Part shown: piece by piece, positions 1 through 36,895 of the stretch
Layout: every line of letters starts with the position of its first letter
How positions within the stretch are numbered: position 1 is the stretch's first letter
From: a virus
Virus record (IMG/VR): IMGVR_UViG_3300028708_000004
Location: 1 to 36,895 of that record
Reading direction: 5' to 3' (one strand)
DNA length: 36,895 nt
Translations under genes and position numbers: made by a program
Notes under the pieces: generated by a model
Told to the model about the DNA's origin: nothing
The model's input: the letters and a program-made list of their open reading frames with translations, nothing else
The model's database searches: none

Positions 1-3
1 CGC

Positions 4-23
4 CCATCACCATTCGGTGATGG
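4..23 (-). terminator. Small hairpin over the end of the leftmost gene
   Basis: CCATCACC (4-11) pairs perfectly with GGTGATGG (16-23) around a 4-nt loop. It spans the stop codon at 7-9 of the last minus-strand gene. An 8-bp stem at an operon end fits a weak terminator, but whether a U-rich tract follows cannot be seen, because the window ends 3 bases later. Confidence 0.35.
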
Positions 24-573
24 TGTGGCCGGGACCGACGACGGGCCGGCGCGGGTCGGTGGAGAACTGGCGCAGCTCGATGCGGTGGATCTGGCCGCCG
101 ACAGCCCGGTCCAACCAGGTGCTGGCGAGGTCGTTGCCCCGCAGGCCGGCGCCGATCCAACCGTTCACGTCGAGGGTCGATCGCCAGTGGCCGTCGCGCT
201 GGAGGATCCCGTCGGAGTGGCCGTCGGCGAAGGTGGATCGCCAGTGGAGGCCGTCGTCTTCAAGGATCGCCTCGACGTTCGTTCGGGACAGGGCGGTTCG
301 GATGGCCTCCGATGTCCGTCGAAGGTCGTCCTCGTCCAGCCACACGTGCGCTCTCGGTGGTACGGGGTTGACCTCCTCGATCGGCCCGTTCTTGGGGTGG
401 CACACCTCGCACCACCCGGCGTCGGGGTCGTCGAGGGTGATGTCGCAGCGGATGCACCGGTAGGGCCGGCCGATGTCGGTCAGGCCGACGTGAGTCGGCA
501 TGGTCGTTTCGAGCGAGTTGTCGAGCAGGTCCATAATGCGCTGGTATCTCTCGGAGCGTGGTTTCTGGGGCAT
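7..573 (-). CDS. Zinc-ribbon protein of unknown function (188 aa)
   Basis: Last gene of the leftward early operon. Residues about 40-58 hold two CxxC knuckles (CIRC and CEVC, 12 residues apart), a zinc ribbon. The rest is acidic and tryptophan-rich, with two HWRST repeats (about residues 110-114 and 128-132), and is not a family I recognise. The start has only a distant AGGA-type ribosome binding site about 13 nt upstream, so an internal methionine about 14 codons in (MDLLDNSL) is a possible alternative. It follows the primase-helicase gene after 110 bp of relatively AT-rich spacer. A DNA- or RNA-binding accessory role would suit the zinc ribbon but is inference only. Confidence 0.7.
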   Translation of the reverse strand: MPQKPRSERYQRIMDLLDNSLETTMPTHVGLTDIGRPYRCIRCDITLDDPDAGWCEVCHPKNGPIEEVNPVPPRAHVWLDEDDLRRTSEAIRTALSRTNVEAILEDDGLHWRSTFADGHSDGILQRDGHWRSTLDVNGWIGAGLRGNDLASTWLDRAVGGQIHRIELRQFSTDPRRPVVGPGHTITEW

Positions 574-683
574 GATTCGGGTAGTCCTAGGATCGGGTTT
601 CGGGCCGGTTGGGCTTGGTCATTCCTCGGTGATTGTTGATTTAATTGCGTTCTATTGCACCCCTTCGGGTTATTCATCGCAAA
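574..683. other. Non-coding spacer, AT-richer than its surroundings
   Basis: The 110 bp between the primase-helicase stop and the zinc-ribbon gene contain an AT-rich stretch (about 635-690) and a small CCCTTCGGG hairpin at 661-669. Read on the minus strand, a tiny open frame encoding MTKPNRPETRS also occurs here. I see no convincing promoter. Confidence 0.4.
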
Positions 684-2969
684 TCAATCAACGATCACCA
701 GGAAATCCGTCAGGGGGTTCACCTCGTACCGGGGGGCCGGCGCTCGACCACGCTTAGAGATCCTTTCAGGCGGTGCCAGTTGCCGGACGTACCCGTTCCC
801 TTCCAACAGGTCGAGTGCTGCCCGAACCCGTTCGGGTGATGTCAGGCGGCGATGGTTGGCGTGATGGGCTTCAGTTTGGGTGAAGATGCGATGCCGTTCG
901 GCCCATCGCAGGATCGCTCGGGCGTCCCCTTCGACCTCCCCGGCACTCATGATGTCGAACGCCACGAGTGCATGGTCGATGAAGTAGTCGGCGATCGCCA
1001 CGGCGTCCTCCATGAACGGCGCCTGCACCGAATGGCGCCACCCGTGGCGGATGTTGGTGGCCAGATGCAGCAGGCCGGCGATGCGGGCGGTGTGACCGGC
1101 CAACTTGGTGGCCCAGTCGGCGATGTGGCCCAAGTCGCCGAGGCGTTCCAGCAGGCGTGGTTCGATCGTCGTCTCGAACCGTCGCAGGACGGCTCGGGCG
1201 TCTTCGCTGAACGTGAGGATCGCGGTGGTGTCGCCCCGGCATTCCCCGAGGATTCGGGCCATCAGGAGCACTTCGTCGTGGTACCGCTGCTCGACGTCGG
1301 CGGGCACGGGGGTGGGGTCGATGAGGCGCCGGCCCACGTTCGACACGGGGACCGACCAGAGGAACCGTCCGAGGAGGCCCCGACCGCGAGCGCCGTCGAT
1401 CCGGCTGAGCTGGCGCAGCACTTCGGGTTGCACGGTGAGTCCGAGGGTGAGCGCCGGCCGTTCGATCAGTTCAGGGGGCCGGCCTTTCCGGTCGACCCGC
1501 AGCGGCGACCCAACATGGCCTTTGAGGTAGACGGCGAGGTTGTTGCCGCCCTTGTTGTACCGGCCGGCCATCATGGAGAACACGTCGCCCTCGTCGGAGA
1601 ACATGGCGAGCTGCCCGCCCTGTTCGGCGAGGAGGGAGGCGAGGGCTTCGGGGGTGGCGTCGTCGACCAACAAGCGGGGCATGACGGGCACTTCGATGAC
1701 GGCGGCGAGGTCGGCCATGGCCCGAGCGAAGTTGACGGCCTCGGGTCGGGCGTCCTCTTTGGCCCGTTCGGCTTCAGCCTGGGCTTTGGCGGCGTCGGCG
1801 TCGGCGATGGCCTTCATGATGGTGGCTTCGGCCACGGCCGGTTTCGCTTGGGTGACCGCTTCGAGTTCGGCGTCGTAGATGGGGCGGGTCATCCGCATGA
1901 ACACCGGGGTCTTTCGGGCACCCGGGGCCATGGCGACCGAGGTGTACAGGTTGAGGGGTTCTTCCCATCCGGGCCGGGGTTCGAGGCGGACATGGCCCCC
2001 GGCGGTGGCGGCCAGCACGGAGAGCCCAAGCACACCGGGCAGATCGACAGGGGTTTGGGTGGCGTGGGCGAGAGCGACGACGTATTCGTGGAGCCAGAGC
2101 GGGAGCTGATGAGCGGGGAACGTGGGGACCTTGGTTTGGTGACCGAACGGGACCGGGGGGGACCACTTCCAATTGTCTTCAGCTTTGGGTGATGCCTGAC
2201 CGTTTTCCGTAGCGGTACTGACGAACGGTCGCAGGTCGTCAAGTCCGCGCCCGCGGCCGAGATGTTCGGCCACGTCCTTGGCGCCGGCCACCGGCAACAT
2301 GGTCCGCACCTCCGCGGCCACCGGTTTCAGGTGGCGAACGACATCAGCGACATGGCGATGACCGGCCTCGTCGTCGTCCCCCACGACGACGACCTTGGCG
2401 CCCGCGAAGAACTCGTTGTACTCGTCACGCCACTTGAGGGCGCCACCAGCATTCGTGGTGCCGACGGCCCCGGCCCGTTCGACCGCCTCAACGTCCTTTT
2501 CCCCTTCGCACACGTAGATCGTCTGGCCGGTGGCCACGGCCGCCATGACGGTGGGGAGCCGGTACGGGACCCGACGAGCGCCGTTGAGGCCCCACCGTCC
2601 ATCAGGGGTCCGCTGAGCGAAGCCCTTGGGGTCGTAGCGGACGACCTCGAACAAGGCGACGTCGTTCTCGTCGGTGTAGGTGTAGACGGCAGCGACCCGA
2701 CGTTGTGTGGACCGGGGTTCGTCGTCGTCGTCTTCGAGCAGGTCGGCCCAGTCGAGTCGGAGAGCTTCGAGGATGTCATCGGCGAGACATCCTGCGTGAC
2801 ACTTGAAGACGACGGCCTGTTCGGTGCCCCGGGCGATCGACAGGCTCGGGCGTGAATCTTGGTGCGCCGGACATCTGGCTGTGATGCGCTGCCCGCCCTT
2901 CGGGTTGCACCCGGCAGCCAACAGGGCATCTCGCACGACTTCGAGGGGGTCACTCGTCAGGCGACTCAT
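684..2969 (-). CDS. TOPRIM primase / DUF3987 helicase-like replication protein (761 aa)
   Basis: Probable replicative primase-helicase of the phage. The N-terminus has a CHC2-like zinc site (C33, H36, C57, C61). A TOPRIM domain follows at about residues 150-205, with CEGEKD at 154-159 and GDDDEAG at 197-203, the metal-binding acidic motifs of primases. From about residue 285 on it resembles DUF3987, including the NTP-binding-type loop APGARKTPVF (348-357). An ATG at 2969 (MSRLTSDPLE) is preferred over the longer open frame, whose extra N-terminal residues are low-complexity Arg-rich and lie over the upstream gene in another frame. The gene overlaps its upstream neighbour by 20 nt, so the two are probably translationally coupled. 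The terminal about 90 residues look like a winged-helix tail. Confidence 0.88.
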   Translation of the reverse strand: MSRLTSDPLEVVRDALLAAGCNPKGGQRITARCPAHQDSRPSLSIARGTEQAVVFKCHAGCLADDILEALRLDWADLLEDDDDEPRSTQRRVAAVYTYTDENDVALFEVVRYDPKGFAQRTPDGRWGLNGARRVPYRLPTVMAAVATGQTIYVCEGEKDVEAVERAGAVGTTNAGGALKWRDEYNEFFAGAKVVVVGDDDEAGHRHVADVVRHLKPVAAEVRTMLPVAGAKDVAEHLGRGRGLDDLRPFVSTATENGQASPKAEDNWKWSPPVPFGHQTKVPTFPAHQLPLWLHEYVVALAHATQTPVDLPGVLGLSVLAATAGGHVRLEPRPGWEEPLNLYTSVAMAPGARKTPVFMRMTRPIYDAELEAVTQAKPAVAEATIMKAIADADAAKAQAEAERAKEDARPEAVNFARAMADLAAVIEVPVMPRLLVDDATPEALASLLAEQGGQLAMFSDEGDVFSMMAGRYNKGGNNLAVYLKGHVGSPLRVDRKGRPPELIERPALTLGLTVQPEVLRQLSRIDGARGRGLLGRFLWSVPVSNVGRRLIDPTPVPADVEQRYHDEVLLMARILGECRGDTTAILTFSEDARAVLRRFETTIEPRLLERLGDLGHIADWATKLAGHTARIAGLLHLATNIRHGWRHSVQAPFMEDAVAIADYFIDHALVAFDIMSAGEVEGDARAILRWAERHRIFTQTEAHHANHRRLTSPERVRAALDLLEGNGYVRQLAPPERISKRGRAPAPRYEVNPLTDFLVIVD

Positions 2970-3624
2970 GAATCCGGCCCACGGCGTCGTTGACGATGTC
3001 GCCGATCCATGTTGGACCTCCTCTTCGGTCTGGTGGCCTCGGAACATCAGATGGCCACGACACCCGATCGCCTCGGTGATGGCGGTCGAGTTCGGCCGGG
3101 GTCGGCAGTCGACCCCACGCCCGCACCCGTTGGTAGCACCAGTCGCAGAGCAATGCCGGTTCCTCGAGGCGATCTTCGACGGTCGTCGGCGTCGCCGTCC
3201 TCGGGGGCTCCCATCGAGGCCCACCTGCCGCCGCTTCAGTCCTCGCACAGTTCTCGCATCCGGGGTCGGAGCGCACCAACCCGAGGTCGGCCCGGTCGGT
3301 CGCGGTGGGCCGGCGCGGCACCGGGTAGCGGTTGATGATCGTGACCGCGATGTTCGTGTTGTGGGCCAGTCGTTTGAGGAGCAGGTCGAGATGTTCCTCG
3401 TCGAGCACGGCCTGATCGGTCATGGCCGTCGCGGTGCCCCCGACGACGTCGGTCCCGAACCGGACGGGCGCCCCGTCGTAGGCTCGGGCCCGGAGGTTGC
3501 CTTGCTGCTCGCGCATGCGACCGATGAGCGTCGTGTTGTTCTCGATCGTGTCGAGCTTGCGGGCGATGTCCGCCATGCGACCGGCGAGGGCCTTGGCGAG
3601 TTGGATGCGCTGTCGGTCGTTCAC
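2950..3624 (-). CDS. Zinc-ribbon protein upstream of the primase (224 aa)
   Basis: The start is the GTG at 3624, preceded by an excellent ribosome binding site (TAGGAGG, 4 nt spacing); the longer open frame upstream is Arg/Ser-rich noise over another gene. The N-terminal half (1-100) is helical. The C-terminal half carries CxxC pairs at C123/C126 and C160/C163 plus H182/H183, a probable zinc ribbon. The stop overlaps the primase-helicase start by 20 nt. I do not recognise the family. Its position suggests a replication accessory protein (primer or ssDNA handling), but that is inference. Confidence 0.75.
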   Translation of the reverse strand: MNDRQRIQLAKALAGRMADIARKLDTIENNTTLIGRMREQQGNLRARAYDGAPVRFGTDVVGGTATAMTDQAVLDEEHLDLLLKRLAHNTNIAVTIINRYPVPRRPTATDRADLGLVRSDPGCENCARTEAAAGGPRWEPPRTATPTTVEDRLEEPALLCDWCYQRVRAWGRLPTPAELDRHHRGDRVSWPSDVPRPPDRRGGPTWIGDIVNDAVGRIHESPDE

Positions 3625-3631
3625 GATCCTC

Positions 3632-3778
3632 CTACGGCTTGTTTTGCTGGATGAGGATGGCGACGATCTGCAGGGCCTGTTGGGAGTCGAACCCAGCTTG
3701 AATGAGCGCCGTGTAGATCTCGAAGAACGCTGACGCCATGGCCCGTAGCTCAGCATTGGGCTCGACCGGTCCGTTCAC
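3632..3778 (-). CDS. Small conserved-looking phage protein (48 aa)
   Basis: Short gene starting at a GTG that overlaps the previous stop in a GTGA junction (3775-3778), the same coupling used throughout this operon, and ending 7 nt before the next GTG start. The protein begins VNGPVEPNAELRAMASAFFE and continues as one amphipathic helix pair with a Gln-rich tail ending QQNKP. No domain is recognised. The tight junctions on both sides and the balanced amino-acid composition support its being real. Confidence 0.65.
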   Translation of the reverse strand: MNGPVEPNAELRAMASAFFEIYTALIQAGFDSQQALQIVAILIQQNKP

Positions 3779-3942
3779 TCGTTGACGATCCCGTCCAACA
3801 GGGCCTGCAGGTGTGCCGGCATCATCTCCCGGTCGATGCCCATCGCCATGTACAGCACGAGGTCGGTCAACTGGTCGACCCGCTGTTCGGCGAGGGACGC
3901 CCGGCGGATGATGTCGGAGAACAGGGGGTCCTCGGAGATCAT
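3775..3942 (-). CDS. Small unknown protein (55 aa)
   Basis: ATG at 3942 sits in a TGATG junction with the upstream gene and has GGAGG 7 nt upstream; the longer open frame to 4290 is an Arg/Pro-rich shadow of the neighbour. The sequence (MISEDPLFSDIIRRASLAEQ onward) is a predominantly helical, acidic/hydrophobic protein with a heptad-like stretch (LAEQRVDQLTDLVLYMAMG). It may be a small dimerising protein. Function unknown. Confidence 0.65.
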   Translation of the reverse strand: MISEDPLFSDIIRRASLAEQRVDQLTDLVLYMAMGIDREMMPAHLQALLDGIVNE

Positions 3943-4199
3943 CACGCCACCTCCGAGTTCGCCACCATCAACGCTTCGGCGACCGTCATCGACGGGTGCT
4001 GGCGCATGATGGGGCGCAGCTGGTCGAGGGCACGGTCGAACGCTTCGGCTTCGGCTTCGACGTGACGCACCGACTCCCACCGCTGCTTGGCCCCGGCCAA
4101 CAGGTCCGGCCATGTGGCTTCCCGAGTCCGGATCCAACCCTTGTCGGTGGTCGGTTGGGACAACACGACGGGCAGGTCGAGAGACTCGAACGTGATCAT
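3942..4199 (-). CDS. Unknown phage protein (85 aa)
   Basis: ATG at 4199 has an AGGAG ribosome binding site 7 nt upstream. The protein starts MITFESLDLPVVLSQPTTD, then has an acidic helical segment rich in E/A (residues about 45-60) and ends in another helix (MTVAEALMVANSEVA). No known motif is seen. The stop overlaps the next start by one base. Confidence 0.65.
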   Translation of the reverse strand: MITFESLDLPVVLSQPTTDKGWIRTREATWPDLLAGAKQRWESVRHVEAEAEAFDRALDQLRPIMRQHPSMTVAEALMVANSEVA

Positions 4200-4208
4200 G
4201 ATCGTCTC

Positions 4209-4532
4209 CTAGGTTCGCTTGGGGAGGCGCCCGAACCATCCGGGCAGGGGGTCGATGAGGTAGCTCTCGGGGGGCACGGGGGCGAGCCACCCGAGTTCAA
4301 CGGCGGCGTTGATGGCGACCTCGGTGTCGTCGTCGGACGCTTCGGCGATGGCCGCGGCGGTCGACAGGCTGAACGCCGTACGGGTGTGGCCCAAGATGTG
4401 CACGACGTGGGCGAGGTGAGGGACGACGCCCTCGAGGGGGACCTCACGGTTGCAGCACTTCGTGGTGCGGCGCCGCGGGGCCATGTCCGGTTCGTCCGGG
4501 TAGTCGTCGGGGAACAGGGACTGGCCGGACAT
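4209..4532 (-). CDS. Unknown protein, possible winged-helix (107 aa)
   Basis: ATG at 4532 forms a TGATG junction with the RuvC-like gene; the longer frame to 4661 lies over that gene and is rejected. The N-terminus is acidic and disordered, followed by a basic patch (PRRRTTKCCNREV). The second half (about residues 35-95) has the helix-helix-helix-strand pattern of a small winged-helix domain, ending at a Trp-rich tail. The DNA-binding guess is weak and based only on pattern. Confidence 0.6.
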   Translation of the reverse strand: MSGQSLFPDDYPDEPDMAPRRRTTKCCNREVPLEGVVPHLAHVVHILGHTRTAFSLSTAAAIAEASDDDTEVAINAAVELGWLAPVPPESYLIDPLPGWFGRLPKRT

Positions 4533-5086
4533 CACAGGCGCCGATGTTTCGGGTGGCGGATCGGGATCGTCTTCATCCACGGCAGGAGCGCCTCCTGGTG
4601 GACGAGGGGCACCTGCGCGATGGGGACGCCGACCAACGCACACCCGAACGCTCGGAGCCACAGGGCGTCGGCCTCGTCGAGCGAGTCGCCCTCGTAGCCG
4701 AGTCGTCGGATGGCGGCGCCCAACACGGCCTCTTTGGCGCAGCCCCCTTTGCCGGTCGCGTACTTCTTGATGCTGCCCGGGGGGATGACCATCAACGCGT
4801 CGCCCCGTTCGTACAGTTCGGCCCGCACGATGCCGGCGAGCTGCGCCAGTTGCTTGTCGCGGTCATGAGCGCTGTAGGCGAGGCCCTCGATCATCACCAA
4901 CTCGGTGTCGGGGGGGACGCAGGCGGCGACGTGGTCTCGCACCTCGAGGAGCCGGTCCAACCCGAGGTTGTGGACGCCGTCGTCGTCGGGTTTGAACGTC
5001 TCGACCCGGCCGTCGACGTGGGCGATGCCGGTGGAGGTCAACGAAAGATCGAGCCCCACGACCATGGCGGGCGATGGGGTGGTCAC
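4532..5086 (-). CDS. RuvC-like Holliday junction resolvase (184 aa)
   Basis: RNase H-fold resolvase that would cut four-way junctions or branched DNA before packaging. The motifs are clear: GLDLSLTSTG (11-20) with catalytic D13, the second-strand acidic residue E67 in MIEG, and the C-terminal pair in LDEADALW (D137, D140). The length, about 180 aa, matches bacterial and phage RuvC enzymes. K107/K108 in SIKKYATGKG fit the conserved basic DNA-binding segment. It lies downstream of the gp3-like gene and the 77-aa protein, whose stop it overlaps by 4 nt (ATGA-type junction). Catalytic residues appear intact. Confidence 0.9.
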   Translation of the reverse strand: MTTPSPAMVVGLDLSLTSTGIAHVDGRVETFKPDDDGVHNLGLDRLLEVRDHVAACVPPDTELVMIEGLAYSAHDRDKQLAQLAGIVRAELYERGDALMVIPPGSIKKYATGKGGCAKEAVLGAAIRRLGYEGDSLDEADALWLRAFGCALVGVPIAQVPLVHQEALLPWMKTIPIRHPKHRRL

Positions 5087-5316
5087 AGGCCGGCCTCACT
5101 CATGCGCCGCCACGTGGAGAGCAGCTGTCGGATGTCGTCGGGTCGGCCCATCACCTCATCGATCGCCGACCACCGGTAGCCCTCCTGTCGGGCCCGTACG
5201 GTCAGGTGTGCTTCGACGGCGTGGAGGAACCGGAACAGTTCGGCCAGTGCGCCGAGGGCGTCGATGGTGGTGGCCTGCTCGTCGCGGACTCGTTCGAGCA
5301 GCACTTCGGGTTTCAT
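5083..5316 (-). CDS. Small helical protein (77 aa)
   Basis: The start is ATG at 5316, inside an ATGA overlap with the gp3-like gene; upstream sequence in this frame is low-complexity. The protein is all-helical (MKPEVLLERVRDEQATTIDA onward), ending in a possible helix-turn-helix (YRWSAIDEVMGRPDDIRQLL). No family is recognised. It sits between the directionality factor and the resolvase and overlaps both by 4 nt, so it is expressed with them. Confidence 0.65.
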   Translation of the reverse strand: MKPEVLLERVRDEQATTIDALGALAELFRFLHAVEAHLTVRARQEGYRWSAIDEVMGRPDDIRQLLSTWRRMSEAGL

Positions 5317-6707
5317 GTCGTTCCTTTCCGGAACCCGATGACGGCGCCGCTGTCGGTGTCGATGAGTTGGCCGGCGACCGCCCGGTATTCGAGTTCGCCT
5401 CGTTTGATTCCTTCGAGGGCGTCGATGAGCACGGTCGCGGTGGCCTTGTCGATCTCCGCGCGGGTGCGCAGACCGGGGGTGCCCAACGCGTCGCACAAGC
5501 CCAACGTGATGGTGCGCCGGTAGTCGTCGGCGCCGGCCCCGACCTGTTCGGTGGGGAACAGTTCGGCGACCATGGCGTGCACCTTGGACCGTTGGTCGGG
5601 GGTGAGGAGGTCTGAGCGGTCGGCGCGAGCGATGGTGGGGAGAGGTTCAACGGGTCGTGGCCCGTCAGACTGGCCCTCCCCACCATCGTCATCCCCCTCG
5701 TGGGGATGATCGCCCTCAACCGAGGGCAACTCGACGTCGGTGATGCACCGGGCGTGCACGAAGCGGCTGTCGCCGATGCCGGGGTTCTTCGTCAACGGTT
5801 CGGCCCCGTAGGGCTTGTCGCAGATCGAGCAGACCGTGCCGGGCCGGCCGGACGCTTTGACGGGGGTTCGGTCCGTCTTGGGCAGGGGGGCCGCGGCGTT
5901 CGCTCGCTTCTTGCGGGGCTTGGCCTTCTCGGCTTCGAGCACCTGTGACTCGACGGAGAGCACCGGGGGTGGGGCTTCGATGGCCGGCACCGGCTTCCAC
6001 CCTGACGGCGCATCCAGTTCGGGCACGGCCGTCTCGGTGAACGTGGTGGCGGCCAGCTGGCGGACGTCGGTGATGCTGACGTCCAAGTCGATGACGGGCA
6101 CCACGAACTTGCGGACCTCCGCTTCGCCGTCGATGATGCGCCGCACCTCCCGATGGTCGAGACGGAGCCGGGCCGGGACGATGGAGCGGACGCCGGCCAA
6201 CTGTTCGATCAGTTCGACAGCCCCACCGAGTTCGACGGCCGCGTAGTACCCGTGGGATTCCAATCGCCACGTTCCCAACCCGGCGATGTCGGGCAACAGG
6301 ACCGTCAGGCGGGTGGTGGCCTTGCACGCCCGGTTGTCGGGGTCGCAGTCACAGGGGGCGTCGTGGATCTCATCACGTTCGCCGTCGCACCGTCGGGACG
6401 CGAAGCCCTTGGCCCATTGCTCGTAGTACTGGCTGAACCCGAGGTCGGTCGGGTTGGGGGGGAGGGCGACGCGCAGTTCGTCGGCGTCGGTGATGACCTC
6501 CCATTCGGCCTTCCCGTCGTTGTCCCACGCTTTGGCCGTGCCCCCGTAGGCGCGGGCCGCGGCTTCGATGACCGGCCGGTCAGGGGACGTGAGTCGGAAC
6601 TTGTCGAGCTTGCGGGGCGCCCGCTTCCCCGAGCGGGTCGGGGCGGTGATCCCGATGCGGATCCGGCCGACCTCACGGAAGCGGCGTTGGAGTCCGATGA
6701 TGGCCAT
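5313..6707 (-). CDS. phiC31 gp3-like recombination directionality factor (464 aa)
   Basis: The N-terminal about 200 residues match the gp3-like family known from phage phiC31/phiBT1, where gp3 binds the serine integrase and switches it from attP x attB to attL x attR (excision). Diagnostic segments are MAIIGLQRRFREVGRIRIG at the start, SQYYEQWAKGF (92-102), the zinc cysteines C107, C119, C121 and C128, and WRLESHGYYAAVELGG (147-162). A Pro/Lys-rich linker follows, then a second zinc site (C293, C296, H318, C321) and a helical C-terminal domain from about 375 that is common in actinophage early proteins. The partner would be the serine integrase at 10376-11917. It lies in the early operon, not next to the integrase, as in phiC31. 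Confidence 0.85.
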   Translation of the reverse strand: MAIIGLQRRFREVGRIRIGITAPTRSGKRAPRKLDKFRLTSPDRPVIEAAARAYGGTAKAWDNDGKAEWEVITDADELRVALPPNPTDLGFSQYYEQWAKGFASRRCDGERDEIHDAPCDCDPDNRACKATTRLTVLLPDIAGLGTWRLESHGYYAAVELGGAVELIEQLAGVRSIVPARLRLDHREVRRIIDGEAEVRKFVVPVIDLDVSITDVRQLAATTFTETAVPELDAPSGWKPVPAIEAPPPVLSVESQVLEAEKAKPRKKRANAAAPLPKTDRTPVKASGRPGTVCSICDKPYGAEPLTKNPGIGDSRFVHARCITDVELPSVEGDHPHEGDDDGGEGQSDGPRPVEPLPTIARADRSDLLTPDQRSKVHAMVAELFPTEQVGAGADDYRRTITLGLCDALGTPGLRTRAEIDKATATVLIDALEGIKRGELEYRAVAGQLIDTDSGAVIGFRKGTT

Positions 6708-6919
6708 CAGAGCTGCCCCGGGTCTCGGTACACAGGTGCCCGTTGATAGCTCTCATGGATTTTCTGCATCACGGCGGCCGGGCTCTCGTCGGTGCGGAAC
6801 TCGGCACCCGAGGAGATGTAGACCATGCTGGTGTTCTCGGGCCGGGGGGCGACGGCGATGATGCACTCGACATCGACCATGTGCGCCGAGAGTTCGATGA
6901 ACATTCGGGGGCGGGGCAT
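6707..6919 (-). CDS. Small unknown protein (70 aa)
   Basis: ATG at 6919 overlaps the upstream stop by one base (TGATG). The sequence begins MPRPRMFIELSAHMVDVECI and shows strand-strand-helix character, ending with an amphipathic helix (AAVMQKIHESYQRAP). No domain is recognised. The stop overlaps the start of the gp3-like gene, which suggests coupled translation. Confidence 0.65.
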   Translation of the reverse strand: MPRPRMFIELSAHMVDVECIIAVAPRPENTSMVYISSGAEFRTDESPAAVMQKIHESYQRAPVYRDPGQL

Positions 6920-7086
6920 CAGAACGGGTACTCCTCTTCGAGTTCGTCGAGCGCGTCCATGGCGTCGTGGTGCCGGCAGTCGGGGGCGATCAGGTCGCGC
7001 TCGGTGTAGTCGGGGGTGCAGATGCACGGGACGTACTTGGCGATGCGCTCGCGGAGGATCCAGAGGGGGATGAGGATGGTGTCCAT
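6919..7086 (-). CDS. Small cysteine/histidine protein (55 aa)
   Basis: Start ATG at 7086 with GGAGG 9 nt upstream and a TGATG overlap with the nuclease gene; the longer frame is rejected. The protein (MDTILIPLWILRERI...) carries CxC around residues 19-21 (PCICTPDY) and C-x-HH near residue 35 (DCRHHDA), which could bind one zinc, and ends in an acidic tail (DELEEEYPF). It resembles short actinophage proteins of unknown role. Confidence 0.65.
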   Translation of the reverse strand: MDTILIPLWILRERIAKYVPCICTPDYTERDLIAPDCRHHDAMDALDELEEEYPF

Positions 7087-7511
7087 CAGGTGGCCTCCCT
7101 CGGGCGGGCAGGGAACATAGATACGACCTCGTAGCGTTTGAGCCAACCTTCGCGGCGGGCTAGTTCGATCCATCGCCAACCCGCGCTGTCACGGATCGGC
7201 ATGTCGGACGTAACGAGCATGTACGGGGCGGCGTCGGCCACCAGTGACAGGAGCGCGGCGTTGGCGATGAGCTTCTTCGCCGTGTCCGTTCGGGTGGTTC
7301 CGTTGCGCCGCGAGGGGGACAGCCAAGAGCCCTTGCACTCGATCCACCAGACCTGGCCGAGAGGGTCGACGGCGACGAGGTCCACTTCGATCTGCGTGTA
7401 GGGCTCTCGCCAGTGGCGTTCGATGATCCGCCAGCCGGCGAGGGTCAAGTTGTTCTCGACAACGGCCTCGAACGCCCTTCCTTGGGTACCGGCATCGGCT
7501 TGGAAGGTCAC
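7086..7511 (-). CDS. PD-(D/E)XK nuclease-like protein (141 aa)
   Basis: Small restriction-endonuclease-fold protein. The core motif is easy to see: acidic helix residues E15/E19 (FEAVVENN), then IEVDLVAV with D44, then WWIECKGSW with E58 and K60, the D...ExK metal site. The length (141 aa) suits a single-domain nuclease such as a resolvase, DNA-end-processing enzyme or small restriction subunit. The start is GTG at 7511, overlapping the methyltransferase stop by 4 nt (GTGA); the longer ATG frame over the methyltransferase is rejected. Its coupling to a DNA methyltransferase makes a restriction-modification pair possible. A recombination nuclease is the conservative reading. Confidence 0.75.
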   Translation of the reverse strand: MTFQADAGTQGRAFEAVVENNLTLAGWRIIERHWREPYTQIEVDLVAVDPLGQVWWIECKGSWLSPSRRNGTTRTDTAKKLIANAALLSLVADAAPYMLVTSDMPIRDSAGWRWIELARREGWLKRYEVVSMFPARPREAT

Positions 7512-8761
7512 GACTTCCGCTCCGGCTTGTCGAACACGATGATCTGCTCCGGGTATCGACCCTCGTTCTCGCCCTGGTGCAGACCCCCGGTGTCGAGTTG
7601 GTCGAACCAGCGCAGGTCGAACCCGATTCGCATCAGTTCGGTCACGTGCCAGGCGGTCACGTACTGCCGGGTGTACTGGCGGTCGTGGTCCTTGACGTTG
7701 AGAACGAGTCGGCCACCAGGCTTCAGGACGCGCCATGCCTCTTCCCATGCTTGGGTGTGGAACGTGCGGTACTTCTCGCCCCACTGAAGTGATCCGGCGC
7801 TGTCGGGGCTGAGCTTGCGCCCGAGGTCGTGCGTGTAGCTGCGCCGTACCGACCCGTCCTTGGCGTCGTGCGAATCAGCGAACCGGTTGCCATAGCAGGG
7901 CGACGTGCACACGGCATCGAACACCTCGTCGTCGAACTGCAGGTCGAGGGCAGAACCCACCTGCGTGTCGGGATGTAGCGCGGCCCATTCGGGCTCGATT
8001 TCCACGCCGACGGTTGCTTGCGGTAACTCGTGGATCCGGCCGGTGCCGGCGAAGGGATCGAGCACCAGCGTGTACGGATAAGTCGGCAACGCCGCGGCGA
8101 AGATCGGGATCAGTGGAAGTGAGAATCGGGCGGGGTGGGAGATGCCTTCGCCGAGGTCGGGCTTCGTGACCCGAACCTCCTTGTTCTTTCCGACGATGAT
8201 GGCCTCACCCTCGTCGTCGAACAGGACGACCTCATTACCGTCGACCTCTATGGCGGTGACTTCGCGTTCATCGCCTTCGTCGTCGACAACGAAGTCACCA
8301 GGGACGACGTCGCGGGCGGCCTGCTTCTGGTGCTTCCCGATACGGGAGAGCACCTGACTCGGGCTGAGCTTGTCCGTGGGGGCTTCGGCGATCGCCTGCT
8401 CAACGACGTCGGGATGGGCCGCGAGCTTGCGAAGCTTGGACCGCTCGGGCGCCGAGAAATTGTTCCCATCCAGCAACAATTTCCCCCGTCCCGCCGTCTG
8501 CTTGGGCAGTAACCGTCCCAACGCCGTGCACGCCCGCAGTTGAATGATGCGGGCGGAGCGCACGGCTTCGTCGGCAAGGCCCTTGGCACGGGCGTACGCT
8601 TCGATGCCGTTCGCTTGGGCACGGGCCTCGTTCACTTGCGCTAGGTCAGAGGCTTGAGCCAACCAGGCTGTGGCCGGCCCGACGTAGGCACAAATCGCAC
8701 CTGCCGGGTCAACTGAGGCGTCGATGTCGCCGGGGTCGGGGAGGGGGACGAGGGCGCTCAC
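7508..8761 (-). CDS. DNA N4-cytosine/N6-adenine methyltransferase with N-terminal accessory domains (417 aa)
   Basis: Residues about 205-417 form an S-adenosylmethionine-dependent DNA methyltransferase: motif I DPFAGTG (235-241) and catalytic motif IV TSPCY (286-290), a variant of TSPPY with Cys in place of the second Pro. Motif I precedes motif IV. LKPGGRLVLNVKD (346-358) is a typical late strand. Residues 1-145 are a helical domain with basic/aromatic stretches, and about 150-200 look like a small beta-barrel (repeated VVDDEGDE / VLFDDEGEA). These could recognise DNA or the partner. The gene overlaps both the RecB-like nuclease upstream (ATGA-type) and the PD-(D/E)XK nuclease downstream (GTGA). 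It may protect phage DNA from host restriction. Confidence 0.85.
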   Translation of the reverse strand: MSALVPLPDPGDIDASVDPAGAICAYVGPATAWLAQASDLAQVNEARAQANGIEAYARAKGLADEAVRSARIIQLRACTALGRLLPKQTAGRGKLLLDGNNFSAPERSKLRKLAAHPDVVEQAIAEAPTDKLSPSQVLSRIGKHQKQAARDVVPGDFVVDDEGDEREVTAIEVDGNEVVLFDDEGEAIIVGKNKEVRVTKPDLGEGISHPARFSLPLIPIFAAALPTYPYTLVLDPFAGTGRIHELPQATVGVEIEPEWAALHPDTQVGSALDLQFDDEVFDAVCTSPCYGNRFADSHDAKDGSVRRSYTHDLGRKLSPDSAGSLQWGEKYRTFHTQAWEEAWRVLKPGGRLVLNVKDHDRQYTRQYVTAWHVTELMRIGFDLRWFDQLDTGGLHQGENEGRYPEQIIVFDKPERKS

Positions 8762-9660
8762 GACCCGATCCCCGCGAACGGGTCCGTACTGTCATGCAAC
8801 GCAGTCGGGGGGATGAGCGGGTTGCCGATGACGTCTTTGCCGATGTCGAGCACGAACCGGGCGGCCTCGATCGTGTGTAAGAAGTGCTCGAAGATTTCCT
8901 CGTCGCACCGGACCGGATGCACCGTGTACCACTCCGGCGTGAGATAGATCACGAGGCCATGGTCGGCGTTCGGGACGGGCTCACACAGCTCCCGTTCCTT
9001 CTCGTTCAACAGGTAGTAGCGGCGCCGGAACACCTCGGACTGGCGGGCCTTCCACGCGGCCATCTCGGCGTACCGGTAGGCGGCGAGCTGCAGGGCGACC
9101 TCGGGGTACGGCCCCTTGGGCTTCCCCTGGCCGTCGAGCGAATCGCGTGACGTCTTGTAGTCGAAGATGAAGTCGATGCCGTCGATCCGGAGGAACCCGT
9201 CGCAGGTGCCGGCATACCCGTAGGTGGGCGAGAGCACCGTCACCTCCGCGGCCCTGTAGTCGGGCTGGAACTCATGCAGAAACCGATCGAACTGGTGGAG
9301 AAAGGGGCGCAACTCCATGTCGGCCTTGTCCACGTCGCGGTACCGGCCGTCGATCACCTTGCGTTCGCAGGCTTTGTGGACGGCGGTGCCCAACTCGGTG
9401 GCGGACCGTTCCCCGCGGCCCCGACGGAAGCGGGCGCCCTTGAGGTAGTTGATGGCCTCGTCGCGGCCGTCCGATTCGAGGATGCGTTCCCACACGTTGA
9501 CCTTGTCGACGGCGGCTTCGGCCGTCTTGATCGCGGCCCACGGGACGAGCGCCGGTTTGTCGAGGCAGCCGATGATGGTGGTGACCGACCAGAGTCGGAT
9601 GTCCTCGGGTTGTTCGGTGACGAGGGTGGGTTCTTCACCGAGGCGCGGGCGTTGGAACAC
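8758..9660 (-). CDS. RecB/Cas4-like PD-(D/E)XK exonuclease (300 aa)
   Basis: Nuclease of the RecB-type PD-(D/E)XK superfamily, used by phages for recombination or end resection. The motifs are in order: ELGTAVHKACER with H95, acidic E139 in AAEVTVL, GTCDGFLRIDG with D154, FIFDYKTS with D167 and K169, and the QLAAYRYAE motif (Q191, Y195) that marks the RecB family. No Cas4-type four-cysteine iron-sulfur pattern is visible. The start is GTG at 9660 with AAGGAGA 5-6 nt upstream. It is the first enzyme gene of the early operon and overlaps the methyltransferase start by 4 nt. Confidence 0.85.
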   Translation of the reverse strand: MFQRPRLGEEPTLVTEQPEDIRLWSVTTIIGCLDKPALVPWAAIKTAEAAVDKVNVWERILESDGRDEAINYLKGARFRRGRGERSATELGTAVHKACERKVIDGRYRDVDKADMELRPFLHQFDRFLHEFQPDYRAAEVTVLSPTYGYAGTCDGFLRIDGIDFIFDYKTSRDSLDGQGKPKGPYPEVALQLAAYRYAEMAAWKARQSEVFRRRYYLLNEKERELCEPVPNADHGLVIYLTPEWYTVHPVRCDEEIFEHFLHTIEAARFVLDIGKDVIGNPLIPPTALHDSTDPFAGIGS

Positions 9661-9807
9661 GAACGTCTCCTTGAGTCATGAAGATGGGGGCCGCGCCTGA
9701 CGACCCGTGCGGGGCGGAGGGAGGGAACCCGGCGTGTCGACGAGAGGGCCCAATGGGCATGCCTCTCAGGGGAAGGTGTCGACCGGGCCGTCAGACGCGG
9801 TTGGGGG

Positions 9808-10047
9808 TCAGAGGGTGGGGGCTTCGGCGTCGATGCCGAGAAACGCCTCGAGGTCTGACCGACGGACGAACCATCGGCGACCGACTCTGACTAGAGGAAT
9901 GGGGAACGTTCCTTCGGCGATCCACCGGTAGGCGGTGCTCCTGCAGATTCGCAGTTGGGCCGCGCTCTCAGTGAGCGTTGCGAACGCAGGGGGTGTGTCT
10001 ACGTCTTCGGCGAGCCGGTACGAACTTCTCCGGTTCGAGCGCGACAA
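9808..10047 (-). CDS. Excisionase-type helix-turn-helix DNA-binding protein (79 aa)
   Basis: Residues about 22-72 form the MerR/excisionase-type winged helix: AFATLTESAAQLRICRSTAY, then RWIAEG and the wing RVGRRWFVRRSDLEAFL. This is the HTH_17 type found in phage Xis and small regulators. The TTG start at 10047 follows a G-rich ribosome binding site (AAAGGGGG). It heads the leftward early operon, 328 bp downstream of the integrase. With a serine integrase and a gp3-like factor present, it may act as an early regulator (Cro-like) rather than as the excisionase itself. That distinction cannot be made from sequence. Confidence 0.82.
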   Translation of the reverse strand: MSRSNRRSSYRLAEDVDTPPAFATLTESAAQLRICRSTAYRWIAEGTFPIPLVRVGRRWFVRRSDLEAFLGIDAEAPTL

Positions 10048-10312
10048 ACAGTGCCCCCTTTCAGATTCGTTAGGTGGGAGGTTCGTGGAGGTCGGGCCTC
10101 ACGGACGGCCTCTGACCTGCCTGTATCCGACCTAACACCGGGAGGACACCCCCTGGCAACCCCTTTGTTCCCTTCAGGTCTGAAGGTCTACCGAGTGGTA
10201 ACACCTATAGACGCACATTGTGACCTATAAGGGTTCATAGAACGCGATAGTCATTCTTGACATAGGGGATTTACTCACCCCATGGACCCAAGATTTCCTC
10301 TAACCCACCCAC
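10048..10312. promoter_or_regulatory. Putative early-operon control region with phased repeats
   Basis: Non-coding DNA upstream of the HTH gene. It contains a perfect 7-bp-arm palindrome, CCTTCAG (10171-10177) / CTGAAGG (10180-10186). It also has a direct repeat ACCTATA at 10203-10209 and 10223-10229, exactly 20 bp apart (about two helical turns), and a small TACC/GGTA inverted repeat at 10189-10200. These look like operators for a repressor or the HTH protein. No strong -35/-10 pair facing the HTH gene stands out. The DNA is AT-richer than the coding regions. Confidence 0.5.
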
Positions 10313-10353
10313 TGACCGGCGCCCAATTCCCCACTCAACGTGGGCGCCGGTCA
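10313..10353 (-). terminator. Strong hairpin downstream of the integrase
   Basis: TGACCGGCGCCCA (10313-10325) pairs perfectly with TGGGCGCCGGTCA (10341-10353) around a 15-nt loop, beginning 23 bp after the integrase stop. A 13-bp GC-rich stem fits a terminator for integrase transcription. The following minus-strand sequence has no clear U-run, as is common in high-GC hosts. Confidence 0.75.
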
Positions 10354-10375
10354 TGAAACACCGTGTGTCCGACGA

Positions 10376-11917
10376 TCAGATTCCCATCGAGGCCATTGCC
10401 ATCTTCCGGCGCATCATCAAGCGGTTGGCGTCCGAGGGACGTTCGCCCATGTCGTCGAACCAGATGTCGAGCCGGAACTCATTGAATCGACGCGGCCCGA
10501 ACGCCGGGGCGACGACGACGTCACAGCCGAACGACAGCAGGATCGACCGGCGCTCGTCCGGGGAGCCCGCCAGGAACGTCTCACGGATCGCCTCGGGCGA
10601 GGACGACAGCTGAACGGGAGCAAGTTCGGCGAGGCGTCGGTCGATCTTGCCGATCTCATCATCGATGCCGGCTTCGATGAGCCCGGCCATCGCCAGGGTG
10701 ATCTCCTGTCGGGCCACCGACATTGCGGTCGCCACCCGTTGCGCCTCGTGCCCGGCCTTCTGTGCCAGCAAGGCGTCCCGTTCGTCGGCGTCGACGTCTC
10801 CCGCGGCGATCATGGCGGCGAAGGCCGGCGTGTCGATGAAGTCGAGGAACTCGTTGGTCACCCACTCGTCGACCTTGCCGGCGACGATGCCCAACTTGCC
10901 GCAGCCCCCGAGGCTCTTGACGCACTGGTAGAAGACGAACTTCTTGCCGTTGTTGCTCTTGTTGGACTTCCCGTAGAGGACGGCGGCGCACAGGCCACAA
11001 CGCATGGGGCCACCGGACAGCATGTACTTGCGGGCCTTGCGGTTCTTCTTCGGCACCGGCCGCTCCTCCCCGTTGACGATCTTGGTGCGCTTCGAGCCGT
11101 ACTTGGCCTTGAGCGCCAGCCACGTCAGTTCGTCGAGGACCGGTTCCCATTCGGCCTTGCCGACGATCTTGCCCCGATGCACCCGATGGCCGGCGTTGGT
11201 GGGCGACAGCACGGCGCCCTTGAGCGACGTGATGTTCCACTTCTCGGCACGGGCCGGTCGGATCTCTCGGGTGTTGAAGTCGTTGACGATGTCGGTGAGG
11301 TTCTCGCCGGCCAGCATGCGCCGGGCGGCTTCCTTCACCACGAGGTCCCGGCCTTCGACGACGGCGAGACGAGACCGGCCGAACTCGTCCTTCTTGTGCT
11401 CGTAGGCGTAGGGCTTGCCTCCGGAGGGGCGACCCTCACGGGCCCGTTCGTCGAGGTGGGTGTTGACGTTGATCTTGGCCTGCTTGGCGTACTCGGCGTT
11501 CACCAGGTTGAGGATGTCGGACGACAGCGACTGGATGAGGTCGTGGACGCCTTCGGTCCACGTGTGCAGGAACCCGATGCCGGCGACGAGGCAGGCCGCT
11601 TTGAACTCGGGCCAGATGAGTTCGTGCCGAGAGATGCGGGCCTGGTTCTTGGCGAGCACGTCGCCGATCTGGCCGCGGCGGATGCCGTCGAGCATCGCTT
11701 CGTACTGGGGCCGGAACACGTCGGTGTCGGCGGCGGTCAGGTCGTCGTCGACGAACACGACGTAGGGGCGGCCGGGCCATCGGGCTTCGCCGTCTCGGAT
11801 CCCGAGGGCCACCTGCGTCTCGGTGGAGTCCCGAGTGCCGTCGGGATTGTCGGAGAGCCGGGCGTAGATGGCGTACGGGAGAGTGGATAGGTTCAGATTC
11901 GGGGTCTTCAGCTTCAT
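10376..11917 (-). CDS. Large serine integrase (513 aa)
   Basis: Site-specific recombinase for phage integration. The N-terminal resolvase domain has the catalytic serine S22 in IYARLS, DDDLTAAD (57-64) and the ARISR segment (93-97). A recombinase domain follows (about 140-275), then a zinc ribbon (C307, C310, C332, C339) and a coiled coil (about 370-450), the layout of phiC31/Bxb1-type integrases. The length of 513 aa is normal. ATG 11917 has no ribosome binding site. An imperfect inverted repeat begins 3 bp upstream, so the gene is either leaderless or its translation signals overlap the attachment/operator site. The partner factor is probably the gp3-like protein at 5313-6707. Confidence 0.95.
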   Translation of the reverse strand: MKLKTPNLNLSTLPYAIYARLSDNPDGTRDSTETQVALGIRDGEARWPGRPYVVFVDDDLTAADTDVFRPQYEAMLDGIRRGQIGDVLAKNQARISRHELIWPEFKAACLVAGIGFLHTWTEGVHDLIQSLSSDILNLVNAEYAKQAKINVNTHLDERAREGRPSGGKPYAYEHKKDEFGRSRLAVVEGRDLVVKEAARRMLAGENLTDIVNDFNTREIRPARAEKWNITSLKGAVLSPTNAGHRVHRGKIVGKAEWEPVLDELTWLALKAKYGSKRTKIVNGEERPVPKKNRKARKYMLSGGPMRCGLCAAVLYGKSNKSNNGKKFVFYQCVKSLGGCGKLGIVAGKVDEWVTNEFLDFIDTPAFAAMIAAGDVDADERDALLAQKAGHEAQRVATAMSVARQEITLAMAGLIEAGIDDEIGKIDRRLAELAPVQLSSSPEAIRETFLAGSPDERRSILLSFGCDVVVAPAFGPRRFNEFRLDIWFDDMGERPSDANRLMMRRKMAMASMGI

Positions 11918-11920
11918 GAC

Positions 11921-11976
11921 CCGTATCGTACTTAACGCAAGACCCCTGAGGGTATTCAGGGTTAAGCACGATACGG
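11921..11976. other. Candidate attP site (56-bp imperfect inverted repeat)
   Basis: CCGTATCGTACTTAAC (11921-11936) is matched by GTTAAGCACGATACGG (11961-11976), 15 of 16 bases complementary. The inner arms are poorly matched and the central dinucleotide is GA, which is non-palindromic. This is the expected design of a serine-integrase attP: long arms, asymmetric core, next to int. The alternative is an operator for a repressor of int, since it lies 3 bp upstream of the start codon. Confidence 0.6.
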
Positions 11977-12009
11977 CCTGATTCTGCCGTTTGTGCTGGT
12001 CAGAGGTGT

Positions 12010-12037
12010 GCCGGCGGCCTCACGGAAGGCCGCCGGC
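12010..12037. terminator. GC-rich hairpin between divergent genes
   Basis: GCCGGCGGCCT (12010-12020) and AGGCCGCCGGC (12027-12037) form a perfect 11-bp stem with a 6-nt loop (CACGGA). It lies downstream of no gene in the phage. It sits between the attP candidate and the plus-strand operon, where it could insulate that operon from host transcription after integration, or attenuate a promoter upstream of it. Confidence 0.6.
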
Positions 12038-12120
12038 TACCCCGGTTCCCGCCATCCACTATGCTGCCACAAGCGCGGTGTAGAATGCACCACCGAACAT
12101 TCCTGAAGGAGTGAGCGTAG

Positions 12121-12474
12121 GTGACTTTGGAGCCCATCGTCTTCACCGACCGGGTCCGCATCGAGTTCCCCGAAGCCCACGACACCCCGTGGGCGACGAT
12201 GCACCGGGACTCCCTGCAGGTCGAACTCGGGCCCGTCCACGACGACCACGACTTGACGTTCGTTCTCACCGTCGCCGCCGAGTTGCTCATGGAGTCGATC
12301 AGCTGGTCGGACCGGTGGCGCTCCGAGGACGGCAAGGAACGTTACGTGCTGATCGGCGACTGGATCCTGGTGGCCCGTTCCGAGTCCGGCGTCGAGCACT
12401 ACCAGTACGACAATCCCCTCGAGGCCCGTGCGGCCTTCGCCCAGCGAACCGGAGTCCCCAATGGCACCAGCTAA
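12121..12474 (+). CDS. Unknown protein, first gene of the plus-strand operon (117 aa)
   Basis: GTG start at 12121 with GAAGGAG about 10 nt upstream. The protein is acidic, with alternating strand and helix and several Trp (MTLEPIVFTDRVRIEFPEAH onward). It ends in a short helix and overlaps the next gene by 14 nt. No family is recognised. It diverges from the integrase, a position where temperate phages often keep immunity or lysogeny genes, so a role in the prophage state is possible but unproven. Confidence 0.7.
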   Translation: MTLEPIVFTDRVRIEFPEAHDTPWATMHRDSLQVELGPVHDDHDLTFVLTVAAELLMESISWSDRWRSEDGKERYVLIGDWILVARSESGVEHYQYDNPLEARAAFAQRTGVPNGTS

Positions 12475-12703
12475 GAAGACCGCTGCCGGCAACACCGAAC
12501 GCCAAGCCCTTCACGCCTACTTGAGTCCTGAGGCGTACGAGGCGTGGCAGACGTTCGGTGAAGAGAACGGCGTGTCGGTGACGGGTCTCGTCGAGGCGTT
12601 CGGCCTGACGCTGAAGGCGGAGATCGAGGCAGGCGGGACGGACGTCCGCAAGGACTGGGTGCGGTTGGGTCGCAAGATCGACACGGAACGGCGTCGGCGA
12701 TGA
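12461..12703 (+). CDS. Ribbon-helix-helix-like DNA-binding protein (80 aa)
   Basis: Start ATG 12461 (MAPAKKTAAGNTERQ...); the frame can extend upstream but the Lys/Ala-rich start is more typical. The segment QALHAYLSPEAYEAWQTFGE followed by GVSVTGLVEAFGLTL has the strand-helix-helix arrangement of Arc/MetJ-type ribbon-helix-helix repressors, with a basic tail (KIDTERRRR). Small RHH proteins commonly act as dimeric repressors of their own operon. It is the only obvious DNA-binding protein in the plus-strand block and the best candidate for the lysogenic regulator. It overlaps the next start by 4 nt (ATGA). Confidence 0.6.
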   Translation: MAPAKKTAAGNTERQALHAYLSPEAYEAWQTFGEENGVSVTGLVEAFGLTLKAEIEAGGTDVRKDWVRLGRKIDTERRRR

Positions 12704-13644
12704 GCAACGAGCACGACGCCATCGCCTGTGATGCCGCCTATGAGGGGATGGTGAGCGACTTCAACGCCGCGGTCACCGAACGGGACCGGCTGGCGTCCGT
12801 CGTGGCAGACCTGGCCAAGAACCTGAGCGCCACCCAAGCCGAACGGGACCTGTTCCGCGACGACGCCATCCCGAAAGCCGCCGCGCTCATCAACCACTTG
12901 ACACTCAAGGTTGAGGATGCCGAGGCCGAACGGGACGAACTTCGCGAGCAGCTCGCCGACGCGATGGCGGCCGGCCAATCGATGGAAGGCCAATGCAACG
13001 ACCTCGTGGCCGAACGGGACCGGCTGCGGGGGTTCGTGGATGGCGACGACCTAGATCAGTTCATCCGCGAGCAGGGGCCGGATTTCGCGGCTCTCGTCAA
13101 GATCGGAGCGTTGGAGGCCGAACGGGACCGGCTGCGAGCGGTCGTGGAAGCGCTCCGCGAGTGGCGAGAGGCTGACCGCGCGGCGCAGATGGCCTGGACC
13201 CCGGAGGAAGGGCAACGTTTCCACACCAAGACCAGAATCGCCCGAGAGGCAACATGGCTCGCGCTGGCGAAGTGGGAAGAACCACTTGACGTAAGCCCGA
13301 CCGGGGAGGGAGGACACGTGAGCGACCACGACCACTGCGACCACGATCCGATCGAATGCACCTACGACGCGCTCGTCGGCGAGTACCAGGAGGCGGTCGC
13401 CGAACGGGACCGGCTGCGAGCGGTCGTGCATGAGCAGGATTATGCGCTCGCCCTGGCGGCTCACCGTGACGCCGAGCGGGACCGGTTGCGGGCGGTCGTG
13501 GATGCGGTGCGTCGGGCCAGTCACCTCTATTGGATCGCGGAATCGGCCGACTTCGACAACATCACGCCCGTCACCGTCGCCATGACGAAAGTCGAGTTGG
13601 CACTACGCCAGCTTGACGTAAGCCCGGAGGCGACCGATGGGTGA
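12700..13644 (+). CDS. Repeat-built coiled-coil protein, possibly two fused genes (314 aa)
   Basis: The protein is mostly heptad-like, with recurring AERDRLRAVV segments (residues about 26, 104, 140, 234, 258). A first module ends with EEPLDVSPT (about residue 200). It is followed in frame by a second module starting VSDHDHCDHDPIECTYDALV, whose GTG (13318) has its own strong GGGAGGGAGG ribosome binding site. The second module also ends in LRQLDVSP. The gene therefore looks like two copies of one gene type fused in frame, and a separate product from 13318 is likely. The histidine/cysteine-rich start of module two might bind metal. Function unknown. Confidence 0.65.
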   Translation: MSNEHDAIACDAAYEGMVSDFNAAVTERDRLASVVADLAKNLSATQAERDLFRDDAIPKAAALINHLTLKVEDAEAERDELREQLADAMAAGQSMEGQCNDLVAERDRLRGFVDGDDLDQFIREQGPDFAALVKIGALEAERDRLRAVVEALREWREADRAAQMAWTPEEGQRFHTKTRIAREATWLALAKWEEPLDVSPTGEGGHVSDHDHCDHDPIECTYDALVGEYQEAVAERDRLRAVVHEQDYALALAAHRDAERDRLRAVVDAVRRASHLYWIAESADFDNITPVTVAMTKVELALRQLDVSPEATDG

Positions 13645-13740
13645 CGAGGTGACCATGGAACATCTCGCCGACCTGCGTGACGAGGTCGACCGGGCGGCGC
13701 AGCGCTTCGCTGACCTCGTGGCCGAACGGGACCGGCTGCG
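12775..13740 (+). repeat. Dispersed 20-bp repeat family encoding AERDRL
   Basis: The motif GCCGAACGGGACCGGCTGCG recurs at 13009, 13117, 13399, 13471 (two mismatches) and 13721. Related copies lie at 12775, 12838 and 12925. Most are followed by GGCGGTCGTG or GAGCGGTCGTG. DNA-level identity is higher than coding for the same peptide requires, which suggests recent duplication or gene conversion between modules. Confidence 0.7.
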
Positions 13741-14012
13741 GGCGGTCGTGACGACCCTCAATGCCCGATACGTCGATCACATGGACGAGTGTGCCGTCAA
13801 GGTCGATTATCCGTGCGACTGCGGGCTCGATGATGTGTTGCGCCAGCTTGACGTAAGCCCGACTATGGGCGTCAACCAACAGGAAAGAGACCATGAACCC
13901 AACGAGGAACCAACTGCTGACGACGGCGGCGATCACGGGCGCCGCGACGATCGTGCTCACCCTGACAGCGCTCGCGCGATTCGTGATGCTGGCCTAAGCC
14001 CGACTATGGGCG
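13285..14012 (+). repeat. Module-boundary repeat CTTGACGTAAGCCCG
   Basis: CTTGACGTAAGCCCG occurs at 13285-13299, 13612-13626 and 13847-13861; the last two share CGCCAGCTTGACGTAAGCCCG less its final base. TAAGCCCGACTATGGGCG occurs at 13854-13871 and 13995-14012. Each copy falls at the end of a coding module. In the fourth copy the TAA is the actual stop codon of a small membrane ORF. Confidence 0.75.
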
Positions 14013-14194
14013 GCCGGTGCCCCGACTGCGGGAACCCGCTACGGCACTGTGACTGTTCGGACAGGATCGACGGAGGGTGCCCCGCACGAAAGCGACGGGG
14101 GCGGCCGGATCTCCAGCCGTGGAGCACCCGACCCGGCGAACGGGGGGCCGGCGTGCTTGGCGGCGCCGGCCCCCCGAGCACGGCGGTTAACTAG
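13637..14194 (+). CDS. Coiled-coil/zinc module protein, C-terminal part uncertain (185 aa)
   Basis: ATG at 13637 overlaps the stop of the previous gene by 8 nt. Residues 1-76 repeat the module pattern of the upstream gene: a helix, VAERDRLRAVV, a CAVKVDYPCDCG cluster, then LRQLDVSPTMG. Beyond that the frame stays open through a region that also encodes a small membrane protein in another frame (13893-13997), then CPDCGNPLRHCDC (a possible zinc knuckle), and finally a Gly/Pro/Arg-rich tail that coincides with a terminator hairpin. The first 76 codons look real. The remainder may be partly non-coding or a later fusion. Confidence 0.5.
   Translation: MGDEVTMEHLADLRDEVDRAAQRFADLVAERDRLRAVVTTLNARYVDHMDECAVKVDYPCDCGLDDVLRQLDVSPTMGVNQQERDHEPNEEPTADDGGDHGRRDDRAHPDSARAIRDAGLSPTMGGRCPDCGNPLRHCDCSDRIDGGCPARKRRGRPDLQPWSTRPGERGAGVLGGAGPPSTAVN
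13893..13997 (+). CDS. Tiny single-helix membrane protein (34 aa), nested ORF
   Basis: ATG 13893 is preceded by AGGAAAG at a good distance. The peptide begins MNPTRNQLLTTAAITGAATI and has one hydrophobic helix (about residues 8-30) flanked by N-terminal Arg/Asn, an inner-membrane single-span protein. It is nested in another frame of the preceding long ORF. Its TAA stop coincides with a boundary repeat that elsewhere separates coding modules, which supports its being a real gene. Its role could be holin-like, pinholin-like or in superinfection exclusion. Nothing decides between them. Confidence 0.5.
   Translation: MNPTRNQLLTTAAITGAATIVLTLTALARFVMLA
14141..14176 (+). terminator. Very stable hairpin before the membrane-protein pair
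   Basis: CGGGGGGCCGGCG (14141-14153) pairs perfectly with CGCCGGCCCCCCG (14164-14176) around a 10-nt loop. A 13-bp all-GC stem is a strong terminator or attenuator candidate. It lies inside the last codons of the overlapping long frame and 30 bp before the next start. No promoter is visible between it and that gene, so read-through or antitermination may control the membrane pair. Confidence 0.65.
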
Positions 14195-14205
14195 GAGGCC
14201 GACCC

Positions 14206-14352
14206 GTGAACGAACATGAGGCCGTGCTTCTCATCGTCGGCGTGCTGGTCATCGTGATCGGCGTGACGGCCCATCACGCGTTCGTGACGTCGGTGGGTGT
14301 CGGGATGATCATCGGCACGGTGTTCGGCCGGGTCTTCCTGAGGCCATCGTGA
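14206..14352 (+). CDS. Small membrane protein (48 aa)
   Basis: GTG start at 14206 with an excellent CTAGGAGG ribosome binding site 7 nt upstream. The peptide (VNEHEAVLLIVGVLVIVIGV onward) has a first hydrophobic helix at about residues 7-21 and a second at about 30-44, with a short HH-containing turn and a basic end (GRVFLRPS). Stop and next start overlap as GTGA. Two-helix proteins of this size in phages are often holin-like or exclusion proteins. No family-level evidence is available. Confidence 0.65.
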   Translation: MNEHEAVLLIVGVLVIVIGVTAHHAFVTSVGVGMIIGTVFGRVFLRPS

Positions 14353-14594
14353 CGAACATCGGTGACCTGTTGCTGATCGCGCTGGCGTGCGCTCTCACGT
14401 TCATGGTCCCGGTCGATATTTGGATCCGGCGCACGACCGGTCCCCTGTCGGTCCGTGGTCGGGTCTCAGCCGGCATCGTCCTCGGGTTGGCCGTCCTGAT
14501 GCTTCTAGTCAACCTCTGGTTTCGACAGTGGGTCTTCGCCGTCGTCTACGCCGTGGTCGTGGCCATCTGGTGGCCGTTGCCCTGGCGGCGCTGA
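14349..14594 (+). CDS. Three-span membrane protein (81 aa)
   Basis: Start GTG overlaps the previous stop (14349-14352). The sequence has three hydrophobic helices: about 5-24, 40-57 and 62-76, the last two separated by FRQ, with WIRRTTG between the first two and a basic end (WPLPWRR). It resembles small multi-span membrane proteins seen in actinophages. The 3' end runs 90 nt into the end of the opposite-strand gene 14505-14852, an unusually long convergent overlap. Confidence 0.65.
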   Translation: MTNIGDLLLIALACALTFMVPVDIWIRRTTGPLSVRGRVSAGIVLGLAVLMLLVNLWFRQWVFAVVYAVVVAIWWPLPWRR

Positions 14595-14852
14595 CATCGT
14601 GCCGCCGAGGAACTCGTCGAGCATCACCAACTGTTCAGCGAGTTGACTGCCCATCACGTAGGCGCACATGGACGCCCCGGCCCACACGGCGAACCCGAGG
14701 GTCAACACGCCCGACATGACGACGCCGAACAGGTTGTCGACCTGATGGGAGCTGATGAGCCAGAACGTGGCGAGGATCAGCCATCCGACCCATGCGTAGC
14801 GGGCGGGGATCCGGATTCCATCGCCTTCAATTGCAGAGCTAGATATCGGCAT
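14505..14852 (-). CDS. Two-span membrane protein, holin candidate (115 aa)
   Basis: ATG 14852 with AGGGA 5 nt upstream. Hydrophobic helices lie at about residues 20-36 (YAWVGWLILATFWLISS) and 42-62 (FGVVMSGVLTLGFAVWAGAS), followed by a hydrophilic C-terminal tail rich in D, P and G. Its first 76 nt overlap the end of the upstream gene and its last 90 nt overlap the plus-strand membrane gene, so the true end could be earlier. The topology, two spans and a charged tail, fits a holin, but no endolysin gene lies nearby. Confidence 0.5.
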   Translation of the reverse strand: MPISSSAIEGDGIRIPARYAWVGWLILATFWLISSHQVDNLFGVVMSGVLTLGFAVWAGASMCAYVMGSQLAEQLVMLDEFLGGTMSAPPGQRPPDGHDHGVDDGEDPLSKPEVD

Positions 14853-15256
14853 TGGTCCCTCGCAAACTCAAAGGTCTTGTAGGTCGGTTTCGGCCAGTCG
14901 GGATAGTCGGCTCGGAGGTCGCCCAACATGTCGGGCAGGAACGGTCCGTAGTCGGCGTGGCCGGAGTGGGCGCAGTCGAACCCGAACCAGAAGCCCCCTT
15001 CGGGGTTCGGGTCGAGCATCAGGAAGTCCCCGACGTAGGTGATGCCGCCGTGGACGCGGAACAGGTCGGTGTTGATGTCCCGACGGGCGCACGGGTGTTT
15101 CTCGGGGATCCCCACATAGCCGACCCATGTGCCGTAGGCCCAGTGGCGGTTCACGATGCACAGGTAGCGGGTGGTCTCGTCGATCCAGTCGCACCGGTCG
15201 GGTTCATCGAGCCACGGCCCCGGTGGCCATTCACTCTTCGGGGGCAGCTTCACCAT
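14777..15256 (-). CDS. Conserved phage protein of unknown function (159 aa)
   Basis: ATG 15256 with GGAGG 7 nt upstream. The sequence is Trp/Gly/Cys-rich: CDWIDETTRYLCIVNRH, TWVGYVGIPEKHPC, VHGGITYVGDF, WFGFDCAHSGHADYGP and a final helix YKTFEFARDQCRYLALQL. I recall similar proteins from many phages with the GFDCAH signature, but none with a proven role. It is not a recognisable lysin. It overlaps the preceding coiled-coil gene by 26 nt. Confidence 0.7.
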   Translation of the reverse strand: MVKLPPKSEWPPGPWLDEPDRCDWIDETTRYLCIVNRHWAYGTWVGYVGIPEKHPCARRDINTDLFRVHGGITYVGDFLMLDPNPEGGFWFGFDCAHSGHADYGPFLPDMLGDLRADYPDWPKPTYKTFEFARDQCRYLALQLKAMESGSPPATHGSDG

Positions 15257-15644
15257 CGCGTTCCTCCATGAGTTCTTTCAACGCGGCTTCGGCGGCCTGC
15301 GCCCGGATGCGGTAGTCCTTCTCCAGATAGGCGAGCCGGTCGATCTCCCCGTAGGCGACGATGAGCTTGCCGGTGGGTGAGTCGGCGTCGACGCCTTTAC
15401 GGGTGGCTTTGAGCCGGCGGCCGAGTTCGTCGCGTTCGGCGATCGCGTCGGTGGCGATCCGGTCGGCGGCTTCGGCGGCCTTGCGGTACTCGTCTCGTTC
15501 GTGGCGGGTGGCGTCGAGCCGGTAGCGGAGTTGTTCCACGTGTTGGTCGGCCCGTTCGAGGGCTTTCTCGACGGCCCGTCGATGTTCTTGTTCGGCGGTC
15601 AGGGCGGAACGGAGTGAGGCGACGTCTTCGTCATGGAGGCTCAC
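15231..15644 (-). CDS. Coiled-coil protein (137 aa)
   Basis: Preferred start GTG 15644 (VSLHDEDVASLRS...), with GAGGAG about 9 nt upstream; the longer frame is Ser/Thr-rich noise over the next gene. Residues about 6-95 form a long heptad-like coiled coil, with a second helical segment at 105-130 (AYLEKDYRIRAQAAEAALKE) and an acidic end (GEAAPEE). Function unknown. Phages place such proteins near lysis or regulatory genes, sometimes as spanin-like or scaffolding factors, but no membrane anchor is present here. Confidence 0.6.
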   Translation of the reverse strand: MSLHDEDVASLRSALTAEQEHRRAVEKALERADQHVEQLRYRLDATRHERDEYRKAAEAADRIATDAIAERDELGRRLKATRKGVDADSPTGKLIVAYGEIDRLAYLEKDYRIRAQAAEAALKELMEERDGEAAPEE

Positions 15645-15669
15645 AGAGGGCAGCTCCTCGGTTCGGGTC

Positions 15670-15912
15670 CTAGGGGTGGTCGTCGATGTCGTCGAAGAGG
15701 TGTTCGCCTTGGCGTTCCCGTTCGGCTTGGGTCTGGTAGGTGCACAGGCCGAACAGTCCGATGGCGGCGAGGCCGGTGAGGACACAGCCCATCAGCGATC
15801 CGTTCACGGCCGCGAAAGCGAACGCCATGACGGCGCTCCCGACCGCGAACGCGAGGACGACGACGATGAGGTACGGGTGAGCGTCGAGCCAGTCCTGCAC
15901 CGTGTCGCTCAC
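15670..15912 (-). CDS. Two-span membrane protein, holin-like (80 aa)
   Basis: GTG 15912 overlaps the upstream stop (GTGA). Hydrophobic helices are at about residues 14-35 (LIVVVLAFAVGSAVMAFAFA) and 40-59 (LMGCVLTGLAAIGLFGLCTY), with an acidic/charged C-terminal tail (ERERQGEHLFDDIDDHP). Size, two helices and a charged tail match class II-type holins, the best such candidate in the window. No endolysin is recognisable beside it, so the assignment stays tentative. Confidence 0.6.
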   Translation of the reverse strand: MSDTVQDWLDAHPYLIVVVLAFAVGSAVMAFAFAAVNGSLMGCVLTGLAAIGLFGLCTYQTQAERERQGEHLFDDIDDHP

Positions 15913-16832
15913 ACGACACCCGCTCGGGGCTTCTCCGACATGAACTTCTGCGTGTTGCGCAGGTTGGCGAGCGCCCGTTCCCGGTTGGGGGCGGCGTTGG
16001 CGGCGTCCTGCACGGCCCGCAGGTTGTTCTGGGCGATGGCCAGGGCCTTGCGCAGCGCCTCGATCTCCTTGCTCTTGGCGACGAGGGTCTCGGTGGCCTC
16101 GTTGAGCTTGCGTCGCAGCCGGTTGTTCTCTTCGAGGGTCGTGGCCAGCCGGGCCCGTTCGGCGTCCCGTTCGTCGGAGTTGTCGGGGTTGATGTCGGGC
16201 GTGCCGGCAGTAGTGGCCAAGGCGACGACGGCGGTCATCGACAGCCGCTGGATGTCGAACAGGAGGTCGATGGGGTCGATGCCGGCGTCGACGCCGACGA
16301 GCGGCGAGATGGTGGGGGCGACAACCTCGGGCTCGGGCTCGGGGGCGACGGCCAGGGTGACGTTGGGGTCGTCGGGCACGGGCTTGGGGGCCGGGGTGGG
16401 CTGCTCCGGCTCGGGCTCCGGGTCGGGCTCGATCGGGGGGGCGCTGGCGAACACGCTCTCGGGCTTCACCTTGTCGACCTTGTAGGTCTTGATCGCATGG
16501 GGCTTGGGCGGCATCTCTTCATCGGTGAGCAGGAGCCGGACCAGGAACGTGCGCTTGCCGTTGGTCTCGCGGTAGAGGCACCGGCCGTACCGGCCGTTCT
16601 CCAGTTCGGCGAACAGCATCGACGTGTTCGTGCCGGGATGCACGGGCCAGCCGAGTTCTTGGGCCTTGGCGACGATCTTGGCCGGCACCCGTCCGCTCTG
16701 AGGATCAGCGACTTCGCCACCCATCTCATGCAGGGCCCACAGGACGGCGGGGATGGATCGCTTGGTGCGCTCGTTGGTGAATCGGGGCCACGTCCACTTG
16801 GATACGACGGGGGTGGTTTCGGCGATGCTCAT
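15909..16832 (-). CDS. Multi-domain protein: winged-helix-like N-terminus, Pro/Glu linker, coiled coil (307 aa)
   Basis: Start ATG 16832 (MSIAETTPVVSKWTWPRF...), with GGAGAA upstream; the longer frame is Arg/Pro-rich noise. Residues about 15-110 resemble a winged-helix domain (RSIPAVLWALHEMGGEV, then VPAKIVAKAQELGW, then a strand pair). Residues about 130-170 are low-complexity Pro/Glu/Asp (PEPEPEQPTPAPKPVPDD). Residues about 220-290 are a coiled coil (RARLATTLEENNRLRRKLNE onward). This layout suits a structural tether or a DNA-bound regulator. Its position just after the SEC-C gene gives no direct clue. Confidence 0.6.
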   Translation of the reverse strand: MSIAETTPVVSKWTWPRFTNERTKRSIPAVLWALHEMGGEVADPQSGRVPAKIVAKAQELGWPVHPGTNTSMLFAELENGRYGRCLYRETNGKRTFLVRLLLTDEEMPPKPHAIKTYKVDKVKPESVFASAPPIEPDPEPEPEQPTPAPKPVPDDPNVTLAVAPEPEPEVVAPTISPLVGVDAGIDPIDLLFDIQRLSMTAVVALATTAGTPDINPDNSDERDAERARLATTLEENNRLRRKLNEATETLVAKSKEIEALRKALAIAQNNLRAVQDAANAAPNRERALANLRNTQKFMSEKPRAGVV

Positions 16833-16849
16833 GGTGTTCTCCGTGGGGT

Positions 16850-17494
16850 TCAGTTTCGGATCTGACAGCAAAGATGGTACGGCTGGCCGGACCCGCAGGC
16901 GCAGCCGGCTTCCAGTGCAAAGGCCACGAGGGTGGTCTCGTCGGGATACAGCTGTGAGCCCAGCAGGTGGAGGCCGGCGCCGTGGGTGACGAGCGCCGGA
17001 CCTCTGCGTCGGGCCTGTTGGCCAAAGAGGGCGACGATCTCCGCCATGATCGCATCGCCATCGTCGGCGTAGATCTGCCCGGGGAACGGCAACCACTCGA
17101 TCCGGTTGCCGCGGTAGCGGTACAGGTCGAACGCTACGGCTTTCCATCCAACACGACTGACGATGATGACCGACATGGCTTCCACGACGTTCGGGTCGCC
17201 GGCCCCAAAGCGTTGGGCGAGCAACCAGTCGGGTCCGTCGAACGGTGTGAGGCTGACGTACACATCGCCCATGACATAGGCCGTGTCGGCGTCGGAGAGG
17301 ATGATGGCGGCGGCCATGGTGGCTTGGACTTCGGCGGTGTCGTCGGGCAGCTCGTAGGCGCCGATGGCCATAGAGCCCTGTGTGACGAGGAGGACCGGGT
17401 CGACATCAGCGCCGATGCCCCCTTCAGCCACCACCTGCTCCTTGCGCCGTCTCAGCACGCGCTGCGCCTTTGCGATTAGAGGATTCGGGTCCAT
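16850..17494 (-). CDS. SEC-C zinc-motif protein of unknown function (214 aa)
   Basis: The C-terminus (198-210) is CACGSGQPYHLCC, the CxCGSGxxxxxCC pattern of the SEC-C zinc motif, first seen at the end of SecA, where it binds SecB or ribosomes. The rest (about 1-195) is a mixed strand/helix domain with repeated acidic turns (LPDDTAEVQAT, DADTAYVMGDVYV) that I do not recognise. Start ATG 17494 (MDPNPLIAKAQ...) is preferred. It has no ribosome binding site, but a TACAGT -10 element lies 7 nt upstream, pointing to a leaderless transcript. It could interact with host translation or secretion. Confidence 0.7.
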   Translation of the reverse strand: MDPNPLIAKAQRVLRRRKEQVVAEGGIGADVDPVLLVTQGSMAIGAYELPDDTAEVQATMAAAIILSDADTAYVMGDVYVSLTPFDGPDWLLAQRFGAGDPNVVEAMSVIIVSRVGWKAVAFDLYRYRGNRIEWLPFPGQIYADDGDAIMAEIVALFGQQARRRGPALVTHGAGLHLLGSQLYPDETTLVAFALEAGCACGSGQPYHLCCQIRN

Positions 17495-17501
17495 GTGTCT
17501 G

Positions 17502-17507
17502 ACTGTA
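17502..17507 (-). promoter_or_regulatory. Candidate -10 element for a leaderless SEC-C mRNA
   Basis: On the minus strand TACAGT (matching TANNNT) ends 7 nt before ATG 17494. No Shine-Dalgarno lies between them, which is the geometry of actinobacterial leaderless promoters. The -35 position shows no good hexamer. Confidence 0.4.
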
Positions 17508-17846
17508 TGCCGTTCGTCAAGGCCGTGCAGTGGAGATGCCCACATTCAGCTCGACCTCAGTCCTGGCTAAGGATAGGCGCACGTCGACGGCGGCCCGGGA
17601 GTCGTCCACGATGTCGACCAGGGTCCGGCCGGTGGCGAGAAACTCCTGGTCAGCGACGTAATCCCAGACGCGCAACGACCCGCCCCCTGAGGAGCGGGTC
17701 GTTGCGGCCCTAGGACCCGAATCAATCCCTGGCAGGTTGAGGGTACCCCGAATGTGTGGGGTTCGGGGAGCACTCGGCCGGGTTCTTCGGACCTGTCGGA
17801 CCATGGTCGGCGACCCTAGCGCGAGCAGGTCGCACGGGTCGGGCGA
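17508..17846. other. Intergenic region holding the tail-operon terminator
   Basis: About 340 bp without a convincing gene, between the last tail gene and the SEC-C gene. It contains the strong hairpin at 17671-17706 and a second hairpin, CCCCGAA (17746-17752) / TTCGGGG (17762-17768). A short minus-strand open frame ends at 17517 but lacks a proper start. I see no RNA gene. Confidence 0.6.
17671..17706 (-). terminator. Strong hairpin at the end of the virion operon
   Basis: CGCAACGACCCGC (17671-17683) pairs perfectly with GCGGGTCGTTGCG (17694-17706) around a 10-nt loop. It lies about 140 bp beyond the stop of the last tail gene. A 13-bp stem is the best terminator candidate for the late operon. 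No obvious U-tract follows. Confidence 0.78.
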
Positions 17847-18704
17847 TCAGCCGCCACCCCACCAGGGCAGTTCGATCCATTGCCCCGTCGACGCGTCGCC
17901 GGCCCACATCTCCACGGTGAGTCCATCGCCGCCGAACAGATAGAACCGGGCGGTGTCCAGCGCTCCTACGAGGTGTGCGGGGATGTCGACGCTGAGATCG
18001 AAGTCCGATTCGGTGGTGGTGATACTGGCGACGGTCGACGTCGCGTCACCGCTACCGACACGAAAGCCACCGGTCAACTCATCGGTGGCACCGCCTTGGC
18101 TGCCTTTCATGCGGAACTTCGTGATCGTGATCGACGCCGATTCTTGGTACGGGTCGCTCTCGCCGTTGCCACCCGCGGGATGGACGCTGTGCAAACCAAC
18201 CAATGGTCGCGGTTTGATGCGGGCTTGGGCCACCAACGGTGGATCGATCAACCGGGTCGGTTGCGCCGCGGGGCTCTCACCGTTCAGCGTCCCGTCCGAC
18301 ATCTTCTTGACGAGCTGCAGCGTCCGTTCGTCCTCCTCGAGGAGCAGGTCGCCGAGTTCGGGGGCGTAGGTGACGTTGCCGTCGTCGTCCTCGGAACCGG
18401 TGATGGCCCGGACGCGTTGGGCGTAGGTGCCGGTGCCGTAACGGGGCACGATGATCGTGTCGCCCACGTTGTAGGACCGGTAGGGGCGGTCGTTCTTGTC
18501 GATCGGGTCGTGGTCGCAGGCGACGGCCGTGCGCGTCCACGCGCTCGTCTTGAGCTGCATCGTGGCGATCCGGTCGACCTCTTCGGGCGACTGGACGGCC
18601 CCGAGCGAGAACATGGCTTCGTGGCGGAAGAACGTGCCGATCGACTGCGGCTCGATGACCTCGCGCCACCCCCTCTTCCAGCGGCACAACAGGACGTTGA
18701 TCAT
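17847..18704 (-). CDS. Tail/baseplate protein, second half of a split pair (285 aa)
   Basis: ATG 18704 lies in an ATGA overlap with the upstream tail gene. The N-terminus (MINVLLCRWKRGWREVIEPQ) reads like the direct continuation of the beta-domain that ends the upstream protein (LAGLTYRIAE). The middle part has SYNVGDTIIVPRYG and YAPELGDLLLEEDERTLQLV, typical of siphovirus tail-tip/baseplate Gp37-like proteins. The C-terminal about 100 residues are a beta-rich domain (SITITKFRMKG, TARFYLFGGDG) ending in a Trp/Gly motif. It is the last virion gene before the terminator and probably takes part in the tail tip. Confidence 0.65.
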   Translation of the reverse strand: MINVLLCRWKRGWREVIEPQSIGTFFRHEAMFSLGAVQSPEEVDRIATMQLKTSAWTRTAVACDHDPIDKNDRPYRSYNVGDTIIVPRYGTGTYAQRVRAITGSEDDDGNVTYAPELGDLLLEEDERTLQLVKKMSDGTLNGESPAAQPTRLIDPPLVAQARIKPRPLVGLHSVHPAGGNGESDPYQESASITITKFRMKGSQGGATDELTGGFRVGSGDATSTVASITTTESDFDLSVDIPAHLVGALDTARFYLFGGDGLTVEMWAGDASTGQWIELPWWGGG

Positions 18705-20152
18705 TCGGCGATCCGATAGGTGAGGCCGGCGAGGTTGCCCGACCAGGGGTTGTTGGGGTCGGTGACGGGACGCAGTTCGACGTCGGCCCGTTGCGACCCG
18801 CGCATGCCTTTCACCCACGCGTGCAACGTGAACGACGCCGGCTCCATCCACATATCCACATACGTTGCGCACAGCTCACGGAAGAACGTCAGGTAGTCGG
18901 TGCCGATCTTCGTGGAGATATCCCCGTAGACGGGCCACGGGTTGCCGTCCGAGTCGCTCTCGTCGTTGAAGGCGATGCGCAGACCCGACAGCGTGCCCCG
19001 CAGGAGCGCTTCGTAGACGCAGTGCCACATGGCCATCCCGGGTGTCATCCCGGGGGGGGTCGACGGATAGGCGAGGACGCGCCAGCCGTCGTGGCTCTGG
19101 TACAGGGGGTTCCCGATCAGGTCGAGTCCGTCGGTGGCGTACACGGTGCACAGGACACCACCCGGGTTCAACCCTTCGGCCGGTCCGGCCTCACGTCCCA
19201 CCGGTTCGATGTCCGCCGCGATCGCGTCGGCCATCGGGATGTTCGTGGCCTTGATCGCGATGTAGTGCTCCCCGGGGGTGACCTCGATCGTCTTCTCCCA
19301 TGCGACCGTGTCCTCCCGGTCCCATTGCGCCTTGCCCATTTCTTGGCCGTCGAAGTAGATGACCGAGTTGTTGTCGGAGGCGACGAACAGTTCGATCATG
19401 TCGACGCCGGGGGGCACGATGAACTCCCCGGCGAAGTAGCAGTCGCCGATCGGGGCGGCGGTCGTCGACGTACCCGGCCCCCAAATCCACTGGGCGTCAG
19501 GGTCGGGCCAGTCCTCGGGCAGAGGGTTGCCTTTCGAGTCGATCCAGATGGGACCCAACGTGGTCATGTCGCGCCACTTGCCCAACATGGTCGCTTGGGG
19601 CCAGAACCACTGGGCTTCGTAGTCGGGTGAGAACCAGGAGAAGTACCGCTCGTCGGTGGCCGGGGTGCGTCCGACGCCCCGGGGCGGGTAGACGACGGCC
19701 TCCTCGAGGACGCCCAACAGGCCGACCCCGGAGAAGGTGGTGACCTCGTCGATCTCTTCGCCGTGGGCGATCTGGACGCGCTCGATCTCTTTGACGATCC
19801 ACCCGAACACGGTCCAGCCCTCATCGGCGAACACGACGACGTTGCCTTCGTTGATGGTGGTGGCGTCGACGTGCTCGTTGGGGATCTCCATCGACGCGGA
19901 GCCGGTCTCGTTGAGTTCATCCTGCCACTGCCGTTTCATGGCGCCCTCGATGACCCGTTCCACGACGGCCACGTTGGGCCGGATGCGCAGGGTCGCCTGC
20001 AGGCGCGGATGGATCTCCCCGGGTTGGCTCTCCCACACGAGACCGGCGGTGGCCGGCGCCACCGCTCCGGACAGGGCCACGGTGACGTTGGTGACGGGAA
20101 GGGCCGGCGCCCGTGTCGTGTAGTAGTGCCAGCCGTCGTACAGGTCAATCAC
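18701..20152 (-). CDS. Tail-tip/baseplate protein (483 aa)
   Basis: GTG 20152 overlaps the upstream stop (GTGA). The N-terminal about 160 residues look like a baseplate-type domain (RIRPNVAVVERVIEGAMKRQ, INEGNVVVFADEGWTVFGW). An inserted beta-sandwich of about residues 215-330 (DCYFAGEFIVPPGVDMIELF, SVIYFDGQEMGKAQW, GEHYIAIKATNIP) resembles carbohydrate-binding/lectin-like folds, so host-surface contact is plausible. The final about 120 residues (IGTDYLTFFRELCATYVDMW) match Gp37-like tail proteins that continue in the next gene. Position after the tape measure supports a tail tip role. Confidence 0.7.
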   Translation of the reverse strand: MIDLYDGWHYYTTRAPALPVTNVTVALSGAVAPATAGLVWESQPGEIHPRLQATLRIRPNVAVVERVIEGAMKRQWQDELNETGSASMEIPNEHVDATTINEGNVVVFADEGWTVFGWIVKEIERVQIAHGEEIDEVTTFSGVGLLGVLEEAVVYPPRGVGRTPATDERYFSWFSPDYEAQWFWPQATMLGKWRDMTTLGPIWIDSKGNPLPEDWPDPDAQWIWGPGTSTTAAPIGDCYFAGEFIVPPGVDMIELFVASDNNSVIYFDGQEMGKAQWDREDTVAWEKTIEVTPGEHYIAIKATNIPMADAIAADIEPVGREAGPAEGLNPGGVLCTVYATDGLDLIGNPLYQSHDGWRVLAYPSTPPGMTPGMAMWHCVYEALLRGTLSGLRIAFNDESDSDGNPWPVYGDISTKIGTDYLTFFRELCATYVDMWMEPASFTLHAWVKGMRGSQRADVELRPVTDPNNPWSGNLAGLTYRIAE

Positions 20153-20499
20153 AGGCGATAGATCTCATAGGGGATGACCCCGGTGGCGGGGCCGGTGGCG
20201 AAGCCGAAGCGCAGTTCGCCTGCGCTGAGCACCGGGACCGGGGGGGTGAGTAGACCGGTGATGCCGTTGACCGGTGGTACCGGTTCGGCCGTGTCGACCG
20301 TGACCGTGGTCGCCCACACGGTCACCCATTCACCGGCGAGGGCGACCCGCCAGGAGACGTTCATGGCAACGCCGTCATAGGCGCTGAAGTCGAACGCGGC
20401 GGCATAGACGGCGGTCCCGGGGATGGCGGTCATGACGGTCCGCCAGCCACCGGCGGCCGGGTCGGTGAGTGTGCCGGTGTACGCGATGGTCAGTGCCAT
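20149..20499 (-). CDS. Beta-rich tail protein (116 aa)
   Basis: Starts MALTIAYTGTLTDPAAGGWR and is composed of alternating strands with Thr/Val/Gly, ending in GVIPYEIYRL. No conserved motif is recognised. It sits between two tail genes and overlaps the downstream one by 4 nt, so it is a structural component of the distal tail by context only. Confidence 0.65.
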   Translation of the reverse strand: MALTIAYTGTLTDPAAGGWRTVMTAIPGTAVYAAAFDFSAYDGVAMNVSWRVALAGEWVTVWATTVTVDTAEPVPPVNGITGLLTPPVPVLSAGELRFGFATGPATGVIPYEIYRL

Positions 20500-20505
20500 G
20501 GTCCC

Positions 20506-20898
20506 CTACAACTTGATCAGGTAGTTCGTGAATGTGAACGTGATGTCGCCACCCGAGGTCGGGATCCGCACGGGCGTCGAGTCGGAGCGACGGTTGATGT
20601 AGGCGATCAGGTCGGCGGAGGTGAGGTCGACGGCGTCGCGGTAGACGACGAGGCCGGTGACGGTCAGCCCAGAGCTGACGGCGCTGAACGTGACGTCGTT
20701 GGCGATGGCCATGCCCCCGCTCACTGAAGCGACCGACACCTGCACCGCTGCGTCGATCTTGGCGGTCACGTCGGAGGCGACGGTGTCGGTGGCGTCGTAG
20801 ACGTAGTTGCCGACCATCTGCAGCATGAACGTGTCGACGAGGAAGTCGATGTCGCCGCGCAGAAGCAGGTCTTTGGTCGACGGGTACACGGCGCTCAT
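20506..20898 (-). CDS. Virion/tail protein (130 aa)
   Basis: ATG 20898 overlaps the upstream stop as ATGA. The protein begins MSAVYPSTKDLLLRGDIDFL, has a helical N-terminal third and then beta strands, and ends with GGDITFTFTNYLIKL. It resembles short actinophage tail-region proteins, but I cannot name a family. Its place between the distal-tail protein and the other baseplate genes suggests a structural role. Confidence 0.65.
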   Translation of the reverse strand: MSAVYPSTKDLLLRGDIDFLVDTFMLQMVGNYVYDATDTVASDVTAKIDAAVQVSVASVSGGMAIANDVTFSAVSSGLTVTGLVVYRDAVDLTSADLIAYINRRSDSTPVRIPTSGGDITFTFTNYLIKL

Positions 20899-21362
20899 GC
20901 GAAGCCCCCTGAGATGAGAGCGATGTCGATGCTGACCGCGGCGTCACCCGGGCTGTACAGCTCGTCGGCGACCTCGAAGCCCCGGACCTGTATGGCGGCC
21001 TGCAGGTCCGGGGCGTCGGGGCGCTTGATGACCGCTAGCCGGGTGCTGTCGGCCGTGGCCGGCAACGCGGCGACGTTGGTCGTCAGGTGCGCGATGTTGG
21101 CCCATAGGCCGGCGGCCGGGTCGGCGTTGACGGTCCCGTCCCAGTGCAGACCGCCGAACACCATGAGGCTGAGGGTGCGCATCGTTTCATCGGGGCGCCA
21201 CGGCAGGGCCCGTCGGCCCACGGCGTGGGGGGTGATCCGGTTCTCGCCCCGGGTGGATGGCGCCGAGTACAGGGTCTGGATGTTGAGGTGCTCCCATGCC
21301 GGCGTCGAGAGGGGCACACCGTCGATCTCCAGATGGTGAGCGAAGTTGATCTGGTAGGCCAC
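20895..21362 (-). CDS. Distal tail-like protein (155 aa)
   Basis: GTG 21362 shares a TAGTG junction with the tape-measure stop. The protein starts MAYQINFAHHLEIDGVPLST, a common beginning for distal-tail (Dit)-type proteins, and contains strands such as RTLSLMVFGGLHWDGT and a C-terminal AAVSIDIALISGGFA. Position directly after the tape measure is where siphoviruses encode the Dit hub, so that is the favoured role. Confidence 0.7.
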   Translation of the reverse strand: MAYQINFAHHLEIDGVPLSTPAWEHLNIQTLYSAPSTRGENRITPHAVGRRALPWRPDETMRTLSLMVFGGLHWDGTVNADPAAGLWANIAHLTTNVAALPATADSTRLAVIKRPDAPDLQAAIQVRGFEVADELYSPGDAAVSIDIALISGGFA

Positions 21363-24300
21363 TACTTGCGGGCTCCCGTGCGGGTCTGTTGGCGCAGCTG
21401 CCGGCGGACCTCATAGGCGTTCTGGACGGGTTGGCCGGTGACGTACACATTCACCTCACCGATGGACGCGCCGTCGCCGCCTTGGGCCGCCGCCCCGATC
21501 GGGGACGGGCGCAGGGGGATGACGGTGCCGCCGGTCGTGGGGATCAGGTATTGATTGCCCCCGGCACTCCACAATTCGGGCATACCCCGTTCGTTCACCG
21601 ATGACATCTGACCGGCGGAGAGCGGCCCTCCAAAGGCACGGTTGAGCCCGAGGTAGTCGGGACCAGCGTTCGGTCGTCGGCCCGATATCTGCGTCCACGT
21701 GCCATCGGGGTTCTGCACGTACACATCCCCATTGGGGTTGGTGACGATGCGGCCCGGGGCCGGGGGTGGCGGCGCGGCGTTGGCGGCCTTGGAGGCATCG
21801 GCGATGGCCTGCATCTTGTGGGCGTAGTCATCCAACTTGGGAGCCAGTTCGGGATGAAGATCGGCGAGACCTTGCATGTAGGCGAGGAACTTCTCGGAAT
21901 GGATCGCACCCGATGCGATCGCCCCATCAAGCGCGGCTTGTGCGGGCTCAAGATTGATGGTGGCCCGCAGGAGCGTGTCTTCGGCGGTGGCGATGCCCTC
22001 TTTTGCTGTAGCGATCGCGTCGAACGCGTCGGCTTGGGCCTCGGTGGCATCGGCTTGGGCCTTGCGGGCGTCAACAACTCCGGCGGCGGCGTCAAGTTCG
22101 GCCTGTTGGGCGTCGTTCACGCCGGCTTGGGCATCGGCCACCTTCTGGCGGGCGTCGGCCACCGCCTCGTCGTGCGCCCCCTCGGTGCGGGCCAGGTCGA
22201 GCTTGGCGCGGCGCAGGTCGAGCTTGGCCCGACGTCGATCGAGAGGATCCTCGAAGTCACCACCGAGGCGCTTGCGAGCTTCTTTGACCCCGAGCTTGGC
22301 GGAGGCGAGGTCGATCTCTTCTTCCTCGGTGCGACCGGCGAGGGTGTCCTGCAGTTCCCGTTCGGCATCCGCCAACTTGAGTCGGGCTTCGGCCGTCTTC
22401 TCGGTGGCCTTGGTGACCTGTTCCTGCGCTTTGACGATCCCCCGCCCGGCCTCGAGGGTGCGTTCCTGTGCTTCCCGGTAGGCGTCTTGGGCGTCGACGA
22501 CCTTCTTGTTCGCTTCGACGATGCCTTTGCGGGCGTCGGCGACGGCCTTCTCGGCGTCGATGACCGCGAAGAACATCTCGGTCTCTTTCTGCGACGCGGC
22601 GATCAACTGCCCGATGCCCTTCGATGCCTGCAACGACGACTGCGTCAGGGACTGCGTGGCGACCTTGCCCTCCTCCTTCGCCTTGTTGTAGGCCCTCAGC
22701 GCCTCCTCCGCCGTCCCGTAGGTGCGCTGCGCCAGCGCTTCGGCGACCAGCCAATCGCCCATGGCGTTGGTGTTGGCCTCGATCGTCGCGGTGTCGCCCC
22801 CGGTCGCCTTGGCCATGTCCTCGGACATCCGGATCGTGGTCTCAAGTTGCGTGTTCGTCTTCATGAGAGCGTCTTGGACGTTCATGCGAGACATCTGATC
22901 GAAGGACCCTTCGAGCTTCTCGCCGAACCGGGTCCAGCCGAGGTCCATCCACTTCTTGGACTGCGCGTTGATCTGGAGGATCTGCCCTTTGACCTTGGCG
23001 AGTTCGTCGCGCATGCCCTTGATGCCGCCCCCCTTCTGGGCACCTTGTAGTGCGACGTTGTTCAGGTCACCTTGCATGCGGGCCACATCGCCCATGTATT
23101 GCTGCCACTGCTGGTACGCGACGATGGCGAGCGTGATGGCGGCCGTGCTCGCCGCGATCGCCCCACCGAGGTTGCCGATTCTCCGGGAGAGCCGATCGGA
23201 GTTCCGCACCGAGTCGCCCATGTACGTGCCGGCCTCACGGATCCGCGTGCCGAAGGCGGCGAGCGTCGGCGACATCCGTCCGATGACCCCACCCAACTGC
23301 CCGATGTTCTTGGTGATCGAACCGAACACGAACAGGACCGGTCCGGCCGCTGCTCCGAACGCCCCGAACGCTACGGCGGCGTTGCGCACCGGGTCGGGCA
23401 GCATCCCGAACGCCTGAGCGAGGCCCCCGACGGCTTGGATAACGGGCGTGATGGCCGGCACGATGTCGGCACCGAGGCCGATCATGGCGTCGTGCACGTC
23501 GTTCATGGCCCGTTCCATCTTCTTGGCGTCCGACTCGGCGGTCACCTCCCACGCCTTGTTCAGATCGCCGGTGGCGTTCTTGACGCCCGTGATGACCTTG
23601 ATGGTTTGCTCGGTGTTCTGGCCGAACAAGTTGAACACACCGGTAAGGGCCCGGATGTTGCCGAACACCTCACCCATCGCCACCTTGTTGTCCCCGAAGC
23701 CGTCGTAGATGGCCTTGAGGGTCGGGATGAGTCCCTCGGAGGTGAGCGCCAGCCGTACCTGTGCGTAGTCGAGTCCCGTGTACGCCTTGAGGGCTTCCTG
23801 TGCTTGTGGGGGCAGATCCTGCAGGGTGTTGAACAGGCCACGCAGCTGGGTGGCCGCCTGGTCGGAACTGGTGCCCGAGAGCGTCATGGCGGCGAGCGCG
23901 CCCGAGACCTCATCGAAGCTGACGCCGAGGTTGGCGGCGATCGGGATGACCTGGCTGAGCGAACCGGCCAACTCGTCGGCTTCGCCCTTGCCGTAGTGGA
24001 CGGCCGCGGCCAACGTGTCGCCAGCCTTCGCCGCGGTCATGCCTTGTTGCTGGTACGCGGACATGGCCGACGTCAACACGTCGGCCACCACCTTGGTTTC
24101 CCCGAGGCCAACCGCGGCGCCCTTGATGGCGACGTTGAGGGTCTCCATCGCCGCCGCGCCTTCTTGGCCCGACGACGTGATGAAGTACAGGGCCTTGGCG
24201 GCCTCTTCGCCGGCCACGCCGTACTCGCGACCCAACGCCCGGACCTCACCGCGCCACTGTTCGGTGGTCTCGGTGTTCACCTGGTTCAAGGCGCTGATCT

Positions 24301-24583
24301 GCGTCATCGCCGTGTCGAACTCGCGGTAGGCCGATACCGCGGAACGACCGAGCAAGGTCAACGGCACCGTGAACGCGTAGGTCATCTCCCGACCCACGTT
24401 GCGAGCGGCGTTGCCGACGTTCGTGAACGCCTGAGACCACGTGCGTTGCAGAGCCGCGGGCGCTCCACCAGCCGGCCCCCCCGGGCCGGCACCGACCCCC
24501 GACAGGGCGCGTTGGAGCTGCGCCCGCAGGTCGCCCATGTTGAACTTGACGTCGACGTAGACGGTCCCGACCGACGCGGCCAT
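21362..24583 (-). CDS. Tape measure protein (1073 aa)
   Basis: Sets tail length and is ejected ahead of the DNA. It is the longest gene in the window. The N-terminal about 350 residues match the TP901-type tape-measure core (EFDTAMTQISALN, GVAGEEAAKALYFITSSGQE, LAAMTLSGTSSDQAATQLRG). Residues about 385-495 contain hydrophobic helices. From about 640 to 940 a long Ala/Glu/Lys coiled coil repeats VVDAQ/AREAQ-like heptads. The C-terminus (about 960-1073) is Gly/Pro-rich and ends in QLRQQTRTGARK. By the lambda relation, about 1.5 Angstrom per residue, it implies a tail near 160 nm. No lysozyme or peptidase domain is visible. Confidence 0.93.
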   Translation of the reverse strand: MAASVGTVYVDVKFNMGDLRAQLQRALSGVGAGPGGPAGGAPAALQRTWSQAFTNVGNAARNVGREMTYAFTVPLTLLGRSAVSAYREFDTAMTQISALNQVNTETTEQWRGEVRALGREYGVAGEEAAKALYFITSSGQEGAAAMETLNVAIKGAAVGLGETKVVADVLTSAMSAYQQQGMTAAKAGDTLAAAVHYGKGEADELAGSLSQVIPIAANLGVSFDEVSGALAAMTLSGTSSDQAATQLRGLFNTLQDLPPQAQEALKAYTGLDYAQVRLALTSEGLIPTLKAIYDGFGDNKVAMGEVFGNIRALTGVFNLFGQNTEQTIKVITGVKNATGDLNKAWEVTAESDAKKMERAMNDVHDAMIGLGADIVPAITPVIQAVGGLAQAFGMLPDPVRNAAVAFGAFGAAAGPVLFVFGSITKNIGQLGGVIGRMSPTLAAFGTRIREAGTYMGDSVRNSDRLSRRIGNLGGAIAASTAAITLAIVAYQQWQQYMGDVARMQGDLNNVALQGAQKGGGIKGMRDELAKVKGQILQINAQSKKWMDLGWTRFGEKLEGSFDQMSRMNVQDALMKTNTQLETTIRMSEDMAKATGGDTATIEANTNAMGDWLVAEALAQRTYGTAEEALRAYNKAKEEGKVATQSLTQSSLQASKGIGQLIAASQKETEMFFAVIDAEKAVADARKGIVEANKKVVDAQDAYREAQERTLEAGRGIVKAQEQVTKATEKTAEARLKLADAERELQDTLAGRTEEEEIDLASAKLGVKEARKRLGGDFEDPLDRRRAKLDLRRAKLDLARTEGAHDEAVADARQKVADAQAGVNDAQQAELDAAAGVVDARKAQADATEAQADAFDAIATAKEGIATAEDTLLRATINLEPAQAALDGAIASGAIHSEKFLAYMQGLADLHPELAPKLDDYAHKMQAIADASKAANAAPPPPAPGRIVTNPNGDVYVQNPDGTWTQISGRRPNAGPDYLGLNRAFGGPLSAGQMSSVNERGMPELWSAGGNQYLIPTTGGTVIPLRPSPIGAAAQGGDGASIGEVNVYVTGQPVQNAYEVRRQLRQQTRTGARK

Positions 24584-25193
24584 CAGCGGGCCACCGTCAG
24601 GCGAGCGAACTCAGAGGGCCGGATCACGCGGGGTTCCTCGTTCTCCCATGGCCGGCGCACATGCTGAGGTTCGGGGAGCTTCCACTTGGGGACTCCCGCG
24701 AGAAGACACGCCTCGATGCGCAGTACGCCGATCGCTTCGATCAGCTGCGCCAGCAGTTCGTGGGTCGTCGTCCACGACTCCCGTTTCGACTGCCGGCGGA
24801 CCTCGTGCACCAGGGCCATCACGTCGTCAGCGCGATGGCGGTACAGGGTCTCAGGGGCGATGCCGGTGGCCACCGACAGTTGGGCGATTAGGCCGCGCCA
24901 ACTGCCGGGGTCGTAGGGCCCTCGTCCTCATCCTCGTCGGACTCTTCCTCGTCTTGAGCGTCAGGCAACCGTTCGATGAGGTGAACTCGAGAGAGCCACT
25001 TGTCGAGGTCGTCATCGGGACAGCCGAGGTAGAACCAGGTGGCGGTGGCCAACGCGGTGATGCCGGGCGCCTGTTCCTGGCCCGGCCACCGTCGTTCGAC
25101 CTCCACGAGACCCAAGAAGTTCGACGCGGCATCTTCAGATGTGCCGTCGATGTAGGTGACCCGGAAGTCACCGATCGGCATCATGCCGGCCAT
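24583..25193 (-). CDS. Tail assembly chaperone fusion (G-T) made by -1 frameshift (203 aa)
   Basis: Ribosomes that slip by -1 at GGGCCCT (24915-24921) leave the short chaperone frame after about residue 93 and continue in the frame that ends at 24583. The extension reads YDPGSWRGLIAQLSVATG onward and has no stop upstream of the slip. It therefore does not need its own start at 24873, where only a GTG without good ribosome binding site exists. This is the known lambda G/GT arrangement: the short protein coats the tape measure and the fusion recruits the tail tube protein. Confidence 0.85.
24888..25193 (-). CDS. Tail assembly chaperone, short form (101 aa)
   Basis: ATG 25193 overlaps the major tail protein stop (TAATG). 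The sequence (MAGMMPIGDFRVTYIDGTSE onward) has a globular helical part (NFLGLVEVERRWPG, ALATATWFYLGCP) and a very acidic tail (DEEESDEDEDEGP) leading to the slippery heptamer. Position between the major tail protein and the tape measure, plus the -1 extension, identifies it as the G-type chaperone. Confidence 0.85.
   Translation of the reverse strand: MAGMMPIGDFRVTYIDGTSEDAASNFLGLVEVERRWPGQEQAPGITALATATWFYLGCPDDDLDKWLSRVHLIERLPDAQDEEESDEDEDEGPTTPAVGAA
24915..24921 (-). other. Programmed -1 frameshift heptamer GGGCCCT
   Basis: In the zero frame it reads G GGC CCT, a perfect X XXY YYZ slippery site, placed 27 nt before the zero-frame stop. The -1 frame is open from here to 24583. Confidence 0.88.
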
Positions 25194-25906
25194 TACGAAC
25201 TGCGCTTACGGAGCTTAGCGTCGGTCCCTGCCGGCACCGGTTCGCGGCCTTCGCCGTAGTTGGCCGGCACCTGATCCTCGGTCTCGGGCACGGGTTCGCC
25301 GTTGGTGTTGCCGTTGCCGTTGCCGTTGGCCGAGAGCAGCGTCGCCGGGGCGTAGGCCGGGTCGTTGGTGATCATGTTGAACGGCGCCGACTGGTCGGAC
25401 GGGATGAGGATCTGCATGGTGACGGGGAACGTCGAGGCGTCCTCACGGAGCAGCTTCTGCTCGACGCCCTCACGGTTCTGGACGCGCTTGTACTCCCACC
25501 GGTAGGTGTTGTCGCCGTCGATCATCTCGACGAGCATCGCCCGTTCGTCGATCTCCGCCGGGTCGGGGGGCGTGTAGCGGTACACGTCGGTCTCGGCCGC
25601 CTCGAGGGCGTACTCGCCGCCACCGAGCGCGAGCAGCAACTGGTCGCGGCCCTGCTGCATCATGTTGAACGCGATCGTCTTCGGCATCTTCGTCGAGATG
25701 ATGCGCACCGGGTCAGCGGACTGCATGGCGTAGATCTCGGTGACCTCACGCCCGTAGTTGGCAGTGATGCCATCGGGGGTGACGTAGCCGAGGTCGACCC
25801 ACGGGGCGGCCGGCGCGGTCTCCCATGCGGGAAACGCGGTGCCGAGTGGGGCCAGGAAGATGGAGGCGATACCCGCTACGCGGATATCACCGGCGTCGTA
25901 AGCCAT
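25193..25906 (-). CDS. Major tail (tube) protein (237 aa)
   Basis: ATG 25906 with GGAGG 8 nt upstream. The core (about residues 1-175) is beta-rich with the tail-tube pattern (VDLGYVTPDGITANYGREVT, IISTKMPKTIAFNMMQQG, ATLLSANG), as in actinophage major tail subunits. A GNGNGNTNG linker (about 200-208) leads to a short Pro/Glu tail ending KLRKRSS. Its place before the frameshifted chaperones and tape measure is diagnostic. Confidence 0.85.
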   Translation of the reverse strand: MAYDAGDIRVAGIASIFLAPLGTAFPAWETAPAAPWVDLGYVTPDGITANYGREVTEIYAMQSADPVRIISTKMPKTIAFNMMQQGRDQLLLALGGGEYALEAAETDVYRYTPPDPAEIDERAMLVEMIDGDNTYRWEYKRVQNREGVEQKLLREDASTFPVTMQILIPSDQSAPFNMITNDPAYAPATLLSANGNGNGNTNGEPVPETEDQVPANYGEGREPVPAGTDAKLRKRSS

Positions 25907-25919
25907 TGAGGGGACCTCC

Positions 25920-26318
25920 TCAGGGGTGGGTGTGAATTGCGGCCAGCGCGAGATACCGGGGCTTCGGTGGCTCGTAGCCGACGTCGGGCACGTACGACAG
26001 GTCGCCGAACCGCACGTTGGTCACGACCCCGATGCCGACGTGGTGCCCGATGAACTCTTCGGCCATGGCGTCGCGCACGGTGTCGATGATTTGGCGGGCC
26101 TGCACTTTCGGGCCGCCGTAGGCGTCGATCTGGATGTACGCCTCGTCGAGGTACAGGGGCCGGTCGTAGACGGGCGCCCCGGAGATCTGTGTGAGTTTCA
26201 CGAACGGGAACACGGCCCGGTTGGGGACCTCGGTGACGACCCGGTCCTCGACGAGGGCGATGATGTCGTCGCGGGCCCGGAGCCAAGAGGACAGGAGCCG
26301 TTCGACGTCGACGGTCAC
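25920..26318 (-). CDS. Tail terminator / head-tail joining protein (132 aa)
   Basis: GTG 26318 overlaps the previous stop (GTGA). The start MTVDVERLLSSWLRARDDII, a central PFVKLTQISGAPVYDRPLYL and the C-terminal beta strands fit small tail-terminator (DUF3168/Gp17-like) proteins that cap the tail tube. It is directly upstream of the major tail gene, as expected. Confidence 0.72.
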   Translation of the reverse strand: MTVDVERLLSSWLRARDDIIALVEDRVVTEVPNRAVFPFVKLTQISGAPVYDRPLYLDEAYIQIDAYGGPKVQARQIIDTVRDAMAEEFIGHHVGIGVVTNVRFGDLSYVPDVGYEPPKPRYLALAAIHTHP

Positions 26319-26689
26319 TCGTCGGTGTCCCGCACGATGAGCTTGCCGCCGAAGTTGCGGACGGTGCGCCGGAACGGTGAGTAGGCCGGGTTGTTGACGG
26401 TCCCGAACTCGATCATGCGAGCGAACTCGTCATGGGCGGTGACCCGCCAGAAGTTCCGGAACTTGCGGAGCTTCACCGACTCTTTGAACCGGCCGTGGCG
26501 CATCGGCCGCCGGATCCACGGTTCCCCCGGCTTCTTCTTCGGCCACGACAGCGACACGCCTTTGGGGGCGGCCTCGATCACCGATTCCCGTACGGCCACG
26601 GCCCGGTTGCGCAGAGCCGCGGTCGGGCCCGGTTCGGTCCGGAAGAACGTGTTGAGCGCCGCCTGGTTGATCACGACCCGGTTGGCCAT
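26315..26689 (-). CDS. HK97 gp10-like tail-completion protein (124 aa)
   Basis: ATG 26689 sits in a TGATG junction; the longer frame is Arg-rich noise. The sequence MANRVVINQAALNTFFRTEP, then VRESVIEAAPKG and FARMIEFGTVNNPAYSPFRR, fits the HK97 gp10-like family, which has an N-terminal helix, a beta domain and the typical FGT...P...F motif. The role is joining the tail to the connector. Confidence 0.78.
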   Translation of the reverse strand: MANRVVINQAALNTFFRTEPGPTAALRNRAVAVRESVIEAAPKGVSLSWPKKKPGEPWIRRPMRHGRFKESVKLRKFRNFWRVTAHDEFARMIEFGTVNNPAYSPFRRTVRNFGGKLIVRDTDE

Positions 26690-27024
26690 CAGATCCTCCG
26701 TACGACCGCGGCCTCGATGTGGGTGGGGTGATCGGTGACGGGATCGTTGACCGTCCACGGGTTGCCCCACACGTAGAACTCGTTGCCCCGGTACTCGATG
26801 AAGTCGTTGGCGTCGATCACGGTGTCGGGCAGGAAGTACACCCGCCACCGTTCCCGTTCGATCTCATCGGCCTCCGATGCCGTCGACTGCGCCCAGTAGC
26901 AGCGCTCATCGGTGGTGGTGACCGTGGCGATCGGCCGGTCGCCGTACTCGTCCATCACGCCCGGCTCCGCGTGATGGAGCGTGCATTCGTCTTTGATCAT
27001 CTGGTGGATGGGGTGGTCTCTCAC
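26689..27024 (-). CDS. Head-tail stopper/connector protein (111 aa)
   Basis: Start chosen at GTG 27024 (VRDHPIHQMIKDECTLHH...), 10 nt after the previous gene's stop; MIKDECTLHH at 27000 is the alternative. It has an all-beta core (YWAQSTASEADEIERERWRV, DFIEYRGNEFYVWGNPWTV) as in siphovirus stoppers that hold the DNA in the filled head. Order with the adaptor before it and gp10-like after it supports this. Confidence 0.7.
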   Translation of the reverse strand: MRDHPIHQMIKDECTLHHAEPGVMDEYGDRPIATVTTTDERCYWAQSTASEADEIERERWRVYFLPDTVIDANDFIEYRGNEFYVWGNPWTVNDPVTDHPTHIEAAVVRRI

Positions 27025-27034
27025 TGCGTGACTC

Positions 27035-27502
27035 TCATGTCCCCAACGGGAACCAGTCGGCGTCGGGAGTCGCCAAGTTCTCCTGGTTGTCGACCGGCAC
27101 GTAGCCGTACGGGCCACCCCCCCACCCGTAGCCGGGCGAGAGGGTGATCTGGGAGAGACCCCCGACGTTGTTCGGGGGGAGCGTGGCCAACATGTCGCGC
27201 TCTGCCTGGCTCAGCCACGCTCCCCCGTACCGCACCGACACAGCACCGAGTTGTGCGGCCTCGATGCCGGCCGGGTTGTACCAGGCCCGCAACGCGGCGG
27301 TGCACGTGACCATGACAACGATGTCAGGGATCTCACCGAGAGCGGACCCGTCCTCAAGCATGTAGCTGGCGCCCGAGGCGTGCCGTACAAGCGCGGACGC
27401 GTCATTCAGCAGGGCCTGTGCTCTCGTCTGCTCGGCCGGATCGTCGATCGTGTGGCCGATGTGGGCTTCGATGTCGGCGACCGTGGCGAGCGAGGGGAGC
27501 AT
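27035..27502 (-). CDS. Head-tail adaptor protein (155 aa)
   Basis: ATG 27502 overlaps the capsid stop (TGATG). An all-helical N-terminus (LPSLATVADIEAHIGHTIDD) is followed by a strand-rich C-terminus (GGAWLSQAERDMLATLPPNN, YGWGGGPYGYVPVD and DWFPLG). This matches the gp6/gp15-type adaptors that bind the portal in actinophages. First of four connector genes after the capsid. Confidence 0.78.
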   Translation of the reverse strand: MLPSLATVADIEAHIGHTIDDPAEQTRAQALLNDASALVRHASGASYMLEDGSALGEIPDIVVMVTCTAALRAWYNPAGIEAAQLGAVSVRYGGAWLSQAERDMLATLPPNNVGGLSQITLSPGYGWGGGPYGYVPVDNQENLATPDADWFPLGT

Positions 27503-28401
27503 CAGGCAGCCACGACTCGAATGGCCCGCTGGGCGTCGAGCGTCTCGGCCCCGGCGAAGGTGGAGACGATGGCCCGGTCCTGCAGGAAGGCGCTGTCGTA
27601 ATCACGAATGAAGCGCAAGGCAAGCCCCTGGTAGGACACGCCCTGGCCGAACGTGACACCGGCCGGAACGACCGGGGCGCGCATGACGAACGTGAACGCC
27701 TCCTTGGTGAAGATCATGAACGAGTTCGTGGTCAGCTCGTTGGAGACGACGACGTCCATGCCGTACAGCCGGCCGATGGTGGCGTTGCGCAGCGCCTCGG
27801 TGGAACCCGAATCCTGGTAGCGCACGATCCGGTTGGCGGTGTCGACGAGGAGCAGCATCTCGATTTCGGGTGACACGGCGAGCACCCGGCCGGTCTGGGG
27901 CACGTTGCGCTTGTTCAACTCCATGCGCGCCTCGAGGATCGCCACGTGGATCTCTTCGGACGTGAGCGCCGGAGTGATCGTCGTGGACGCCGGGAACGAG
28001 TTCATCTCGGTGACGAGCACCGCTTCGGCGCCGATACCCACGACCTGCGTGAGCGGATCGAGCACCTGCGACGTGAAGTCCCGCAAGGTGAAGGTGAACT
28101 CTTCGTCGGTGACGGGCGCGCCTTTGTAGAGAATCGGGCCGATGGTCACGGGAATCGTGGTCTCGGTGATCCGGTCCAACGTGATCGGCGTCGCCGCGTC
28201 ACGCAGCGTCTGCGTGTACGTACGGGCCCCGCCACCGGTCACGGTCGGGGGGACGCGGACGTTGATGACCGTGCCTTGCTGACCCTGAAAGTCGGCTTCG
28301 GCGTCGCGGCTGACGAGCCGGGGCAGGACCAGATCCTGTACCAGCGCACCGATCGCCGTGCGGGCGATCACCGTGGGCGTGACGAACGTATTGCCTGCCA
28401 C
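27502..28401 (-). CDS. Major capsid protein (299 aa)
   Basis: GTG 28401 with GGAGG 6 nt upstream. HK97-fold coat subunit of the P22-coat-like branch: N-arm MAGNTFVTPTVIARTAIGAL, P-domain helix (EEIHVAILEARMELNKRNVP), then RVLAVSPEIEMLLLVDTANR, and the A-domain strands (RLYGMDVVVSNELTTNSFMI). At 299 aa with no N-terminal delta domain it uses a separate scaffold, encoded just upstream. Expected to be among the most abundant virion proteins. Confidence 0.9.
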   Translation of the reverse strand: MAGNTFVTPTVIARTAIGALVQDLVLPRLVSRDAEADFQGQQGTVINVRVPPTVTGGGARTYTQTLRDAATPITLDRITETTIPVTIGPILYKGAPVTDEEFTFTLRDFTSQVLDPLTQVVGIGAEAVLVTEMNSFPASTTITPALTSEEIHVAILEARMELNKRNVPQTGRVLAVSPEIEMLLLVDTANRIVRYQDSGSTEALRNATIGRLYGMDVVVSNELTTNSFMIFTKEAFTFVMRAPVVPAGVTFGQGVSYQGLALRFIRDYDSAFLQDRAIVSTFAGAETLDAQRAIRVVAA

Positions 28402-28457
28402 GGCATACCTCCAATGTCTGGGCCGTCAAAGCGCCATGGCAGGGCTCGACGGGGGGG

Positions 28458-29009
28458 TTACCGGGTCTTGCGCTGGTCCCGTCCCATGGAGATCAGGTCC
28501 ATCGGGTCCATCCCGTCGAGGTTCGGGTTCGACGGTTGACCGTTGACCATTCGCTCTTGCGGACGACCAGGTATCCCCGGTGCGGGGTCTTTCGTGCCGA
28601 GTTCGGCGAGGAGCGCGTCAGCGGCTTCCTCCACGGCTTCCTTCGTGTCACCCACGAGGAACTTGATGAGCGACGCCGGCACGCCTTTGGCGGAGCCGAC
28701 CTCGTAGCGCAACAGGCTCGTCTCGGCCTTGCTGCGAGCATCCCGCTCGACGGCGAGGGCCTCGGTGGCCTTCTGGACCTCGGACTTGTTGGCGTCCTCA
28801 GCCTCTTTGACTTTCTGCTCGTACGGCGAGAGTTCCTTGACCCGCTTCTCGGCCGCGGCCCGAGCGTCCCGCTCTTTGGCGATGGCGGCTTTGAGTTCGG
28901 CGTAGTCGTCGGGGGTGTTGGCGGTCTCGCCGGTCTTCTTGTTGGGCACCGGCTGATCGACCGGCGCGTCGGTGGGAGCACCTTCGGTGCTTTGGGTTTC
29001 GGGGGGCAT
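28458..29009 (-). CDS. Capsid scaffold protein (183 aa)
   Basis: ATG 29009, preceded by GGAGGGCGGG. Residues about 30-100 form a charged coiled coil (ELKAAIAKERDARAAAEKRV, EQKVKEAEDANKSEVQKATE), followed by a capsid-binding region (GVPASLIKFLVGDTKEAVEE) and a disordered C-tail. Position between the MuF-type and capsid genes is typical. An upstream copy of its start region is described separately. Confidence 0.85.
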   Translation of the reverse strand: MPPETQSTEGAPTDAPVDQPVPNKKTGETANTPDDYAELKAAIAKERDARAAAEKRVKELSPYEQKVKEAEDANKSEVQKATEALAVERDARSKAETSLLRYEVGSAKGVPASLIKFLVGDTKEAVEEAADALLAELGTKDPAPGIPGRPQERMVNGQPSNPNLDGMDPMDLISMGRDQRKTR

Positions 29010-29049
29010 CCCGCCCTCCTTCTTTCAGTCGGGGGGCATCCCGCCCTCC
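28999..29049 (-). repeat. 21-bp tandem duplication of the scaffold start region
   Basis: The same 21 bp, which includes a GGAGG ribosome binding site and the start ATGCCCCCC, occurs at 28999-29019 and 29029-29049, a 30-bp period. The upstream copy opens a mini-ORF ATG CCC CCC GAC TGA (MPPD-stop), starting at 29039. The downstream copy is the true scaffold start (29009). Confidence 0.85.
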
Positions 29050-29055
29050 CGGCGA

Positions 29056-29763
29056 TCAGTACCGGCGCTCTCGTTCCCGTTCACGGGAGCGTTCACGGGC
29101 CTCGGAGACCCGTTGCACGGCGCCGGACTTGCGCAGCTCGGTGAGCCGCACCTTGTTGATGGCCTTGCCCGGGTCGGTCCCGTACGGCACGGCGACGATT
29201 TCGCACTTGCACCCGTGGTGGCCGAACGTGGCCGACTCTTGGGTGCGGTAGATCTGGGTGCCGACGACCTGACACCATTCGCAGGCTCCGGCGGTGATGA
29301 CGCGCCGCCACCCGCGGACCTTGGTTCCCGGTTGTCCCATTCGGGCCGAGGCTCCATCGCGGGTGGCGTCACGTCCGGTCAGCTCAGCGATGCTGGCGCC
29401 CGACTCGCGGGCCTCCTGGTACGTGTAGCCCTCTTTCAACTGGTGCCAGGTGCGCAGGAACGGCCCGTCGAAGGCGACTTCGGGCATCGTGAGATCGGAG
29501 GGCCGAATGGGCGCCCCGGTGATCTCCGCCAGGTAGGCGCTGGCGAGGTCGGCGGCTTCGGTGGCGCCGGCCCGGGTGAACGGGGTGGCTTCGGCGATGA
29601 ACTGTTCGATGTCGGCCCGGTTGATGTGTTCCAGCTGTTCGAACACGTCGCGCAGGGCGAGCCCGACCTGGTTGGCCAACTCATCGAGGGCGTGGATGTA
29701 GGCGAGGGTCAGTTCGACGGCCTCGATGTCGGTGATGGTGAGCGTCGCCGTCTTGGTGGCCAT
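29056..29763 (-). CDS. MuF-like head morphogenesis protein (235 aa)
   Basis: ATG 29763 overlaps the portal stop (TGATG). The N-terminal helical half is followed by WRRVITAGACEWCQVVGTQI and FGHHGCKCEIVAVPYG, the cysteine/histidine signature of the MuF/SPP1 gp7 minor head protein family, which travels with the portal. It ends in an unusual Arg/Glu run (RERSRERERERRY). No protease domain is visible, so capsid maturation cleavage is not supported here. Confidence 0.82.
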   Translation of the reverse strand: MATKTATLTITDIEAVELTLAYIHALDELANQVGLALRDVFEQLEHINRADIEQFIAEATPFTRAGATEAADLASAYLAEITGAPIRPSDLTMPEVAFDGPFLRTWHQLKEGYTYQEARESGASIAELTGRDATRDGASARMGQPGTKVRGWRRVITAGACEWCQVVGTQIYRTQESATFGHHGCKCEIVAVPYGTDPGKAINKVRLTELRKSGAVQRVSEARERSRERERERRY

Positions 29764-31187
29764 CAGCCGATCGCCCTCTGCCGACCTTCAGCGGCGGCCA
29801 GGTTGTTACCGGGGGGCGGCTTCGCTTCCTGGCCGTTCAGCGCTAATTGGGCACCCTGTCGGGCGGCCTGCAACTTGGCCTTGGCGGCCTCGGTGCGCCA
29901 CAGCATGAGGTCCGAGCCGGTGGTGCCCGGAATCTTCTCCCACAGGGCACTGGGGGGCACCTGCAGCATCTGGGCCATCTTCCCGAGGGCATCGACCTGT
30001 TGGGCGATCGAACGGGGCTCGGTGTCACGCCACCAGATCTGGGCGTCGGTGTCGGACGCGGCCTGCTCGTCGCCCGCGGCAGCGCCGGCCAACCGGAACG
30101 CCTGCTCCCACGCTTCGCCGTAAATGATCTGACGGTCCTGCACCTTCTTGGCGAGGGTCGTGTCGGCGGCGAGGAGCGCTTCGGCCGACAGGTTGATGAG
30201 GTCCCCGAGCAGGTAGTGCGGTGGGGTCTGGCTCAACAATCCGTACATGCGCAGGGCCTGCTCGATCGCTTCCACGATGTTCTTGAGGTTCGCTTCGGGC
30301 AGCGACCCGAACTTGGCGTCCTCATCCGAGGTCATCCACAGCGACTTGGCGAACGCCTGCACCTCGATGATGGGGTTGCCATCTGCACCGACAGGCATCG
30401 ACGCCAACCCTGTCGCCCATTTCTGGGGGGACGCCGCGTAGGTCTGGGCGACCAACAGGTCGAACACGGTCTGGTTCAACCGGTCCTGAATCGCCATCGC
30501 CGGAGAGATCTCCCCGTCGGGGTATCGGGTCAGGTTCCACGAGTTGCGGAACGGGACGATCGGCACGACCCCCAGCCCGTGTTGGGTCACCTCGAGGATG
30601 TCGACGATCGTGTCGCCCCCGACGCGCACCACGTACCGGGCCTGGTCGTCGAGGACGTGCCAGATCTCCTGGTCGACCTCGGTGGCCGAGTACATCGACT
30701 TCTGGCCCTGCTTGAGCCCGAGGAACGCCCAGTCGTCGGAGTAGTCCTCGAACCCGATCCACCACTCCCGGGGCGACACGGGCCGCATGACGGGGGCCGG
30801 CACACCGTCCTTCTCGCCGGGGAGCACCATGCAGCCGGCGTAGCCGTGCTTGGCGGCCTCGTCGTAGAGCGCCTTCTGGCGACCGTCGAGCCCGTTGGCC
30901 TGCCACCACTCCCACTGGGGGGCGTTCTCAACCGCGGTCTCCGAGGGCCGGAACCCGTCGACGATGAGCCGTTGGGTGAGCGTGGACACGATCAACCGGG
31001 TCAGGTTGGTGACCGACCGGTCGCGCAGCTCGAAGAACTCCCGGGTCGCCGTCGGCGGCTCGTAGGGGGCTTTGTGCTTGCCGATGTAGTACGACTCGAA
31101 GATGTCGAGCCGGGCCCATTCCTGTTGGGCGATCGGTCCCCACTCTTTGATGGCCCATGCGATGTCGGCGGTCGACTTGAGGAGCAT
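29763..31187 (-). CDS. Portal protein (474 aa)
   Basis: SPP1 Gp6-like portal, the 12-subunit ring through which DNA is packaged and ejected. N-terminal LLKSTADIAWAIKEW, then ESYYIGKHKAPYEP, TNLTRLIVSTLTQRLIVDGF, central DRLNQTVFDLLVAQTYA, and the C-terminal INLSAEALLAADTTLAKKVQ crown region fit the family. The length of 474 aa is normal. The ATG 31187 is coupled to a 4-codon mini-ORF by a TGATG junction. Confidence 0.9.
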   Translation of the reverse strand: MLLKSTADIAWAIKEWGPIAQQEWARLDIFESYYIGKHKAPYEPPTATREFFELRDRSVTNLTRLIVSTLTQRLIVDGFRPSETAVENAPQWEWWQANGLDGRQKALYDEAAKHGYAGCMVLPGEKDGVPAPVMRPVSPREWWIGFEDYSDDWAFLGLKQGQKSMYSATEVDQEIWHVLDDQARYVVRVGGDTIVDILEVTQHGLGVVPIVPFRNSWNLTRYPDGEISPAMAIQDRLNQTVFDLLVAQTYAASPQKWATGLASMPVGADGNPIIEVQAFAKSLWMTSDEDAKFGSLPEANLKNIVEAIEQALRMYGLLSQTPPHYLLGDLINLSAEALLAADTTLAKKVQDRQIIYGEAWEQAFRLAGAAAGDEQAASDTDAQIWWRDTEPRSIAQQVDALGKMAQMLQVPPSALWEKIPGTTGSDLMLWRTEAAKAKLQAARQGAQLALNGQEAKPPPGNNLAAAEGRQRAIG

Positions 31188-31201
31188 CAGTTGTCGCTCA
31201 T
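31187..31201 (-). other. Mini-ORF MSDN upstream of the portal start
   Basis: ATG AGC GAC AAC TGA overlaps the portal ATG in TGATG. It is preceded by GAGAGAG, too close for an ideal ribosome binding site. If translated it would couple to the portal gene. A chance occurrence cannot be excluded. Confidence 0.3.
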
Positions 31202-31215
31202 CTCTCTCAAATGAG

Positions 31216-31698
31216 TCACCGTAAGCCGACGTCCTCCACCCAAAGCTGGTACGGATACGCGGGGTCGTCGAAATGGGTGAGGGTGGCGGTCGCGGCGCCG
31301 ATGGTGCGTGTGGCGCGAGGTAGGAGCGTGTGGGAACCGGTCGTCGGGCGCCAGAGCAAAGCCGCAGTGAGCACGGTGTTGACGTTCATGGTGGTGCCCG
31401 CCGCGTCCGGCCTCGTCTCCCCGGTGTCCGCCACCCGGCCGATCGATACGCCATCAGAGAGAATGTCGAACAGCCACCGAGCGGCCACCGTCATCGACTT
31501 GGCATCACCTTGAATGGAGCAGAGCAAACGGACACGGTAGAGCCGAAGCGCGTCGGTGGTGACTGCCAACCCATAGCCCGCGGGGAACGTGTAGGGAGTG
31601 ACGGCCGTGGCCGTGGCGATGGCGGTTTGTCCGGGTATGCGGTAGCCGATGATCCCGTAGCCGAGCGAGCGCGTTGGCGCAATGTCGCCGAGCCTCAT
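31216..31698 (-). CDS. Virion-associated protein of unknown function (160 aa)
   Basis: ATG 31698 overlaps the collagen-like gene's stop. A beta-rich protein ([60 protein letters not shown]). Its C-terminal [11 protein letters not shown] is a motif I have seen at the end of small actinophage tail or decoration proteins, without a firm role. It lies between the fibre and the portal. A fibre partner or capsid decoration is possible. Confidence 0.65.
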
Positions 31699-33407
31699 GC
31701 GCCGAGCAACCCCTTGGCCTTGAGTTCATCGATCAGCGTGGCCAGCACCTGCATCGTCTCGAAGAGTGTGTCGGAGGTGGCGTCGAGGGTCTTCTTGGCG
31801 GTGTGCGCCGTCGTTGACCAACCGGTCGAGCGGGCGGTACCGGCGGCGCCGAAGAACCCGAGAACCGATGACGCCGAGCCCACCTCAACGTTGCCGGCGA
31901 CGTCGAGCGCGGCGAGGCTCACGAGGCGGTCGTAGTTCCACGTGAACGGCAGTCCGTAGGCTTGCCCGGTGTTGTACGGGCGATCGGTCAGGAATCGGAT
32001 GCTGCGCCAGTTGTAGTTGTGCGCCGCGGTGGTGTGCAGGATCGTCAGTCGGTGATAGGCCGCGTAGGTGACGGTCGTGGCCAGATGCATGAAGTAGGCG
32101 CCGTCGGGAACGGTGGCCGTCGGCAGGATCGCGTTCCACGTGGTGCCGTCCGTCGACTCTTCGAGCGTGACCTGATAGCCCTTCGGCGGCCCGTACTCCT
32201 GATAGAGCTGGAGCATCGACGCATAGCTCGACGCCGGCCCTTGCAGCACGACGCGCCACCGCGGGTACGTCGTCGAGTTGAGCACCGCACCGCCCGCCGT
32301 GTGACCAGAGAAGATCTCCTTTACGACGGTGCTGGCGAGCGCCACCCACGCCGTTCCATTCCAGTACTCGGCGACCGTGATCGGGATGCTCTGGAACCGG
32401 TCGGACCAGGTCTGCGTGATCAGCGGCAACAGCGAGCGGTACGCGGCAAGCGAACCGATACCGGTGATCTTCGCCGTGGATTGCAACCGGAAATCATCGC
32501 CGGTGATCGGGCCGGTGACGCTCACATACGGGCGCCATCCCGTGTCGAAATCGGCTCCGCTGATCTTCGTCAGGATCTCGGTGGCCACCCCGCCCGGAGC
32601 GACGCCCGGCCCCGCCGCGCCGGTCGAGCCCGTTGCCCCGACCGGTCCCTGCGCACCGGTAGCGCCCGTGTCGCCCTTCGGACCCTGTGCCCCTGTCGCT
32701 CCCGCGGGGCCCTGAGCGCCGGCAGCGCCGGCAGGACCAGGATCACCCTGAGGACCGGGGGGCCCCGCGGGACCGGGCACCGTTGAATCAGCACCGGCCG
32801 GACCGGCTGGACCAGGATCACCCTGGGGGCCAGCAGGGCCGGGCACGGTCGAATCGGCACCCGTTGGACCGGCTGGCCCCGCAGGACCAGGGTCACCGGC
32901 AGGACCGGGGGGACCCGGCACCGTGGAGTCGGCGCCCGGTGGCCCCGCGGGACCTTCAGGGCCGGATGGCCCCGGATCACCTGGCGGCCCCGCGGGACCA
33001 GGCACCGTCGAATCTGCCCCGGGGGGACCGGCAGGGCCATCCGCTCCCGCCGGCCCCTCCGCCCCCGGGGGTCCGGCTGGACCAGCCGGACCGGGGGGAC
33101 CGACCTGGCCCTCAACGGTCAGTTCGACCGCCTCGACGGGCTGCAGGTCCAACGCGACCGTCGTCGTGTGCAGCGACAGGGCGACGGTCTGCGTGATGGC
33201 GTCCAGCGTCACCTCATCGGCGTCCGTCGAGTAGTTCAACGCCACCGACGACGGGGCGCCTTTGGCATCGAGGGTCACGCCACCGGCCTGCGCCAAATTG
33301 AGCGCTACGAGGTCGTAGCGGACGTCGAGACCGACCGGACCGGCAGCCGGGGGCAGGTCCAAACTGACCGGCACCGTCACCAGGTCGAGCGTGATCTCCT
33401 CAGGCAC
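31695..33407 (-). CDS. Collagen-like fibre protein (570 aa)
   Basis: Probable host-contact or decoration fibre. Residues 1-100 are repeated beta strands (VSLDLPP, VTLDAKG, VALSLH). Residues about 103-268 are Gly-X-Y collagen repeats, with GADSTVPGP occurring four times (about 130, 158, 183, 205). These predict a triple-helical shaft. The C-terminal about 300 residues form a beta-rich head ([56 protein letters not shown]) that may bind a receptor. It is encoded between terminase and portal, unlike the usual location beyond the tape measure. Confidence 0.82.
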
Positions 33408-33852
33408 GGGCCCGGCCTTTCGCCAACAGCTCCTGTTGGGGTGTCAGCGCCGAGGTGGCCACGGGCGTGACCACGGTGATCGGGCCGGGATCGTCACGGG
33501 ACACGTCGTCGGTGATCTGCAGGCCGGTACAGATCCACCACGTGCGGATCGTGTCACCGGTCGTCGAGTCGAGTTCCTCGAGGTCGAACACGTAGCCCGA
33601 CTTGAGTTTCGCGGTGTCGTCCCCCGACATCGACAACAGGACCGTCGACGGGACGCTGCCACCCGACGGCGTGATCACCGAAGTGGCGAACTCGACGACC
33701 AACGCACCGTTCGCCGAAGGACGCACCTGCGCCCGCCAGTCGGAGCCGGACACGTCGATGGGGTCGCCGTCTTGGGTGATGTTGACGGGGATCGTCAACG
33801 GGTCGCCCCGGACGATCGTGCCGGACTCGGGGTACTTGCTGGTCGCCGCCAT
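33400..33852 (-). CDS. Ig-like/BppU-type N-terminal domain protein (150 aa)
   Basis: ATG 33852 overlaps the large terminase stop (TGATG). The sequence begins [20 protein letters not shown] and continues [20 protein letters not shown], the pattern of BppU-type baseplate Ig-like domains. Further strands lie at [17 protein letters not shown] and [10 protein letters not shown]. The last residues ([15 protein letters not shown]) are helical. Probably forms the attachment domain for the collagen-like fibre encoded immediately after, overlapping its start by 8 nt. Confidence 0.7.
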
Positions 33853-35465
33853 CAGATCCCCGCGAACCAAGAGGTCGTGCGCCGGTTCAACATGCCCTTG
33901 GCGATGCAGTCCCGACGCGCTTCGGCTGAAATGACCGCGGCCATCGCCGCGTCGATCTTGTTCGGTGAATGCGGCCGGTCTTTGGTGAGGGTGAACAGGT
34001 TGCGGCCGTCGTCGTCGAGCGCCGGCAGGAGCTTGCGCCGGGCGTTGGAAATGTGACGGGCGAAGACGCTGTCACCGTCATGTGTAACGTCCCCGCCCGC
34101 CACGGCCGCAACGAAGTACCCGACAGCGTCGCCCAGTTTGCGACTGCGGAGGTTCGTCACGAAATCGGCGACGTGGTCCTTGCCGTAGCGTCCCGTCCAC
34201 CGGTCGGTCAGATGCTCGATCTTCTGGGGGTCCGAGTAGATGAGCCCCACGTCGAACCGCTCGAACGCCTCATCGACGGCGGCGTCGGCCAGTTCGAAGT
34301 CGTGCTCGTAGTTCTCATCGGCGCCGGGTGGGCGTTCGATGATGCACAGGGGCCACTGGTGGAACCCGTCGACGGTCGTGGCGATGATCGCCAGGGCGTC
34401 CTGCCAGCGGGCGCCGTCCACGCCGATCGAGATGAGCGTCCCGTCGGGCACCACGATCTCCGGGTGCGCCGCGTTGCGCCACGCCTCGAGGTCGAAAGCG
34501 ACATCCTCACCGGCATGCACCCGGTTCAAGAAGAACCGCTCGGCCTGGGCCGGGTCACGCTTGAGCAGCGCCTCAACTTCGACGTCGATGCGATCGAGGT
34601 CGACCCAGCCTTTCCACGTGCGCCCGTTGCGCACCGAATCCCCGTAGGCGTGACGCATCGCTTTGCGCCGTTCGCTCTTGTTGCGCACCGACCCACCGAT
34701 CGGCGCCGGGTAGTCGACGTACACGCCGACCGGGTTCTCGTTCGTGTCCTGCGCGATGGAATCGTCGACCAGAGCCCAAGCGTTCGTCGTTTCGATGAAG
34801 CGCCCCCCCATGCCCGACAGGTTCCTGCGCTGGTTGTCGGCGAGGCGTTTGCCGTTGTTGCGTTCCGTCCATCCGTGCGTCTCATCACAGACCACGCACG
34901 TGACACGCTGACCGAGTCGGGACAGCGCCGCAGCCGTCACCGGCTCGATCAGCCCGCCGCCCGGAACGTTGATGCGAGTCAGACCGGCGTCCGGTAGCTC
35001 GGCATCAAGGGGTCCGAACCGGATCATCGGCAGTAGCGCCCGATAGATGTTCGCCGTCTGATCCTCGGAGATCGCCGTGATCTGAATGTGCGGTGTCGGC
35101 CACGGCCGGCCCACGATCACCCCGTCGGCATCCCACCCATCAGGCAGGGCCGGGCCCATCGCCTCGAAACAGATGATGGCGGCACTGAAGGGGCCTTTGC
35201 CCCACTTCTGGGGCCTCGTAAGCTGCGACCCCCGCTCGTAATGGAAGCGAGGACCCGACCATTTCATCGACTTGCCCTTGGGGTTGATCCGGTAGTGATG
35301 CACCAGGAACCGGACCATCTCGTCCGTCAACCGGAACGGGTCGCCCATCTGGTCGCCGTCGGGGATCACACAGTGGGCTTCGATCCACTGCCAGGCGATC
35401 ACGCCCAACGTCGGGAAGTCGAGGCCCGTCTCCGCCAGTTCGGCGTCAGGGCCGCGCCATGTCAT
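33852..35465 (-). CDS. Terminase large subunit (537 aa)
   Basis: ATPase-nuclease that packages the genome. Walker A-like segment RPQKWGKGP (84-92) with variant loop, Walker B VVCDETH (D194, E195), adenine-side motif near ITAISEDQTANIYRALL. The C-terminal RNase H-like nuclease shows D350 in ISIGVDGARW, D412 in YSDPQKIEH and D505 in SPNKIDAAMA. The length of 537 aa is normal. It follows the small terminase and a tiny membrane protein, and overlaps the next gene by one base. Confidence 0.93.
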   Translation of the reverse strand: MTWRGPDAELAETGLDFPTLGVIAWQWIEAHCVIPDGDQMGDPFRLTDEMVRFLVHHYRINPKGKSMKWSGPRFHYERGSQLTRPQKWGKGPFSAAIICFEAMGPALPDGWDADGVIVGRPWPTPHIQITAISEDQTANIYRALLPMIRFGPLDAELPDAGLTRINVPGGGLIEPVTAAALSRLGQRVTCVVCDETHGWTERNNGKRLADNQRRNLSGMGGRFIETTNAWALVDDSIAQDTNENPVGVYVDYPAPIGGSVRNKSERRKAMRHAYGDSVRNGRTWKGWVDLDRIDVEVEALLKRDPAQAERFFLNRVHAGEDVAFDLEAWRNAAHPEIVVPDGTLISIGVDGARWQDALAIIATTVDGFHQWPLCIIERPPGADENYEHDFELADAAVDEAFERFDVGLIYSDPQKIEHLTDRWTGRYGKDHVADFVTNLRSRKLGDAVGYFVAAVAGGDVTHDGDSVFARHISNARRKLLPALDDDGRNLFTLTKDRPHSPNKIDAAMAAVISAEARRDCIAKGMLNRRTTSWFAGI

Positions 35466-35569
35466 CGATGATCTCGGAAGCCCACAACGAGTAGGGCAAT
35501 GGTCACGGCCACACCGTCTAAGGCCACCACGACTGTCAACGTGTTGATCGCGTCGATCACATCACTCAT
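35462..35569 (-). CDS. Tiny single-span membrane protein (35 aa)
   Basis: ATG 35569 overlaps the small terminase stop (ATGA), and its stop overlaps the large terminase start (4 nt). The sequence MSDVIDAINTLTVVVALDGV, then AVTIALLVVG, contains one hydrophobic helix (about 8-29) and a basic end (FRDHR). Tight coupling on both sides suggests it is real. The function is unknown, and a membrane protein inside the packaging cassette is unexpected. Confidence 0.6.
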   Translation of the reverse strand: MSDVIDAINTLTVVVALDGVAVTIALLVVGFRDHR

Positions 35570-36030
35570 TCCCGCATCCCCTTCAACCGGTCTCGAATGT
35601 TCGTCACGTTCCCCGTCGATTCGGGGGTTGCTTCCGGCGCCGGTTCGTCGACAAAGGCGTAGTGGAGCTTCGTGGCGCCCGTCGGGGTCAGCCCGAACGC
35701 CTCGTCGATGCGCAGGATCAGGGGCAGGAGGCGCACGGCGAGGTCGGTGGCCCGGCTGTCGCCATCCTCGGACTCGATCGCCGCCACCCATTGGTCTTCG
35801 AGCTGCGCCCGTCGGCTGAGGGGCTCGATGAACCCGTCATGCCACGTCGTGGCCTGCGGCGTCGACCACGCCCACCGCCACCAACGCCTACCGGCCGGTC
35901 CCAACCTCACCGGGCACTTGGGTGCAGGACCAGAGCGCCCGGTGAGGGGCAGCCGGTGAGCTGCCTGAGAAGCCGCGACATCCCGACGTTTCCGACGGGC
36001 GTCAGCAGGCTTCGGGACCGGGGACGGCAT
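35566..36030 (-). CDS. Terminase small subunit (154 aa)
   Basis: Binds the packaging site and hands DNA to the large subunit. A basic N-terminus (KPADARRKRRDVAASQAAHR) is followed by GPAPKCPVRLGPAGRRWWRW, ATTWHDGFIEPLSRRAQLED and a helical LRIDEAFGLTPTGATKLHYA. This fits actinophage small terminases, with the oligomerisation core before the C-terminal recruiting tail (TNIRDRLKGMRE). It lies directly upstream of the large subunit. Confidence 0.75.
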   Translation of the reverse strand: MPSPVPKPADARRKRRDVAASQAAHRLPLTGRSGPAPKCPVRLGPAGRRWWRWAWSTPQATTWHDGFIEPLSRRAQLEDQWVAAIESEDGDSRATDLAVRLLPLILRIDEAFGLTPTGATKLHYAFVDEPAPEATPESTGNVTNIRDRLKGMRE

Positions 36031-36353
36031 CAGCTGGACTTCTTGGCCGAATGCTCAGCGGCCTTCGACGCCGACTTGGACGACTCGTGAGTCTCCGAGG
36101 ACTTGGCCTTCGACCGGCGCGAGCCTGTGCCGGTGAACGTGGTCCCCGAGACCGGAGGATCCGGCGGCACCTCGTACGGGTACTCCTTGCCCGTGTAGTT
36201 CTCATAGGCGTCCTTCGACGCCTTCAACGACTCTTCCTTCGCCTCCACCTGACGGGCGTTCTCGGCGTCGATCTGCTCGTCACGGAACCCCTCGGGCTCC
36301 GGTTCCGGAACAGGACCAGTGCCCGGCGTACCGGGCAGCGACGGGTCACTCAT
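36030..36353 (-). CDS. Disordered charged protein (107 aa)
   Basis: ATG 36353 overlaps the HNH stop (ATGA). The first 20 residues are Pro/Gly/Glu-rich. Residues about 22-50 are an acidic helix (RDEQIDAENARQVEAKEESL). YTGKEYPYEVPPDPP follows, and the C-terminal 35 residues are Ser/Lys-rich (SKAKSSETHESSKSASKAAE). No domain is recognised. A nucleic-acid-binding basic tail is possible. It lies between the HNH and small terminase genes. Confidence 0.65.
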   Translation of the reverse strand: MSDPSLPGTPGTGPVPEPEPEGFRDEQIDAENARQVEAKEESLKASKDAYENYTGKEYPYEVPPDPPVSGTTFTGTGSRRSKAKSSETHESSKSASKAAEHSAKKSS

Positions 36354-36673
36354 GGGCGGTATCTCCCTTGTGCGATGCCGCCCTCGTGCCCCGATTTGCG
36401 TCTATCGCAGACGAGGCAGATGGGCGCCAGGTTGTCTGGATGGTGGTTGTCGCCGGCCACGATGTGATCCACCCGGTTCCCGTAGGAGCCGCACAGGTGG
36501 CACGTGAAATGGTCACGGCGCAACACGAACTGTCGGAGGCGGGGCCAGTCGACCGGGAGCCGGGAGCGACGGGTAGAGGTCGCATACGGGACCGGCTTGT
36601 GGGCCTCGCAGTAGGTGTCGGAGGTGAGGGTCGGGCACCGAACAGCGGCGCAGGGACCCCACTTGCGTCCCAA
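36350..36673 (-). CDS. HNH endonuclease next to the terminase (107 aa)
   Basis: N-terminal zinc residues C8, C13, C22, H25, then the HNH core: CHLCG (C58, C61), VDHIVAG (D69, H70), HHPDNLAPICLVC (N81, C86, C89). Small HNH proteins beside terminases assist cos-site cleavage during packaging in HK97-like phages, so that is the expected role. The start is a TTG at 36673 with AGAGGAAAA upstream. First gene of the late block, opposite the structured element. Confidence 0.88.
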   Translation of the reverse strand: MGRKWGPCAAVRCPTLTSDTYCEAHKPVPYATSTRRSRLPVDWPRLRQFVLRRDHFTCHLCGSYGNRVDHIVAGDNHHPDNLAPICLVCDRRKSGHEGGIAQGRYRP

Positions 36674-36720
36674 ATGGCTTTTCCTCTAACCGACCTCGGG
36701 CAACTACCTGATGCTCACGG

Positions 36721-36749
36721 GTTATAGCACTCCGTTAGACGAAAGTCGA
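36721..36749 (-). promoter_or_regulatory. Candidate late promoter
   Basis: On the minus strand TCGACT (36744-36749, 4 of 6 matches to TTGACA), a 17-nt spacer and TATAAC (36721-36726, 5 of 6 matches to TATAAT) make a plausible sigma-70-type promoter for the HNH-terminase-capsid operon, about 50 nt upstream of the HNH start. Confidence 0.5.
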
Positions 36750-36760
36750 GAGGTCGATGT

Positions 36761-36891
36761 TTTCATATAACGGTCTGCTAGGTAAACCAAGCAAAGGCTT
36801 GCTGTAACCAGGTTTCCCCTGGTCAGGAGGGTCTCGCACTGCTTGTTGGAGCAGGGACAGAGACATGTTAGAGCTTGGCCGTTATATGAAA
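36761..36891. ncRNA. Structured element with closing inverted repeat, function unknown
   Basis: The 131-bp element is closed by TTTCATATAACGG (36761-36773) and CCGTTATATGAAA (36879-36891), a perfect 13-bp stem. Inside are CCAAGC (36787-36792) / GCTTGG (36873-36878), ACCAGG (36807-36812) / CCTGGT (36818-36823), and a stem GTCTC (36831-36835) / GAGAC (36860-36864) with nested CTGCT / AGCAG (36839-36843 / 36850-36854). Several helices at a junction suggest a folded RNA or a protein-binding DNA site such as cos or pac. It codes for no protein. I know no family that matches, and strand and transcription are unknown. Confidence 0.55.
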
Positions 36892-36895
36892 GCCT

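Follow-up and report, generated by a model that had tools for sequence, protein, structure and literature searches.

The end of the viral record analysed here appears from its sequence to be the packaging-side cohesive end (cos) of a phage of soil origin. This record, called the window below, is taken whole from IMG/VR; it has 36,895 bases and is classed as linear. A folded stretch at 36761-36891 lies beside the DNA-cutting and packaging genes of this phage; it is best read, with a probability of about 0.7, as the sequence immediately inward of the packaging-side cohesive end in a cos phage that carries an HNH-TerS-TerL module. The feature is real and is most likely not a regulatory RNA. Phage genome ends of this kind are ordinary, and the one unusual trait here is the long inverted copy of an end motif. 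What looked like an orphan RNA would then be the mapped genome end of an uncultured phage group.

Contig ends and the end box

The minus-strand reading of the record starts AGGCTTTCATATAACGGCC. Relatives of the window were collected from IMG/VR via the HNH protein and the large terminase (TerL), and four other contigs that share the HNH-terminase module have their end at the homologous base: L002 starts AGGCTGCC, L004 starts AGGCTCCC, and L011 and L012 both start GGGCTCTCACCATATAAACGGCC, the same sequence in two samples. Two more contig ends fall within one base (L005 one base earlier, L013 judged by its box). In L046, picked out with a DNA pattern for HNH, no junction is clear. Three contigs span the junction: L010 (...GACCGGCTGAGGA/GGGCTCTC), L008 (...GACCGTTGAGGCC/AGGCCTCC) and L007 (...GACCGTTGAGGCC/AGGAGTCG).

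In the full-length relative G008, a 46,563-bp contig of L011, one end matches L010 up to base 2879 and the other resumes the match at base 2890. The stretch between them, CGGCTGAGGA, is exactly 10 nt long; L010 has it and both ends of G008 lack it, which is what the loss of a 3' overhang in sequencing would leave. In this relative, the gap fits a trimmed overhang of about 10 nt. G009, from a different sample, begins at the same base as G008. Genome contigs, in which the nearest TerL is 54-57% identical, were used solely for viewing some contig starts. The right end of the relative (L010 2400-2880; G008 1-4000) is non-coding and carries short CTCGAC/GTGCTCGAC-type repeats, with several recurrences in the last 4 kb.

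Cultured Streptomyces phages with related large terminases have record starts homologous to the window end. The Kromp record starts GGGCTCTC and ends CGCGGGGGA, the Dubu record starts GGGCTCTG and also ends CGCGGGGGA, and the phiSASD1 record starts CGCGGGGGA, followed by GGGCTCT.

The earlier note had listed a cos site among its options, and this option is well supported by the coinciding contig ends, the 10-nt gap in the full-length relative and the homologous starts of the cultured phage records. Sequence comparison shows homology between the window end and the left end of related phages. We infer by homology, from L002, L004, L011, L012, G008 and the cultured phage starts, that at the packaging-side (left) cohesive end the double-stranded DNA begins at 36895 on the minus strand of the window, and that the cut and the virion DNA end lie there. 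Among the points against the cos reading are the absence of the window's overhang from the record and the start of L003, 13 bases ahead of the homologous base (CTGCGAGGCC/AGGGCTTT), which shows that not all contigs end there.

A short box, TGTAYGG, recurs close inside the ends. With one mismatch allowed, 15 of the 20 ends have it within their first 40 bases, where shuffles give an expectation of 1.4; the excess is inflated because the pattern was derived from the same ends, some of them related. The box of the window, TATAACGG (36879-36886), and that of L011, TATAAACGG, read as variants of TGTAYGG, and the former was not counted as a match in the test. The recurring box at left ends is a candidate that could be tested as the small-terminase site in HNH-terminase actinophages. 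More generally, metagenome contigs can disclose cos sites, and the length of their overhangs, where contig ends coincide and one full-length relative has a short gap.

The inverted repeat and its inner stems

The folded stretch begins at base 5 of the minus-strand reading, 4 bp from the end of the record. Its arms, TTTCATATAACGG at 36761-36773 and CCGTTATATGAAA at 36879-36891, are complementary at 13 of 13 positions. Read on the minus strand, the outer arm (36879-36891) covers the end-box variant of the window, and the inner arm (36761-36773) is its exact inverted copy, 105 bp inward. Beneath this closing stem, GCTTGG (36873-36878, plus strand) abuts the right arm and pairs with CCAAGC at 36787-36792, for which GGCTTG at 36796-36801 is a second partner, giving the local alternative hairpin CCAAGCAAAGGCTTG (36787-36801, plus strand). 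Further inside lie two structures of unspecified strand: a local hairpin ACCAGG/CCTGGT (36807-36823, arms from 36807 and 36818) and a local stem GTCTC/GAGAC (36831-36864, arms from 36831 and 36860) that encloses an inner stem. The perfect closing stem, the helix under it, the alternative pairing of CCAAGC and the further stems are thus all present as they had been described from the letters.

How unusual is this fold? The controls for fold and repeat were dinucleotide shuffles. As RNA, the element reaches a minimum free energy of -59.2 kcal/mol on the plus strand (z -5.1) and -47.9 kcal/mol on the minus strand (z -4.2); none of 200 shuffles was as good on either strand. Folded as DNA, it has a z of -4.35. 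A 13-bp inverted repeat was produced by 1 of 3000 shuffles of the last 240 nt of the record, and five other perfect 13-bp inverted repeats occur elsewhere in the window. The description of the element as far more ordered than normal was overstated: it beats shuffles, but among 1636 141-nt windows of the same genome it ranks in the top ~1% and not first, the ranks being rough at 25 shuffles per window. The strongest fold of that scan is a long hairpin (GGTGATTGTTGATTT...AAATCAATCAACGATCACC) at 623-703, at the end of the helicase gene, which is possibly a processing or termination structure; the surrounding 574-740 folds with a z of -3.0.

Several other accounts of the element were tried and rejected. 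The CAAGC motif is present in 4 copies, a number matched by 9.5% of shuffles. A small inverted-repeat mobile element was set aside, the element being single-copy in the record. An exact search with the 16-mer CATATAACGGCCAAGC returned 7 viral contigs, about the chance expectation, and a search of cultured phages gave no match for this stretch. In bases 1-110 of L003, a GTTAGA/TCTAAC motif is repeated beside the end; CTCTAAC and GTTAGAG also occur in the window.

Packaging genes and the extent of the record

On the minus strand, the genes run from the end in the order HNH endonuclease, a 107-aa protein, probable small terminase (TerS) and TerL. The HNH gene (36350-36673; phrog_333, E 2.4e-19) and the large terminase (33852-35465; phrog_19179, E 3.1e-79) are clear. 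The assignment of the small terminase (35566-36030) is weak, with a Pfam Terminase_7 match at E 8e-4, below its cut-off, and a minor tail protein match in PHROGs. A retron ncRNA would call for a reverse transcriptase next to it; the neighbours here are HNH, TerS and TerL, and no retron protein was found among ten proteins scanned, about 10 kb of the genome probably being outside the record. Between the element and the HNH gene lies a promoter-like site, TCGACT-17-TATAAC (36721-36749, minus strand), which has counterparts in 8 of 9 sequences; it falls below the threshold of a strict promoter scan and was hence unlisted there. If this site is the packaging promoter, the element probably lies outside the packaging transcript. 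No intrinsic terminator, a GC-rich stem followed by a T run, was found in 36400-36895.

Is the other end of the record also a genome end? Here 684 bases separate the helicase gene from position 1, whereas in G008 its distance to the right end is 10.4 kb, which led to the rejection of position 1 as the other cohesive end. The comparison with this full-length relative suggests that the record lacks about 10 kb beyond position 1 and that position 1 probably marks a break in the assembly; with about 9.7 kb added to its 36.9 kb, the record would come near the length of three long relatives (46.5-47.3 kb). In four relatives, no counterpart was found for a 188-aa protein at 7-573. The earlier note had placed the element between the end of the early operon and the packaging genes, but with a linear record and about 10 kb probably missing, it is not seen next to the end of an early operon.

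Other genes of the window include a serine recombinase-type integrase (10376-11917; Resolvase and Recombinase domains), from which it follows that the phage is probably temperate. A minus-strand protein at 7508-8761 has a methyltransferase-like C-terminal part (PADLOC MTase_II, E 1.6e-9), and another at 31695-33407 has collagen-like GPAGPPG repeats and is probably a tail fibre.

Competing readings and known systems

Could the stretch nevertheless be a structured phage RNA, either regulatory or a 3'-end stabiliser of an early transcript running across cos once the genome is circular? Both had been proposed, and the fold energy, which beats all shuffles on either strand, and the two alternative pairings speak for them. 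However, shuffles fold as well as the sequences of eight relatives and six cultured phages (z -1.8 to +1.3; for L003 the fold and box tests take in 13 extra bases), and the 13-bp pairing is kept in none of them. Compensatory changes are not supported either: on the alignment, 49% of cells are paired and the covariation score is no better than in slid controls, while two pair counts exceed most shuffles, but the alignment is poor (47% mean column identity) and the pair count is weak either way. Rfam searches at gathering and relaxed (E = 5) thresholds returned nothing, in line with the remark that no known RNA family is recognised; no terminator was found, and the DNA folds as well as the RNA. 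For both options, the promoter-like site downstream of the element is a further difficulty. A conserved regulatory RNA is not supported, and a structured RNA of either kind is very unlikely. It is still less probable that the contigs stop through assembly failure at folded DNA and not at a virion DNA end. The window end does fold strongly, but relatives without an unusual fold end at the same place, L010, L008 and L007 were assembled straight through, G008 has a gap of exactly 10 nt, and the records of cultured phages begin there too.

The preferred reading, a cohesive end, leaves the exact inverted copy of the end box unexplained; it could serve as a second site or be functionless. There is a considerable chance, although below even, that the cos end is real while the long inverted repeat and the inner stems are without a role, having arisen through chance and local duplication in non-coding sequence that changes fast. 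The long inverted copy is absent in all relatives, so that a role for it is unsupported; across the family, a second end box is no more frequent than expected by chance (Fisher p 0.15, the same as the control), and other windows of the genome fold as strongly. Against this, the rarity of the 13-bp repeat among shuffles and the coincidence of one arm with the conserved end box have to be set. Alternatively, two inverted terminase boxes about 105 bp apart might be bound as a pair, or extruded as a cruciform, by terminase and HNH, fixing the cut and the direction of packaging. This is unlikely, and we know of no paired inverted-box cos layout for HNH-terminase phages.

In phage lambda, cosB consists of repeated terminase sites beside cosN. 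The element resembles cosB in lying between the cut and the first of the packaging genes and in its possible second site copy, but its copies are inverted and are candidate sites only. Lambda also has 5' overhangs and encodes no HNH protein (PMC9410871). Points in common with the Streptomyces phages Kromp, Dubu and phiSASD1 are a left end that starts GGGCTCT and large terminases that are 35-42% identical. They differ in that their records show the 9-base CGCGGGGGA and that, in the stretches examined, no HNH is annotated before the terminase genes; Kromp and Dubu also have no strong fold, unlike the window.

In HK97, the small terminase site lies 15-29 bp downstream of the cut, inside the end; the overhangs are 3' and 10 nt long, the HNH protein gp74 stimulates cutting, and TerL and gp74 may each cut one of the strands (PMC11331095, PMC9410871). 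One of these papers gives the overhang as 10 nt in a legend and as 12 nt in its discussion (PMC9410871). A long inverted copy further inward is not described for HK97 (PMC11331095, PMC9410871). The likeness is one of layout and gene content: a gap the size of a 10-nt 3' overhang in a relative, HNH with TerS and TerL, and a conserved box about 10-20 bp inside the end, close to where the HK97 site lies. The same parts in the same order suggest that the small terminase would bind near the end box, that TerL and HNH would cut the two strands, and that packaging would proceed from the 36895-side end. The inverted copy and the inner stems would act, if at all, on the DNA level, as a second, inverted binding site or in the spacing of the complex, and not as a conserved RNA. 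By this analogy, HK97-like recognition by terminase and HNH offers the best reading of the stretch.
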